Source: Nocardioides potassii
GTDB taxonomy: Bacteria; Actinomycetota; Actinomycetes; Propionibacteriales; Nocardioidaceae
Direction: 5' to 3'
NCBI RefSeq assembly: GCF_021648885.1
Contig: NZ_JAKJHZ010000007.1
Location: 62,001 to 126,000, forward strand
DNA: 64,000 nucleotides
Under the pieces are notes generated by a model. The model saw only the letters and a program-made list of their open reading frames with translations. It ran no database searches and was not told the DNA's origin. Below, piece by piece: positions 1 through 64,000 of the stretch. Position numbers and translations under genes: made by a program. Each line of letters begins with the position of its first letter. Positions within the stretch are counted from its first letter, which is position 1.

Positions 1-9126: not shown

Positions 9127-10575
9127 GTGAGCTGGGTGCGCCAGCTCGCCAACCGGTTGACCGGGCGCGCCTCCGACGCCGACGTTCGGGCGCTGTCTCT
9201 GAGCACGGTTCTCTACAACCAGCAGGGCTGGCAGTACCGGAAGGTGCAGAGCCACGAGCTGCGCGAGGGCGACTACGAGGTCGTAAGCGTCTCGATCGAC
9301 TGCGCGCCCCAGGGCCTGCCGGGCCTCTGGTACGCGCTGGACGGGCCCGGCGGCCAGACGGAGCAGGCGTTCCTCGTGCCCGTGACCTACATGAGGAAGG
9401 GCGCGCTGCGCCAGTTCGACATGCGCGGCCCGGGCGGGGAGGCGCTGCCCGTCATCGGGCGCTCCGAGTACACCGCCCTCATGAGCGGCCTGCTGACGTA
9501 CCAGCTCGAGGACTCCCCGACCCCCGGTACCGAGGCGGCGCTCCTGGAGGCCGCGCTGGAGACGATCCTCGACGGCGACCCCGAGGCAGCGGTCGCCGCC
9601 AGTCGAGAGCTCCTCACCAACGGCACCGTCGGCGGCCGGCCCGTGCTGGACCCGTCGCGCGTGAACAAGTGGGCGCGCGAGCTCCTGACGGACCTCGCGA
9701 AGGTCTGGGTCCTCTTCGCCTTGGTACCCGGCGAGTACGCGGGCCGCCGCGTCGTCCTGAAGTACTCCCACCACGCGAAACAGAGCGCCGACGATGCCTC
9801 GGCGCGGCGACGCTGGCTCGGCGCCGCCGGTCTGTCGACGCTCCCGGTCAAGTTCACGCTCTCCCACCCCACGGGGGCGGCGTCGCACCACCTCGAGGTC
9901 ACCGTCCCCGGGGACCTCTCGTGCTCAAGCCTGCGCATGCCGGGCCCGGTCGAGGACCGCAACACGACCGACTCCTCCGACGCGGGCGTCGTCCACGGCG
10001 CCGCGAGCTACGAGGTGGAACCGGACAAGCCGGCCTTCGTCGAGTTCACCGTCCCGTGGGCCGGCATGCGCGCGACGACGTGGCTGGTCTCCTCGGTCAC
10101 GTTCGCCGTCACCTTCCTCGGCCTGCTCCTGCCCGGGGCCCAGCAGGCACTGCTCGACGCGGCGGACGGCGCCGGCGCCGTCCTCCTCGCGGTGCCCGCA
10201 GTCGCCGTCGCCTTCGCGGCGGGACGACGCGAGAGCGAGGTCGAGTCCGTCCTGCTCGGACCGCTCCGGGTGTGGGTCACCACGTGCGCGCTGTCGCTGT
10301 TTGCGTGCGCCTGCAGCATCGTCGGGGTACTGCACGACCCGTTCCGCACCTGGCTGTGGGCCATCGGGGCGCTCGCGTCCATGACGGTCGCCCTCGTGCT
10401 GTGCGCGCGGGAGGCCCGCCTCATCCTCGGCCGGTGGTGGGAGCCGCTCGTCGGTCTCACGGCGGCCTTCGTCCTGTTCACCGTGGAGCTGCGGGTAGGC
10501 GACACGTGGCCGCGAGCGTGGTCCGAGCAACTCGTGGCGTGGTCGTGGGTGCTGTGTCGGTGGCTCGTGCCATGA
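9127..10575 (+). CDS. Hypothetical membrane protein with N-terminal soluble domain
   Basis: A 482-residue protein I do not recognise. The first 310 residues are soluble and mixed alpha/beta. The last 170 contain five hydrophobic segments, including WLVSSVTFAVTFLGLLLPG, VLLAVPAVAVAFAAG and WVTTCALSLFACACSIVGVL. The GTG at 9127 follows a GGGAGGG Shine-Dalgarno. It lies at the left edge of the defence-like block, reading in the same direction as most of it. A 70-residue basic protein follows. A membrane-anchored effector or sensor of the neighbouring system is possible but unproven. Confidence 0.7.
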   Translation: MSWVRQLANRLTGRASDADVRALSLSTVLYNQQGWQYRKVQSHELREGDYEVVSVSIDCAPQGLPGLWYALDGPGGQTEQAFLVPVTYMRKGALRQFDMRGPGGEALPVIGRSEYTALMSGLLTYQLEDSPTPGTEAALLEAALETILDGDPEAAVAASRELLTNGTVGGRPVLDPSRVNKWARELLTDLAKVWVLFALVPGEYAGRRVVLKYSHHAKQSADDASARRRWLGAAGLSTLPVKFTLSHPTGAASHHLEVTVPGDLSCSSLRMPGPVEDRNTTDSSDAGVVHGAASYEVEPDKPAFVEFTVPWAGMRATTWLVSSVTFAVTFLGLLLPGAQQALLDAADGAGAVLLAVPAVAVAFAAGRRESEVESVLLGPLRVWVTTCALSLFACACSIVGVLHDPFRTWLWAIGALASMTVALVLCAREARLILGRWWEPLVGLTAAFVLFTVELRVGDTWPRAWSEQLVAWSWVLCRWLVP

Positions 10576-10607
10576 TGAACGGCAAACAAGACACGGAGGG
10601 GATCCCG

Positions 10608-10820
10608 GTGGCTGCCAGCAAGCGCGAGAACGCCAGCAAGCCGTGGCGTCGCGCGGTCAAGAGCGGCAGGGACGAGGTCACCTGGTCGGTCATGAGCGTC
10701 ACCTCCTCCGAGGCGTCCGGGCCCAGCGGCGCCGGGAGCCGCGCCGACGCGTCGCGCAACCCTCGCGGCAGCGAAGAGATGCGGCTGACCGTCCCCCGGC
10801 TGCGGTCGCGGCGCGCCTGA
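10608..10820 (+). CDS. Small basic hypothetical protein
   Basis: A 70-residue protein rich in Ser, Arg and Lys, without a membrane segment. The GTG start at 10608 is chosen because a strong GGAGGGG lies 7 bases upstream. An earlier ATG at 10572, overlapping the stop of the membrane-protein gene as ATGA, would add 12 residues. The middle (DEVTWSVMSVTSSE) is the only ordered-looking part. Its position suggests it belongs to the same transcript as the membrane protein. Confidence 0.45.
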   Translation: MAASKRENASKPWRRAVKSGRDEVTWSVMSVTSSEASGPSGAGSRADASRNPRGSEEMRLTVPRLRSRRA

Positions 10821-11130
10821 TCCCGACGACCGGCGACGACGCCGGGGCCGCCCCGCGGGCGTGTCCAACGCGTCCCGGCTTGACCTCGCGGGACGTAGGC
10901 TTATGCTTGACCCAGAGGAACTGACGTCTTGTCCGGCCCGAGGTGGGCCCGGCCAAGGCAACAAGCCGCACGCATCGCGTACGACTTCGCGTCTCGGTAT
11001 CGGGGGCGCGGGGCAGGCGACGAGCCACAGGGCGGGCCGAAAGGCCCATGGCGGGCGGCAGAGGCGATGCTGGTTGCTCGCGAGATCGCGCACGACGCGC
11101 GATCACCCTTAAAAGGCGCGAGGAGCTTCG
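10821..11130. other. Intergenic region (310 bases) with promoter
   Basis: No gene was recognised. It contains a sigma-70-like promoter (annotated separately at 10880-10907) and a GAGGAG ribosome-binding site just before the ATG at 11131. The remainder is GC-rich leader of about 220 bases. Confidence 0.55.
10880..10907 (+). promoter_or_regulatory. Putative promoter of OST-HTH gene
   Basis: TTGACC (10880-10885), a 16-base spacer and TATGCT (10902-10907) make a reasonable housekeeping-type promoter, facing the OST-HTH/UPF0158 gene that starts at 11131. The leader would be about 215 bases. Confidence 0.5.
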
Positions 11131-12222
11131 ATGTCCAACCCATTGACCCGACCCGATCACGGAGACAAGGGTGTACCCGCGAACGCGGGAGCGGTCGAAC
11201 AGTCAAGGGGCGGGAACTCCGAAACTCCCGCCGAGAACTTCAGCGGCGGGGCTGGGGTGGACCGCTGGTCCCCCCAGCCTTCGCCCGCCGCCCCGTCGGA
11301 GCACCCCTATCCCCCCGACAGGGCTATGCGACTCCTGGTCCGCGCTCTGTCCGAGATGACTAGGGACGGTCGCACCACCACCGCTGCGGGCGTTTCGGCC
11401 CGCATGATGCTCATCGACGCGGACTTCCGCACCCAGCTCGCCGGCTTCAGGAACTTCCGCGCGCTGATCGGTGAGGCGCACGAGCGCGGCCTGGTCGACG
11501 CCCGCAAGCCCTTGGGCGCCACCGATGTCGTCATCACGCTGCGCGGCGGCTCGCCGTCGAGCGTCCCGGACAGGAACGCGGCCTCCGGCTTTCTGGGCGG
11601 CTGGCTGCGGCGGGACCTGTGGTTGGCGCTGAACGACTGGACGGGCTGCCGCTACGCCTGGGACCCCGGCACCCGCCGAACGAGACGGCTGGCCGGCGCG
11701 GAGCACGACACCGAGCCCCAGCTCGCCCCGGGGGAGGTTCTCGTCCCGGTGCTGGGCCGCGACGAGCAGCACCGCTGGATGCGCGAGTTCACCGACGACG
11801 TTCCGGTCCCGCCGGTGCGCGCCGACCTCGAGGCCGCGCTGGCCTCGGATCACCCCCTCGACGCGTTCCGGAGCGCGGTCTGGTCCCACCACCAGACACG
11901 GCGCCGGTGGGAGGGCATGCTGCGCCACCGGCTGATGGACCGCGCCCGTGACTGGGCGCGCGCCGAGGGAATCGACTACAACACCTTGCTGAGCGAGCAC
12001 ACCGAAACCGTGCACCCGCCGGTCCGTCAGCAACCCGCAGGGTCGCCGGCAGGCGAATCGGCACGTGACTCGCGAACTGCTCCGCCGGGCGTCCCCGGTG
12101 CCCACGGTGCTCGCGGCGCCGAGGAGGAGCTGCGCAGGGCCGTGCTTGCTGTCCTCGCCGACCTACCCCTGGGGGAGCTCCTCCGCCTGCCGATCCCACT
12201 CGAGCACGTACTCAGGCGGTGA
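11131..12222 (+). CDS. OST-HTH (LOTUS)-like and UPF0158-like protein
   Basis: A 363-residue protein. The N-terminal 60 residues are low complexity. Residues 65-140 resemble an OST-HTH/LOTUS winged helix, a fold linked to RNA binding: RLLVRALSEM, then DFRTQLAGFRNFRALIGEA. From about residue 165 to 290 it resembles the UPF0158 family, with LWLALNDW, VPVLGRDEQHRWMREF and WARAEGI. Such combinations are predicted RNA-associated regulators in defence or toxin-antitoxin contexts (family knowledge). A GAGGAG lies 7 bases before the ATG. The next gene starts 5 bases after its stop, so the two are one operon. Confidence 0.6.
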   Translation: MSNPLTRPDHGDKGVPANAGAVEQSRGGNSETPAENFSGGAGVDRWSPQPSPAAPSEHPYPPDRAMRLLVRALSEMTRDGRTTTAAGVSARMMLIDADFRTQLAGFRNFRALIGEAHERGLVDARKPLGATDVVITLRGGSPSSVPDRNAASGFLGGWLRRDLWLALNDWTGCRYAWDPGTRRTRRLAGAEHDTEPQLAPGEVLVPVLGRDEQHRWMREFTDDVPVPPVRADLEAALASDHPLDAFRSAVWSHHQTRRRWEGMLRHRLMDRARDWARAEGIDYNTLLSEHTETVHPPVRQQPAGSPAGESARDSRTAPPGVPGAHGARGAEEELRRAVLAVLADLPLGELLRLPIPLEHVLRR

Positions 12223-12227
12223 CCTGA

Positions 12228-13517
12228 GTGGCCGACGTGAACATTCGTCGGCTGGTCGAGACCGCGGCAACCCTGTACCCGGGCGGTGGCGGATCGGGCC
12301 GCCGCGACCACGAGCTGGGGCACCGCATCAAGCAGGACATTCACTACGCCCACTCCGCCGGTGACGTGTACCTCCCGCGCTCGGGCGCCTCGCTGGACAA
12401 CCTCCGCGCCGCCATGAGCCGGCCCGTGCTGGACCTCGACGAGGCGCTCAACGGGTCGGCCTGGCGCGGTCTGCTCGGCTCCGGCGGGGTCCTGCAGCTG
12501 CCCGTGCCAGACGAGGAGCTGCTGCTCGGCGAGGGGATCGTCGTGCCCGGCGGGCGTCGCGGTGACCTGCGGCGCCTCGCCCTGGTCGGCGTGCTCGCGC
12601 CGGGCGACGACGCGCTGCGGCGCGACGGGTCGCCCGCCGTCGCGCGCGTCGGCGCGGTCGCCACCCTCACGGTGCTGACCAACCCAGCGCGCCGTCGCAA
12701 CGCCGACGACGCCTGGATCACCCCGGACTGGAAGCACAGCACCGCCGCGCTCACCACGTGGGTCGCCCGCCGGATCGAGGTGGCCGGTCCCCGGACGCTC
12801 GCGCGACTCGGGAGGACGCGCCTGGGGCTGCTGCTCCACCCCGACCGCGCCCACCTGCTGGCGGACCCGGCGCGCGTGGAGTCCGCGCGCGCAGCGGCAG
12901 CCGCCTTCGGCTACTCCCTCGCCGTGCTCTCGCCCCTGGTCAGCGACCACGGCAGCGTCCGCGCGTCGCTGCAACGCGACTCCCCCACCGGCCTCATCGT
13001 GCTCGGGCCGACGGACGGGCGGACCGACCCGCGGACCGCCGCGCTCGTCGACGCCTACACCGCAGCCGCGCCCGGCCGGCCCGTGCTGCGCGTCGACGCC
13101 GAGGACCCGGAGGAGGCATCGGGCCAGGTACGGGACGCGATCGCGCACGCCGCCGGCGTCAGCGCGGCCTTGCACCTCATCGGCGACCCAGCAGCCCCCT
13201 GGCCGGTCGGCGAGGTCGAACCCGCTCGCGGCGGCACCCCGACACCGCCCGTCTCGGACCCCGCCGAGTGCCGGCACGACAGTCGCCACCGCTTCTACCT
13301 TCGCGACGCGACCACGGACCTGTGGTGGACCAGGGACACCGCCGGGCACACCGGTTGCGTGTTCAAGACCTACCTGAAGAACGGTCCGCGCCTCGTCCAC
13401 GAGGCCGACCGCGACGCGGCCGGCACCGTGATCGACAAGTACAAGGGCGACGACGGCAAGATCATCGAGCTGACGGACCTGAACCACTGCGCCGACCCCG
13501 GACGACACCTGCGCTAG
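12228..13517 (+). CDS. Unknown protein with possible C-terminal toxin-like domain
   Basis: A 429-residue protein, start GTG 12228. The first 130 residues are unrecognised. Residues 185-310 look like a Rossmann-type alpha/beta unit (GLLLHPDR, GLIVLGPTDGR, RPVLRVDA). The last 65 residues carry LWWTRDTAGHTGCVFKTY and GTVIDKYKGDDGKII, which resemble the C-terminal toxin domains of polymorphic toxins (Ntox21-like pattern of AGH, a K-containing strand and a KhKg turn). The family name is tentative. If the likeness holds, the protein could be an RNase effector of the block, kept in check by an adjacent gene product. Confidence 0.55.
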   Translation: MADVNIRRLVETAATLYPGGGGSGRRDHELGHRIKQDIHYAHSAGDVYLPRSGASLDNLRAAMSRPVLDLDEALNGSAWRGLLGSGGVLQLPVPDEELLLGEGIVVPGGRRGDLRRLALVGVLAPGDDALRRDGSPAVARVGAVATLTVLTNPARRRNADDAWITPDWKHSTAALTTWVARRIEVAGPRTLARLGRTRLGLLLHPDRAHLLADPARVESARAAAAAFGYSLAVLSPLVSDHGSVRASLQRDSPTGLIVLGPTDGRTDPRTAALVDAYTAAAPGRPVLRVDAEDPEEASGQVRDAIAHAAGVSAALHLIGDPAAPWPVGEVEPARGGTPTPPVSDPAECRHDSRHRFYLRDATTDLWWTRDTAGHTGCVFKTYLKNGPRLVHEADRDAAGTVIDKYKGDDGKIIELTDLNHCADPGRHLR

Positions 13518-13543
13518 GTCGAGGCGTCACCGCCGCGTGCCCG

Positions 13544-13561
13544 ACGCCCGGGGGCGGGCGT
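13544..13561 (+). terminator. GC hairpin between genes
   Basis: ACGCCCG-gggg-CGGGCGT forms a perfect 7-base-pair stem 26 bases after the toxin-like gene and 11 bases before the next start. There is no U-tract, so it may be a weak terminator or a pause/attenuation hairpin. Confidence 0.35.
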
Positions 13562-13572
13562 AGCGTGACGAC

Positions 13573-14067
13573 GTGGACACCGAACGCGGCGACGAGCACC
13601 AACCCCTCACGCCCGCCGAGCGGCAGTTCCTGCTCGACTCCGGGGCTCCGCCCGACTCCTTCGACCCGGCGGCCCAGGCCCGCGCCCGGGCGTCCCTGCG
13701 ACGGCGGGCCGACGAGACGCGCCGCAAGGCGTCACCCGAGCTGACCCTCGCCCAGGCGGCCGGTCTACTCGGCGCGACCGAGGCGCAGGTGACGCAGTGG
13801 GCCGCGGAACTCGACCTCTACTCCCGCCACACCGAGAACGGTCTCAGCTTCCCCGAGTGGCAGTTCCCCCACGGCCAGCGACTCCCCGGCCTCAGGCCCG
13901 TCCTGCGCGAGCTCGGGCCCCGCATGCACCCCCACAGCGTTGAGGGACTGCTGGCCGAGGTGCCCCACGAGGAGCTGGACAACCTGACGGCCGTGGAGTG
14001 GCTGGCGCGCGGCAGCCCGACCGAGCCCGTGGTGTGCCTGGCGGAGTCCAGCCACTACGACATGTGA
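13573..14067 (+). CDS. Small DNA-binding/antitoxin-like protein (possible DUF2384 type)
   Basis: A 164-residue protein, start GTG 13573. Residues 55-85 (ELTLAQAAGLLGATEAQVTQWAAELDL) look like a helix-turn-helix of the excisionase/MerR-lite kind. The C-terminal third (HPHSVEGLLAEV, NLTAVEWLARG, EPVVCLAES) recalls the MbcA/ParS/Xre antitoxin (DUF2384) pattern of a proline-rich turn, WL..G and a final short helix. It follows the gene with a toxin-like C-terminus by 55 bases. An antitoxin or repressor role is an inference from order and shape. Confidence 0.5.
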   Translation: MDTERGDEHQPLTPAERQFLLDSGAPPDSFDPAAQARARASLRRRADETRRKASPELTLAQAAGLLGATEAQVTQWAAELDLYSRHTENGLSFPEWQFPHGQRLPGLRPVLRELGPRMHPHSVEGLLAEVPHEELDNLTAVEWLARGSPTEPVVCLAESSHYDM

Positions 14068-14079
14068 GTCAGATGCGGC

Positions 14080-16014
14080 TCAGCCTCCGTCGGTGGGGTT
14101 GCCCGGGACGCCGACCGTAGCCTGTCCACCGGCGTCGCCGTCGACCCCGGGGACACCTGAACCGTCGGACACCGGCTGAGGGTTCGCGCCAGTCCCGTCG
14201 GGGGCGTCGGCTGGGTCCGTCGGGTCGGTCGCGTCGTCCGGGTCGGGCGGGTCGGGCGGCTCGCCGAAGAGCAGCCTCCGCCAGTCGAAGTCGGGGTCGT
14301 GGTCGCCGGCGACGAGGCGGGCCTCCCACTCGACCAACCCTCGGTCCCCCGGCATCTCACCGACGGCGTTCGCGGCCAGGACGACCGCCTCGTCGTGCCT
14401 GCCAGCGCGCTCGAGCTGGTCCGCGGCCTCGAGCTGGATCAGCGCGTCGATCGCGGCCGGCAGGGGCGCGGCGCCCTTGGCTCGCCTGGCCTCGGCCCGC
14501 GCCCGGGCCATCAGGGCCCACTCGTCGACCGACCACTCGGGCACACCGTCGCCGGACAGGATCGCCGCCGTGAACGCGGCCGGGGACAACGTCTTGAGCG
14601 CGTCGGCGTGGTCGCGGACGAAGTCGACCGCCTCCGGCCGGTGCTCGGCGGGATCGACCCAGGCGTGCCAGAGAGCGTGAACGGCGACCAGGGCGGTCCT
14701 TGCCTCCCCGTCCGGCAGCCCCGGCACGGTCGCCTCGATCTCCCTGCACACGGCGTCCAGGGGGATCCCGTCGGAGTGGTGCCCGCCGATCCAGCCCATG
14801 AGCGCCTCCGCCAGCCCCTCGAGACGCTCGCCGGCGGTCTCGACCAGCGAGCCCGTGTGCCCGATCCAGTACTGCGGCGCCACCCGCATCTCCACGAGTC
14901 CCGGCAACGCGTCGCGGTAGTTCCACGGTTCCGGGGCGGGCTGGTCCGCGTCGGCGACGTAACGGCGGACGACGTGCCGCGTCAGGCGCCACAGCCCGGC
15001 GAGGGTGAGGACCCGCTCGACGCGCGGCTCGTAAGCCGTCTCCGCGCCGTCGGTGAACAACCAGACGCCCTCGCCGAGGTCCTCGAGCACGTGACTGCGT
15101 CGTGACCTGATGTCGTAGGCAACGGCGAGCAGCCGCTCCATGTCCGGCTCGCGCGGCGGCGCCGACGCGCCCGACGCCCCGTGCCTGTAGTAGTCCGCCG
15201 ACGTCCGCGCGAGCGTCGAGGCGACGAAGCGTCTCCTCAGCCCCGCCCGGTCGGCCTCGAGGACCGCGGAGCGGACCCTGTCCGCGTCGCCGGGGTCCAG
15301 ACCGGCCAGCGCGGCATCGAGGATCTTCCTCTTCGAGCCGTCGTAGCGGTCCCAGGTGACGGGCGTCGAGAGCTCCGCGTCCGAGAGCGACTCGAGCGCC
15401 GCGACCAGGTCGGTGTACGCCCCCATCGGGTCGTCGAGGGCCCGGCGTGTCGCGCCCACCGATCCGCGGATCGCGCGCATCACCCGCGCGAAGTCCTCGC
15501 GTCCCAGCGCGAGCAGGTCCTCCATGAAGGCGCGCAGGTCGGCCAGCTCCTCGGCCGTGATCACCTGTCGCGGCTCGAACAGGCCGGGGAACAAGTCCCG
15601 CGCGGACCGCCCTCGGGCGGCGCCGTTCCCCATCACCAGCCGACGAACCTGGTCGTGGTCGCGGCTGAAGGTGCGGTTCATCGCGAAGGTCATCACGTGG
15701 GCGAGGTCGTCGACCAGGTCGGTGCCCCCGGTCGCGATCAGGTAGTCGTCAGTGCCGTCCGCTCGCTTCTTCTCCAGGCGGTCGACGACCTCGAGCATCA
15801 CCGAGGAGACCGCGCCCGTGTCGGAGGACGGGATGACGGTGCCCACCGGCAGGGAGACCGGGTCGGAGCCCGGGAAGAACGCGTTGCCGTACGCCGTGTA
15901 GCGGTGAGTCGTCTCGTTGAGCGGCGCGTCGTCGCGGAAGAATCGTCCGGCGGAGACCTGCAGCATCAGTTGCCCCCGCAGCTCGCGTGGGGTGCTTGCC
16001 TTCGGTCGCGACAC
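14080..16014 (-). CDS. Large HEPN-like hypothetical protein
   Basis: About 644 residues if the GTG at 16014 is used; a GTG at 16191 would add 59 residues of uncertain character. Most of it is helical. Near 15085-15122 it has AYDIRSRRSHVLE, an R-x4-H motif in the context typical of HEPN ribonucleases (family knowledge: metal-independent RNases in many defence systems). A second helical repeat region (AADQLERAGRHDEAVVLAANAV) near the C-terminus recalls TPR-like helices. The last 60 residues are Pro/Asp/Gly-rich and probably disordered. It converges with the DUF2384-like gene and is divergent from the ATPase gene. Confidence 0.6.
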   Translation of the reverse strand: MSRPKASTPRELRGQLMLQVSAGRFFRDDAPLNETTHRYTAYGNAFFPGSDPVSLPVGTVIPSSDTGAVSSVMLEVVDRLEKKRADGTDDYLIATGGTDLVDDLAHVMTFAMNRTFSRDHDQVRRLVMGNGAARGRSARDLFPGLFEPRQVITAEELADLRAFMEDLLALGREDFARVMRAIRGSVGATRRALDDPMGAYTDLVAALESLSDAELSTPVTWDRYDGSKRKILDAALAGLDPGDADRVRSAVLEADRAGLRRRFVASTLARTSADYYRHGASGASAPPREPDMERLLAVAYDIRSRRSHVLEDLGEGVWLFTDGAETAYEPRVERVLTLAGLWRLTRHVVRRYVADADQPAPEPWNYRDALPGLVEMRVAPQYWIGHTGSLVETAGERLEGLAEALMGWIGGHHSDGIPLDAVCREIEATVPGLPDGEARTALVAVHALWHAWVDPAEHRPEAVDFVRDHADALKTLSPAAFTAAILSGDGVPEWSVDEWALMARARAEARRAKGAAPLPAAIDALIQLEAADQLERAGRHDEAVVLAANAVGEMPGDRGLVEWEARLVAGDHDPDFDWRRLLFGEPPDPPDPDDATDPTDPADAPDGTGANPQPVSDGSGVPGVDGDAGGQATVGVPGNPTDGG

Positions 16015-16227
16015 CGTCCCATTCTCGTCGTCGGGACCAAACCGCGACGCCGGACGACGGCCCGGCGCGTGCTCGTCCGGTCGTATCGGTCCGGTGGTCG
16101 CGCGTCTCCCGCCGACGGCCGCGCCTGCGGTCGTTCCCGGCGCCGGCGCGTCTGTCGGCACGGCGACGCACGTCGCGCGGCCAGACGCCACGGCGCGCCA
16201 CTAGTCTCTCGTCATGAGGTCAGGACG

Positions 16228-18228
16228 TTGAGCCGCGAGCTGGAGATGTCCTTCGCGGGCTCTCTCGTCAAGCACCTGGGGCTGCAGATGTACTCCGGTG
16301 CCGTCCCCGCCCTGGCGGAGCTCGTCTCGAACGCGTGGGACGCAGACGCGACGAGGGTGTCGCTGACGATCCCGCTCGACACGCCGATCGGGCCCGACGC
16401 GGAGATAGTCGTGCGCGACGACGGCGAGGGCATGTCGTTCTCGGAGGTGCGCGACAAGTACCTGCTGCTGGGCCGCGACCGCCGCGAGGCCGACGGCGAC
16501 CGCACGCGACAGTCGAACCGGCCGGTGCTCGGGCGCAAGGGCATCGGCAAGCTCGCGGGGTTCGGCATCGCGCGCGTCGTCGAGGTCTGGACAGTCAAGG
16601 ACGGCCACCTCACCGCGTTCCGGATGAACTACGACGACATCACCGCAGCGCGGTCGGCCGTCGCGGCCTACAGGCCCGAGGTGCTGCACGACCGCGCGGT
16701 CACCGACGAGGACCCCCTCAGCGGCGGAACGATGATCAGGCTCAGTCGCATCCAGCTGAAGAACAGGGTGGGGCGAGAGCGCTTCCTGCGCGGCCTCAGC
16801 CGCCGGTTCTCCCTGCTCTCTGCGAACTTCGTTGTCGAGGTCAACGGCGAGGAGCTGACCCGGGAGGACATGCCGCTGCAGTTCCGGTTCCCCGAGAGCG
16901 GCTACGAGGTCGCCGACGTGCCCGGTCTCGGCACCGTCCAGTGGTGGGCGGGGTTCACCGAGCGACCGATCCAGGTTGAGGAGGCGCGCGGCATCTCCGT
17001 CCTGGCACGGGGAAAGATCGCCCAGTCGCCCTTCTTCTTCGAGCTCGCGGGGGGCGCGCAGAGCCAGCTCGGGCTGCAGTACCTGACCGGGGAGGTGTTC
17101 GCCGACGGGCTGGACTCGGACGAGGCGGACCTCATCGCCACCGACCGCGCCAGCGTGCTGTGGGAACACCCCGTGGCCGAGCCCCTGCTCGAGTGGGGAC
17201 AGGCCAAGGTGCGCCAGCTCCTGCGCGACTGGAGCCGCCTGCGGCAGGAGAGGCAGGTGGAGCGGCTGCGCGGCTCCACGCCTTACATGAGCATGGTCGA
17301 GAAGTTCCCTGCCCGCGAGAAGCGCGAGCTGCTCTCCGCGATCGACACGCTCTCGCGCATCGAGACCATCGAGAACGAGCGGCTCGACGAGATCGTCAAA
17401 ATCCTCATCCAGGCCTACGAGAACGACCACTTCCTGAACGTCATCCGCGCCCTCCGCGACATCGAGGCGTCCGCGCAGGACGAGATCGTCAAGATCATCG
17501 AGGAGTGGGACGTCATCGAGGCAGTCCAGACGGCCCAGCTCGTCAGGGGACGCGTCGAGATCATCAAGACCTTCGAGGCCATGATCGCGGAGCGGGTACC
17601 CGAGAAGCCCGACATGCAGGACTTCCTCAAGTCCCACCCCTGGCTCATCGACCCGGCCTGGCAGATGATGGCGCACGAGCGATCGCTCGAGAACGTGCTC
17701 GAGGACCACTTCAACAAGAAGAAGCAGCGCAAGAAGCGCGGCGGTCGCCGCCTCGACTTCCTCTGCCTCGCCGACTCCTCGCACGCCGTCGTGGTCGAGG
17801 TGAAGCGCCCCGGCGACAGGGCAGGGGTCACCGAGCTGCGCCAGCTCGAGGACTACCTCATGTACCTGCGTCGCCGCAACGACGAGGTGACCGGCGGACG
17901 GTCGAAGCGTCACAGGATCTCCGGGGTCCTCATCCACAGCCGCATGGACGAGGACGGCCGCGAACTCGCCGAACGCCTCGCGAAGGGGGGAGACGCCATC
18001 ATCGTCACCTGGGACTCCCTCCTCGAGACCGCCAGGCGCCTGCACGGGGAGTTCTTCGACCTCATGGTCTCGCGGGCACCGAGCGACGACCCCCGCGTCG
18101 AGGCCCTGCTGGGATTGGAGGACGAGCCGGACGCCGGGTCGAAGCAGGGGGACGCTGAGCGGTGGGACGCCGAGCCTGCCGGTGGAGAGGGCGAGGGTCC
18201 TGCCGAGGCGCCGCCGGCAGAATCGTGA
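16228..18228 (+). CDS. GHKL ATPase fused to PD-(D/E)xK nuclease
   Basis: A 666-residue protein. The N-terminal GHKL (Hsp90/MutL/MORC-type) ATPase shows the N-box ELVSNAWDAD (31-40), DDGEGM (64-69) and GRKGIGKLAG (102-111). A middle helical, probably coiled-coil region covers about 330-460. The C-terminal nuclease resembles the Shedu/DUF4263 group: FLKSHPWLI, then D510, then E524-V-K526 in VVEVKRPG. MutL/MORC-like ATPases with nucleases occur beside DNA methyltransferases in restriction-like systems (Iyer, Abhiman and Aravind 2008). The TTG start at 16228 follows AGGTCAGGA; an ATG at 16246 is the alternative. The methyltransferase starts 62 bases downstream. Confidence 0.85.
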   Translation: MSRELEMSFAGSLVKHLGLQMYSGAVPALAELVSNAWDADATRVSLTIPLDTPIGPDAEIVVRDDGEGMSFSEVRDKYLLLGRDRREADGDRTRQSNRPVLGRKGIGKLAGFGIARVVEVWTVKDGHLTAFRMNYDDITAARSAVAAYRPEVLHDRAVTDEDPLSGGTMIRLSRIQLKNRVGRERFLRGLSRRFSLLSANFVVEVNGEELTREDMPLQFRFPESGYEVADVPGLGTVQWWAGFTERPIQVEEARGISVLARGKIAQSPFFFELAGGAQSQLGLQYLTGEVFADGLDSDEADLIATDRASVLWEHPVAEPLLEWGQAKVRQLLRDWSRLRQERQVERLRGSTPYMSMVEKFPAREKRELLSAIDTLSRIETIENERLDEIVKILIQAYENDHFLNVIRALRDIEASAQDEIVKIIEEWDVIEAVQTAQLVRGRVEIIKTFEAMIAERVPEKPDMQDFLKSHPWLIDPAWQMMAHERSLENVLEDHFNKKKQRKKRGGRRLDFLCLADSSHAVVVEVKRPGDRAGVTELRQLEDYLMYLRRRNDEVTGGRSKRHRISGVLIHSRMDEDGRELAERLAKGGDAIIVTWDSLLETARRLHGEFFDLMVSRAPSDDPRVEALLGLEDEPDAGSKQGDAERWDAEPAGGEGEGPAEAPPAES

Positions 18229-18290
18229 CACTCTCGAAGACGCGGCCGGATCTCGCCACTCCCGCGCCTCGTGACCGTTAGGATTTCGCG

Positions 18291-19334
18291 GTGCCCGCAC
18301 CGACCGCGATCGACCTCTTCGCCGGCGCCGGCGGTGCCACCCAAGGTCTGCGGGACGCCGGTTTCCGCGTCGTCGCCGCCGTCGAGAACGACGCCCACGC
18401 GGCGGCGAGCTGGCGTCTGAACCACCCCGGGAAGATGTTCGAGAGCGACGTGCGCGAGGTCGCCACCGCGGACCTCGCGGCGCTGCTGAACGGGGCGCGG
18501 CTCGACCTGCTCAAGGCGTGCCCGCCCTGCCAGGGGTTCTCGTCACTACGGGGGGCCAACGACCCCGACGCCGCGCGCAACGACCTCGTGCTCGACACGA
18601 TCCGTCTCGTGGACGGTCTGACGCCCCGCGCCGTGCTCCTCGAGAACGTCCCCGGCCTGCGCCGCGACGCCCGGTTCCCGAACCTCGTCGCCGCGTTGCG
18701 CGAGCGCGGGTACGGGCTGCGCGACTACCTCGTGGAGGCGAGCGCGCTGGGCGTCCCGCAGCGCCGCCGCCGGCTCGTCCTCATCGCCGTGGACCTCGCC
18801 GGGTCGACGCCACCGCCCGACACCCTCGACGAGCTCATCCCCCCGTCGCGCAGACCCGACGGCGTCACCGCCGGTGAGGCCCTCGCCCGCCTGAGCGACG
18901 CCCTGCCGGAGGGCGACCCGTGGCACCGGTGGCGGCAGAGCCGCCCGGCGGTGCGCCGGCGTATCGAGGCCGTACCGGTCGACGGGAACCGCTTCGACCT
19001 CCCGGCCGAGCACCAGCTCGAGTGCCACACCCGCCTTGGCAAGCAGGTCGCCACCGCGAGCTACGGTCGCGTGAAGGCGGGTGCCGTCGCGCCCACCATG
19101 ACGACCCGGTGCACCACGCCGTCGTGCGGCAGCTTCATCCACCCGAGCGAGGACCGAGGCCTCTCGATCCGCGAGGCGGCCGCGTTCCAGACCTTCCCCC
19201 ACGACTACCTGTGGTCGGGAGGGTACGACTCGGTGGAACGACAGATCGGCAACGCGGTCCCGGTAGGCATGGCCCGAGAGTTGGGGAGCGCCGTCCTGCG
19301 ACTGCTCGACGGCGAACTCCCGGACGCGGATTGA
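18291..19334 (+). CDS. dcm: DNA (cytosine-5-)-methyltransferase
   Basis: A complete 347-residue C5 methyltransferase. Visible motifs are I (DLFAGAGG, residues 8-15), IV (ACPPCQGFS with catalytic Cys80), VI (LENV), VIII (QRRRR) and X (GNAVP near the C-terminus). It methylates cytosine in a recognition site set by the variable region between motifs VIII and IX, about residues 165-250; the site cannot be read from sequence. Start GTG 18291. It overlaps the next gene by TTGA, and it is the natural partner of the broken vsr gene at 8.6-8.9 kb and of the adjacent ATPase-nuclease. Confidence 0.95.
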   Translation: MPAPTAIDLFAGAGGATQGLRDAGFRVVAAVENDAHAAASWRLNHPGKMFESDVREVATADLAALLNGARLDLLKACPPCQGFSSLRGANDPDAARNDLVLDTIRLVDGLTPRAVLLENVPGLRRDARFPNLVAALRERGYGLRDYLVEASALGVPQRRRRLVLIAVDLAGSTPPPDTLDELIPPSRRPDGVTAGEALARLSDALPEGDPWHRWRQSRPAVRRRIEAVPVDGNRFDLPAEHQLECHTRLGKQVATASYGRVKAGAVAPTMTTRCTTPSCGSFIHPSEDRGLSIREAAAFQTFPHDYLWSGGYDSVERQIGNAVPVGMARELGSAVLRLLDGELPDAD

Positions 19335-21070
19335 GCACCGGCCCCGCAGGCGCGGCCGGACCAGCCGAACCACCGCCTCCCGACACCGACCCCGCAGACC
19401 CCGGAGTCGAGCCGGGCGTCGAGCCCGGGGCCGACTGCGGGGCCGATTCCGCCGCCCTCGCGCGAGAGAACGCCACCCGCGACGTCGCCTGGATCGGCGA
19501 GGCCTGGCGCTGGTACGACGTGCCCTACCGCGTTTGCGGTTGGCTGGCCACCGGGTGGCGGCGCAGAGCCATGGGGTGGCGCGTTGCCCGACACCTCGGC
19601 CGGTGGCGCGACCGGCTCACCGGGTTCAACGACCTGGAGCGCGAGCGGGCCGCGCCGCTGGACGGCTGGTTCGACAACCTGATCGTCCCCAGCGACGAGC
19701 GGGTGGCGCAGGGCGGCGTCTGGGTGGTCGAGGTGTTCCCGCCGAGCATGTACGGCCAGCTCGTGAAGTCCCTGCGGCGCAACGGCTGGGACCGGGACGA
19801 CTTCGTGCGCCACCACGACAGCTCCAACACCGAGCGCGTCGAGCAGGCGCGGGCAGGTCGGGGTTGGACGTGGTGGCGACTCGGCGAGGTGGTGGGCCCG
19901 CGAGCCGCGTCGTCCGGCCCGGGCACCTACCGCGACGTCCTGCCGCCGGCTTTCGATTCCGTCGACCTGCGCGCGACCCAGGTCGGCACCAGCCTGACCA
20001 TCGTGTCGGCCCTGTTCCTCACGAGCGAGATCGGCATGGGCGCCCTCGACGAGACGTGGCACGCGACCCACGAGCCGCGCGTGACGTGGAGGGGGTTGCG
20101 CCGGCCCACCGTGGAGGGACGTCACTTCGCGGCCATCCGAGCGGGCCAGTCGGAACGTCAGCGGTTGCATGACTCGGCCCGGGACTGGCTGGCGGAACGG
20201 TGCGCGGGTTCGTTCGCCACATCCCCCGGACGGCACCCCGTGATCGACATGACCCTCTTCGACCGCTTCGACCCGTGTTCCGAGTCCCCGTCGCGCGACC
20301 TGAGGGAGGCGCTCCGAGCGCTCGGATTGGCGGATCTCGACTTCGGTCGCTACGAGTCCCCCCAGATGCCGGGACTCGCCCTGGTGCAGTCGCCGACCGT
20401 CCCGAGCGGGTACGACGTCCTCCACAACTGCTGGGGCGCGGTCGGCCAGGCCGACCGCGTCGTCGAGGTGAACGAGTGGCACGGCTACCCACAGCCCGAC
20501 AACGCCGCCGATGTCGCCCACCGCTTCAACGACGAGCTGAGGTCGTTCGCGCAGTACCTGGCCGTGCACCGGTACCTCGACAACCTCGGGACCGACTACG
20601 CCATCGCCCGAGACGCCGCCTCCCGCCAGCATCGCCGTTTCCGGAGTCGTGAGCTCAGGCTGCTCCGGCGCCGGGTCCTCACGACCGGTCTGGACCTGGC
20701 GACGGTCGGTCCCGACACCGCGCGGATGTGGGACGAACCCTGGCGGTCGTTCGTGCCTCTCGAGATCCTCTGGAAGGAGGCGGACGCCGTCGACGCGGGC
20801 GAGTCAGCGGCCGCCGGTGTCGACTATCTGCGAGAACTGGCTGGCCTTCGGAGCACAGCAGTCGACGAGCTGCGCGTCGCCGACGCCGCGTACAGGGACG
20901 CGCTCGTCACGGCGGCGTCCCTGGGCGCGAGCCTCGACGCGAACGCGACGGGGCGGTGGGCCCTGATCGTGTCCGGCGTCTCGCTGTTCGTGGCCACCGT
21001 GACGCTCCTCATCGCGGACGTCGGCAGCGAGACTCTGTGGGGACAGCTCATGTCCTGGCTAAGGGCCTGA
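19331..21070 (+). CDS. Unknown protein with C-terminal membrane anchor, coupled to methyltransferase
   Basis: A 579-residue protein that starts at TTG 19331, inside the stop of the methyltransferase gene (TTGA), so translation is coupled. The first 40 residues are Pro/Asp/Gly-rich. A large soluble part follows with no family I recognise (for example FPPSMYGQLVKSLRRNGWDRDD and LFDRFDP). Two long helices precede one or two hydrophobic segments at the C-terminus (GRWALIVSGVSLFVATVTLLIADV), an arrangement like CorA or a membrane-tethered effector. Coupling to the methyltransferase argues for a role in the same system. Confidence 0.7.
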   Translation: MSTGPAGAAGPAEPPPPDTDPADPGVEPGVEPGADCGADSAALARENATRDVAWIGEAWRWYDVPYRVCGWLATGWRRRAMGWRVARHLGRWRDRLTGFNDLERERAAPLDGWFDNLIVPSDERVAQGGVWVVEVFPPSMYGQLVKSLRRNGWDRDDFVRHHDSSNTERVEQARAGRGWTWWRLGEVVGPRAASSGPGTYRDVLPPAFDSVDLRATQVGTSLTIVSALFLTSEIGMGALDETWHATHEPRVTWRGLRRPTVEGRHFAAIRAGQSERQRLHDSARDWLAERCAGSFATSPGRHPVIDMTLFDRFDPCSESPSRDLREALRALGLADLDFGRYESPQMPGLALVQSPTVPSGYDVLHNCWGAVGQADRVVEVNEWHGYPQPDNAADVAHRFNDELRSFAQYLAVHRYLDNLGTDYAIARDAASRQHRRFRSRELRLLRRRVLTTGLDLATVGPDTARMWDEPWRSFVPLEILWKEADAVDAGESAAAGVDYLRELAGLRSTAVDELRVADAAYRDALVTAASLGASLDANATGRWALIVSGVSLFVATVTLLIADVGSETLWGQLMSWLRA

Positions 21071-21421
21071 CCGTCCGCCCCCGCAGCGAGCCCGGACAAG
21101 GCGAGTGGTGAGCTGTCCGGCGCGGGTGCGAGTTCGACGACGCGCGTTCGCGAGATGCGGCCCCCGGCCACGGTCTGAATGCTGAGCGTGTCCCGCCGCA
21201 CGCCAGAAGGTCTTACGCCGCCCGCACTGAAGCCCCTGCAGAGCATTTGCCCCGGTGGCTGCTGGTCGCAGGCGCGCGCGGGCGCGGCCGGCCCCGCTGC
21301 CTTGCCGGGGCCATCGCAAAGATTGCGCCGCAAAGTTCGTCTTCGAACCGCGCGCGCCGCTGGGGCGTCGAACTTGTCATGGGGTGCAGGATGCTTCGGT
21401 CAACCGCGCCGAGCTGCCACC
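21071..21421. other. Gene-free stretch (351 bases)
   Basis: No supported gene, clear terminator or repeat was seen. It lies at the right edge of the defence-like block, where the block's last + strand gene converges with the export operon read on the - strand, so it is a likely place for an old recombination boundary. Confidence 0.5.
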
Positions 21422-22654
21422 TCAGGTCCCGACCCGTAAGGCTTCGAGCGGTTGGACTCGTGCGGCTCGGATGGACGGGTACACCCCTGCGAGAACGGCC
21501 GCACAGGCGCCTAGAACGGGCCCGCCCAGTATTGCCTCCGGCGGGACCACAGCTGTCCAGTCGGCGCTCAGTGACGCGGCCAGGATGACCGATATGCCGA
21601 GCAGCGAACCGATGGCGCCGCCCACCAAGCCCGTGATGGTCGCCTCGGTCAGCACCTGAAACGCGATGTGCGCTGGCCTGGCGCCCAAGGCTCGGCGCAG
21701 TCCGATCTCGCCGGTGCGTTCAAGGACGGTGACCAGCGTGGTGTTGGCGATGCCGACCATGCCAACGACAAGGCACACGGCCGCCAGCAGCATGAACAGT
21801 CGGGTGATGTCGGCGTTGACGGCGTTGCCGAGCACCCTCGGGTCCGGCGGCGGGGTTACGTCGAATCGCTGTGGGGCTGCCGGGTCGATGGCGTGGGCGA
21901 GCTGGTCGGCTACGACCTGGCCTGCGCCGCGTTCGACGCTCACCCATCCCTGGGGCGAGGTGGAACCGCGCGGGTCGCCCCACAACCTACGGGCGGTGAA
22001 CGCGGGCACCAGCACGTTGTTGAGTAGTTCCGAGTGGCGCTCGACGCTGTCCATGACACCGATCACTGTGAAAGAAGTGCCGTTGACCGTGATGGCGGGA
22101 CTGGACTCCAGGTGATGGATCCCGTACCGATCGGCGACCAGGGAGCCGATGAGGGCCACTCTTGCCTCCGCGCGATCCACGATCGGGTCGAAGAGCTTGC
22201 CTTCACGGACGCGGGCGCGCGCGACGTTCAGCGCGCCAGCCGAGACCGCCATGACTCCGACCCCGCTGTCGCGCTGACCGCTCACTCCCAGCACCTGCGT
22301 CGGGGAGACCGCGCTGGTCTCCTGCGGGAGCTGCCAGACGAGACCGGCCTGTTCGACTCCGTCGATTTGCTGGACTCGCTGCTCGAAAGCCGGTGGAAAC
22401 GCCAGGCTCCGTACGGTGACCGGGTCCGCCACCTGGGAGACGGTCACCTCCGTGGCCGAGAGCGCGTTGAACCGCTGGTCGATCTGAGCGCGCGCGGTGC
22501 TCGTCAAGCCGACGACAGTGATCAGGACGCCCACTCCAAGCACGGTCCCGGCGGCGGTCAGCACGGAGCGCAGCCGCTTGGCAGCCAGGCTGGCGACGGC
22601 CTCGTCGACCAGGCCGAGCTTGTCGATGGAGATGCCCTTGGCGCGCTCACGCAT
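21422..22654 (-). CDS. ABC transporter permease (MacB/FtsX family)
   Basis: A 410-residue permease of the MacB type: one N-terminal transmembrane helix (LRSVLTAAGTVLGVGVLITVVG), a large extracellular domain (about 60-270), then three C-terminal helices separated by the FtsX-type loop TGEIGLRRALGAR. MacB-type exporters move proteins, peptides or lipids from the outer leaflet rather than across the membrane. It is the last gene of a four-gene operon and overlaps the ATPase gene by 8 bases. Confidence 0.9.
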   Translation of the reverse strand: MRERAKGISIDKLGLVDEAVASLAAKRLRSVLTAAGTVLGVGVLITVVGLTSTARAQIDQRFNALSATEVTVSQVADPVTVRSLAFPPAFEQRVQQIDGVEQAGLVWQLPQETSAVSPTQVLGVSGQRDSGVGVMAVSAGALNVARARVREGKLFDPIVDRAEARVALIGSLVADRYGIHHLESSPAITVNGTSFTVIGVMDSVERHSELLNNVLVPAFTARRLWGDPRGSTSPQGWVSVERGAGQVVADQLAHAIDPAAPQRFDVTPPPDPRVLGNAVNADITRLFMLLAAVCLVVGMVGIANTTLVTVLERTGEIGLRRALGARPAHIAFQVLTEATITGLVGGAIGSLLGISVILAASLSADWTAVVPPEAILGGPVLGACAAVLAGVYPSIRAARVQPLEALRVGT

Positions 22655-23363
22655 CGCGCCGCACCTCCCCGTCCTTCACTCGTAGTTGGACCGAACCGAC
22701 CCGGGCGATCGACGGGTCGTGCGTGACCATCACCAACGTCAGCCCGCCGGACTGCAGCTCGACAAGCAGCTCGACGATCGCGCCGCTGTTCTTGCTGTCC
22801 AGGTTGCCTGTCGGCTCGTCGCAAAGCAGGATCTGCGGATCCGCGACGAGCGCGCGTGCGATGGCCGCGCGCTGCTTCTCGCCCCCGCTGAGCGTCGCGA
22901 CCGTCTTGCGGGCTTTTGATTCTAGGCCGACGCGGGCGAGCCGATCCGCCGCGCGCTCCATCCGCGCGGCACGCGACAGGCCCGAGTAGAGACCTCCGAG
23001 CATGACGTTCTCGAGCACGCTCCGACTGGACATCAGGTGGAACGACTGAAACACGAAGGACATCTTCGTGGCTCGGAGCTGGGTCCTGAACTTGTCGGAG
23101 GCAGTTGCCGTGGGAACGCCGTCGACGACGATCTCGCCGCTGGTCGGGCGGTCGATCAACCCGAGAAGGCTGAGCAGGGTCGACTTCCCGGAGCCGCTAG
23201 GACCCGCGATGGTGGTGAGCGAACCGCTGGGGATGTCGAACGCGGCGTCGCGCAGAGCCTCGAAGGAGGTCGGGGACGACGCGTCTCCGAAGCGGCGACC
23301 GGCCCCCTGGATGCGATAGGCCGGCCCGTGTGGTCGGACCAAGCTCTCGGACGTGGTCATCAC
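22647..23363 (-). CDS. ABC transporter ATP-binding protein (MacB/LolD type)
   Basis: A 238-residue ATPase with Walker A GPSGSGKSTLL, signature LSGGEKQRAAIARAL, Walker B ILLCDEP and the switch histidine in VTHD. It powers the adjacent permease. The length and the GVPTATAS insert are normal for the LolD/MacB group. Its start overlaps the stop of the adaptor gene (ATGA). Confidence 0.93.
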   Translation of the reverse strand: MMTTSESLVRPHGPAYRIQGAGRRFGDASSPTSFEALRDAAFDIPSGSLTTIAGPSGSGKSTLLSLLGLIDRPTSGEIVVDGVPTATASDKFRTQLRATKMSFVFQSFHLMSSRSVLENVMLGGLYSGLSRAARMERAADRLARVGLESKARKTVATLSGGEKQRAAIARALVADPQILLCDEPTGNLDSKNSGAIVELLVELQSGGLTLVMVTHDPSIARVGSVQLRVKDGEVRRDA

Positions 23364-24646
23364 GCGCTCCCCGAGTCCGTGCCCACAACGACCGCGTCCC
23401 CCACTTGCAATGAACGGCGTTCGCTCGTCGTGACGCGGACGTAGCCGTCTCCGGCGAAGCCGACCATCACCTCAACAGGTCGAGCTTCGCCTTCTGAGAC
23501 CACGTGCACGAGGGTGGTGCCGTCGGCAGCCGTGCTGACCGCAGAAACAGGCACCGTGTAACCGGCTCCCTCGGATCGTGCGGTTTCCACGATGACGCGG
23601 GCGTCGGCGCCAAGCCAACGGGCGCCCAGCGGCTTGCTGGGACGGATTACGAACGTGGTTCCCGTCTGGTCGGACTCCGCAGCCTCCTCACCAGCCGCGG
23701 CGGCGGACCTTGACGCGCGCAGCACCCGCCCGCGACCGGATCCCGAGGGACTGAACAACATCTGCGCGCGGTCGCCGAGACGGATCCTTTCCGCATCGGC
23801 GCTCGTGGCCGTGCCGCGAACGACCAGCGGGCCGCTGGCCAGGGTGAGCACCTTGTCTTCCACCACGTCACCGACTTGCACCGAGACGTCACTGACCCTG
23901 GCCGGCAGGTCCGGGACGAAGACCAGCTCGCCGAGCACAACCTGGGCGCCCGCTTTGGTGTATGCCTCGCCGGCGGCTGCCTGGGCGCGCGCGAGATCTT
24001 CCTGGGCGAACTGCAAGCTCAGCGGGTCTGACTCGGTCTGGCGCAGCTGGGTGAGGTTGCGCGCCGCTGATCGCACGGCTTCCTCGGCGATCTCCACCTC
24101 CTCGTCACCGACGCGCTGGGGCTGGTATCCGTGCTCCTCGTACAGGGCCGCCACCGCTTGGGAGGTAGATGGTCCGAACACGCCTCTGGCGTCGTTGGTC
24201 CAGTGTCCGGCGCCGCCGAGCGCGAACTGCAACTGCCTCACGTCCGGCCCGGTCATTCCGGGCGACATCGTCCGGTACATGGGGATGCTGCCGCGCACGA
24301 CGATGAGCGGCCGACCGCTGATTTCGGCGAGGAGGTCGCCCGCCGCGACGGTGGATCCTTCACGCCGGCCCAGGCGCGTGAGGACGTTCGCGTCGACCCC
24401 GGCTGCCTGCTGGGCGCGCACGACAGTCTCGAACTGCGGGGTGACGACGGCGTCGAAGGCGACCGTGCGCCGCACGGCTTCGCGCGTGACGGGCGCGGTC
24501 AGTGTGGACGGTCGCGGAGGGGCGGCATCGGCTAGTGCCTGGGCCGGAGACTTGATGAGGTTCCCGGCGGCGAACCCGAGCGTGACTGAGGTCAGGACAA
24601 GCGCAAGACCGACTCCAAGGAGACGGTTCGCGGGACGGCGGGTCAC
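23360..24646 (-). CDS. Peptidoglycan-binding membrane-fusion-like adaptor
   Basis: A 428-residue secreted or membrane-anchored protein: an N-terminal helix (LLGVGLALVLTSVTLGFAAG) followed by a HlyD-like scaffold. A peptidoglycan-binding type 1 domain sits at about 165-215 (MSPGMTGPDVRQLQFAL, FGPSTSQAV), and a C-terminal beta-barrel region contains GYVRVTTSE. Such adaptors accompany MacB-like exporters in Gram-positive bacteria. The GTG at 24646 is chosen because it overlaps the stop of the lipoprotein gene (GTGA) and gives a proper signal anchor. Confidence 0.85.
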   Translation of the reverse strand: MTRRPANRLLGVGLALVLTSVTLGFAAGNLIKSPAQALADAAPPRPSTLTAPVTREAVRRTVAFDAVVTPQFETVVRAQQAAGVDANVLTRLGRREGSTVAAGDLLAEISGRPLIVVRGSIPMYRTMSPGMTGPDVRQLQFALGGAGHWTNDARGVFGPSTSQAVAALYEEHGYQPQRVGDEEVEIAEEAVRSAARNLTQLRQTESDPLSLQFAQEDLARAQAAAGEAYTKAGAQVVLGELVFVPDLPARVSDVSVQVGDVVEDKVLTLASGPLVVRGTATSADAERIRLGDRAQMLFSPSGSGRGRVLRASRSAAAAGEEAAESDQTGTTFVIRPSKPLGARWLGADARVIVETARSEGAGYTVPVSAVSTAADGTTLVHVVSEGEARPVEVMVGFAGDGYVRVTTSERRSLQVGDAVVVGTDSGSA

Positions 24647-25554
24647 TGCGCACCCTCCAGGATGGAACGCGCGCGGTCCAGCTGATCGTTGTGCTGCTTC
24701 AGCGACGCCTGGAGCTCGCCCTCGTGCTCGTCGATCAGGCGCTGCTGATACGCCACATCGACCGCGTGCCAGATGTCGACGTAGTCGGTCTCGAGGGCGC
24801 ACCTCAGGTCGAGCTTCGCCATCTTGAGCTGCACGGCGGGCGACGCGTCTTGGACGGAGTTGCCTGCGTCCCAGCGGTGGGTGAAGTCGTAGCCCCTCTC
24901 CTGCATGCACGCTGACCACTTCTCAGCGGCCGCGAGAGCCCGCGAGTCAGCCATCGTCTGCGCCCATGACTGCGCGAGGATGTCCTCGACGAGGGTCGCG
25001 CCTCCTGGTGCGGCGTCGCCACCCCACACGGTCCTGAACCCCTGCGCGCCGCATCCGCCCTCGGGCAGTGTCTCGCCGTCAGCGCTCTTGATCTGGCTCG
25101 GCTGGCCTGACGCGGTGTTGCCCGTCATGATCTCGGCCTCCAGGGCGGACGGGTTCCAGCCCCCGGCCTTGTCGTTGCCAGCGTCGGCGGCCGACGGCGC
25201 GGGCCGGTACCCGTAGCGCGACACCTCCGACTTGTTGATGACGCCGTAGCGCCGGACGCTGTCCAGCTCGATGAGACTCGGCTGGCTGGTGACGGAAACG
25301 GTGGCCTGTACACCGAACTGCGAGGCGCAGTCCTTCTGGGCGACGTTGACGGCCGCGAAGATGGCCTTGTCGTCGTCGGCCGAGCTGGCGTACCGCGCCA
25401 CCGGCAGGTCAATCTGCGTGGAGTTGGCGACGTGCACGACCTCGATCGCGGGTTCTCCGGCCTCTTGCCCCTTGGCAGAGCTGCACGCGCTCACAGTGAA
25501 AACGGCCATGGAGGCGATGAGGAGGGCTGAGGAACGGCGGTGGGAGCGGTTCAT
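24643..25554 (-). CDS. Secreted lipoprotein of export operon
   Basis: A 303-residue lipoprotein with a signal peptide and a lipobox ending in VSAC at about residue 24. The mature part has no family I can name. It contains four or more further cysteines (QKDC, EGGC, WSAC, LRC) that could form disulphides, and a helical C-terminal stretch. It is the first gene of the operon with adaptor, ATPase and permease. A role as accessory or immunity lipoprotein of the exporter is possible (inference). Confidence 0.75.
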   Translation of the reverse strand: MNRSHRRSSALLIASMAVFTVSACSSAKGQEAGEPAIEVVHVANSTQIDLPVARYASSADDDKAIFAAVNVAQKDCASQFGVQATVSVTSQPSLIELDSVRRYGVINKSEVSRYGYRPAPSAADAGNDKAGGWNPSALEAEIMTGNTASGQPSQIKSADGETLPEGGCGAQGFRTVWGGDAAPGGATLVEDILAQSWAQTMADSRALAAAEKWSACMQERGYDFTHRWDAGNSVQDASPAVQLKMAKLDLRCALETDYVDIWHAVDVAYQQRLIDEHEGELQASLKQHNDQLDRARSILEGAQ

Positions 25555-25734
25555 GATGTTCCGATCTCTTGGGGGTTCTGCTCCCTTCATGTCCGGCGGC
25601 GGGCTGGCTGTCCAACCGTCACCTCGGGTTTTTCGCATCCGATGGGCGAGCCTGGGTCCTTCGGTCGACCGCGTGCACCGGGGAGTCGTACTCGTCGAAG
25701 CGGGCGCGCCGCGTCGAGTCCGATCTGCACACGC

Positions 25735-25769
25735 AACAGGACCCGCCTCATCAGGAGGCGGGCCCTGTT
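25735..25769 (-). terminator. Hairpin terminator after secreted-protein gene
   Basis: AACAGGaCCCGCCTC (25735-25749) pairs with GAGGCGGGcCCTGTT (25755-25769) around a 5-base loop, with one mismatch. It lies 8 bases past the stop of the secreted-protein gene on the - strand and separates it from the export operon. Confidence 0.75.
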
Positions 25770-25777
25770 GTCGGCAG

Positions 25778-26194
25778 TCAGCTGAGCTGGAACGAGGTGG
25801 TGAGGTTGTTGAGGGCGCCCGAGAGTGTCTGACCACCCGAGCCGTAGTTGATCCAGCCGGTCAGCGCGGTGTCGAAGCCGGCGTAGCGGAAGAGCTTGGT
25901 GTCACACGAGTTGTAGTCCTGGGCGTACGACGCGGCGTTGTCCCACGCGTAGCTGGCCATGTTGCTGATGGAGAAGTCGACGTCGCCGGTCCCGCCGGTG
26001 CAGTCGCCGCTTCCGTAGCTGCGGAAGAAGTAGCCACTCCCGTCCACGTTCTGGCGGAACTGCCCACGCAGGACGTTTCCGTACTGCGTCCCGACGCTCA
26101 CGTTGGCCGTGGCCTCGGCGTGCGCGGGAACGGCCTGCATGACGGTGAAGAGGGTGCAGGCACCCAAACTGGCTACAGCGGCCTTCTTGAGCAT
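25778..26194 (-). CDS. Small secreted protein, peptidase-inhibitor I36-like
   Basis: A 138-residue preprotein. A signal peptide of about 27 residues ends at AHA, leaving a mature protein of about 110 residues with two cysteines. SYAWDNAASYAQDYNSC, then TGWINYGSGGQTLSGALNNLTTSF resembles the beta/gamma-crystallin-like fold of the Streptomyces peptidase inhibitor I36 family. A strong AGGAGA lies 7 bases before the ATG. It sits between the sigma-factor operon and the MacAB-like operon with its own terminator. It could be an inhibitor, a bacteriocin-like protein, or cargo of the exporter (inference). Confidence 0.65.
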   Translation of the reverse strand: MLKKAAVASLGACTLFTVMQAVPAHAEATANVSVGTQYGNVLRGQFRQNVDGSGYFFRSYGSGDCTGGTGDVDFSISNMASYAWDNAASYAQDYNSCDTKLFRYAGFDTALTGWINYGSGGQTLSGALNNLTTSFQLS

Positions 26195-26288
26195 GTTGTC
26201 TCCTTGGCGGTGAGTGATGAGGCTGGGTGCCTCTACCCCTCACCTGTTGGCGGGCCGCTCGAAAGCAACAGGAGAGCAACAAGTCTGT

Positions 26289-26825
26289 TTAGTGGTCTAG
26301 AACAGCTTCCATCCGCTCGGACTCTGCGCTAAGCGCGTCGCGCAGGCTCTTCTTCGCGACCCCATAGCGGCTTCTCACAGTCGAGGCGTTCAGACCGAGG
26401 ACCTGTGCGGCTTCGTTGAGGGACAGCCCATCCCAATGGACGAGTCGGACAAGCTCGCGCTGCGACTCCGGGAGACGTGAGACTGCGTCACGCACGGCGC
26501 CCATCTCCGAGTCGTCGGGGGCTTGCGGGGTGTTCCTGATCGTGGAGCGCAGTGCGTCGGCGAGCGTGTGCCGCCGGCGCGCTGTGCGGCGATGATTGGA
26601 CAGGACGTGGGCGGCAATGGTGTACATCCAGGCGCGCCGCCGGTCCGATTCCCACTGCGAGGTCTTGTCGATCTTCTTCCACGCGATCAACAAGGTCTCG
26701 CTGAGGAGATCTGCAGCGTCGTCGCGGGGGTCTACACGTCGCTCGAAGTAGCGCAGAAGGGCTGGCGAGGTCTCGCGTAGGAACTCGCGAGTCTCGGCCC
26801 GCTCGTCAGGCGAGAGCCTCGTCAC
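26289..26825 (-). CDS. ECF-type RNA polymerase sigma factor (second of two)
   Basis: A 178-residue sigma-70 family factor with region 2 (DAADLLSETLLIAWKKID, RRAWMYTIAAHVLSNHRR) and region 4 (LPESQRELVRLVHWDGLSLNEAAQVLGLNASTVRSRYGVAKKSL given in parts). It directs RNA polymerase to a small regulon. The GTG at 26825 overlaps the stop of the anti-sigma-like gene (GTGA). The secreted-protein gene begins 95 bases downstream on the same strand and may be a target. Confidence 0.85.
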   Translation of the reverse strand: MTRLSPDERAETREFLRETSPALLRYFERRVDPRDDAADLLSETLLIAWKKIDKTSQWESDRRRAWMYTIAAHVLSNHRRTARRRHTLADALRSTIRNTPQAPDDSEMGAVRDAVSRLPESQRELVRLVHWDGLSLNEAAQVLGLNASTVRSRYGVAKKSLRDALSAESERMEAVLDH

Positions 26826-27766
26826 GGTTGCGACCCGTAATCGCAGTTGTCGAACGAGGTGATGGTGACGAGAGCGGGGTCAATGCCTCGGGCCTCGAGT
26901 TCGCCCTTGAGGCGTGCGTAGAGCTCCGCGCCGATGGCCAGCACCTGGATTTGCGTCTGCGTGTCGGGTCCCGCGCTGTCGGGTCCTGAGGTGTCGGCCG
27001 TCGCCCGTGAGTAGTCGTCGACGGCGGCAGCAACGTCGATCCCGTCGGTGTCAAAGGTCGCAAGGAAGCGCTGTGCCGCGATCATGGCGTCCGCAGCTGC
27101 GTCGGAGTTGTCGTCGAGGGGTGTCACCGCATAGGTGGCAGTGCAGCCGCCGGCAGCGCTTGTCATCACCTGCACGTGACGAGCGCTCGGGTCCGAGGGC
27201 CCCCAGTGCGGGAGAAGTCCGGCGGCGTTCGCGGCCGCGCCTGCTCCGAAGGTGACGGCCGCAAGGGCGGCGCCGGCGAGTAGGCGTGCCGGCCGACGGC
27301 GGCGGCGACCTCCGCGCTCCTCGGTGTCAGCGACGAGGAAGTTGAGCGTGGTGGACAGCTGGGCCGTCGAAGGGGTGGTGGGCGGAGCACTCCTGGCGAG
27401 GAGAGCGTCGAGCGAGTCGTTCATCCGGACCTCCGGGGTCATGTGCCTGTCATCCTGTACATGTCCGGTCGGGTCGGCGTTGTCCAAGAGGTCCGACGTT
27501 TTTTCGAGATCGGTCCGCCGGAGCGGTGAGATCGAGGCAGGGGACTCATCGGTCGGTATTGCCAGGAAGTCGGCCGCCGATGTCGTCTCGTGCGCAGCCC
27601 CGGCCTCGCTGCTCTGCTCGTTCGCCAAGAGGAACTCCAAGCGACGGTCAACGTACTCCCGGGATGCCTCAATCTCGCGCCGTACCTCGGCGCTGTCGCG
27701 GTGCCCCAGACTCCGGAGCAGGTCGTCGAAACGCGACTCCTCCTGTGCGAACTCATCGTCGCTCAT
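26822..27766 (-). CDS. Anti-sigma-like membrane protein with extra N-terminal domain
   Basis: A 314-residue protein between two sigma genes. Residues 1-120 are acidic and helical (EVRREIEASREYVDRRLEFLL). A short segment then begins MNDSLDALLARSAPP, exactly how small actinobacterial anti-sigma proteins start. It is followed by a membrane helix (LLAGAALAAVTFGAGAAANAAG) and an extracytoplasmic domain with two cysteines. It reads like two proteins fused. The ATG at 27766 has AGAGGTG 8 bases upstream and overlaps the first sigma gene by 14 bases. It probably holds one or both sigma factors. Confidence 0.65.
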   Translation of the reverse strand: MSDDEFAQEESRFDDLLRSLGHRDSAEVRREIEASREYVDRRLEFLLANEQSSEAGAAHETTSAADFLAIPTDESPASISPLRRTDLEKTSDLLDNADPTGHVQDDRHMTPEVRMNDSLDALLARSAPPTTPSTAQLSTTLNFLVADTEERGGRRRRRPARLLAGAALAAVTFGAGAAANAAGLLPHWGPSDPSARHVQVMTSAAGGCTATYAVTPLDDNSDAAADAMIAAQRFLATFDTDGIDVAAAVDDYSRATADTSGPDSAGPDTQTQIQVLAIGAELYARLKGELEARGIDPALVTITSFDNCDYGSQP

Positions 27767-28253
27767 CTGCGAGCACCTCTTCCGCGGCTGCTTGGAGCGC
27801 TCTCCGGGCGCGCACAAGCCTCATCCCAGCCGCCTTGTCACTGCAGCCGAGGATCTCAGCAATCTCCGAAGTCCGGAAGCCATCAGTGTAAAGGGCGATG
27901 ATCCGGCGCTCCTCTGGATGGAGCTGCTCAGCCAACTCCTCGACCAGTGACGAGGCCTCCGTGTCGACGCGACCGCTCTTCGCCTCATTCTGGAGATTGC
28001 TTAGCAGCCTTGATCGCGCCTGCTCCGAGCGTATGGCGTTGCGCATGTGCCCTTCGAGTACTCGGAACAGCAGACCGTGCATCTGTCGCATCTCGGCGTC
28101 GCTTCCGGGGTCCTGCAGATGCTTGCGCCACAGCGTCACGAACGTATCCGAGACCACCTCGCTCGCGGTCTCGGCACTGAGGCGGCGCCTTGCGTGCCGG
28201 AACAGACGAGCATGCGTCTCATCGACCAGAGTGCGAAATGTGTCTTCTCGCAT
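27753..28253 (-). CDS. ECF-type RNA polymerase sigma factor (first of two)
   Basis: A 166-residue sigma factor. Region 2 includes TASEVVSDTFVTLWRKH and region 4 includes LHPEERRIIALYTDGFRTSEIAEILG. It is first in the three-gene operon, sigma/anti-sigma-like/sigma. Upstream is a 350-base region that should hold its promoter. Confidence 0.85.
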   Translation of the reverse strand: MREDTFRTLVDETHARLFRHARRRLSAETASEVVSDTFVTLWRKHLQDPGSDAEMRQMHGLLFRVLEGHMRNAIRSEQARSRLLSNLQNEAKSGRVDTEASSLVEELAEQLHPEERRIIALYTDGFRTSEIAEILGCSDKAAGMRLVRARRALQAAAEEVLADERR

Positions 28254-28604
28254 GACTGCTACTCAGACCTCGCCGGGGCCGCGCTCGCTCCCCTGCGCCG
28301 GAGACACTCCGGGAGGCGGGCATCTGGGCGAGCTCCCCGGTCGTGTTCCACCAGCAAGCCGGAGCTTCGAAAGACGCAGCGCAGGTAACGAGGTTGCACG
28401 AAATACCTTTCCGAGACGCGAGCCATCCCCGTTCGACTCGCTTGCGCGCGCCAACCTAACCGTGCCGCGACCCCGTTGTTACCTCTTTATACTTCTTGCT
28501 ACTTCTCGAAGGGCTAACCGCGTCGTCAGCCAGCGCTGACTCAGATTCGGACCTGTCTGCTGTCCATGTATGGGACTAGCACCTCGACATTGGTCATGAA
28601 GCCC
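28254..28604. other. Upstream region of sigma operon (351 bases)
   Basis: No gene was supported. A noticeably AT-richer patch at about 28480-28505 may hold the promoter of the sigma operon, but no clear consensus pair stood out. The region ends at the break point of the ccsB fragment. Confidence 0.45.
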
Positions 28605-28673
28605 GTAGACCACGCCCGCAGCGGCCACACCTTGGTTGCTGAGGGTCTCCCACTGCGGGTCGGTCACGATCAC
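28605..28673 (-). pseudogene. ccsB: 5' fragment of ccsB (cytochrome c biogenesis)
   Basis: The first 23 codons (TDPQWETLSNQGVAAAGVVY) match the N-terminus of CcsB/CcsA-type cytochrome c synthesis proteins, then the likeness stops abruptly near 28605. The GTG start overlaps the resB stop as GTGA, the natural operon arrangement. The remaining several hundred codons are missing. Confidence 0.75.
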
Positions 28674-29329
28674 ACCTCTTCGTCCTTCTTCAGTGCTGTC
28701 ACGATCGCGGCCAGCTCGTCGCGCCCGTTCTCCGGGTCACCCCCTGAGGACCGGTCGAGCCGGGCCACCTCCACCAGTGTGCTCCCGTCCTCGCGACGGC
28801 GGGCACGCACCCACAGCCGGCGCGGGCGCACGAAGAGCGAGCCGAGCAGGCCGAGCAGCGCCAGCACCACGCCGGTCAGCGCGACGAGCTTGCCGGGGGT
28901 CCGGCTGATCTGGATCTTGTTCCACCGCTCGAGGCGGTCGAAGATGACGCTGCCGAGGCCGTCGGGGAGGGTGAGGGTGTCGCCGGGGCGCAGGTCGAGG
29001 CGCAACGGCTGGCCGTTGGGCTTCATCACTTGGGTGGTCCTGGCCTTGTCGAGGACGTAGACCGAAGAGTTGCTGCCGTCGTCGAGGCCGACGTCGCCGG
29101 TGTAGACGAACAGCGACACGAGGGGGTCGATGGCGTTGCCGAACGCGGAGGCCGGCATGGTCAGCTTGCCGTCGGCGTCCTTGCCCATGGCGAAGGTCGG
29201 GTAGAAGGTGCCCTCCAGGCCGATCTGCGTGGGTCGCGCGTCGGCCGCCTTGACCACGCCGAAGGACTCGAAGGTCTGGGCGTTGGTGGGCAGGAACACC
29301 TGCGGTCCGCCTTGGGCGCGGTTGCCGCG
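28670..29329 (-). pseudogene. resB: 3' fragment of resB (cytochrome c biogenesis)
   Basis: About 220 codons of the ResB C-terminus, the partner of CcsB in heme delivery to apocytochrome c. Visible are VFLPTNAQTFESFGVV, a late transmembrane helix (LVALTGVVLALLGLLGSLFV) and the cytoplasmic tail. The in-frame sequence begins immediately after the stop codon of the Xre gene (29330-29332), so the N-terminal half with its transmembrane helices is gone. It has no start of its own. Confidence 0.85.
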
Positions 29330-29572
29330 CTACTCCGCGAAGAGCTGCCCCGGCTCCACGTGCAGCGCCTTTGCCAGAGCACGGACGCGGCTGACGCCAA
29401 GGTCGGCGCGCCCGTTCTCGAACTTGTTGAGGTTGACCCGGTGGAGCCCTGCGGCCTTGGACAACTCTTCTTGCGTGAGGCCGCGGTCCAGCCGAAGTTG
29501 TCGAACTCGCGCACCGACCCGCGCAAGCTCCTCGGCGCGCTGGGCCTTGACTTCTCCGGTACCTAGTTCCAT
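29330..29572 (-). CDS. Xre-family repressor of peptidase/deaminase operon
   Basis: An 80-residue helix-turn-helix protein: RQLRLDRGLTQEELSKAAGL followed by HRVNLNKFENGRADLGVSRV is the Xre/Cro pattern. The ATG at 29572 overlaps the end of the deaminase-like gene by 10 bases, so it is co-translated with it. Xre proteins next to HExxH peptidases are often cleaved to release repression (ImmA/IrrE-type logic, family knowledge). Here the peptidase is the upstream part of the same operon. Confidence 0.85.
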   Translation of the reverse strand: MELGTGEVKAQRAEELARVGARVRQLRLDRGLTQEELSKAAGLHRVNLNKFENGRADLGVSRVRALAKALHVEPGQLFAE

Positions 29573-30912
29573 GGCGCAACGACCGTCTCGGACGGTGCGA
29601 CGGCCAAGGCCGGGCGCGCGACTAGCGAGAGTGTGATCAACCCGCCCTCCATCCCACCTGGCAACTGGGAAGGGCTCCCCACCTCGTTTGCCGAGGTCAG
29701 GAGCCCTTTTCCAGTTACATGGAGCGATTCAGGATTTACCCTGAACCGCTCCATTGACCGAAGGACGGCAAGGTCCGGATCCTGGCGCACCCGAGAGAAC
29801 TGCGGCCCCGTCGGCAGCTCGTACTTGCTCGGCACCGGGCCGCTAGCCGGGTGCGCTCGGGTGAAGACAAGTTGTGCGATGCGCTCGCCGGGCACCAGGG
29901 TCAGCGGCATCTGTCCTAGGTTGGCCAGCTCGAGCGTGAGGCAGCCGACGAACCTCGGTTGCACCTGGACCGCAGTGGCCGACAGGAGGCCCAGACGGCC
30001 GTACGAGGAACGGGTGATGACCTGGGCGGTGAGGTCCCCGGGCAGGCGCAGGTACTCCAGAGTGCTCGCCAGCACGAGTTGACCGGGGTGCAGGACGAAG
30101 GCGCCGCCCCAGTCCTTCTCGACGGCGACCTGCATCTCGCGCGGCTCCTGGTCGAGTCGCATCGCGCTGAACGACTCGGTGGAGGTGCGCTGGAAGGTGA
30201 TGAACTCACGACCGAGCCTGACGTCCATGGCGGCACCGGAGACGACGAGCGTCGTTCTCGGCGAGACCACGATCGCCTGACTGTCGGGCCGCTCGATCTC
30301 CGCGACCTCGTCACCGAGGCGCAGGCGGCGGATGATCTCCGGCTCGGTCAACACCCCGCCGCCCGCGCCGGCGTCGTGACTGGAGTCCTCAATGGCCTCC
30401 GCCTGACCGTCCGTGCCCCGCTCGGAAGCCGGGCCGAGGCCGTCGCCGGCGCCGTGGAGGGTTTTGACGCCCTTGCGCCACAGGCGGCAGAAGTCGAGGT
30501 CGTCCAGGCTCTTCGCCACCAGGTCGTTGATAGCCCCGAGCCGCGCGGCTTGGTCGGAGTCGCTCGAGCGCAGCAGAAGCTGGGTGGCCACCCAGCCCGC
30601 GTTGAGAATGTCCGCACGCTTGACTCGCCTGCCCTGCGCGTGCTGACCGACCGGTAGTCCGGACATCAACCAAGCGACGAGTTCTGAGACGACGTCCTCG
30701 CGATCGGCGGCGTCGTAGGTCTTCGTGGTGATGCTGGAGAGAGCGGCGGTGAAGTCAGACGCGTGGTCCAGCAACGTGTCGGCCAGACGCGGGACGACGG
30801 GATTGCCGCGTCCCGGCAGGTCGGAGCGGTTCCATCGGCGCCAGGCTTCGATGAGCTCGCGATACGTCTCCCCGGTCGCCGAGAGCGCCCCGAGCATGAG
30901 CTCCACGCGCAC
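29563..30912 (-). CDS. dCTP deaminase-like domain protein (downstream half of a frameshifted gene)
   Basis: A 449-residue frame beginning at GTG 30912. Residues 1-175 continue the upstream peptidase protein. Residues 188-355 form a dCTP deaminase/dUTPase fold: GAAMDVRLGREF, FVLHPGQLVLASTLE, then R301-SS-YGR306 and the catalytic glutamate E328 in LTLELAN, matching R110/R115/E138 of E. coli Dcd. dCTP deaminases act as antiphage nucleotide-depletion enzymes. A long hairpin lies in the 3' end of the frame. The start is probably artificial, since the protein reads on from the peptidase frame after a one-base shift at a C7 run. Confidence 0.75.
   Translation of the reverse strand: MRVELMLGALSATGETYRELIEAWRRWNRSDLPGRGNPVVPRLADTLLDHASDFTAALSSITTKTYDAADREDVVSELVAWLMSGLPVGQHAQGRRVKRADILNAGWVATQLLLRSSDSDQAARLGAINDLVAKSLDDLDFCRLWRKGVKTLHGAGDGLGPASERGTDGQAEAIEDSSHDAGAGGGVLTEPEIIRRLRLGDEVAEIERPDSQAIVVSPRTTLVVSGAAMDVRLGREFITFQRTSTESFSAMRLDQEPREMQVAVEKDWGGAFVLHPGQLVLASTLEYLRLPGDLTAQVITRSSYGRLGLLSATAVQVQPRFVGCLTLELANLGQMPLTLVPGERIAQLVFTRAHPASGPVPSKYELPTGPQFSRVRQDPDLAVLRSMERFRVNPESLHVTGKGLLTSANEVGSPSQLPGGMEGGLITLSLVARPALAVAPSETVVAPWN
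29663..29716. repeat. Long hairpin in 3' end of deaminase-like gene
   Basis: AACTGG (29663-29668) pairs with CCAGTT (29711-29716), AAGGGCTCC (29670-29678) with GGAGCCCTT (29700-29708), and ACCTCG (29681-29686) with CGAGGT (29692-29697). Together they make a stem of about 21 pairs around a 5-base loop. On the + strand the stem is followed by TT, on the - strand it lies inside the coding frame. It could be a bidirectional terminator or a structured RNA. Confidence 0.6.
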
Positions 30913-31747
30913 CCCGGGGGGGCGGGTGAGAGCCCAACGTGATCGCCTGGTCGGCCGAGACCGACGCGAGAAAGTCGCACTGCGCAGCGATCGCGGCCGG
31001 CCCGAAGCTGCTCACCGCGTATAAGTCGCACAAGACCTCGCGCGCCCAACTACGGAGCACCTCCGTCAGCTCGGCGGTCGTCACTCGAGCTGACGCCGAC
31101 CCGGTGTGGTCGTCGTCTTCCTGCTGCCACGCCTCCACCTCGGCAGCATCCAGCCACGAGTCGACGTCCATGTCGTCGACGAGGTCGCGCGTCCTCTCGG
31201 CGATATGGGCGACCTCATGACCCACCGCGATGGGCGTCCACAGGGCCCGGCTTCCCTCGATCGCCGGAACGCTGAACACGTGCACCTGCTCGGGCGGCGG
31301 GTCGAGCCCCGGCAGGACCTCCGGCCGGTACAGCGTCTGCCACAACGCGACCGGGTCGGTCTCGAAGTTCCCGGGACCACCAACGGTGATCAGCGGGCGC
31401 ACGGTCGACTTGCCGGACGTGCCCAACTTGTCCAGCTCCCGCTGCACGGCTCGCACGAGGGAGACCGGCGGCGGACGGTCCCGGGCGAACAACAGATCTG
31501 CGTAGTCGGTCAGCGTCGTGAGGTAGCCGAGCAGGGGGCGCAGTCGAACCAGGACGTCCTCGTCGTCAACTGCCCGCTCACACTCGGCCGCGGCCTGGCG
31601 CGCCACAGCGTCAACGAGCCCGCCGACCTGCCTGGCCGCCACAGTGCGGGACTGGTCGCGCAGCCCGCGGCTGACCGCGAGCCGGTCGAGCTCGCGTCCG
31701 AGCGCTTCGGTGCGCAGCAGCAAGGCAGAGAGCATGGTCGTGGTCAT
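30755..31747 (-). CDS. HExxH metallopeptidase-like protein (upstream half of a frameshifted gene)
   Basis: The frame runs from ATG 31747 (a GTG lies at 31750). It encodes an unrecognised helical N-terminus, then IAVGHEVAHIAERT with the zinc motif HEVAH near residue 178, and 55 residues later SWAREVLCDLYA, a likely third-ligand glutamate helix as in gluzincins. At 30916-30922 there is a run of seven C on the coding strand. Past it this frame turns into arginine-rich nonsense ending at 30755, while the next frame continues sensibly into the deaminase-like half. Removing one C would give a single protein of about 730 residues. Confidence 0.7.
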   Translation of the reverse strand: MTTTMLSALLLRTEALGRELDRLAVSRGLRDQSRTVAARQVGGLVDAVARQAAAECERAVDDEDVLVRLRPLLGYLTTLTDYADLLFARDRPPPVSLVRAVQRELDKLGTSGKSTVRPLITVGGPGNFETDPVALWQTLYRPEVLPGLDPPPEQVHVFSVPAIEGSRALWTPIAVGHEVAHIAERTRDLVDDMDVDSWLDAAEVEAWQQEDDDHTGSASARVTTAELTEVLRSWAREVLCDLYAVSSFGPAAIAAQCDFLASVSADQAITLGSHPPPRGARGAHARGALGDRGDVSRAHRSLAPMEPLRPAGTRQSRRPASGRHVAGPRV

Positions 31748-31784
31748 CACGAGCCCGAGCGTCAGCTAGAGGTCGGCGTGCGGG

Positions 31785-32297
31785 TCAGGCGGTCCGCCCG
31801 CCCACCGTCTCGCCCGCCCTCGCGATGCGGCTCAACAAGGTTCCAGACAGCGCGCCGAACAGGGCGACGAGGTCCTCACTGTCCTTCATGGACAGCGGGA
31901 GGCTTTCATCCAGCACCCGGTCGAGCCGGTCGGCGACTCCTTCGACGGCGTCGGCTTGATCCTCCGGACTCGAGTCGCTGCGCGCTGCGCGTGCGCCGGG
32001 GGCGGCGAGCGCCACGAAGGCGTGCGTCCACGTCGCATAAGTGGAGTCGGAGGACGGCCGCCAGTGGTCCCTCAACTCTTCGGCGAACGAGCGAAGCAGG
32101 GTCTGGGTCTTCGTCACAGCCTCACGTTCCCTGTCGTCCAGGGCCAGGTCGTGCGCGCGCCGCTTCGCGGCCGAGGAGACAAGGGCAAGGAGGGCGCTGG
32201 CCGCGATCTCGCCGCGTCGACGCGCCGCGACCCCCTGGGAGCTCGCCATTCGGAGGCCGAGGTGAGTTTCGTGGCGTACCTGCACAACTGCTCCCAT
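31785..32297 (-). CDS. Hypothetical helical protein, first gene of peptidase/deaminase operon
   Basis: A 170-residue, mostly helical soluble protein that I do not recognise (for example AVTKTQTLLRSFAEELRDHW and VALFGALSGTLLSRIARAGE). It starts at ATG 32297 (an ATG at 32249 is possible) and ends 35 bases before the peptidase gene on the same strand. Conserved context with the peptidase/deaminase would be the best clue to a role. Confidence 0.6.
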   Translation of the reverse strand: MGAVVQVRHETHLGLRMASSQGVAARRRGEIAASALLALVSSAAKRRAHDLALDDREREAVTKTQTLLRSFAEELRDHWRPSSDSTYATWTHAFVALAAPGARAARSDSSPEDQADAVEGVADRLDRVLDESLPLSMKDSEDLVALFGALSGTLLSRIARAGETVGGRTA

Positions 32298-32480
32298 CAG
32301 GAAAGGATACCCAGAGGCCGGGAGGGCGGCTAGAGTATTTTCCGTTTGATTTTACATGCCGCCGCGCCGACAAGATGTGTCATCTGTTGCGCGTGGCGAA
32401 CGCCGAGGTGAGCCTGCGGATCTGGACCTCGACGCGGTTTCGCGGGTGTTTCTGTCGTATTACCTGAGAGAGGGACGCCG

Positions 32481-32894
32481 ATGGGAGAGGTGAGGCGCCT
32501 GCGAGCGACACCTCCGGCGAGCCCCGTTTCGGGCGGCCGCCCGCGGTGCTCGCGTCCCTCCTGCGCCGCCGAGGTGCCAGTCGGCAAGGGCGGCCCGGGC
32601 CGGCCTTCGAAGTACTGCTCGTCCGCGTGCGCGCGAGCGTTCGTGGCGGAGAAGCGCGAGGTGGACGCCCGCCTGCGCGACCTGCTGGCGCTCGCGGAGC
32701 AGTACGGGCCGGTGCGCGTCGTGAGTGAGTCCACAACCGCAGCTCCCACGATGGCGGAGATGCAGGTCGTGGAGGCCGCGCGAGACGCGTTCACGGACAT
32801 GGATCGCGCACAGAACCTTGCGCCCGCTTTCCTTGCCCAGGTTGAGGCGGCGCTGAATCTCGCCGTCGAGGTGATGCGTCGATCACTCCGATAA
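32481..32894 (+). CDS. Small zinc-finger-like hypothetical protein
   Basis: A 137-residue protein. CSRPSC, then GRPSKYCSSACARAF gives four cysteines in a C-x4-C...C-x3-C arrangement like small zinc-binding proteins of phages, plasmids and islands. The rest is helical. GAGAGAGGG lies 6-8 bases before the ATG. It is divergent from the peptidase/deaminase operon across 184 bases. The function is unknown. Confidence 0.6.
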   Translation: MGEVRRLRATPPASPVSGGRPRCSRPSCAAEVPVGKGGPGRPSKYCSSACARAFVAEKREVDARLRDLLALAEQYGPVRVVSESTTAAPTMAEMQVVEAARDAFTDMDRAQNLAPAFLAQVEAALNLAVEVMRRSLR

Positions 32895-32991
32895 CGCGTG
32901 TCGTCTTGCGCCGCGGGCCAGAGGGTCGGGACACCGGACGACGCGTGCTCGTGGTCGCCAGTTGGCGACTGGGGCGCGCGGGCGCCCGCGC

Positions 32992-33600
32992 TCAGCCGAT
33001 GCGCACCGGCACCTTTTCGCGATGCGTCGACCCGTCCGGGCTCTTGCCCTTCGCCACCACTAGGTACATCCCGCGCACGTGTCTTGCCGGCGGGGTCCAT
33101 AGCACCCGGCCGCGATGCTTTCCGATGGCACCGTGTCCGTTCGTCTTGAACAGCCGGGCCGTCTCATTCAGGCGCACGCGCCTTCCGTTCGGGTCGACCA
33201 GCCTGATGCGCACCTCCGTTCGCGGCATCCAGCGCCGCGCGCCGGTCAGAAGGAGCCGCTCTCTCCTGTCGACCGCGACTGTGACCTCACCGGGCTGCTC
33301 GGGGGCGGGTTCGCCCGGATCGTCCTCCGCGTCGTTGGGGCAGACGTCCCAGCCGAGATTGGACGTTGCCCTTGCTACCAACCCAGCGCAGAGGAGACCC
33401 CCAGGGATGACGAATGCTCCGAACCCGGCGAGAACGGTCAGGACAGTGAGGGAAGGCAGAATGTCCTTGAGGGTTTTGATGAGTTTCGCGGCCGGGGTGA
33501 GGTAATCAGTTGCCTGCTTGGCCTTCCGATGCCAACCAGGTTCATTTCCCGATCGAGTCGCAAGCGGACTGGCTCGCCCAGCTTCAAGTTGCTGCGTCAT
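32992..33600 (-). CDS. Membrane-anchored hypothetical protein
   Basis: A 202-residue protein with one strong hydrophobic segment (LPSLTVLTVLAGFGAFVIPGGLLCAGLVA) at about residues 50-80. It is followed by an acidic linker and a beta-rich C-terminal domain of about 100 residues (EVTVAVDRRERLLLTG, GRVLWTP, GMYLVVAKG). The ATG at 33600 directly abuts a perfect 15-base palindrome that contains its GGAGA ribosome-binding site. A TTG at 33615 would add five residues. The family is unrecognised. Confidence 0.6.
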   Translation of the reverse strand: MTQQLEAGRASPLATRSGNEPGWHRKAKQATDYLTPAAKLIKTLKDILPSLTVLTVLAGFGAFVIPGGLLCAGLVARATSNLGWDVCPNDAEDDPGEPAPEQPGEVTVAVDRRERLLLTGARRWMPRTEVRIRLVDPNGRRVRLNETARLFKTNGHGAIGKHRGRVLWTPPARHVRGMYLVVAKGKSPDGSTHREKVPVRIG

Positions 33601-33615
33601 TTGGAGATTCTCCAA
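33601..33615 (-). promoter_or_regulatory. Perfect palindrome overlapping a ribosome-binding site
   Basis: TTGGAGATTCTCCAA is a perfect palindrome (7-base arms) touching the ATG of the membrane protein. The coding-strand arm includes GGAGA, so either a repressor bound here or an RNA hairpin would block translation initiation. Confidence 0.55.
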
Positions 33616-33934
33616 ACGTAGTCGTTGCTTACCGGTGCCGCAGGGGTAGCGCGGCAGGGCGATCCACTGGTTTGAGTGGACCGCTTGGTTCGCGCAGGAG
33701 GGTGGTCAGGTGATGACCGGGCCGTCTTCAGACGGGGGTTGAGTCCGATGTCAGCTTCCAGTGGGTTCCGACCACCGGGAGATTCGTACCCGCAACAGGC
33801 GAACCATGGTGTGCAGCGCGGCCCCAACAACGGGGACGTCGTACCCAAGTTTGAGGGCGACGCCGAGCGCTCCGCAACTGCATCCCGACCGTCGAGATCG
33901 GGCTCAGTGGCTCGCCAAGCGCAACCTGACACGG

Positions 33935-33954
33935 AGTGTGACCTAGGTCACACT
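33935..33954. promoter_or_regulatory. Perfect CRP/GlxR-type binding site
   Basis: A perfect 20-base palindrome with the core TGTGACCTAGGTCACA, an exact fit to the actinobacterial CRP/GlxR consensus TGTGA-nnTAnn-TCACA. No gene starts within 300 bases on either strand, which is unusual for such a strong site. Confidence 0.65.
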
Positions 33955-34147
33955 TACGTGGCGAACTCCAGCCCCATAAGAGCCACACCGACCTCACGGA
34001 GGCGACGTGGTTAGGGCTGGAGCTCGTCTTGAAAGGTGGTCGATCGGACTCGACCCTCCTGCGCCCGGGGAAGCAACGCCCCGAAGCAACGGTCGACGCT
34101 AACGCCGGGTGAACGTCGTCCGCAACGGCTGTCTACCCTGTTTCCCG

Positions 34148-34184
34148 TAGTCCAAACTGACTTTTTCGGGTAGTCCGAACTACC
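34148..34184. promoter_or_regulatory. Repeated TAGTCC motif with inverted repeat
   Basis: GGTAGT-ccga-ACTACC (34169-34184) is a perfect inverted repeat. Its core TAGTCC-AACT also occurs in direct orientation 23 bases upstream (34148). The spacing of about two helical turns suggests a repressor operator for a nearby promoter. Confidence 0.45.
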
Positions 34185-34309
34185 TGGACGAGCACGGGAG
34201 CCGTGCCGGTTCTGACCCGGCCGCACCCGGCACTTCGCGTACGCACGCCAAACAAGTCATCCTCGGCGCTTGGTAGGAGCACTCGCTCGCGCGAGGCGTC
34301 CCGCAACCT

Positions 34310-34330
34310 CGTTAGGACGCATTCGTCCTA
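34310..34330. promoter_or_regulatory. Operator of Xre gene (CGTTAGGACG motif)
   Basis: TAGGACG-catt-CGTCCTA (34313-34330) is a perfect 7-base inverted repeat 49 bases before the Xre start. It begins with CGTTAGGACG, the same ten bases found at 34741-34750 before the next gene. Autoregulation by the Xre protein is likely. Confidence 0.6.
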
Positions 34331-34378
34331 GACGAATAGCCTCTGGATGGGAAAGCTCGAGATGGATGAAGTGTGCGC

Positions 34379-34690
34379 ATGCCCGCGCCCCCACTCAAGC
34401 CACCGATCTCAGACGCCGCCGGGGAGTTCGGCCGCCGGGTTCGCGCCCGGCGTCTCGAGTTGGAGATGAGCCAAGAGGACCTGGCGGAGAGCTCCGAACT
34501 CCACTGGAGCTACCTGGGGCAGGTCGAGCGCGGCCAGAACAACCTGACCTTGCACAACATCCTCAAAGTCGCCGCTGCGCTCGACATGGACCCTGGTCGC
34601 CTGATGAAGGGCCTGACGCCGCCCCCTTCGCAGCCGGACGCACCCGCGCGGCGCTCACGCGTCAAGGGCCCTCGGCGCCGCAGCACCTGA
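34379..34690 (+). CDS. Xre-family transcriptional regulator
   Basis: A 103-residue helix-turn-helix protein (105 with the GTG at 34373). RRLELEMSQEDLAESSELHWSY gives helices 2-3 of an Xre domain, and the segment LGQVERGQNNLTLHNIL completes it. The C-terminus is a short basic, proline-rich tail. It is flanked by the shared CGTTAGGACG operator on both sides and probably represses itself and the downstream zinc-ribbon gene. Confidence 0.85.
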   Translation: MPAPPLKPPISDAAGEFGRRVRARRLELEMSQEDLAESSELHWSYLGQVERGQNNLTLHNILKVAAALDMDPGRLMKGLTPPPSQPDAPARRSRVKGPRRRST

Positions 34691-34740
34691 GGGGGCGGCG
34701 GGCGCGTCGCTGCACGCGAGATCGACCGAGGCCCAATAAT

Positions 34741-34764
34741 CGTTAGGACGTTTACCTCTTAACG
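34741..34764 (+). promoter_or_regulatory. Second CGTTAGGACG operator
   Basis: The ten bases CGTTAGGACG (34741-34750) repeat the motif in front of the Xre gene, and CTTAACG at 34758-34764 supplies a partial inverted half (CGTTA/TAACG). It ends 11 bases before the start of the zinc-ribbon gene. Confidence 0.55.
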
Positions 34765-34775
34765 ATGGGTATCTC

Positions 34776-35024
34776 ATGACAACGGCACCTTCATCCCTCG
34801 AGGACCTTCAAGTAGCGCTCAGCCTTGACGGCCCGGATGGTCCGAGAGTGTGCGAGTGGAGGGATCACTACGAGTCGTTGGGAGACCAGGGCAGGACGCG
34901 ACTAAACCTGTGCGTCGATCACCTGCACGCACGCGGGCTGTGCTACTCGTGCGGCCTGTCGGCAGACAGCTTGGTCCGAGACGAGTTCCCGTGGGTGTGC
35001 AACGCCTGCGCACCGAACGCCTGA
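34776..35024 (+). CDS. Small zinc-ribbon hypothetical protein
   Basis: An 82-residue protein with two CxxC pairs, CYSC and CNAC, 17 residues apart near the C-terminus, a typical zinc ribbon. The N-terminal 50 residues are soluble and acidic. An operator-like motif shared with the upstream Xre gene overlaps its promoter. The function is unknown; small zinc ribbons in islands often bind DNA or other proteins. Confidence 0.6.
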   Translation: MTTAPSSLEDLQVALSLDGPDGPRVCEWRDHYESLGDQGRTRLNLCVDHLHARGLCYSCGLSADSLVRDEFPWVCNACAPNA

Positions 35025-35439
35025 CCCGTGCGTCCCATCGACCGCGAGTCGTGACTTCGCCGACCTGCCGGTCGTCAGTCCACGATGGCGGGTGTGCGGG
35101 CCTCTGTTCGGGCCTGCACCTGCGCGCCGGCCGTACCGTGGCAGGGCGGGGCGTCGCGGCCGGGGACACCACGCGCATCGGCGGATCCGGTCGCCGGGAT
35201 GTCGCCTCAGTCGGTGAGCGACCGACACGGCTTCGGCGCTCCACCCGACGAGGCGACGCCCCACCATGAACCCGCCTTGGTGTGGCCGCAGCACCGCCGG
35301 TCTCACGCGCAGTCTCACTGGGGTCGAAATGGCACAGTTTGGTAACGACACGAACTGAGACGAACAGTGCACGTGCATGGCCTCTGACCTGCGAAAACAC
35401 GGGTACACCGTTCGCTTCTGTTCGTCTCGGCCTCGGGAA
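35025..35439. other. Gene-free stretch next to att site (415 bases)
   Basis: No gene, integrase or excisionase was recognised here, although it is the terminal part of the inferred island. Open frames on both strands have no plausible start signals or family likeness. Confidence 0.5.
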
Positions 35440-35489
35440 GCATCTGACTACGGATCAGAAGGTTTGGGGTTCGAATCCCTACAGGCGCG
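35440..35489 (+). mobile_element. 3' fragment of tRNA-Arg(ACG): putative att site
   Basis: The sequence matches the anticodon arm (CTGA-CTACGGA-TCAG, anticodon ACG), variable loop, T arm (GGTTCGAATCC) and 3' acceptor strand (CAGGCGC plus discriminator G) of a tRNA-Arg. The 5' acceptor strand and D arm are absent: the bases before 35440 do not pair with the acceptor end. This is the standard scar where an integrase uses a tRNA 3' end and rebuilds the intact tRNA at the other side of the element. That other end must lie left of the window. Confidence 0.75.
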
Positions 35490-35507
35490 CAGAACGGCTC
35501 AACGAGA

Positions 35508-35543
35508 AGAACCCCACCGGAACGCTTGTCCCGGTGGGGTTCT
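35508..35543 (+). terminator. Strong terminator downstream of tRNA-Arg fragment
   Basis: AGAACCCCACCGG (35508-35520) pairs perfectly with CCGGTGGGGTTCT (35531-35543) over a 10-base loop. It lies 19 bases after the tRNA fragment and is probably the original terminator of the tRNA gene. It also ends the - strand MerR gene side. Confidence 0.75.
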
Positions 35544-35569
35544 CGTCGTTCAGGGTTGGCGACGGGCGG

Positions 35570-36445
35570 CTAGCGCTGCCGCCCGGCCTGGCCCGCGAGT
35601 GCCTCGATGGCACGCGCCCAGAGGCGGTCGGAGTCACGCACCGACGTCTCGACCTCCCCGGCGTCGACCAGCACCCGGTCCACCTCGGGCGGTGCCGCGA
35701 CGCCGGCGCGGCTCGTGATCGCGGTCAGGGCACGTGCGGCCGAGACGACCACCGAGCGACGCGTGCTGAGGAACGTCTCGTAGGTCCGCGGGCCCGACGA
35801 CGAGGGCACCTCCCAGGCGGACAGGAGGACCGCGAAGCCGGGGGCGAGCGCGACGACGCACCACTCGCGCAGCATGGGCGAGTCCGGAGGCAGGTCGACC
35901 AGGACCGGACGTCCGGCGCGGCCGGCTCCCTCCGGGGCCTCCTCGTCGTGGGGCCAGCCGGTGAAGTCCGCCAGCACCACGCACCACGTCGAGGTCCGCG
36001 CGAGCTCCTCCCAGCGCCCGCGGGACCTGTCGAACGCCTGGCCGTCCTGGAAGCCGCCCCACACGACGGTCGGCTCTCCCCGGGCCATCAGCTCGTCCTC
36101 CATCGCGGTGGACAGCGCGACCAGGGTCCGGTGGTCGAGCCGCATGCGTCGCAGCTCAGGGTGCTCGTCGGCCAGCGTGGCGTGCACCGACGCCCGGTCC
36201 GCACCACGCGCCCGGTCGGTGGCGGCCTTGATCGCGACCGCCAGCGTGAGCCCGCGATCGCGGCCGTCGAGGATCTCGCGCACGAGGGAGACGTCGTCGT
36301 CGGTGTAGCGGCGGTGCCCCGCCGACGTCCGGACGCCGATCTCCAGCCCGAAGCGCCGCTCCCAGGCCCGCACCACCTCGGGGGTGAGCCCGGTGCGCTC
36401 GGCCAGGACCCCGATGCCGAAGCGCGCTGCCGACCCGGACGTCAT
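35570..36445 (-). CDS. MerR-type regulator with DICT sensory domain
   Basis: A 291-residue regulator. Residues 8-75 form a MerR winged helix (FGIGVLAERTGLTPEVVRAWERR and SAGHRRYTDDDV). Residues 110-240 form a DICT domain (RTLVALSTAMEDEL, VVWGGFQDG, WCVVLADF), a fold predicted to take part in light responses. The ATG at 36445 gives the usual MerR start; an upstream GTG would add eight residues. It diverges from the sunscreen operon, making it the prime candidate for its regulator. A homologous C-terminus lies at the right end of the window. Confidence 0.85.
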   Translation of the reverse strand: MTSGSAARFGIGVLAERTGLTPEVVRAWERRFGLEIGVRTSAGHRRYTDDDVSLVREILDGRDRGLTLAVAIKAATDRARGADRASVHATLADEHPELRRMRLDHRTLVALSTAMEDELMARGEPTVVWGGFQDGQAFDRSRGRWEELARTSTWCVVLADFTGWPHDEEAPEGAGRAGRPVLVDLPPDSPMLREWCVVALAPGFAVLLSAWEVPSSSGPRTYETFLSTRRSVVVSAARALTAITSRAGVAAPPEVDRVLVDAGEVETSVRDSDRLWARAIEALAGQAGRQR

Positions 36446-36576
36446 GGTGGTCCACCGCCTCCCAGGCACGGCCTTCGTCCGGCTCTGGACGACGAGGACA
36501 GGGTACGCAGCATCGCGCCGGGTGACCGCCTCGACGAGCAGGTCACCCCAAGGGGTCAGGTGCAGGGGATCGGCCC

Positions 36577-36605
36577 TTGTCCGGCCCCGGTGACGCCGTT
36601 ATACA
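36577..36605 (+). promoter_or_regulatory. Putative promoter of the sunscreen operon
   Basis: TTGTCC (36577-36582), 17 bases, TATACA (36600-36605) in the 242-base region between the MerR-DICT gene and the HAD gene. The -10 box overlaps a partial palindrome (GTATACACGTCGTAC-like) where a MerR protein could act. Confidence 0.5.
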
Positions 36606-36687
36606 CGTCGTACAGGTTCTTGTTCGGATTCTCCGCCGCCGTCGGCGGCTCGGACGAACGGGACGTCGACTACAGAGAGGCACCGCC

Positions 36688-37338
36688 TTGACCGCCATCC
36701 TGTTCGGCTCGATCAGCACGCTCGCCGACACCTCCGAGATCCAGCGCGACGCCTTCAACCAGGCGTTCGCCGAGCACGGCCTCGACTGGACGTGGGACCG
36801 GGAGACCTACGCCGGTCTCCTCGACTCCAACGGAGGCCGCGACCGTGTCGCGTCCTACGCCGCGGAGCGCGGGGAGGACGTCGACGCCGACGCCGTCCAC
36901 GCCACCAAGTCGCGCATCTACCAGGAGACCCTCCGCTCGACCGACGTCTCGCCGCGCGAGGGCGTCGCCGAGACGATGCGGGCCGCCAAGGACGAGGGCC
37001 ACCAGCTCGGCCTGGTGACCACGACGTCGGCCGACAACCTCGCCGCGCTGCGCGACGCCCTGAGCGGCAAGGTCGACTTCGACGACTTCGGCGTGGTCGT
37101 CGACCAGTCCCAGGTGTCCGAGCGCAAGCCGGACCCCGAGGCGTACACGGTCGCCCTGCGGACCCTCGGGGTGCCCGCCGACGACGCCGTCGCCATCGAG
37201 GACAACCTCGGCGGTGTCGAGTCCGCACGTGCCGCCGGCGTCGAGGTGGTCGCCTTCCCCAACGGCAACACGGTGGACCACGACTTCGGGCCCACCCGCC
37301 GGGTTGAGTCGGTGAGCCTGGAGGACCTGCGCGCATGA
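36688..37338 (+). CDS. HAD-fold protein lacking the catalytic aspartate
   Basis: A 216-residue protein of the HAD phosphatase fold (CbbY/Gph-like): cap region at about 15-85, motif II (VTTTSADN), motif III lysine in [10 protein letters not shown], and motif IV (AIEDNLGG). Motif I, normally FDxDGT, reads [11 protein letters not shown], so both aspartates including the nucleophile are missing. The TTG start at 36688 is supported by GAGAGG 7 bases upstream. Its stop overlaps the start of mysA (ATGA). It is the first gene of the sunscreen operon; a structural or sensing role is more likely than catalysis. Confidence 0.8.
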
Positions 37339-38561
37339 GCGAGATCCTCGACCGGCCCCTCGCCCGCCTGACGGCGACGCCGACGAGCTTCCACGTCGAG
37401 GCCTACGAGAAGATCGACTACACCCTCGACTACGTCGACGGGGTCTTCGACCTGGGCAACCCGCAGCTCGCGTCCGCGTTCGCCGGCCAGGAGCGGTGCC
37501 TCATGGTCATCGACGAGAACGTGCTGCGACTCCACAGGTCCGCTGCCGAGGAGTACTTCGCCCACCACGGCATCGAGCTCGACGTCGTGCCGGTGCGCAT
37601 CGCGGAGACCGCGAAGTCGCTGCGCACGCTCGAGGAGATCGTGGACGCGTTCGCCGCGTCCGGGCTCAACCGCAAGGACCGCGTCCTCGTCGTCGGCGGC
37701 GGGCTCACCACCGACGTCGCCGGCTTCGCGTGCGCGTCCTACAAGCGCAGCACGGACTACGTCCGCATCCCCACCACCCTCATCGGCCTGATCGACGCCA
37801 GCGTCTCGATCAAGGTGGGGGCCAACCACGGCAAGCACAAGAACCGGCTCGGCGCCTACCACGCCAGCAAGCAGGTGCTGCTCGACTTCTCGATGCTGCG
37901 CACGCTCCCGGTGGACCAGGTCCGCAACGGCATCGCCGAGATCATCAAGATCGCGGTGGTCGCCCACGGCGGCATCTTCGACCAGCTCGAGAAGTACGCC
38001 GAGGAGCTGCTGACCACTTCCTTCGGCCAGGCCGAGGGCGCCGAGCACCTGCGCGAGGTGGCGGACTCGATCACCTACGACGCCATCCGGACCATGCTCG
38101 AGCTCGAGGTGCCCAACCTCCACGAGCTCGACCTCGACCGGGTGATCGCGTACGGCCACACCTGGAGCCCGACCCTCGAGCTCGCCCCCGACCCCCCGCT
38201 GTTCCACGGCCACGCCATCAGCGTGGACATGGCCTACTCGGCGACCGTCGCCGCCCACCGCGGTCTCATCTCCGAGGGTGACCGCGACCGGATCCACGGT
38301 CTCTTCAGCTCGGTCGGTCTCGCGATCGACAACCCGCTCTTCACCGCCGACCTGGTCCGGCGGGCGACGGACTCGATCCTCCAGACCCGGGACGGGCTGC
38401 TGCGCGCGGCCGTGCCGGGCCCGATCGGCACCTGCCACTTCCTCAACGACCTGACCGCGGACGAGCTGGCCGAGCTGCTCACGGTCCACAAGGAGCTGGC
38501 CTCCGGCTACCCGCGCGGCGGCGAGGGCGTGGAGCAGTACACGGCCCCCGAGGTCCGGTGA
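37335..38561 (+). CDS. mysA: Sedoheptulose-7-phosphate cyclase (desmethyl-4-deoxygadusol synthase type)
   Basis: A 408-residue enzyme of the dehydroquinate-synthase superfamily that cyclises sedoheptulose 7-phosphate with NAD+ and zinc. Visible are [45 protein letters not shown] and the metal-site region GHTWSPTLE with [15 protein letters not shown]. The neighbours (O-methyltransferase, MysC-like ATP-grasp) show it is the 2-demethyl-4-deoxygadusol synthase of mycosporine synthesis rather than a valiolone synthase. Start and stop overlap both neighbours (ATGA and GTGA). Confidence 0.9.
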
Positions 38562-39391
38562 GCAGCGCCCACGACCAGGCCACGCGATCCCCACGGCCGG
38601 TGACGCCCGTGGGGATCGCGGGCGCGCTGCTCGACTCGGTCGTGCGCCGGCTGGACGCGGGCGAGGAGGTGGGCGAGGACCTGATGGGTGACCTGTCCCG
38701 CGCACGGGACCTCGTCCGCGGTCTCGACGACTACGTGGCCCGCAGCACGACCGCACCCACCGCCGACCTCGTCGAGCTCGAGCGTCGTACGCGGCATGAG
38801 CCGTGGACCGACTCCCCCGGTCCGCTCGAGCAGGAGATGCTGAGCGGCGCGGTGGAGGGCGCGTTCCTGCGGATGCTGGTCGCCGCCACCGGCGCCGTCG
38901 ACGTCCTCGAGATCGGCATGTTCACCGGGTACTCGGCGCTCGCCATGGCCCAGGCCCTGCCCGACGGTGGCCGGGTGGTGGCGTGCGAGATCGACGACCG
39001 CGCGGCCGAGATCGCCCGCTCCGCGTTCGCGCAGGCGCGCGGCGGCGACCGGGTCGACGTCCGGGTGGGCCCGGCAGCAACGACCCTCCGCGACCTCGCC
39101 TCGAACGGCGACCGCTTCGACCTGGTCTTCCTCGACGCCGACAAGCCCGGGTACGACGGCTACGTGCGCGACCTGCTCGACCTCGACCTGCTGGCCGAGG
39201 ACGGGCTGCTCTGCATCGACAACACCCTCATGCAGGGCGAGCCCTGGGCGGCCGGTCCGGGCGGGGCGTCGGCCAACGGTGTCGCCATCACCACCTTCAA
39301 CCTCGCCCTGGCGGCCGACGAGCGGGTGGAGCAGGTCCTGGTGCCGCTGCGCGACGGGGTGACCCTCGCCCGCCGGGTCCGGCGCCCGTGA
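38558..39391 (+). CDS. mysB: SAM-dependent O-methyltransferase of mycosporine synthesis
   Basis: A 277-residue class I methyltransferase of the caffeoyl-CoA type. [46 protein letters not shown] and [10 protein letters not shown] closely follow cyanobacterial MysB. It methylates the cyclase product to 4-deoxygadusol. GTG start at 38558 overlaps the mysA stop (GTGA). Confidence 0.9.
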
Positions 39392-40698
39392 GGCCGGCGC
39401 TGCGCGAGCGTGCGCGGTCGGTCGCGGCCATCGGTCTGCTGGAGGCGACGCTGCCCCTCAACCTGCTCCTCGTCGGCGCCGCGGTCGCCCGCCGCGGTCC
39501 GCACGCCCGCCAGGCGTCGCCGCGACCTCGGACCGTGCTGCTCAGCGGCGGCAAGATGACCAAGTCACTCGTCCTGGCCCGGCTCCTGCACGCCGCCGGC
39601 CACCGCGTCGTGCTGGTGGAGACCGCCCGCTACCGGTGGACCGCACACCGCTTCTCCCGCGCGGTCGCGGCCTTCCACGTGGTCCCCGACCCGGGCACGC
39701 CGGCGTACGTCGACGCTGTCGAGCGCGTCGTCCGGGCCGAGGGAGTGGACGTGTGGATCCCGGTGTCCAGCCCCGCGTCGAGCGTGCCCGAGGCCGAGGC
39801 CGCAGCACGGCTCGGCGACCTCTGCGAGGTCGTCCACCTCGACACCGAGACCCTCCGCCGCGTCGACGACAAGCACGCCTTCGCCGAGATGGCGGCCGCC
39901 ATCGACCTGCCCGTCCCGCGGACGCACCGGATCACCGATCCCCAGCAGGTCCTCGACTTCGACTTCTCGGCGCACCCCGGCCCGTGGGTGCTCAAGAGCA
40001 TCCCCTACGACCCGGTGCTGCGGCTCGACCTCACGCCGCTGCCACGTCCGACGGCCGAGGAGACGGCGGACTTCGTCCGCGGCCTGCCGATCTCCGCGGA
40101 GCACCCCTTCATCCTGCAGGAGCTGCTGGAGGGCACCGAGTGGTGCACCCATGGGACGGCGCGGGGAGGCAGGCTGCAGGTGTACGTCTGCTGCCGCTCG
40201 TCCGCGTGGCAGCTCACCTACGAGCACGTCGAGCACGCGGGCGTGCGCGCGTGGGTCGAGCGGTTCGTGTCGGACTACGGACTGACCGGCCAGGTCTCGT
40301 TCGACTTCATCGAGGGAGCCGACGGCGTGGTTCGCGCCATCGAGTGCAACCCGCGCGCGCACTCGGCGATCACCCTGCTGGCCGGACGGCCCGAGGTGGC
40401 GGCCGCGTACCTCGAGGACGACGCCCCGCCGGTCGAGCCTGCGGTCGGCGGCGCACCGACGTACTGGCTCCACCACGAGCTGTGGCAGTCCGTCCGGCAC
40501 CCGGCCAGTGCGCCCGGCCGCCTGCGCACCGTGCTCCGCGGCGACGAGTCCGTCCTCGACGGCCACGACCCGTTGCCGTTCCTCCTGCTGCACCACCTCC
40601 ACCTGCCGTCGCTGCTGTGGCAGAACCTGCGTCGCGGCCGACCCTGGCTCAAGATCGACGTCAACATCGGCAAGCTCGTCGAGCCGGCGGGGGACTGA
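39388..40698 (+). CDS. mysC: ATP-grasp enzyme, mycosporine-glycine synthase
   Basis: A 436-residue ATP-grasp ligase. After a hydrophobic N-terminus come TVLLSGGKMTKSLVLARLLHAAGH and VDVWIPVSSPASS, typical of MysC, then the ATP-grasp core (PWVLKSIPYDP, FILQELLEGTEW, SFDFIEGADG, IECNPRAHS). It activates 4-deoxygadusol and adds glycine to give mycosporine-glycine. GTG start at 39388 overlaps the mysB stop (GTGA). Confidence 0.9.
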   Translation: MRPALRERARSVAAIGLLEATLPLNLLLVGAAVARRGPHARQASPRPRTVLLSGGKMTKSLVLARLLHAAGHRVVLVETARYRWTAHRFSRAVAAFHVVPDPGTPAYVDAVERVVRAEGVDVWIPVSSPASSVPEAEAAARLGDLCEVVHLDTETLRRVDDKHAFAEMAAAIDLPVPRTHRITDPQQVLDFDFSAHPGPWVLKSIPYDPVLRLDLTPLPRPTAEETADFVRGLPISAEHPFILQELLEGTEWCTHGTARGGRLQVYVCCRSSAWQLTYEHVEHAGVRAWVERFVSDYGLTGQVSFDFIEGADGVVRAIECNPRAHSAITLLAGRPEVAAAYLEDDAPPVEPAVGGAPTYWLHHELWQSVRHPASAPGRLRTVLRGDESVLDGHDPLPFLLLHHLHLPSLLWQNLRRGRPWLKIDVNIGKLVEPAGD

Positions 40699-40699
40699 C

Positions 40700-41809
40700 G
40701 TGCGGCTGCTGCACCTGACCGGCTCCGCCGTCGACCCTCTCCTGGACGACGTCTCGCGCCTCTACGCCCGCGGCTGCCTCGACGCCGTCGGCACCCTCGA
40801 GGGCCTCGAGCACGTCGTCGCGCACGTGTCGCCGGGCGGCGCCTGGCGGTTCCCCGCCGCCCTCGACGACGCCTCCCTGGCGCAGGCACCTGCACTGGAC
40901 CTGGGACAGGCGGTGGACCGGCTCGCGACGCTCGGCATCGACGCCGCACTCCCCCAGATGTTCTGCCGCCCCGGGATGACCACCTACCGCGGGCTGCTCG
41001 AGCTGCTCGACATCCCCTACGTCGGCAACCGGCCGGACACGATGGCGCTGGGGGCCGACAAGCCGCGCGCCTCCGCCGTGGTGAAGGCCGCGGGCGTCGC
41101 CGTCCCGGACTCGCAGGTGGTGCTCGCCGGCGCCTCCGTCGAGACGCTCGCGATCGACCTCCCGGTGGTCGTCAAGCCGGCCGACTCCGACAACTCCCTC
41201 GGCGTCCGGCTCGTGCGGGCCGCCGCCGAGTGGGACGACGCGGTGCGCGAAGCGGCGCAGCACGCGACAGGCGGCCGGGTGCTGGTGGAGTCCTACGTCG
41301 AGCTCGGACACGAGGTCCGGTGCGGTGTGGTGCAGCACGGCGACACGCTGCGGTGCCTGCCCCTGGAGGAGTACGCCGTCGACGCCGAGCACAAGCCCGT
41401 GCGGGACCACGACGACAAGCTGCGCCGCGACGACGCGGGCGACCTCGGCCTGGTGGCCAAGGACGCCGACCACGCGTGGGTGCTCGACCCCGACGACCCG
41501 GCCACCGCGGGGATGACCCGGGCGGTCCAGGACGCGGCCCTGCTCGCCTACGACGCCCTCGGCTGCCGCCACCACGGGTTGTTCGACTTCCGGGTCGACC
41601 CCGGCGGGACGCCGTACTTCCTCGAGGCCTCGCTCTACTGCTCCTTCGCCCCGTCGTCGGTCGTGGTCACGATGGCGCGGGCCGCGGGGCTGGCGCTCCC
41701 CGACCTGCTCACCAGCTCGCTGGCGCTCGTGGCGACTCCTCCGGGGACTCCCGGACCCGACCAGCACCTCGCCCCCGCGACCCCTCCACGGAAGGACCCG
41801 ACCCGATGA
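40700..41809 (+). CDS. mysD: D-Ala-D-Ala ligase-like enzyme of mycosporine synthesis
   Basis: A 369-residue ATP-grasp protein of the D-Ala-D-Ala ligase family: YVGNRPDTMALGADKP, LPVVVKPADSDNSLGV, VLVESYVELGHEVRCGV and DFRVDPGGTPYFLEAS. In mycosporine clusters this enzyme attaches a second amino acid (serine, threonine or similar) to mycosporine-glycine, giving shinorine- or porphyra-type products. GTG start at 40700, one base after mysC; its stop overlaps the oxygenase start (ATGA). Confidence 0.9.
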   Translation: MRLLHLTGSAVDPLLDDVSRLYARGCLDAVGTLEGLEHVVAHVSPGGAWRFPAALDDASLAQAPALDLGQAVDRLATLGIDAALPQMFCRPGMTTYRGLLELLDIPYVGNRPDTMALGADKPRASAVVKAAGVAVPDSQVVLAGASVETLAIDLPVVVKPADSDNSLGVRLVRAAAEWDDAVREAAQHATGGRVLVESYVELGHEVRCGVVQHGDTLRCLPLEEYAVDAEHKPVRDHDDKLRRDDAGDLGLVAKDADHAWVLDPDDPATAGMTRAVQDAALLAYDALGCRHHGLFDFRVDPGGTPYFLEASLYCSFAPSSVVVTMARAAGLALPDLLTSSLALVATPPGTPGPDQHLAPATPPRKDPTR

Positions 41810-42591
41810 GGACCGACCTGCTCCACCCGGCCGGCGTACGGATCACCGGCATCCGCATCGCCGACGACCCGACCGCCCTGGCAGGCGTGCTGCCCGGCCT
41901 GCTCGCGGACCACGGGTTCGCGGTGCTGCCCGACCAGCCGCTCGACGACGACGAGTTCCTGGCGTTCCTGAAGGGGTTCGGCGACCTGACCTTCACGGCC
42001 GGCGAGGAGCACCTCGAGGGGCACCCCGACCTCAACGTCATCAGCAACGTCGGCCGGTGGGGCACCGACGCTCCGCCGAGGAGCTCGTTCCACGTGGACA
42101 CCAGCTACGTCGCGCAGCCACCGGCGTACACCGCACTGAGGGCGGTGACCGTGCCCGCGCAGGGCGGCGCCACCCAGTTCACCGACCAGTACCACGCCGC
42201 CGACACGCTCCCCGACGACCTGCGCAGCCGCGTGGAGGGCCGCACCATCACGCACGTCGTGACGGGTGTCGACCCGGTCGAGGGCGAGTCGTCCGCCGAC
42301 CACCCCGTGCTGCGGCCGCACCCGCTGACCGGCCGCACGGCGCTCTTCCTCACCACCCCGGCGAGGTGCGCCGCGGTCAGCGGGCTCGACCCGGAGGAGT
42401 CCGAGGAGCTGGTCCGCCTCCTGTTCGAGCACTCGACCGCTCCGGACAACGTGGTGTCGCACCGGTGGGCCCCCGACGACCTCGTGATCTGGGACAACGC
42501 CGCCGTGATGCACCGCGGGGACCACGACGGCGTGGTCGGCGATCGCGTGATGCACCGCGGCATGGTGCGAGCACACCCCACGGCCGGCTGA
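41806..42591 (+). CDS. mysH: Fe(II)/2-oxoglutarate oxygenase, MysH-like
   Basis: A 261-residue TauD-family oxygenase. The iron triad is seen as H-x-D in FHVDTSY and the distal histidine in NAAVMHRGDH, with the 2-oxoglutarate arginine in HRGMVRAH. As the last gene of a mys operon it matches MysH, which turns disubstituted mycosporines into palythine-type products. The ATG at 41806 overlaps the mysD stop. Confidence 0.85.
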   Translation: MRTDLLHPAGVRITGIRIADDPTALAGVLPGLLADHGFAVLPDQPLDDDEFLAFLKGFGDLTFTAGEEHLEGHPDLNVISNVGRWGTDAPPRSSFHVDTSYVAQPPAYTALRAVTVPAQGGATQFTDQYHAADTLPDDLRSRVEGRTITHVVTGVDPVEGESSADHPVLRPHPLTGRTALFLTTPARCAAVSGLDPEESEELVRLLFEHSTAPDNVVSHRWAPDDLVIWDNAAVMHRGDHDGVVGDRVMHRGMVRAHPTAG

Positions 42592-42613
42592 GGACTCCGC
42601 CTAGGCTCTGCCC

Positions 42614-43150
42614 GTGCCGATCGACGACGCCACCCGTCCGCGCGTGGCGGGTTCCATCGAGCTGACGCCCGGCCAGAAGGTCGGCGGTCTCCACCTGAGA
42701 CAGATCCACGACCACTTCCGCCAGCAGCTCGAGACGATGACCCGGGCGGTCGAGGCGGTCCGCGACGGGACCGGCGAGCTCGACGCCGTACGAGCCGGGG
42801 TGCACGGCCTCGCTCCGGCACTGACCGCGCAGCAGGCGGCCGGGCTCTGCCGGCAGGTGTGCACGATGCTGACGATGCACCACTCGATCGAGGACCAGGC
42901 GATGTTCCCGGCGGTCGCGACGCTCGAGGACTACGCCCCGGTCGCGGCGCGGCTGGCCGAGGAGCACCTGGTCATCCACGACCACCTCGAGAAGGTCGAC
43001 GGCCTCGCCGTCGCGTCGTACTCCGACTCCTCGCGCATCGCCGACCTGGTCGAGGCGGTCGCCGAGCTCCGGTCCGACCTGGAGTCGCACTTCACCTACG
43101 AGGAGACCGAGATGGCCGAGCCCCTCGGCCTGCTCGGGCTCGGCGTCTAG
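42614..43150 (+). CDS. Hemerythrin HHE-domain protein
   Basis: A 178-residue protein with one HHE cation-binding domain: histidines in LRQIHDHFR, MHHSIEDQAMFP, EEHLVIHDHLE and SHFTYEE form the di-iron set. It could bind oxygen or nitric oxide, or serve iron handling. It starts at GTG 42614, 22 bases after the oxygenase, so it may be the seventh gene of the operon; a link to the iron-dependent oxygenase is speculative. Confidence 0.85.
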   Translation: MPIDDATRPRVAGSIELTPGQKVGGLHLRQIHDHFRQQLETMTRAVEAVRDGTGELDAVRAGVHGLAPALTAQQAAGLCRQVCTMLTMHHSIEDQAMFPAVATLEDYAPVAARLAEEHLVIHDHLEKVDGLAVASYSDSSRIADLVEAVAELRSDLESHFTYEETEMAEPLGLLGLGV

Positions 43151-43156
43151 GGCGAG

Positions 43157-44203
43157 TCAGGCCCAGGGAGCGAGCGGCAGGTCCGGCAGCCGGACGTCCG
43201 GGTGGTCGCGCACGACCACCTCGAGGGTGGTGCGCGGCAGCCAGCGGGGCGAGGCCAGCATCGCGGTGAGCGGACCGTCCGGCGCCGTCATCGTGACGAG
43301 GCTGCTGGTGCGGTCGCGCCACTGCCAGCGCGCCACCTGCCAGAGATGACGGGCCGCGGCCTCGTCGCGCACGAACGGCATCCGGACGTTGCCGTTGCGC
43401 ATGCGGCCGTCGGCGGGGACGACGTGCAGGAAGCGGTTGGCGAACCGGATGCTCGCGGGCATCGAGACGATCTCGAGGCTCTGCACCCGGCCCTCGTCCT
43501 GGAGGCCGATCCCGGCGAGCAGCCGGCCGGCCGGGTCGACCGCGACCAGGTAGTCGTGGACGCGGTCACCCTCGACCGTGGCCGCGAGCCACCGGGACAG
43601 CTCCGGCGCGTCCGTGACCGGCGCGAGCGCGTGCTGCCGCGCGGCCTCGCGGACGGCCGCCGCCACCTCGTCGAGGTCGTCCGCGGTCGCCGCGCGCACC
43701 GTGACCGTCGGGTGCGGCGAGGGTGCGCGACGCGGCGGAGGTACGGGGGTGACGTGCACCCGGCCCAGCACTCGGTCGCACCACCGTCGAGCGCTCGCCA
43801 TCGAGGGCGCGTTGCCTGCCTGGATCGCGGCCGCGACGACGGCGGGCGCGTCGAGACGGTCCACCTCGCCCAGCCGTGCCTCGGTGAGCCGGCGGGCGAT
43901 CCCGCGCCGGCGCCAGTCGGGATCGACGCTCAGGCCGTGCAGCCACGCGAGTCGGACGACCTCCTCCCCCGCCGCCACCCGGGAGAGGTGCAGGGAGGCC
44001 TCGCCGACGACGGCGCCGTCCGCCTCCGCGACCCACGACATCGACCCGGGCCGGCGGACGCGCGCCGCCTCCTCGTCGCTGACGCGGTGGACCGGCCGGA
44101 AGGCGACACGACCGCCGTCGGCCGACCGCTCCCGCAGCGCGTGCACCTGCTGCTCGTCACCGTCGCGCCGGGGACGCACCACCACGGTGTCGTCGGCATC
44201 CAT
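43157..44203 (-). CDS. Double GNAT-domain acetyltransferase
   Basis: A 348-residue protein with two GNAT domains: the first complete (LHGLSVDPDWRRRGIARRLTEA carries R-x-x-G-I-A), the second (from about 165) lacking a clear acetyl-CoA loop. Tandem GNATs of this kind act on antibiotics or small amines. It converges with the hemerythrin gene. Confidence 0.8.
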   Translation of the reverse strand: MDADDTVVVRPRRDGDEQQVHALRERSADGGRVAFRPVHRVSDEEAARVRRPGSMSWVAEADGAVVGEASLHLSRVAAGEEVVRLAWLHGLSVDPDWRRRGIARRLTEARLGEVDRLDAPAVVAAAIQAGNAPSMASARRWCDRVLGRVHVTPVPPPRRAPSPHPTVTVRAATADDLDEVAAAVREAARQHALAPVTDAPELSRWLAATVEGDRVHDYLVAVDPAGRLLAGIGLQDEGRVQSLEIVSMPASIRFANRFLHVVPADGRMRNGNVRMPFVRDEAAARHLWQVARWQWRDRTSSLVTMTAPDGPLTAMLASPRWLPRTTLEVVVRDHPDVRLPDLPLAPWA

Positions 44204-44328
44204 GGACGCACCCTAGGACCGGTCCCGGGCGCCGGTCCGACCACCGTCGGGACCGATCGAGATTTTCGTGTGTGACAACCGTTACCAACGGGTGACTTCG
44301 TCGTTGATCACGTCGGGAGGAGGGACCC

Positions 44329-45126
44329 ATGACCGATCGACAGCCCAGCCAGACCGCCGGCTCGCGCACCACCAGCGCGCTGCTGCTCGTGGTCGTCGTC
44401 GCGGTCATCGCGGCCCTCACGTCGTGGGGCAACCAGCCCCGGGACCGCCGTCCCGTCGCGGACGTCGACCTGACCAAGCTGGTCGCCTCGACCACGAAGG
44501 CCAAGCTGCCGCGCGCACCGATCGACCCCGACCCGACGGGCACGACGGACGGCACGGTCGTCCACCCGCGCCGCGTCCTCGCGGTCTACGCCGAGCCCGG
44601 CCGCAAGCCCTTCGCCAAGGTCACGCCGACGCAGATGAACGACACCTGGCTCCCGGTGGTCGAGCAGCGCAAGGGCTGGACCCGCGTGCTGCTGCCCTCG
44701 CGCCCCAACGGATCGGTCGGGTGGGTGCGCACCGCGCAGCTCGTCGAGAAGCACACGCCGTACGTCGTCCGCGTGCACGTCGGCTCGCGCCGCATGGAGC
44801 TCGTCCGTGACGGCGCGACGGTCGGGGAGTGGCCGGTCGCCGTGGGGGCGCCGGCCACGCCCACCCCGACGGGCCGCACGTTCCTGCTCGGCTCGATCGT
44901 CGACGAGGGGCAGGGCTTCTCGCCCCTGATCCTGCCGCTCGGCACGCACAGCGACACCCTCGACACCTACGGCGGCGGCCCCGGCACTGTCGCCCTCCAC
45001 GGCTGGCCGGACACCTCGGTGTTCGGCAAGGCCGTCAGCCACGGCTGCGTCCGTGTGCCTGCCGACGCCCTCGACCAGCTCAGCAACGTGCCGCTCGGCA
45101 CCCTCGTCCTCATCGATCAGCAGTGA
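44329..45126 (+). CDS. L,D-transpeptidase (YkuD) with SH3-like domain
   Basis: A 265-residue cell-wall enzyme: an N-terminal membrane helix (ALLLVVVVAVIAALTSWG), an SH3-like region at about 80-135, and a YkuD domain with the catalytic signature HGWPDTSVF...SHGCVRVP (histidine and cysteine present). It would form 3-3 peptidoglycan cross-links. A GGGAGGAGGG lies just before the ATG. Confidence 0.9.
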   Translation: MTDRQPSQTAGSRTTSALLLVVVVAVIAALTSWGNQPRDRRPVADVDLTKLVASTTKAKLPRAPIDPDPTGTTDGTVVHPRRVLAVYAEPGRKPFAKVTPTQMNDTWLPVVEQRKGWTRVLLPSRPNGSVGWVRTAQLVEKHTPYVVRVHVGSRRMELVRDGATVGEWPVAVGAPATPTPTGRTFLLGSIVDEGQGFSPLILPLGTHSDTLDTYGGGPGTVALHGWPDTSVFGKAVSHGCVRVPADALDQLSNVPLGTLVLIDQQ

Positions 45127-45143
45127 ACCAACGGGAGAACACC

Positions 45144-46034
45144 ATGCGCACCTCACTCCAGGCAGGCAGCACCGGCCTCGCGATCGCTGCGGCGGCCCTG
45201 CTGGTCGTCACGTCGACCACCGCGAGCTCGGAGACGGTCTCCAGCTCGTCGGCGTACGGCGCCTCGGTCGGCGGTACCCCCGGCCAGCCGGCGGTGGCGT
45301 CCGACGGCACCAGCACCCAGACGGGCGGCGGGTCGCTCCCCGCCCAGCTCGGCCCGCTCGCCGCGGGCGGTGTGCTCGAGGTCAGCGCCGGCAACGACAC
45401 CGCGTCGGCCGCCGTCACCGACCTGACCCTGGGCAGCGCGCTCGCCCAGCTCCCGCCGGAGGTCAAGGACGGCATCGCCCAGCTCAACCAGGTGTGCACC
45501 GGCCTCGGCCAGGCGACGCCGGCCAACCAGGTGCTGACACCGCTCAACGACGCGATCAACCAGGTGCCCGGGCTCGGCACCGTCGTCGAGATCCCGACGG
45601 TCGAGGCCGCGCAGACCTTCTGCAACCAGCTGGTCGACACCGACATCCTCGACCTCGCCACCCTCGGCACGCTGAAGACGCAGTGCACCGACCAGACCGG
45701 CACCGTCACCCTGAGCGACGTCAAGGTGCTGGGCGCCCCGCAGCCGGTGCTCGCCGGCGAGGTGGCGCCCGAGACGCAGCTGCTCCCGCCGGAGCTGGCT
45801 GCGGTCGCCAGGATCACCCTCAACCACCAGGTGCGCGACGGTGAGAACTTCACCGTCGAGGGCCTGCGCCTCGAGGTCGGCGGCCAGACCGTCGCCGTCC
45901 TCGCCTCGGCCACCTGCGGTGGTCCGATGGCCCAGCCCGCCGTGCAGCAGGCACCGGCCAAGCCGACCAAGAAGCCGACCAAGCAGGCGCCGCGGCCCAC
46001 CCCGGTCAAGACCTCCGCTCCCGTCACAGGCTGA
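45144..46034 (+). CDS. Secreted hypothetical protein
   Basis: A 296-residue protein with a signal peptide of about 27 residues, an Ala/Ser/Gly-rich mature part with paired cysteines, and a Lys/Pro-rich C-terminal tail (KPTKKPTKQAPRPT). It resembles actinobacterial choice-of-anchor proteins of unknown role. It starts 17 bases after the transpeptidase gene and is probably co-transcribed, so it may act at the cell wall. Confidence 0.7.
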   Translation: MRTSLQAGSTGLAIAAAALLVVTSTTASSETVSSSSAYGASVGGTPGQPAVASDGTSTQTGGGSLPAQLGPLAAGGVLEVSAGNDTASAAVTDLTLGSALAQLPPEVKDGIAQLNQVCTGLGQATPANQVLTPLNDAINQVPGLGTVVEIPTVEAAQTFCNQLVDTDILDLATLGTLKTQCTDQTGTVTLSDVKVLGAPQPVLAGEVAPETQLLPPELAAVARITLNHQVRDGENFTVEGLRLEVGGQTVAVLASATCGGPMAQPAVQQAPAKPTKKPTKQAPRPTPVKTSAPVTG

Positions 46035-46044
46035 CCCTGGGCTC

Positions 46045-46129
46045 CGCTGGTCGAGGAAGGACGCAGTCCTGTCGCGAGACCACGGAGATCGGTCTCGTGA
46101 CAATCGCTGCGCGACCTCTTCGACCAGCG
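46045..46129. repeat. REP-like double hairpin
   Basis: CGCTGGTCGA (46045-46054) pairs with TCGACCAGCG (46120-46129), and CGAGACC (46075-46081) pairs with GGTCTCG (46091-46097) inside it. It fills the gap between two convergent genes. The GGTCGAGGA...CGAGACC wording is like dispersed intergenic repeats of Nocardioides-type genomes and may also end transcription from both sides. Confidence 0.6.
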
Positions 46130-46136
46130 TCAGGCG

Positions 46137-47147
46137 TCAGCGGTCCAGCAGGGGTCGGGCCGGGTCCCACGTGGTGCCGTCGGCCTCGTCGCGCCGCTTG
46201 CGGGCGATCGCGGACAGCGCCTCGAGGACCACGCGGTTGGCGAGGGCGGCCGTGATGTCGGCGTGGTCGTAGGGCGGGCTCACCTCCACCACGTCGACCC
46301 CGACGACGGGCAGCTCCAGGCAGATGCGTCGTACGGCGTCGAGGAGCTGGCGCGCCGACAGACCACCCGGCTCGGGAGTGCCGGTGCCGGGCGCGTGGCC
46401 GGGGTCGCAGACGTCGATGTCGACGGACAGGAAGACGCCGTCGCACTCGTCGGTGGCGATCGTGAAGGCCTCGGTCAGGCAATCCTCGAGGCCGCGGTGG
46501 ACGATCTCGGTCATCTCGTAGGACCGCATCCTCTCGGCGGCCATCCAGTCGAGGGTCTCGGGGCCGGGCCAGTAGCCGCGCAGCCCGACCTGGAGGAACC
46601 GGTCGCCGCGCAGCGCGCCGGACTCGATGAGCCGTCGCATCGGCTGACCGTGCCCCCACAGCGAGCCGAACTCGATGTCGCCGGTGTCGGCGTGCGCGTC
46701 GAAGTGGATCATCGAGACGCGGCCGTGGCCGACCACGTTGGCCACTCCCTTGGCGTCCGGGAAGGCGATCGAGTGGTCGCCACCGAGCACGACCGGGATG
46801 GCACCCGCCCGGGCGACCTTCTCGACCGCGGCCTCGAGCACGCCGAGCGCGCGCTCGATGTCGCCGGGTGGCATCTCGACGTCGCCCGCGTCGACCACGC
46901 GGAGGTCCTGGAGGCCGTCCGTGCGCAGCGCCAGCGAGGGCCGCGAGCCGTCGTGGGGCAGGTAGTCGGTCATCCGGATGGCCTGCGGCCCGAACCGCGT
47001 CCCCGGCCGGTGCGACGTACCTCCGTCGAACGGAGCGCCGACCACGACGACGTCCGCACCAGCATAGGTCGACTCGTCGTCGAGGTCGCAGGCGGGCACG
47101 CCCAGGAAGGTGATGTCGGGACCGAACTGAGCGCCGTAGCGAGCCAT
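46137..47147 (-). CDS. speB: Ureohydrolase (agmatinase/guanidinobutyrase family)
   Basis: A 336-residue member of the arginase superfamily with the two-manganese motifs VVLGGDHSIAF, HFDAHAD and SVDIDVCDPGHAPGTGTPEPGG. It hydrolyses a guanidino compound to an amine and urea. Substrate (agmatine, guanidinobutyrate or other) is not decided by these motifs. The length fits agmatinases. Confidence 0.85.
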   Translation of the reverse strand: MARYGAQFGPDITFLGVPACDLDDESTYAGADVVVVGAPFDGGTSHRPGTRFGPQAIRMTDYLPHDGSRPSLALRTDGLQDLRVVDAGDVEMPPGDIERALGVLEAAVEKVARAGAIPVVLGGDHSIAFPDAKGVANVVGHGRVSMIHFDAHADTGDIEFGSLWGHGQPMRRLIESGALRGDRFLQVGLRGYWPGPETLDWMAAERMRSYEMTEIVHRGLEDCLTEAFTIATDECDGVFLSVDIDVCDPGHAPGTGTPEPGGLSARQLLDAVRRICLELPVVGVDVVEVSPPYDHADITAALANRVVLEALSAIARKRRDEADGTTWDPARPLLDR

Positions 47148-47175
47148 GGCGTGACTCTAGGGCCAGTCGTCCCGG

Positions 47176-48662
47176 TCAGTGCTGCGAGTCGCCGAGGCTG
47201 AGGTCGTCGGGGACCAGGCGCCAGACGGCGTACGCCGCCAGCAGGGCGAGGACGGCACTCACGGCGCCCAGCGAGGCGAAGGCGGTGACGAAGGCGTCGC
47301 TGGCGTCGGCAAACCACGGACCGCCCGTCGCGCCGGCGAGCGACTCGGTGACGTCCGGGCCGACCCCGTCCGGCAGGCCGGCGCGGTAGACCGCGCCGAC
47401 CAGGCTGCCGAAGAACGTGATGCCGAGGACCGCACCGAGCTCGTAGGTGATCTCCTCCAGCGCTGCCGCCGAGCCGGCCTGGTCGTCGGTGGCGGCGCCC
47501 ATGATGAGGGCGGACCCCAGGCCGAGGGCCGAGGTGCCGAGCCCCACGATCGTGAAGGCCAGCACCACGAACGGGTAGGTCGCCGGCAGGACGGCGAGCA
47601 GCGCGAGGCCGGTCGCCAGGACGACGAGTCCGCCGGCGAGCACGATCCGCGGGCTCGTCCGCTCGGCCAGGCCCGGGGCGAACGGCGAGGCGACCATCGC
47701 GCCGACCGCCATCGGCAGCAGGGCGAACCCGGCGCGGAGCGGGCTCATCCCCTCCGCCAGCTGGAGCCACTGGCTGCCCACGAAGAGCACGGCCGCCATC
47801 GCCGCGCTGCTCGCGAGCGCCGCGACGACTCCCGCGCGGAGCACCGGGTGCCCGAACAGCCGGACGTCCAGCATCGGCCGGTCCGAGCGCAGCGAGAGCC
47901 GGGCGAACGCCGCCAGGAGCGCGACGCCGAGGACGAGCAGCAGCACCGTCGCGACGCTCGGCCCGTGCTTGCCGAGCTGCTTGGCGGCGTAGACGAAGGC
48001 GGTCAGGCCGCCGGCCGACGTGAGCACGCCGACGACGTCGATGCGCCCCGGCCGCGTCGAGCGGTTCTCGCGGAGCAGCCAGAGCGCGAGCGCGATCGCG
48101 ACCACCATCAGCGGCACGTTGACCAGGAACGCGGAGTGCCAGCTGAAGGACTCGAGCAGGGCACCGCCGACCACGGGGCCGACGCCCGCGCCCAGCGCCG
48201 CGGTCGCACCCCACACGCTGAGGGCCAGGGTCCGCTCGCGCGCGTCGTCGAAGATCGAGCGGATCAGCGAGAGCGTCGACGGCATCACCATCGCGCCACC
48301 CACGCCGAGCAGGGCGCGGATCGAGATCACCGCGGCGGCGCTGTCCGCCCACAGCACGGCGACCGACCCGACGGCGAACGCGGCGTAGCCGGTGACGAGC
48401 ATCCGCTTGCGTCCCCAGCGGTCGCCGAGGGCCGTGACCGGGATGAGGAGCCCCGCCAGGGCGAGGGCGTAGGCGTCCACCACCCACAGCTGCGAGACCG
48501 CGCCGAGGCGGAGCTCTGCGGTCATCGCGGGGAGCGCGACGTTGAGGATCGTCATGTCCATGACGACGACGAGGAGGCTGGCCGCGAGGACGGCGAGCGC
48601 CCACCAGCGCCGCGGGTCGGCGGCAGTGCGGGCGGACGAGGTGGTGGGGACGTCGGTGGCGG

Positions 48663-48666
<4 letters not shown>
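47176..48666 (-). CDS. MFS drug transporter (DHA2, 14-TM)
   Basis: A 496-residue EmrB/QacA-type exporter with about fourteen helices; VMDMTILNVALPAM, ALGDRWGRKRML and GAGVGPVVGGAL (motif C of drug antiporters) are visible. The ATG at 48666 overlaps the stop of the tetR gene (ATGA). Expression is probably governed by that regulator. Confidence 0.9.
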
Positions 48667-50634
<1,968 letters not shown>

Positions 50635-50635
50635 C

Positions 50636-50899
50636 GTGGCCGTCTTCCGCACCGTCCTCGAGGCCACCGGCGGCAACAACGTCGGCATCGTCGTGCCGGA
50701 GGAGGTGGTCCTGTCCTTCGACCGCGGAAAGCGGGTGCCGGTGCTGGTCACGATCGACGGCGACTACACCTACGCCACGACCATCGGCGTGATGGGCGGG
50801 CGCTACCTCGTCTCCTTCAACGCCGAGACGCGCAAGCGGACCGGCCGCGGAGCAGGCGACGAGGTCGAGGTCGAGCTGGTCGTCGACCCCGACCGCTGA
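50636..50899 (+). CDS. DUF1905 domain protein
   Basis: An 87-residue small beta-barrel protein of the DUF1905 family (GGNNVGIVVPEEVV, GKRVPVLVTIDG, YLVSFNAETRK). GTG start one base after the aminotransferase stop, so co-translated. The family's role is unknown. Confidence 0.8.
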   Translation: MAVFRTVLEATGGNNVGIVVPEEVVLSFDRGKRVPVLVTIDGDYTYATTIGVMGGRYLVSFNAETRKRTGRGAGDEVEVELVVDPDR

Positions 50900-50902
50900 G
50901 GT

Positions 50903-52027
50903 CTACGGCTCCTCGCCCCAGCCGCCCAGCCCGGCGAACCGCTCGCCGATGAGTCGGTGGGTGTTGGTGTCGGGGTGCAGGTTGTCGGGCAGCGGGAGCC
51001 GCTCGGCGTCCTCCGCGCCGTAGAGCGCGAGCCCGTCGACGTAGGACAGGTGCGGGTCGCCGCGCCGCTCGACCACCTCCGCCAGGACCTCGCGGACCAC
51101 CTCGAGGGTGAGGGCGCCACCCGCGACCGAGGCCGGGTCACCGGTCGCGAGGAACGCCAGCCGGCCCTCGGCGAGCGCCGTCATGTCCGGGCCGCTCGGC
51201 CCGGGCGTCGACTCGTGGATCGCGCAGTGGATCGGCGAGACCAGCCGGAGCGGCGTCTCCGGGTGGCCGTCGCGGATGGTGTCGAGCCACCCGTGGACGG
51301 CCGGGCCCAGCGCCCGACGCCGGAGCAGGTCCTGGTTGACGAGGTTGATGCCGAGCTTGACCGAGATCAGGTCGGCGGGGGTGTCCCGGATCGTCCGGGC
51401 GACGAACGGGTCGAGCAGCGCGCTGCCGCCGAGCCCGAGGTTGACCAGGTCGAGGCCGGCCAGTCGCGCGGCCACGACCGGCCACGTCTCGCTCGGGTGG
51501 GTCGCCATCGACCCGTGGCTGATCGAGCTGCCGTGGTGGACCCACCGGGGCCGGTCGTCGGGCACCGGCCCGACCGCGGCGTCGGCGCGCAGGTCGACCA
51601 GCTCGGTCTGCTCGTCGTGGGGCAGCCAGACCTCGACCCGCTTGTCGCCGGCGGGCAGGTCGATGGTGAGCGTCGTCGGGTCGCCGGGGGTGAACGTGCT
51701 CGCCCCGGTCATCATCTCGACGTCCAGGACGTTGCCGCCCGGCGCCTGGAGCCGCTGCGCGAGCTCGCCGTCGACCAGGACGTCGTACCACCCGTCGGGG
51801 CGCGGCGGCGTGCCGGCGTAGCGGCGCTTCGTGGGCAGCACGTCCAGCTCGAGGCGGGTGGCGGTGGTGCGCAGGGCGAGGCGTACGCCGGCTGGCTGCA
51901 CCTCGACGAGGTGGAGCTGCGCGTCGTCGGTCTGCGCGCGCGCCCAGGCGGGGAGCCGGTGCGGCAGCAGGCCGCGGTCGGTGCGCTCGAGCTCGAGCGC
52001 ACCTGTCACGAGGGTCGGGTCGATCAT
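50903..52027 (-). CDS. SGNH/GDSL-type hydrolase
   Basis: A 374-residue esterase-like protein: an N-terminal beta-sandwich (about 1-150) as in carbohydrate esterases, then a SGNH domain with HHGSSISHGS (nucleophile serine), LGLGGSALLDP, KLGINLVN and DNLHPDTNTH (catalytic Asp-His). It probably removes acyl groups from a carbohydrate. Its ATG overlaps the stop of the upstream TetR gene. Confidence 0.85.
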   Translation of the reverse strand: MIDPTLVTGALELERTDRGLLPHRLPAWARAQTDDAQLHLVEVQPAGVRLALRTTATRLELDVLPTKRRYAGTPPRPDGWYDVLVDGELAQRLQAPGGNVLDVEMMTGASTFTPGDPTTLTIDLPAGDKRVEVWLPHDEQTELVDLRADAAVGPVPDDRPRWVHHGSSISHGSMATHPSETWPVVAARLAGLDLVNLGLGGSALLDPFVARTIRDTPADLISVKLGINLVNQDLLRRRALGPAVHGWLDTIRDGHPETPLRLVSPIHCAIHESTPGPSGPDMTALAEGRLAFLATGDPASVAGGALTLEVVREVLAEVVERRGDPHLSYVDGLALYGAEDAERLPLPDNLHPDTNTHRLIGERFAGLGGWGEEP

Positions 52028-52602
52028 CGGTCCTCCCAGGACGTCAGCAGGGTGTCGAGCCCGTCGACGACGCGCTCCCAGGTCTCGTCGGAGGTCGGCA
52101 CGCCGTGACCGCCGTGGCCGAAGGCGCCGGCCGCGTCGAGGGCCGCGTAGCCGTGGAAGGTCGCTCCGACCAGCCGCACCGCGTGGGTGGCGTCGTCCTC
52201 CGAGAGCGCATAGCCCCGCAGCGACGCGCGGCTCAGCTCCGCGTGGCGCGGGCCCGCGCTCGTCCGCGCGGTGTCGGCGTCGAGCGGCAGCCGGGTCGCG
52301 GCGTAACGGCCGGGGTGCGCGACGGCGTAGGACCGCCAGACGCCGCCGACGGCGGCGAGCGCCTCCCGCCTGCTCACGCCGGCGAGTGCAGTGGCGACCA
52401 GGTCGGCCGTCTCGTCGAGGGCGAGCAGCGCGACCCGGACCCGGACGTCGGCGGTGCTGCGGACGTGCGAGTAGAGGCTGGGGGCGGCGACGTCGAAGCG
52501 TCGCGCGAGCGCGCTCAGGGTGACGGCGTCGAGACCGACCTCGTCGGCGAGCCCGGCGGCCGCTTCGGCGACCCGCGCGGTGGTGAGTCCGGATCTCGGC
52601 AT
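52024..52602 (-). CDS. TetR-family regulator (WHG-type C-terminus)
   Basis: A 192-residue TetR protein: VTLSALARRFDVAAPSLYSHV is the helix-turn-helix, and the C-terminal AVRLVGATFHGYAALDAAGAF matches the TetR_C_33/WHG domain. It is in one operon with the SGNH hydrolase and divergent from xylB. A GTAGG/CCTAC repeat lies just upstream. Confidence 0.85.
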   Translation of the reverse strand: MPRSGLTTARVAEAAAGLADEVGLDAVTLSALARRFDVAAPSLYSHVRSTADVRVRVALLALDETADLVATALAGVSRREALAAVGGVWRSYAVAHPGRYAATRLPLDADTARTSAGPRHAELSRASLRGYALSEDDATHAVRLVGATFHGYAALDAAGAFGHGGHGVPTSDETWERVVDGLDTLLTSWEDR

Positions 52603-52619
52603 TCCCACTCCTTTTGTTA

Positions 52620-52635
52620 GTAGGTCAAACCCTAC
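52620..52635. promoter_or_regulatory. Putative TetR operator
   Basis: GTAGG-tcaaac-CCTAC, a 5-base inverted repeat with TTAGTAGG extension, lies 17 bases upstream of the TetR start in the divergent region with xylB. Confidence 0.4.
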
Positions 52636-52681
52636 GACACATAGGTTCTGGTGTCCATTTCCCAGCCTGACCGCACCGGGC

Positions 52682-52710
52682 TTGACATTAGTTCGAGTCG
52701 CATACTTAAT
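52682..52710 (+). promoter_or_regulatory. xylB promoter (leaderless transcript likely)
   Basis: A consensus -35 TTGACA (52682-52687) is followed by a -10-like TACTTAAT (52703-52710). Transcription would begin at about 52715-52717, where the GTG start of xylB lies. There is no Shine-Dalgarno in front of this GTG, so a leaderless mRNA is likely. Confidence 0.6.
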
Positions 52711-52716
52711 AGTGAC

Positions 52717-54105
52717 GTGGCTCTCACCCTCGGCATCGACTCCTCCACCCAGTCGACCAAGGCCCTGCTGGTGGACGCCGACTCGGGCGAGGTCGTCGAG
52801 ACGCGCACGGCGCCGCACCCGCCCGGCACCGAGGTCGACCCGCGTGCCTGGCTGGCCGCCGTCGACGACGCGACCGCGGGCCTCCTCGAGCGGGCCGACG
52901 CGGTCGCCGTGGGCGGCCAGCAGCACGGCATGGTGGCGCTCGACGAGGGCGGCACGCCCGTGCGCGACGCCCTGCTGTGGAACGACACCCGCTCGGCCCG
53001 TGCGGCGCTGGAGCTGATCGAGGAGATGGGCGGCCCGCAGGCGTGCGCCGACGCCATCGGCAGCGTCCTGGTGGCGTCCTTCACCTCCGCCAAGCTGCGC
53101 TGGCTCCGCGACCACGAGCCCGACCACGCCGCACGCGTCGCACGCGTGCTGCTCCCCCACGACTACGTCTCGCACCACCTCGCCGCCGACGGCACCGAGC
53201 CCTTCACCGACCGCGGCGACGCGTCCGGCACCGGCTACTTCGCGACCGCCGCGGGTGAGTGGCGCCCGGACCTGCTCGAGCAGGCGCTCGGCCACCGGGC
53301 CGCCCTCCCCCGCATCGTCGCGCCCGGCGCGGTCGCCGGGGAGACCGGCGACGGCAGGACGATCGCGGGCGGCACCGGTGACAACATGGGCGCCGCGCTC
53401 GGCATGGCGCTCGAGCCCGGCGACGTCCTCGTCTCCGTCGGCACCTCAGGCGTCGCCTCGGCGATCAGCAGCGTGCCGGTCGCCGACGGGACCGGGACGG
53501 TCACCGGGTTCGCCGACGCAAGCGGCGGCTTCCTGCCGATGGTCACGACCATGAACGCCGCGGGCATCCTCGACCTCCAGGCGCGCTGGCTCGGCGTCGA
53601 CCACGACGGACTCGCCGAGCTCGCCCTCCAGTCCGCCCCCGGCGCCGGCGGCGTCACGCTGCTGCCCTACTACGGCGGCGAGCGCACGCCCAACCGTCCC
53701 GATGCCGTCGGCACCTGGACGGGCCTGACGCCCGCCACCACTCGCGCCGACCTGGCGCGGGCGGCGTACGAGTCCCTGCTCTGCTCGCTCGCCGACGCCG
53801 TCGACCGCCTCGTCGCGGCGACCGGCGAGACGCCGAAGCGCGTCCTGATGGTCGGCGGCGCGACGAAGAGCGCTGCGCTGCGCGAGCTCGCCCCGGCGGT
53901 GCTCGGCTGCCCCGTCCTGCTGCCCCCGCCGGGTGAGTACGTCGCACTCGGTGCGGCACGGCAGGCCGCGTGGGCGCTCGCCGGGACCACCGAGCCACCG
54001 GCCTGGGCGGCGGCCGAGACGACGGTCCTCGAGGCCGACCCCACCCCTCACGTCCGCGAGGCCTACGCCGGCCTCCGCGACCGCACCGCCCCCTGGCACG
54101 ACTGA
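52717..54105 (+). CDS. xylB: Xylulokinase
   Basis: A 462-residue FGGY kinase that phosphorylates D-xylulose: [49 protein letters not shown] and [16 protein letters not shown] 52717 is preferred over an ATG at 52651 because the family starts here and the promoter's -10 lies between the two. xylA follows after a 14-base tandem repeat. Confidence 0.92.
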
Positions 54106-54109
54106 CACC

Positions 54110-54165
54110 GAACGACAGATCCAGAACGACAGATCCAGAACGACAGATCCAGAACGACAGATCCA
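54110..54165. repeat. Four exact 14-base tandem repeats
   Basis: The unit GAACGACAGATCCA occurs four times head to tail (54110-54165) in the 86-base space between xylB and xylA. All four copies are identical. It may be a slippage-prone spacer, an array of binding sites, or an RNA feature tuning xylA. Confidence 0.9.
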
Positions 54166-54191
54166 GCACCACCCACACGGAAGGCACCACC

Positions 54192-55358
54192 ATGAGCATC
54201 GACGTCCCCACCCCCTCTCCCGAGGACAAGTTCTCCTTCGGCCTCTGGACCGTCGGCTGGCAGGGCGTCGACCCGTTCGGTGGCGCGACCCGACCGCCGA
54301 TGGACACCGTGCACGCGTTGGAGAAGCTCGCCGAGCTCGGCGCCTACGGCGTGAACTTCCACGACGACGACGTGATCCCCTTCGGCAGCGACGACGCCAC
54401 CCGCGAGCAGATCATCGACCGCTTCAAGAAGGGCCTGGCCGACACCGGCCTCGTCGTGACCACGGCGACGACGAACCTCTTCAGCCACCCGGTCTTCAAG
54501 GCCGGAGGCTTCACCAACAACAACCGCGACATCCGCCGCTTCGCGATCCGCAAGGTGATGCGCAACATCGACCTCGCCGCCGAGCTCGGCGCCAAGGTCT
54601 ACGTCGCGTGGGGCGGCCGCGAGGGCGCGGAGTACGGCGCCTCGCAGGACACCGCGGTCGCGCTCGACCGGATGAAGGAGGCCTTCGACGTCCTCGGCGA
54701 CTACGTGACCGAGAAGGGCTACGACCTCCGCTTCGCCATCGAGCCCAAGCCCAACGAGCCCCGCGGCGACATCCTGCTCCCGACGATCGGCCACGCGCTG
54801 GCGTTCATCAACCAGCTCGAGCGCCCCGAGCTCGTCGGCGTGAACCCGGAGATCGGCCACGAGGAGATGGCCGGCATGAACGCGGCCGCCGGCTACGCGC
54901 AGGCGCTGTGGCAGGGCAAGCTCTACCACATCGACCTCAACGGCCAGAACGGCCCGAAGTACGACCAGGACCTCCGCTTCGGCGCCGGCAACGTCCGTGG
55001 CGCCTTCTGGATCGTCGACGTGCTGCTCGCCGGTGGCTACGACGGCCCGGTCCACTTCGACTACAAGCCCTCGCGCATCGAGGACGAGGACGGCGTGTGG
55101 GTCTCGGCCGCGGCCAACATGCGCAACTACCTGATCCTCCGCGAGAAGGTGAAGGCGTTCCGCGCCGACCCCGAGGTCCAGGCCGCGCTCGAGGCGGCGC
55201 GCCTCCCCGAGCTCGCGCAGCCGACCCTCGGCGAGGGCGAGGGCTGGGAGCAGCTGCTCGACTGGCCGCTGCCCGACCCCGAGCAGCTCGCCACCATCGG
55301 CGCGGCGACCGAGCACCTCGACCAGCTGGCGCTCGAGCACCTGTACGGCGTGCGCTGA
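54192..55358 (+). CDS. xylA: Xylose isomerase
   Basis: A 388-residue class I (actinobacterial) xylose isomerase that converts D-xylose to D-xylulose. The catalytic histidine lies in FHDDDVIPF, metal ligands in [19 protein letters not shown] and HIDLNGQ, and the closing segment HFDYKPSR is present. Its length is typical of Streptomyces enzymes. Start ATG 54192. Confidence 0.97.
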
Positions 55359-55360
55359 CC

Positions 55361-56548
55361 GTGCACGTCGTCCCGAGCCCGCGGCCGAGCGCCGGCGGCA
55401 CCGAAGGACTGCGGCGCGCCAACACCGGCGCCGTGCTCCGGGCGCTGCGCGAGCTCGGACCGTCGACCCGCTCGGAGCTGGCCGCGTACACCGGTCTCGC
55501 CAAGGCCACGATCGGCGCGATCGTCGCCGACCTCGAGGCGGCTGGTGCCGTCGCCGAGAGGGGCTCACGACCGGGCGTGCGCGGCCGGCCCGGACGACCG
55601 GTCGCGCTGCGCGGGCGGCGGTTCGTCTCGCTCGGCCTCGAGCTCAACGTCGACTACGTGTCGGCGGTGGTGCTCGACCTGGCGGGCGAGGTCGTCTCGA
55701 GCACCAGTCGCTCCGGCGGCACGAGCACGGACCTCGGAGACCTGGCGCGGTCCGCGCTCGCCGACCACGTCGGCAGCGGCAGCGTGCTGGTCGGCACCAC
55801 CCTCGCGGTGCCGGCGCTGGTCCGCGCGGACAACCGGACCGTGGCGTGGGCGCCCAACCTGCGCGTCGAGTGGGACGATCTCGCCGGCGCGCTCGACTCG
55901 GTGGTCCCCGACCGGCAGGGCGAGGTCGCGATCAGCAACGACGCCAACTGCGCGGCGTACGCCGAGGCGCACCACGGGGCCGCGCGCGGCACGAGCCACG
56001 CCCTCTACGTCACCGGGACCGTCGGCATCGGTGCCGGGATCGTCCAGGACGGCGAGCTGGTCCGCGGCGGCGCCGGGTTCGCGGGCGAGGTCGGGCACAT
56101 GGCCGTCGGGGACTCGCGCGCCCTGTGCGGCTGCGGTCGCCGCGGCTGCTGGGAGGCCTCGATCGGCCTCCACGCGATGCTCGCCGCGGTCGGCATGCCG
56201 GAGCTGGACACGCCTCTGCGTTCGGCCGAGGCCGTCGCCGAGCGAGCCGCCACCGATCCATCGGTCCGCGCCGGTCTGGAGCGGGTGGGTCGCGACGTGG
56301 GGCTGGGCATCGCCGTCCTCAGCACCGTCCTGGACCCGCAGGTCGTGGTGATGGGCGGCTACTTCGCCGCGCTGGGCGACCTCGTGCTCGAGCCGGCGCG
56401 CCGGACCCTCGACGAGCTCCTCGTGTCCGAGGCCCAGGTCAGGCCCGAGCTGCGCACCAGCACGCTCGGCATCGAGGCCGCCGCGCTCGGCGCGGCCGAG
56501 CAGTCCTTCGGCCCGGTGCTGCAGGGCGAGGTCGACCTCCCCGCCTGA
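55361..56548 (+). CDS. xylR: ROK-family xylose repressor
   Basis: A 395-residue ROK regulator: winged helix at 20-75 (STRSELAAYTGLAKATIGAIVADL), ROK domain with AISNDANCAA, GEVGHM and the zinc motif CGCGRRGCWE. GTG start 2 bases after xylA, so it is co-transcribed with xylB/xylA and probably controls the whole locus through the TTGT-gtcgg-ACAA-type operators. Confidence 0.9.
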   Translation: MHVVPSPRPSAGGTEGLRRANTGAVLRALRELGPSTRSELAAYTGLAKATIGAIVADLEAAGAVAERGSRPGVRGRPGRPVALRGRRFVSLGLELNVDYVSAVVLDLAGEVVSSTSRSGGTSTDLGDLARSALADHVGSGSVLVGTTLAVPALVRADNRTVAWAPNLRVEWDDLAGALDSVVPDRQGEVAISNDANCAAYAEAHHGAARGTSHALYVTGTVGIGAGIVQDGELVRGGAGFAGEVGHMAVGDSRALCGCGRRGCWEASIGLHAMLAAVGMPELDTPLRSAEAVAERAATDPSVRAGLERVGRDVGLGIAVLSTVLDPQVVVMGGYFAALGDLVLEPARRTLDELLVSEAQVRPELRTSTLGIEAAALGAAEQSFGPVLQGEVDLPA

Positions 56549-56568
56549 CCTCCGCTCCGCGGCGGCCG

Positions 56569-57798
56569 TCAGCCGGCGAGGCGGGAGTGCACGTCGTCGA
56601 TCGCCGTCCCGAGGGCGGCAACGGGGTCGACGAAGAGAGGCTCCAGCGCGATCTCGGCCGCGCCGAGCAGCGACGAGTCGGCGCCGAGGCCGGGCAGCGC
56701 CAGCGTGACCGACTCCAGGGGCGCCGGCAGCGCGCGCTCGGCGAGCCCGGCGTTCACCTCCGGGCCGACGAGCGTGTAGAGGGCGCGGAAGTAGCCGCCG
56801 AGGATCACGGTCTGCGGGTTGAACATGTTGACCAGGCTCGCCAGGCCCTGGCCCAGCGCCGTGCCGGTGGCGCGCAGTGCGGGCGACGGCTTGTCGAAGG
56901 AGTCGAGCACCTCACCGAGCTGGACGACCTTGTCGGGGGGGCACGCGATCGCGGCCGCGATGGCGTGGGCGCCGACCTCGGTCTCCCAGCAGCCGCGGTT
57001 GCCGCAGTGGCAGGTGTGGCCGTCCGGGTCGAAGCGGAGATGGCCGACCTCGCCGGCGTAGCCGCCCGCGCCCTCGAGACGGTGGCCGCCGGTGATGATG
57101 CCGGCGCCGACGCCGACGTTGCCGGAGAGGTAGATCAGCTCGTCCGTGCCGACGCCCGAGCCGCGGGTGTGCTCGGCGAGCGCGCCGAGGTCCGCGTCGT
57201 TGGCCAGGCACACCGGCACGTCGAGCCCGAGCGCCGCCAGCACGATGCCCCCGAACGACACGTCGTGCCACTCGAGGTTGGGGGCGAGCCGGATCAGGCC
57301 GTCGCTGCGTCGCACCAGGCCCGGCACCGAGATGCCCATCCCGACGAGTGGCGCCACGGCCGGCGCGTCCTCGACCACGGCCCGGACCAGCGCGGCCACC
57401 GCGGCGCCGACCTGCCATGCCTCGCCCTCGGCCTGCACCGGCGCCTGCGCGCGCTGGAGCACCTGGCCGCCGAGCCCGACCCGGGCCACGACCGCACGGT
57501 CCACGCCGAGGTCGACCGCGATGACGTAGGGACCGTCGGCCGCGATCCGGACGCCGGCCGAGGGCCGGCCGGCGCCCTGTCGTACGCCCTCGGCCGGGTC
57601 GGCTCGCTCCAGGATGCCCAGCGACTCGAGCTCGCCGACCAGGCCCGCGATGGTGCTGCGGTTGAGCCCCATCAGGCTCGTCAGCTCGGCGCGTGACATC
57701 TCGCCGGCGCTGTGCACGTGCCGGAGCACCGTGCCGAGGTTGTGACGCCGGATGGCCTCCTGGTTGGTACCGAGGCCCGTGCGCCGCTGCGGGCTCAC
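56569..57798 (-). CDS. Second ROK-family regulator of the xylose locus
   Basis: A 409-residue ROK protein: winged helix (MSRAELTSLMGLNRSTIAGLVGEL), ROK domain with CLANDADLGA, GEVGHLRF and CHCGNRGCWE. GTG 57798 is 12 bases upstream of the permease stop, on the same strand as the ABC genes, and it converges with xylR. Two ROK regulators in one locus suggest one responds to another ligand, or they split repression of enzymes and transporter. Confidence 0.9.
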   Translation of the reverse strand: MSPQRRTGLGTNQEAIRRHNLGTVLRHVHSAGEMSRAELTSLMGLNRSTIAGLVGELESLGILERADPAEGVRQGAGRPSAGVRIAADGPYVIAVDLGVDRAVVARVGLGGQVLQRAQAPVQAEGEAWQVGAAVAALVRAVVEDAPAVAPLVGMGISVPGLVRRSDGLIRLAPNLEWHDVSFGGIVLAALGLDVPVCLANDADLGALAEHTRGSGVGTDELIYLSGNVGVGAGIITGGHRLEGAGGYAGEVGHLRFDPDGHTCHCGNRGCWETEVGAHAIAAAIACPPDKVVQLGEVLDSFDKPSPALRATGTALGQGLASLVNMFNPQTVILGGYFRALYTLVGPEVNAGLAERALPAPLESVTLALPGLGADSSLLGAAEIALEPLFVDPVAALGTAIDDVHSRLAG

Positions 57799-57809
57799 GG
57801 TCCCGGGCC

Positions 57810-59087
57810 CTAGACGCCGGCCGAGGAACGACGACGCCGCGAGATGGCGTCGACGCTCGCGGCGAGCAGCAGCACGCCGCCGGTGACGAGGAAGTTGATG
57901 TAGCTGGCCTGGTTGAGCAGGCCGAGGCCGTTGGGGATGGTCGCGATGACCGCGCCACCGATGACGGCGTCGATCGCGCGCCCGCGGCCACCGAAGAGGC
58001 TGGTGCCGCCGATGACCGCGGCGCCGACGGCGTACAGCAGCACGTTGCCGCCACCGGAGCCCGGCGAGACCTTGCCGACGTAGGACGCCAGCAACAGGCC
58101 GCTCAGCGCCGCCATCGAGGAGCAGATGACGAAGGCCGCGATGCGGATCCGCTGGACGTTGATGCCCGCACGTCGGGCGGCCTCGGCGTTGCCGCCGACG
58201 GCGTAGAGGTGACGGCCGAACCGGGTCTTGGTGAGCACGAAGGTCCAGAACAGCAGCAGCCCGATCACCACCGGGAGCACCCACGGCACGCCGCGGATCT
58301 CGAGGAAGTTCGGGTTGGGCGACCGGTTGGCGTTGAGCAGGGCGACGAGCCCCAGCACGATGACGCCGAGCACGACGATGCGGAGCACGACGAGCCCGAG
58401 CGGCTGGTGCACCAGGCCCTTGGAGGACAGCGAGCGGTACTGCCACAGGGACAGCGCGGCGAACGCGGCCACGATCACGATCGCGGCGATCCAGCCGGCC
58501 GTCACCGGCACGTTCTTGATGGACAGGCCACGCAGCACGGGGTCGTTGAAGCGGAGGGAGCCGCCGGAGCCGATGAGCTTGAGCGGCACCGCCTGCAGCG
58601 CGAGGAAGAAGGCCAGGGTCACGACGAACGACGGGATGCCGAGGTAGGAGACCAGCGAGCCGATCACCAAGCCGATCAGGGCGCCGACCGCGACCCCGGC
58701 CAGGGTGGCGAGCGCCCAGTTCAGGTCGTAGTCGATGAGCACCAGTGCCGTGATGGTCGCCGAGGCGCCGCCGGCGACACCGGCGGACAGGTCGATCTCG
58801 CCGAGCAGCAGCACGAACACGATGCCCATCGCCATGACGCAGATCGATCCGGCCTGCACGACCAGGTTGGCCATGTTGTAGGTCGTCAGGAACTTGTCGT
58901 TGAGCGAGGCGAAGACGATGAAGAGGAAGACGAGGCCGAGGATCGCGGGAAGTGATCCCATGTCGCCGCCGCGGAGGCGGGCGACGTACTCGCGGGCGGA
59001 GTCGCCGATCGTGGCGGCCTGCACGTTGTCGTTGTCGAAGCCGCTGCTCGCCGGCGAGGCGGCGGAGGCGGACTGGGTGTCGGTCAT
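57810..59087 (-). CDS. xylH: Sugar ABC transporter permease (XylH-like)
   Basis: A 425-residue permease of the RbsC/XylH class with about ten helices; GEIDLSAGVAGGASATIT and NAEAARRAGINV (the ATPase-contact loop) are characteristic, and GGTSLFGGRGR is the usual late loop. It forms the membrane channel of the importer. Confidence 0.92.
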   Translation of the reverse strand: MTDTQSASAASPASSGFDNDNVQAATIGDSAREYVARLRGGDMGSLPAILGLVFLFIVFASLNDKFLTTYNMANLVVQAGSICVMAMGIVFVLLLGEIDLSAGVAGGASATITALVLIDYDLNWALATLAGVAVGALIGLVIGSLVSYLGIPSFVVTLAFFLALQAVPLKLIGSGGSLRFNDPVLRGLSIKNVPVTAGWIAAIVIVAAFAALSLWQYRSLSSKGLVHQPLGLVVLRIVVLGVIVLGLVALLNANRSPNPNFLEIRGVPWVLPVVIGLLLFWTFVLTKTRFGRHLYAVGGNAEAARRAGINVQRIRIAAFVICSSMAALSGLLLASYVGKVSPGSGGGNVLLYAVGAAVIGGTSLFGGRGRAIDAVIGGAVIATIPNGLGLLNQASYINFLVTGGVLLLAASVDAISRRRRSSAGV

Positions 59088-59107
59088 GGTGGGGTCTCCA
59101 GTCCTGG

Positions 59108-59881
59108 TCAGACGGTCGCGGTCGCGGGGTTCTCGGAGATCCCGAGGTCGCCGGATCGTCCGGCGGTGATGAGCTCGACCACCTGGCTGTGGTTGACGTC
59201 CTTGACCGGTACGTCGGCAGCGACGCGCCCAAGGTAGAGCGCGGTGATGCGGTCGGCGACCTCGAAGACGTCGGTCATGTTGTGCGAGATGAGCACGACG
59301 CCGAGGCCACGGTCGGCCAGGCGCCGTACGAGGTCGAGGACCTGGCGGGTCTGCGCGACGCCGAGGGCCGCGGTGGGCTCGTCCAGGAGCACCACCTTGG
59401 AGTTCCAGAGGACCGCCTTGGCGATGGCCACCGTCTGGCGCTGGCCACCGGACAGGCTGGCCACGCTCTGGCGCACGGACTTCACGGTCCGCACGGAGAG
59501 TGAGGAGAGGGTCTCGCGGGCCCGGGTCTCCATGGCGACCTCGTCGAGGCCGAAGGTGGAGGTCTCCTCACGCCCGAGGAACATGTTCTGGACGATGTCG
59601 AGGTTGTCGCACAGCGCGAGGTCCTGGTAGACGACCTCGACGCCGAGCGCGGCGACGTCGCGGGGGCCGTGGACCTCGACCTGCTTGCCGTCGAAGCGGT
59701 ACTCGCCGCTGTCGCGGCCGTAGATGCCGGCGATGATCTTCACCAGCGTCGACTTGCCCGCGCCGTTGTCGCCGACGAGCGCGGTGACCTGACCGGGGTA
59801 GACGGCGAAGTCCACGTCGTGCAGGACGTGCACCACGCCGAAGCTCTTGTTGACTCCGCGCAGCTCGAGCAGAGGTTCCAT
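59108..59881 (-). CDS. xylG: Sugar ABC transporter ATP-binding protein (XylG-like, single domain)
   Basis: A 257-residue ATPase: Walker A GDNGAGKSTLV, signature LSGGQRQTVAIAKA, Walker B VVLLDEP, switch ISHN. It is half the length of enterobacterial XylG, which has two nucleotide-binding domains, so it must act as a homodimer, as is usual in actinobacteria. Confidence 0.92.
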   Translation of the reverse strand: MEPLLELRGVNKSFGVVHVLHDVDFAVYPGQVTALVGDNGAGKSTLVKIIAGIYGRDSGEYRFDGKQVEVHGPRDVAALGVEVVYQDLALCDNLDIVQNMFLGREETSTFGLDEVAMETRARETLSSLSVRTVKSVRQSVASLSGGQRQTVAIAKAVLWNSKVVLLDEPTAALGVAQTRQVLDLVRRLADRGLGVVLISHNMTDVFEVADRITALYLGRVAADVPVKDVNHSQVVELITAGRSGDLGISENPATATV

Positions 59882-59905
59882 GGTCGTGCTCCGATCAGGA
59901 TGAAT

Positions 59906-59924
59906 TTGTTGTGCCGGACGACAG
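59906..59924. promoter_or_regulatory. Degenerate ROK operator copy
   Basis: TTGT-gccgg-ACGA with TTG/CAG flanks (59906-59924) lies 25 bases upstream of the ATPase gene and closely resembles the perfect site at 61164-61188. It probably gives the ATPase/permease genes separate control. Confidence 0.5.
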
Positions 59925-59938
59925 TCTGGACGGAGGTC

Positions 59939-59966
59939 CGGCGCCCGGGTCGCGACCCGGGCGCCG
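59939..59966 (-). terminator. 28-base perfect palindrome after the binding-protein gene
   Basis: CGGCGCCCGGGTCG pairs exactly with CGACCCGGGCGCCG, 39 bases past the stop of the binding-protein gene on the - strand. Such GC hairpins between a binding-protein gene and its ATPase/permease genes stabilise or terminate most transcripts, so the binding protein is made in excess. Confidence 0.7.
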
Positions 59967-60004
59967 TTCCGTCCCTACGGTTTCGAGATCTCCTGGTGGG
60001 GAGA

Positions 60005-61102
60005 TCAGCCGATGCCGGCCTCTTCGCACAGCTTGGCGAACTTGTCGACGCAGACGTCCTCGGCCTTCTGGCCGCCGTCGTCGATCACGTCACCGACGTT
60101 GTCCTTGGTGATCGCCTGGGGCGTCAGCAGGATCGAGGGGACCTCGCTGTTGTCGGAGGAGTCCGTCGTGGTGCCGGTGGTCTCGGCCTCGTCGCCGTTG
60201 GCGAGCGCGATGGCGACCTCGGCGAGGGCGCCGGCCTCCTGCGTGGCGGACTTGTAGACCGTCATGCACTGAGTGCCGGCGAGGACGTTCTGCAGGCCCT
60301 CGACCGTGGCGTCCTGGCCGGTGACCGGGACCTTGCCGGCCTGGCCGTTGCCCTCGAGGATGCTGATCGCGGCGCCACCGAGGCCGTCGTTGGCGGCGAG
60401 CACGCCGTCGACCTTGCCGTCAGCAGCGGTGTAGAGCTGCTGGAAGATCGTGGCGGCCTGCTCGTTGTCCCAGTCCGGGACGGCCTGCTCGCCGACGACC
60501 GTGTAGTTGGTCATCGGGTCGAGGACGCTGTGAGCACCCTCGGCGAAGAGCGTCGCGTTGTTGTCGGTGGGCGAGCCGTTGAGGTAGACGATGTTGGCGT
60601 CCTCGTCGCCGAGGCAGTCCGCGAGGCCCTGGCCCTGCAGCTCGCCGACCTTGGTGTTGTCGAAGGACACGTAGTACTCCGCCGAGCCACCGAGGGTGAG
60701 GCGGTCGTAGTCGATGGTGGCGACGCCCTGCGACTTCGCCTTCTCCTCGATCGCGGCACCCGACTCGGAGTCGAGGTTGACGATCGCGAGCACGGTGACG
60801 CCGTTGCCGATCATGGTGTCGGCGATCTGCGTCATCTTCTCCGCGTCGCCCTCGGCGTTCTGGATGTCGTAGTCCACGCCGGCCTCCTTGAAGGCCGCCT
60901 CGAGCGCCGGGCGGTCCGCGCTCTCCCAGCGCACCGAGGACTCGGTGTCGGGGAGGATGACGCCGACCTTGCCGGCCTTGTCGCCCCCGCTGCTGCTGCC
61001 CGAGTCGTTGCCCGAGTCGCCGCTGTCGTCGCCGCCGCAGGCGGTGAGGGCCATCGAGAGGCCGAGCAGGGGGACGAGGACCAAACTGTGCTTCCGCTTC
61101 AC
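60005..61102 (-). CDS. xylF: Sugar ABC transporter substrate-binding lipoprotein (XylF-like)
   Basis: A 365-residue lipoprotein with lipobox LTACGG at about residue 22, a Ser/Gly/Asp linker, and a periplasmic-binding-protein type I fold (VGVILPDTESSVRWES, ITGQDATVEGLQNVLAGTQ-like hinge region seen as PVTGQDATVEGLQNV). It captures xylose or a related sugar for import. Confidence 0.92.
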   Translation of the reverse strand: MKRKHSLVLVPLLGLSMALTACGGDDSGDSGNDSGSSSGGDKAGKVGVILPDTESSVRWESADRPALEAAFKEAGVDYDIQNAEGDAEKMTQIADTMIGNGVTVLAIVNLDSESGAAIEEKAKSQGVATIDYDRLTLGGSAEYYVSFDNTKVGELQGQGLADCLGDEDANIVYLNGSPTDNNATLFAEGAHSVLDPMTNYTVVGEQAVPDWDNEQAATIFQQLYTAADGKVDGVLAANDGLGGAAISILEGNGQAGKVPVTGQDATVEGLQNVLAGTQCMTVYKSATQEAGALAEVAIALANGDEAETTGTTTDSSDNSEVPSILLTPQAITKDNVGDVIDDGGQKAEDVCVDKFAKLCEEAGIG

Positions 61103-61163
61103 GCGAACCGCCTCCTAGCGATTTCTGTCGCACCTCGGCTCGCCGGGACCGTCAAGGCGGGTG

Positions 61164-61188
61164 CATATGTTGTGTCGGACAACATATG
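61164..61188. promoter_or_regulatory. Perfect 25-base ROK operator
   Basis: CATATGTTGT-gtcgg-ACAACATATG, a perfect 10-base inverted repeat around a 5-base spacer, lies 62 bases upstream of the xylF start. ROK repressors bind such AT-flanked TTGT/ACAA sites, so XylR or the second ROK protein is the expected ligand. Confidence 0.8.
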
Positions 61189-61315
61189 AAGTGACGACAG
61201 TCACGTCCAGAGTCGCGGCCCGCTGTGACCTGTTCGTTACAGAAAACCCCGCCCTCCACGCGGGAACGTCACCTCCACGGGTCTGGACCAGTGGACCTTT
61301 CGACGTCCCGGACGG

Positions 61316-62530
61316 TCAGCCGGCCTCGGCCCCGGTCTCGGCCCCGGTCTCGGTCCCCGTCCACACCCGGCCACCGTCGCCGGAGTCGCCCACGAGCAGC
61401 AGGCCGTCGGTCCCGTCGCCCGCGACGAGGGTGTGGTCGCCCGCGGTCTCCGGCTCCAGCGGTACGACGACCCGGTCCCAGCCGCGGCCGTCGTCGGTGT
61501 GCCAGAGCTCGTAGTGGTCGCCGGTGCTGATCGTGGCCAGGACACCGACCTGGGTCCGCGCGAGCGAGGCGACGTACGGCGCACCGCGCCAGCTGTCCGC
61601 GATGTCGCCGAACCTGACGGCGTCGCTCCACTGGTCGCCGTCGCGCACCCAGGCGGCGTACTGCCGCGCGATGCGCCCGACGACGAGCAGCCGCCCGTCG
61701 TCGAGCTGCAGGACGCGTTGCGCGTCCTCGATGTCGTCGGTCGCCGGCATCTCCTCCGGCATCCAGGTCAGGCCGTCGGACGACGTCCAGGCCAGCGGGT
61801 CGGGGTCGAGGCCCTCCCCCGTCCGGGCACCACCACCGACGACGATCCACCCGTCGCCGGCCCAGCCGCCGCCCTGGGTGATCGACTGGAGGTCGCCGTC
61901 GTCGGTGAGGCCGGGCTCGCCCTCGACCCGGGTGAACTCGCGGGGGTCGTCGGTGACCCAGACCCCCGGCCCGGAGATCCGGTTGCCGGTGATCAGCCAG
62001 CCGGCGGGGCCTCCGGAGACGGCGTTGACGTTGGTCGCGGTGACGCCCCCGAACTGGATGAAGACCGCGCGCACGTCGGCGATCCGGTCGCCGTCGGCGT
62101 AGAACGACGTGACCCGGGGGTTGCCGTGGGCGCCGCCCGAGCGGGCGCCGAGCATCGCGACGCGCCCGCGCGAGCAGGCGACCGAGTTGATGATCGCCCG
62201 CCTGCCCCAGTAGGTGCGCGCGTCCACGGGGACCGACGTCCACGTCTCGCGGTCGGAGGAGAACCACGCGGCCGGGCGCGTGTCGCGGGTCTCGGTCGGG
62301 TTGTCCAGGAAGACCGCTCCGACGACCCACCAGCCGTCGCCGCACTCCACGGCGTCGCGGACCACGGTGCGCCCGGGCGGCCCGGCGGGCTCCGGCAGCA
62401 GGCGCTCGGTCCAGGTGACGTCGATCGACTCCGGCTGCGGGGTCCGGTCGTCCGGCTTGTCGTCGCAGCCGACGAGACCCGCCAGCAGCAGGGCGGCCAC
62501 CACCGGGGCGAGCGATGCGCGGGACCTCAC
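61316..62530 (-). CDS. Hypothetical lipoprotein, WD/beta-propeller-like
   Basis: A 404-residue lipoprotein with lipobox LVGC at about residue 22. The mature part repeats W-rich strands (GWWVVGAVF, AAWFSSDRETW, LAWTSSDGLTW, YELWHTDDGRGW), as in secreted beta-propeller or sialidase-like proteins. A C-terminal ET/AG tail ends it. GTG start at 62530. Function unknown. Confidence 0.75.
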   Translation of the reverse strand: MRSRASLAPVVAALLLAGLVGCDDKPDDRTPQPESIDVTWTERLLPEPAGPPGRTVVRDAVECGDGWWVVGAVFLDNPTETRDTRPAAWFSSDRETWTSVPVDARTYWGRRAIINSVACSRGRVAMLGARSGGAHGNPRVTSFYADGDRIADVRAVFIQFGGVTATNVNAVSGGPAGWLITGNRISGPGVWVTDDPREFTRVEGEPGLTDDGDLQSITQGGGWAGDGWIVVGGGARTGEGLDPDPLAWTSSDGLTWMPEEMPATDDIEDAQRVLQLDDGRLLVVGRIARQYAAWVRDGDQWSDAVRFGDIADSWRGAPYVASLARTQVGVLATISTGDHYELWHTDDGRGWDRVVVPLEPETAGDHTLVAGDGTDGLLLVGDSGDGGRVWTGTETGAETGAEAG

Positions 62531-62588
62531 GCAGAGAGTGTGCCCGTCGCAGTGCCCGGATGGCCCCTCCCGTGGCTAACGTGGCGGG

Positions 62589-63023
62589 ATGCCATCGGTC
62601 TCCCGCACTTTCTCGACGGTCGCCACCCCGGACGCTGCCTACCGCTACCTCAGCGACTTCACCCACGCCGAGGAGTGGGACCCCGGCACGCAGTCGTGCG
62701 AGCGCATCTCGGGCGACGGCGGCGTCGGCACGACGTACCGCAACGTCTCGAGGTTCCTGGGCCGCGAGGTCGAGGTCACCTACACGACGGCCGAGCTCGC
62801 GCCCCCGACCCGCGTCCACCTGCGCGGGACCAACGAGCAGTTCGAGGGCCACGACCTCTTCGAGATCACCGCCGCCGGCCGCGGCTCGCAGGTGCGCTAC
62901 ACGGCGCAGATGTCGTTCCGAGGGGCGTCACGGCTGGCCTCGCCGGTCGTGGCGGCGTACCTCCCCTTCCTGGCGAGGAAGACCGTCGACCAGCTCCGGG
63001 CCTGCCTCGACGAGCAGGGCTGA
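62589..63023 (+). CDS. SRPBCC-family protein
   Basis: A 144-residue START/polyketide-cyclase-like protein (VSRTFSTVATPDAAYRYLSDF, EWDPGTQSCERIS, TRVHLRGTNEQFEGHDLFEI). It probably binds a hydrophobic ligand. ATG 62589. Confidence 0.85.
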   Translation: MPSVSRTFSTVATPDAAYRYLSDFTHAEEWDPGTQSCERISGDGGVGTTYRNVSRFLGREVEVTYTTAELAPPTRVHLRGTNEQFEGHDLFEITAAGRGSQVRYTAQMSFRGASRLASPVVAAYLPFLARKTVDQLRACLDEQG

Positions 63024-63024
63024 C

Positions 63025-63507
63025 TCAGCCCTCTTCGTCGTCCCGGCTCTTCTTCGACACGCGTCGGGGCAGGACGAGCAGCAGGAGGGCCAGCACCACC
63101 ACGGAGGCGACCCCACCGGCCGCGGCGGCCTTGCGGTCGAACACCATGTCGACGACCAGGAAGAGGATCCCGCCGAGCAGCAGGCCGATCATGACCAGCG
63201 CAGCGGCCGTGAGCCGGTGGCCGGCCTGCACCAGCTCCCGCTTCGCGCCCTCCTGGAAGACGTGGCGATGGATCGCTACCGGCGCGAGCAGCACCGTGAC
63301 GGTCGCGAAGGCCAGGCACAGCAGCCCGACGTACCAGGCCCGCTGGAAGCCGTCGAGCTCGGAGAACCGCGACTGGAACGGGATCGTGGCGAGGAAGCCG
63401 GCCAGCAGCTGGACGCCCGTCTGGCTGACCCGGAGCTCCTGCAGCAGGTCGTTCCAGTTGCGGTCCGCCCGCTCCTGCTCGGTCTCGTCTGGCCGTCCCG
63501 GTGACAT
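63025..63507 (-). CDS. DUF6328-type membrane protein
   Basis: A 160-residue protein with four hydrophobic segments. LLQELRVSQTGVQLLAGFLATIPFQSRF is the family's cytoplasmic/first-helix signature and HRHVFQEGAKRELVQAGHR links the second and third. The ATG at 63507 matches the family's length. Confidence 0.8.
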   Translation of the reverse strand: MSPGRPDETEQERADRNWNDLLQELRVSQTGVQLLAGFLATIPFQSRFSELDGFQRAWYVGLLCLAFATVTVLLAPVAIHRHVFQEGAKRELVQAGHRLTAAALVMIGLLLGGILFLVVDMVFDRKAAAAGGVASVVVLALLLLVLPRRVSKKSRDDEEG

Positions 63508-63592
63508 CCTCCGGACGCTACTCGGCGGAGGACGCCTGACCACGCCCGGACGGGTGAGCACCCGTCGGCCCCACGGTGGCACCGTGGGGGAC

Positions 63593-63871
63593 ATGCCTCC
63601 CAAGAAGAAGGGCTCGCCCGGGCCGTCGGTCAAGGATCCCGAGGTCTACGAGGCGCTCCGCGACGACGGGGCGAGCAAGGAGAAGGCGGCCCGCATCGCG
63701 AACGCTGCCGCCGCCCAGGGTCGCTCGAAGGTCGGCAAGCGCGGCGGCAACGCCGAGGACTACGACGACCGCACGGTCGACGAGCTGCGCAAGCGGGCCG
63801 CCGAGCTCGGCATCGAAGGCCGCTCGAGGATGAACAAGTCCGACCTGATCGACGCGCTCCGCAACCACTGA
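63593..63871 (+). CDS. Rho-N domain (DUF7218-like) protein
   Basis: A 92-residue basic protein. PSVKDPEVYEALRDDGASKEKAARIANA is a conserved actinobacterial N-terminal segment, and the end (TVDELRKRAAELGIEGRSRM) is a Rho N-terminal/SAP-like helical motif that binds nucleic acid. Start ATG 63593. Confidence 0.85.
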   Translation: MPPKKKGSPGPSVKDPEVYEALRDDGASKEKAARIANAAAAQGRSKVGKRGGNAEDYDDRTVDELRKRAAELGIEGRSRMNKSDLIDALRNH

Positions 63872-63893
63872 GCCCGTACGCCGTCCGCGATCG

Positions 63894-64000
63894 CTACCCG
63901 CGGTCCACGTGCGTCAGGGCCCGCAGCCAGAGGCGGTCGGCGTCGACGGCCGTCGACTCCGGGCCGGGCTCGTCGAGCAGCTGTCCGACGTGGGCGGGTG
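63894..64000 (-). CDS. 3' end of a DICT-domain regulator (partial)
   Basis: The last 34 codons, running off the right edge. GQLLDEPGPESTAVDADRL, then WLRAL closely match the C-terminus of the MerR-DICT protein at 35570-36445 (VLVDAGEVETSVRDSDRLWARAI), so this is very likely a paralogue. Stop TAG at 63894-63896. Confidence 0.7.
   Translation of the reverse strand, partial: PAHVGQLLDEPGPESTAVDADRLWLRALTHVDRG

Follow-up and report, generated by a model that had tools for sequence, protein, structure and literature searches.

Two minus-strand reading frames in the window (the whole 64,000-nucleotide stretch of Nocardioides potassii DNA that was analysed) encode a HExxH peptidase-like region and a dCTP deaminase (Dcd)-like domain, and raise the question of whether the two form one protein and what such a protein might do. 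The original prediction held that the first reads into the second, and this was confirmed, but over two minus-strand frames in the window. By codon scoring, a first frame carries the coding signal between 31760 and ~30950, and the next one takes it up from ~30890 to ~29720. Read across the frame change, the window fusion is 728 aa in length and aligns full-length with intact homologues, with the family-invariant residues all intact on both sides of the change. The deaminase residues named beforehand (R301, R306 and E328) were located exactly in the 449-aa ORF, and the helical and Xre genes are present as described (Table 1).

Table 1. Features of the peptidase-Dcd locus and its immediate surroundings, in window coordinates.
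Feature	Position	Strand	Remark
Small helical protein gene, 170 aa	31785..32297	-	conserved partner directly upstream of fusion
N-terminal gluzincin-like peptidase ORF, 331 aa	30755..31750	-	family homology down to ~30920
HEVAH motif	31205-31219	-	peptidase ORF
REVLCD motif	31025-31042	-	peptidase ORF
Frame change within peptidase domain	30911..30931	-	beside HPP motif; C7 run
C7 run	30922-30916	-	site of frame switch
ORF: end of peptidase region, helical linker, Dcd-like domain (449 aa)	29563..30912	-	
Dcd-like domain	about 30354-29743	-	Pfam DCD (PF22769) and TIGR02274 matches
RSSYGR	29995-30012	-	Dcd part; the two Arg are R301 and R306
LTLEL	29926-29940	-	Dcd part; the Glu is E328
KYELPTGPQF	29797-29826	-	Dcd part
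Two strong stem-loops, terminator-like	29665..29753	-	between fusion and Xre gene
Xre gene	29330-29572		beyond the 3' hairpins of the fusion

The peptidase-Dcd fusion is real, and its open frame is broken in the window copy, which, barring an assembly error at the frame change, is probably inactive as it stands. We rate the odds of a sequencing or assembly error, with an intact gene beneath it, at a little short of even. The change sits in a C7 run, and in the 450 codons past it the frame stays open, with no family-invariant residue of this stretch lost; on the other hand, the assembly is in other respects of good quality (15 contigs, 99.98% complete), the window ORF also extends past the usual C-terminus, and two other fusion copies are broken at other places. 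Programmed frameshifting was rejected because the breaks in the window, G012 and G1130 copies lie at different positions in the gene. Broken copies make up 3/8 of the total, as would suit a gene that is costly or can often be dispensed with, although two of the three genomes that carry them may be long-read metagenome-assembled genomes (MAGs), open to indel errors.

When about 1,200 distinct genomes, all of Actinomycetota, were searched for homologues, seven further fusion loci were found. Uninterrupted homologues of about 730 residues, proposed beforehand as a check, exist at about 635-760 aa in five actinobacterial genomes (G114, 635 aa; G187, about 760 aa; G443, 643 aa; G602, 674 aa; G668, 649 aa), and these are the only intact members; the remaining two are G012 and G1130. 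Peptidase and deaminase were not encountered as unrelated separate genes among the homologues: every one of the seven joins the HExxH region to a Dcd domain, and separate reading frames for the two parts occur only in the broken copies. Since the intact homologues are each encoded in one open frame, with an orthologue of the helical gene directly upstream of the fusion in 8/8 loci, peptidase and deaminase belong to one polypeptide. Identity of the fusions to the first row of the alignment is about 34-47%. While G012 is a Nocardioidaceae MAG, from the same family as the window genome, G443 belongs to another class of the phylum, and the fusion family is therefore wide but rare. It is a new, undescribed protein family. 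Searches of plasmids and phages by tblastn returned ordinary Dcd/dUTPase matches without the peptidase part, and scans of genome contigs and viral contigs with the peptidase alignment gave no match. A second genome scan yielded, among the matches listed, only G012, and absence from it is weak evidence. We propose that the gene pair is a rare, horizontally moving actinobacterial unit of defence type.

The co-occurrence of fusion and helical gene, which had also been put forward as a check, is complete. The helical proteins (155-181 aa) are poorly conserved but alignable, with 20-31% identity to L016, and carry a conserved C-terminal G-E, after which comes a short tail of variable sequence (L016:2467-2961(-) and orthologues); the peptidase may cleave or dock at this G-E. 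The helical protein matched no family in Pfam, NCBIfam or PADLOC. In four loci (G114, G012, G602 and G668) a divergent winged-helix gene lies upstream, and at the corresponding position the window has a divergent 137-aa gene (32481-32894, + strand) with a zinc-ribbon-like Cys pattern. PDC-M05 was considered as the same system and rejected, as the winged-helix gene matches PDC-M05A only weakly (E 1e-4) and PDC-M05 pairs a nucleotidyltransferase with HEPN.

The Xre gene, taken in the original prediction for an overlapping partner, fared less well. The Dcd ORF does reach it, but its final ~60 codons (beyond ~29740) score as non-coding, run through two hairpins and are probably no part of the coding sequence. 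The stem-loops stand side by side where the fusion gene has its 3' end; both stems are nearly perfect, and the RNA of the region folds at -80.8 kcal/mol (z -7.8), with 0/200 shuffles as low. Given these hairpins and an ORF tail devoid of coding signal, the Xre gene is probably a separate unit and not a partner of the fusion. It adjoins the fusion in the window only, being next to 0/7 homologues; elsewhere in the homologue genomes only generic helix-turn-helix (HTH) matches to it were found (<=43% identity), and PADLOC likewise matches the window Xre only as a generic HTH. With Xre neither conserved nor continuous with the fusion, the proposed analogy to Xre/HExxH pairs, in which the repressor is cleaved, has no support here, although four loci do have another HTH gene, the divergent winged-helix one.

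On its other side, the Xre gene of the window abuts a 3' fragment of resB (28670-29299, - strand; profile positions 320-476 of 486), an intact copy of which lies on another contig (C14:307-1734). This fragment seems to mark an end of an inserted island. At the far side of a poorly coding stretch of 28.3-35.4 kb is a tRNA-Arg (acg) gene (35414-35490, + strand), a likely integration site of the island.

The N-terminal part of the fusion is a putative zinc peptidase. Across seven loci, the window included, H-E-x-A-H, W..E..C-D (E-x-x-C-D), H-P-P and R are invariant, so that HExxH and a downstream Glu ligand, as required of gluzincins, are found in 7/7 rows. We take this pattern to be that of gluzincin zinc peptidases, in an order close to M48. 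The order HExxH ... E ... D ... HPP ... R is thus shared with M48-like and other gluzincins, whereas the fused domain differs from them in having no significant sequence or fold match and no Pfam or other database family. One member gave a borderline match to the Pfam M48 C-terminal family (E 0.16). In comparisons with the full-length model, ZMPSTE24 and Ste24p appeared at Z 7.6 and 7.4, but with an rmsd over 8. Modeled alone (pLDDT 77, pTM 0.80), the peptidase domain had no significant Foldseek match, and VIA-align returned only weak rows for it, many of them M1/M9 zinc peptidases (Z 4.0-4.6).

Homology of the C-terminal part to Dcd and Dcd:dut enzymes extends over the whole domain. It matches Pfam DCD (PF22769) at E 6e-29 and TIGR02274 at E 3e-35 (121.6 bits, above the curated cut-off of 92.8), and it is closest to the bifunctional Dcd:dut of M. 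tuberculosis (2QXX; E 2e-33). This homology rests on sequence, as the full-length model is poor in its Dcd part (pLDDT about 40). Also shared with these enzymes are the equivalents of S111, R115 and E138 (E. coli Dcd numbering), kept in the window and in all intact members, and the lid motif KYxxPTGPxFS. Only the broken G1130 copy has lost E138, which is replaced by Gln, as expected of a decaying gene. In contrast to Dcd and Dcd:dut, the fused proteins carry a peptidase and have lost the motif-III Asp (D128), with H, Q, N or E in its place in 8/8, and their allosteric loop bearing H121 (HxTA) is one residue shorter in 8/8; standalone actinobacterial Dcds have both the Asp and the full-length loop in 28/28. 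They also form a clade of their own (support 100/100), long-branched and fast-evolving, and coexist with housekeeping Dcd; the window genome has a normal Dcd gene at another place. The allosteric loop is what controls recognition of the base in DCDs, as well as their cooperativity or switching driven by dTTP, and in dUTPase a change of the motif-III Asp to Asn abolishes catalysis while binding is kept (PMC4827122). By comparison of these motifs, dUTPase activity of the fused Dcd would be gone, deamination of dCTP is possible but uncertain, and nucleotide binding is likely. That the deaminase is intact is therefore upheld for its two Arg and its Glu, which all intact members conserve, so that loss of these residues across the family, named beforehand as a ground for refutation, did not come true; it is not upheld for the motif-III Asp or the dTTP-responsive loop; with both altered, nucleotide depletion is possible and no longer the obvious reading.

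As to function, the surroundings of the homologues point toward defence. PADLOC identified known defence genes in 6/7 homologous neighborhoods: a CBASS operon with cyclase, TRIP13 and SAVED effector (G187), complete type I R-M systems (G114 and G012), BovA (Borvo) with a PbeA-like helicase (G443), ThsB of Thoeris (G668), and a type II R-M pair (G1130). At a threshold of 1e-20 or better, at least 12 of 70 neighboring genes were defence matches, a lower bound as not every neighbor was scanned, vs. 1/103 genes in a small control set taken from these genomes as six arbitrarily chosen 19-kb stretches (Fisher, p 9e-5 by gene and 0.025 by locus). No known defence genes were found near G602, which lies on a 13.7-kb contig, or in the window island, and neither the fusion nor the helical protein matched a PADLOC 2.0 model. 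The contextual part of the antiphage claim is thus borne out by a strong association with defence genes; this is good evidence of its kind, and the gene pair is probably an undescribed anti-phage module. The BovA match of G443 (L018:4902-6973, - strand) is divided over two adjacent ORFs, and that gene may be split or broken.

How might such a module operate? From context, motifs and phylogeny we infer zinc peptidase activity, nucleotide sensing, an antiphage function, a substrate and an order of events. We give a probability of roughly 0.4 to an abortive-infection module whose Dcd-like domain acts as a pyrimidine nucleotide sensor and as a gate on the peptidase. It would consist of two conserved genes, for the ~170-aa helical protein and the ~640-760-aa fusion, often with a divergent winged-helix regulator. 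The Dcd-like domain would form its usual trimer and bind a pyrimidine deoxynucleotide, the level of which would shift once dNTP metabolism comes under phage control; with its base/allosteric loop altered and its motif-III Asp lost, the domain would have become a nucleotide sensor instead of a housekeeping Dcd:dut enzyme. Its ligand state would then switch on the attached peptidase, which, once active, would stop growth by cutting a cell protein or the helical partner. Somewhat more tentatively, we envisage a nucleotide-gated protease immune system, with a repurposed Dcd that senses phage-altered dNTP pools and triggers the fused metallopeptidase so that the cell halts. A dUTPase fold acting as a nucleotide-dependent switch has been described, in that dUTP blocks Dut-Stl binding (PMC5593958). 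In the Stl-dUTPase switch of staphylococcal islands the nucleotide state of a dUTPase fold likewise controls a defence-related regulator (PMC5593958), but the dUTPase is that of the phage and its partner is a repressor, whereas here the Dcd is covalently joined to a peptidase. Several points count against a sensor: the general-base Glu, Ser and Arg that were kept are expected of a working deaminase, the peptidase fold has no significant match, the intact members number five and the control set is small, and the window and G602 have no known defence genes nearby.

The main rival to a sensor is depletion of dCTP, the idea of the original prediction, whereby the Dcd part would deaminate dCTP and starve the phage, with the peptidase releasing this activity by cleavage of the helical partner or of itself. 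We consider this doubtful, as the missing motif-III Asp, with its four different replacements, speaks against it, and known defence deaminases such as AvcD have a zinc cytidine-deaminase fold unrelated to Dcd. To our knowledge, no antiphage dC-nucleotide deaminase has a peptidase domain. What keeps depletion under consideration is the conservation of the catalytic Ser, Arg and Glu and of the lid, together with the use of dC deaminase toxins as antiphage agents, such as AvcID, a dC-nucleotide deaminase with an RNA antitoxin (PMC10511110); loss of the dTTP-responsive loop could also free the enzyme from feedback, as may be reasoned from the DCD work (PMC4827122). If the fused Dcd were catalytic, it would act on the same nucleotides as AvcID and related systems, and would differ from them in its fold and in having a peptidase domain.

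It is improbable that the module has nothing to do with defence and is a metabolic or stress regulator merely travelling in genomic islands; the window island, from tRNA-Arg to the resB fragment, does lack known defence genes, and broken copies are frequent, as is often the case for cargo genes, but the known systems in most homologous neighborhoods, compared with a single match among the control genes, argue otherwise. Least probable is a decoy or guard, in which a degenerate Dcd would mimic the host Dcd and a phage protein attacking or binding Dcd would trigger the peptidase: the normal Dcd elsewhere in the genome, the fast evolution, long branches and motif-III degeneracy of the fused domains, and the proposal of inactive enzyme copies as decoys in other bacterial conflict systems (PMC7159879) are in its favor, but a pure decoy would have no need to retain the lid or the catalytic residues Glu, Ser and Arg.

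Bacterial immunity draws on nucleotide metabolism as well as on proteolysis, but we know of no system in which the two are joined in one protein. The claim that this combination was not previously known agrees with our literature search, in which no publication was found that connects phage defence with dCTP deaminase and peptidase. ImmA/IrrE-type M78 peptidases paired with Xre, and CapP-CapH of CBASS, resemble the module in their HExxH peptidase, their defence or mobile setting and, in some loci, a nearby HTH gene; they differ in that here the peptidase is fused to a Dcd, the HTH protein is a divergent winged-helix, and the window Xre is not conserved. Should a gating Dcd sense changes in dNTPs, the host could register directly that a phage has taken over the synthesis of DNA precursors; should it deplete dCTP instead, a second fold (Dcd/dUTPase) would serve that purpose. 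With five intact homologues named, the question is directly testable.

Two further genomes gave weak matches to the peptidase profile and were rejected as family members: the match in G080 is noise, and that in G1173 is a HExGH protein that looks, by its neighbors, associated with an extracellular contractile injection system (eCIS). The G1173 protein (L025 / L030:9010-10272, - strand) reads HETGHQ...EITADA, distantly like the peptidase domain, and sits, as judged by eye, in an apparent eCIS cluster.

What the first reader, a model, noticed from the sequence alone, without database searches (positions are those of the whole stretch)
36688..42591. Complete mycosporine-like amino acid operon, including an MysH-type oxygenase
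Six genes overlap or nearly touch in the order HAD, cyclase, O-methyltransferase, ATP-grasp, Ala-ligase-like, Fe/2OG oxygenase. The first four enzymes after HAD equal MysA-MysD; MysH is known from cyanobacterial palythine synthesis. An actinobacterium with the palythine-forming oxygenase in the core operon would be notable, since known actinobacterial clusters are mainly shinorine-type.
Basis: partly seen in the sequence, partly recalled or inferred. Interest (0 to 1): 0.75.

Follow-up and report, generated by a model that had tools for sequence, protein, structure and literature searches.

The report
Actinobacterial sunscreen operon with TauD oxygenase
A Nocardioides-like bacterium carries a complete, tightly packed set of genes for making mycosporine-type natural sunscreens, of a kind already reported in related bacteria; the one unreported twist is that its first gene codes for a phosphatase-like protein that, in every relative examined, has lost the residues that do the phosphatase chemistry.

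Summary
Six overlapping genes at 36688-42591 encode a HAD-fold protein, MysA, MysB, MysC, MysD and an Fe/2OG oxygenase. MysA carries the active-site pair of desmethyl-4-deoxygadusol synthase (E258, A272), not that of valiolone synthase. The oxygenase is not MysH: it is TauD/TfdA family, with no detectable similarity to PhyH. It may still do MysH-like chemistry. This cluster type is already described: a 2025 preprint reports HAD and TauD/TfdA as conserved genes of actinobacterial MAA clusters, and cites an unpublished expression of the Rhodococcus fascians D188 operon that gave shinorine, palythine and palythine-serine. In an even draw of 296 genomes, 5 of 6 MAA-positive ones carry the oxygenase, so it is the rule. 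What I found unreported is that the HAD protein, a CbbY relative, has lost both catalytic aspartates (DxD replaced by G-S-I) in 80 of 80 related loci, while the other phosphatase motifs are invariant. It occurs in exactly the 6 MAA-positive genomes of 296. The DxD-less HAD and TauD also occur as an adjacent pair in two proteobacterial genomes without nearby MAA genes. The operon is a new member of a known kind; the HAD partner is the open question.

The parts
36688..37338 (+). HAD-fold protein, CbbY-like, 216 aa, TTG start; catalytic DxD replaced by G6-S7-I8 (numbered from the residue after the start codon)
   Evidence: PF13419 1.9e-23; best solved relative CbbY 4uat/4uar 134 bits; DxD loss; AF2 model pLDDT 96, VIA Z 29 to CbbY 4uar
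37335..38561 (+). MysA, desmethyl-4-deoxygadusol synthase (sugar phosphate cyclase), 408 aa
   Evidence: 5tpr 547 bits vs ValA 4p53 252 bits; E258 and A272 at the EEVS/DDGS fingerprint positions
38558..39391 (+). MysB, O-methyltransferase, 277 aa
   Evidence: PF01596 7e-49; conserved neighbour in relatives
39388..40698 (+). MysC, ATP-grasp ligase (4-deoxygadusol + glycine), 436 aa
   Evidence: NCBIfam PRK06849 3.5e-108; 42-59% identity to MysC in other actinobacterial and cyanobacterial mys clusters
40700..41809 (+). MysD, D-Ala-D-Ala-ligase-like imine-forming ligase, 369 aa
   Evidence: PF07478 1.2e-19; median 53% identity to MysD in 71 related loci
41806..42591 (+). TauD/TfdA-family Fe(II)/2-oxoglutarate oxygenase, proposed palythine-forming, 261 aa
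   Evidence: PF02668 5.7e-53, only Pfam hit even at E<=10; H96, D98, H236 and R247 conserved in 63-64 of 64 orthologs
35570..36469 (-). Divergent MerR-DICT regulator, possible but not conserved controller
   Evidence: PF13411 + PF10069; found in only 1 of 80 related loci

Best explanation
This is a complete actinobacterial MAA operon. MysA makes desmethyl-4-deoxygadusol from sedoheptulose 7-phosphate, MysB methylates it, MysC adds glycine (mycosporine-glycine) and MysD adds a second amino acid, probably serine (shinorine). The TauD-family oxygenase then most likely hydroxylates the alpha carbon of the C1 glycine, so that the side chain falls off as glyoxylate and leaves the free imine of palythine or palythine-serine. 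The HAD-fold protein is a CbbY derivative that cannot use the usual phosphoaspartate mechanism; it probably binds a phosphorylated sugar or assists the oxygenase step. Shown by sequence: gene content, order, cyclase type, oxygenase family with intact metal and 2OG residues, loss of the HAD nucleophile. Inferred: substrates, the palythine step, any role for HAD.
For: Family assignments. Cyclase nearest to cyanobacterial DDGS 5tpr, with E258/A272 where ValA has Leu/Asp (73 of 74 relatives the same). Oxygenase with intact HxD...H in 64 of 64 orthologs and Arg in 63 plus one gap. The same gene order in Rhodococcoides fascians A44A (L032), related to strain D188. D188 MysABC made mycosporine-glycine in Streptomyces (PMC11284840), and the D188 operon with HAD and TauD is cited as giving shinorine, palythine and palythine-serine (PMC11888242). 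The TauD enzyme MysI is proposed for the same kind of reaction in Nostoc (PMC10510106).
Against: No product has been measured in this organism. The palythine result for D188 is an unpublished meeting abstract quoted second hand. MysI is proposed to act on the C3 glycine, so the regiochemistry of TauD enzymes in this pathway is unsettled. The second amino acid set by MysD was not tested.
Confidence: 0.75

Rival explanations
1. The operon makes shinorine or porphyra-334, and the TauD oxygenase tailors the product in another way (ring or side-chain hydroxylation, or action on the C3 amino acid as proposed for MysI).
For: MysI, also TauD family, is proposed to act at C3. The TauD family has a wide substrate range.
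Against: The R. fascians operon with the same genes is cited as giving palythine and palythine-serine.
Confidence: 0.17
2. The cyclase makes 2-epi-5-epi-valiolone, so this is a C7-cyclitol (pseudosugar) cluster and not an MAA cluster.
For: Same superfamily; 252 bits to ValA.
Against: 547 bits to DDGS 5tpr; E258/A272 instead of the ValA residues; MysB, MysC and MysD are adjacent in 71-74 of 80 related loci.
Confidence: 0.02
3. The HAD protein is an ordinary sugar phosphatase that supplies or trims a precursor.
For: HAD_2 domain, CbbY fold, motifs II-IV kept.
Against: Nucleophile and acid/base Asp are both absent in 80 of 80 loci, while 22 of 23 weaker cyanobacterial matches and all five weaker actinobacterial ones keep DxD.
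Confidence: 0.06

Closest known systems
Actinobacterial MAA cluster with HAD and TauD/TfdA (GATOR-GC, PMC11888242; Rhodococcus fascians D188 operon)
   Same: Same six gene families; R. fascians A44A (L032) has the same order
   Different: R. fascians A44A proteins are 52-63% identical to the window's; the source treats HAD only by domain and, in the passages read, does not mention that the DxD motif is missing
Cyanobacterial mysABCD with MysH (Nostoc linckia NIES-25)
   Same: Core enzymes MysA-D and the proposed oxidative loss of the glycine side chain
   Different: MysH is PhyH family; the oxygenase here is TauD family, and a PhyH protein beside a cyanobacterial mys cluster has no significant BLASTP match to it
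MysI (TauD/TfdA dioxygenase, Nostoc sp. UHCC 0926, PMC10510106)
   Same: Same Pfam family, proposed similar oxidative removal of a glycine side chain
   Different: MysI sits with MysF and MysE and is proposed to act at C3; its sequence was not obtained, so orthology is untested
CbbY, xylulose-1,5-bisphosphate phosphatase
   Same: Fold (VIA Z 29.0, rmsd 2.2 over 215 residues), motifs II, III and IV
   Different: No DxD; not in a Calvin-cycle operon

Membership tests
MAA (shinorine-type) biosynthetic cluster | DDGS-type cyclase with DDGS active-site fingerprint | tested here: met
   547 bits to 5tpr; E258, A272. The identity of the fingerprint residues is my own knowledge of Kean et al. 2014; the eLife paper confirms only that two such sites exist
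MAA (shinorine-type) biosynthetic cluster | O-methyltransferase, ATP-grasp ligase and D-Ala-ligase-like enzyme contiguous with the cyclase | tested here: met
MAA (shinorine-type) biosynthetic cluster | UV-absorbing MAA product | not testable with these tools
   needs LC-MS
MysH (palythine-forming oxygenase) | Phytanoyl-CoA dioxygenase (PhyH) family | tested here: not met
   only Pfam hit at E<=10 is TauD; no significant alignment with a mys-adjacent PhyH protein of G493
MysH (palythine-forming oxygenase) | Converts shinorine-type MAA to palythine | not testable with these tools
   needs enzyme assay
MysI | TauD/TfdA-family oxygenase in an MAA cluster | tested here: met
   PF02668 5.7e-53
MysI | Falls in the MysI clade, next to MysF and MysE | tested here: inconclusive
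   no MysF or MysE in the operon; MysI sequence not identified in the genomes searched
TauD/TfdA Fe(II)/2OG oxygenase | HxD...H metal triad and 2OG-binding Arg | tested here: met
   H96, D98, H236 in 64 of 64, R247 in 63 of 64 with one gap
HAD phosphatase (CbbY) | DxD motif I (nucleophile and acid/base Asp) | tested here: not met
   G6-S7-I8; G and S in 67 of 67 aligned sequences
HAD phosphatase (CbbY) | Motif II Thr/Ser, motif III Lys, motif IV acidic pair | tested here: met
   T112, K146, E170, D171 in 67 of 67

The most novel reading that the evidence does not exclude
A CbbY-type HAD protein that lost its phosphatase nucleophile was recruited, together with a TauD oxygenase, as a two-gene oxidation module. 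In MAA clusters it takes part in the palythine step, for example by cleaving the alpha-hydroxyglycine intermediate as the lyase half of peptidylglycine amidation does, or by presenting the substrate. The same pair works on other substrates in proteobacteria.
Probability: 0.15. Interest if true: 0.65.

Novelty: new member of a known kind. Interest (0 to 1): 0.36.

Why it matters
The operon adds a Nocardioides example to a known actinobacterial sunscreen cluster and corrects the oxygenase family, which matters for anyone mining palythine producers: PhyH-based searches would miss it. The HAD result turns a vague 'conserved HAD hydrolase' into a sharp question, namely what a phosphatase fold without its nucleophile does in nearly every actinobacterial MAA cluster sampled, and it predicts that a phosphatase assay will fail.

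Tried and rejected
MysH assignment: rejected by family and by direct comparison. Valiolone synthase: rejected. HAD obligatorily tied to TauD: rejected, because seven HAD-bearing clusters without a nearby TauD have no close ortholog (best about 36%) anywhere in the genome, and two Actinomycetospora clusters keep HAD beside a shortened TauD that lacks the metal-binding segment (L062, L067, and for L067). HAD needed for MAA core synthesis: rejected, since 27 of 28 mysC-positive cyanobacterial genomes in the sample have no match at or above 40% identity. Genomic-island origin via the tRNA-Arg at 35414: no integrase was seen among ten ORFs scanned between 14 and 35 kb and no clear attachment repeat found; not pursued. 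Attempt to find MysI through TauD paralogs of mysC-positive cyanobacteria gave no MysF/MysE neighbourhood. Miyamoto 2014 and Chen 2021 are not held in the library. Plasmid collection gave one mysC record only, without HAD or TauD ortholog nearby.

Full report
Observation. Six + strand genes run from 36688 to 42591: HAD (TTG start at 36688), MysA, MysB, MysC, MysD and an oxygenase. Four junctions are 4-nt start/stop overlaps and one has a single base between stop and start. Domain scans give HAD_2, DHQ_synthase, Methyltransf_3, PRK06849 (MysC-like ATP-grasp), Dala_Dala_lig_C and TauD. The coordinates in the finding are correct.

Cyclase type. MysA matches the solved enzyme 5tpr (deposited as 3-dehydroquinate synthase; [quoted passage not shown] At the two positions that I know from Kean et al. 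2014 to separate the types, the window and 5tpr have Glu (E258) and Ala (A272), where ValA has Leu and Asp; 73 of 74 MysA proteins in related loci have the same pair. The eLife gadusol paper confirms that two fingerprint sites exist but the residues are from memory.

Oxygenase. PF02668 (TauD) is the only Pfam hit even at E<=10. Nearest solved structures are PlaO1, aryloxyalkanoate dioxygenases and TauD. The HxD...H triad (H96, D98, H236) is invariant in 64 orthologs, and R247 in all but one gapped row. A PhyH-family protein about 4 kb from mysC in cyanobacterium G493, the kind of gene MysH is, shows no significant similarity. So the enzyme is not a member of the MysH family; whether it does the MysH reaction is a separate question. 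In Nostoc a TauD enzyme, MysI, was proposed for a similar reaction at C3, and its authors conclude that the two oxygenase types were recruited independently (PMC10510106). ScoE, a TauD relative matched weakly by the window protein, oxidises an N-carboxymethyl (glycine-derived) carbon, which from my own knowledge is a chemical precedent.

What was already known. A 2025 preprint found HAD and TauD/TfdA as conserved genes of actinobacterial MAA clusters and cites an unpublished meeting abstract in which the Rhodococcus fascians D188 operon, with both, gave shinorine, palythine and palythine-serine in S. coelicolor (PMC11888242). R. fascians D188 MysABC gave mycosporine-glycine in S. albidoflavus (PMC11284840). 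In my search R. fascians A44A (L032) has the window's gene order. The claim that an oxygenase in an actinobacterial MAA operon would be notable is thus not supported.

Distribution. In an even draw of 296 genomes of the window's phylum, mysC occurs in 6, the HAD (51% identity or more) in the same 6 and no others, and the TauD ortholog in 5 of those 6. Six of six against zero of 290 has a hypergeometric probability of about 1e-12 (my arithmetic). In the window's own genus the cluster is rare: 2 of 37 genomes counting the window. The closest operons, 62-81% identical in all six proteins, are in Nocardioides (L016-L019). In 244 cyanobacterial genomes, 28 have mysC but only the centre genome G358, itself picked because it has them, has the HAD and the TauD ortholog. 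Other cyanobacterial loci (L050, L070, L075, L082, L086, L094) also carry the HAD, five of these six with the TauD ortholog beside it (L094 lies in G358). The preprint states that HAD and TauD were not present in Cyanobacteriota; these loci are exceptions, though several are metagenome bins.

The HAD protein. Its nearest solved relative is CbbY. CbbY has FDVDGT at motif I; the window has FGSIST. All 80 HAD loci fetched with peptide patterns that did not include this motif have GSI or GSL; these are the best 80 of 215 relatives, so more distant ones were not seen there. In a 67-sequence alignment G6 and S7 are invariant and position 8 is Ile or Leu, while T112, K146, E170 and D171 (motifs II, III, IV), and also S15, Q18, R19, R52, K73, R89 and N116, are invariant. 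This is selective loss of the nucleophile and acid/base within an otherwise conserved site, not decay. All five weaker matches (40% or less) in the actinobacterial draw, and all but one of the weak cyanobacterial ones, keep DxD. The maximum-likelihood tree puts all 89 GS-type sequences on one side of a single branch (100/99) from 28 DxD sequences; the bootstrap had not fully settled and a few outer rows are long. The predicted structure (pLDDT 96) is CbbY-like: VIA Z 29.0, rmsd 2.2 over 215 residues to 4uar. I found no report of this loss in the library, which holds only open-licence papers.

HAD and TauD as a pair. In three cyanobacterial loci (L082, L086, L094) HAD and TauD form a pair divergent from mysDCBA. 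In a Polaromonas bin without detectable mysC (L169), and in another proteobacterial genome, G710 (L284), a GS-type HAD overlaps a TauD ortholog (42-47% identity) with no mys genes in the stretch read; in G710 the pair lies between RND and MFS transporter genes, and its whole genome was not searched for mysC. The DxD-less family is wider still: Roseobacter litoralis (L232) and several proteobacteria have GSI or GAI forms without an adjacent TauD. Conversely HAD is kept in clusters without TauD (Actinomycetospora, Solirubrobacter), and L062 and L067 carry a shortened TauD (the missing metal-binding segment was read in L067). So the HAD is not strictly tied to the oxygenase, and its role is open.

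Verdict. A complete and probably functional MAA operon, most likely shinorine then palythine type, of a kind already described. The added value is the correction of the oxygenase family, the population-level co-occurrence, and the nucleophile-less HAD.

Noticed in passing
L011, L013, L060 and several cyanobacterial loci (L144, L156, L158, L160, L161, L163-L165): These mys clusters carry a divergent cyclase (36-49% to the window MysA or to its alternative form) that in L060 has a long N-terminal extension; the actinobacterial ones still have the GSI-type HAD.
   Followed up: partly
35570-36469 (-): Divergent MerR-DICT regulator directly upstream of the operon; present beside the cluster in only one of 80 related loci (L068).
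   Followed up: partly
42614-43150 (+): Hemerythrin HHE-domain gene 22 nt after the oxygenase, possibly co-transcribed, but not found in the related clusters.
   Followed up: partly
35414-35490 (+): tRNA-Arg (acg) upstream of the operon, with a lower-GC stretch (22-36 kb) before it; no integrase seen among the ORFs scanned.
   Followed up: partly
15181-18228 (+) and 18291-19334 (+): Protein with HATPase_c_3 and a weak Shedu SduA C-terminal match beside a C-5 cytosine DNA methylase: a possible phage-defence locus.
   Followed up: no
L062, L067 (Actinomycetospora): TauD oxygenase with an internal deletion in the region of the HxD metal motif inside otherwise intact mys clusters: natural loss of the proposed palythine step. 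Read directly in L067; in L062 inferred from the short match.
   Followed up: partly
L074:13001-14629: Photolyase-related protein (PF04244) just downstream of mysD in an uncultured actinobacterium, linking the sunscreen cluster to light damage repair.
   Followed up: no
L171 (cyanobacterium G424): A long-branch GSI-type HAD without adjacent TauD, far from the genome's mysC gene.
   Followed up: no
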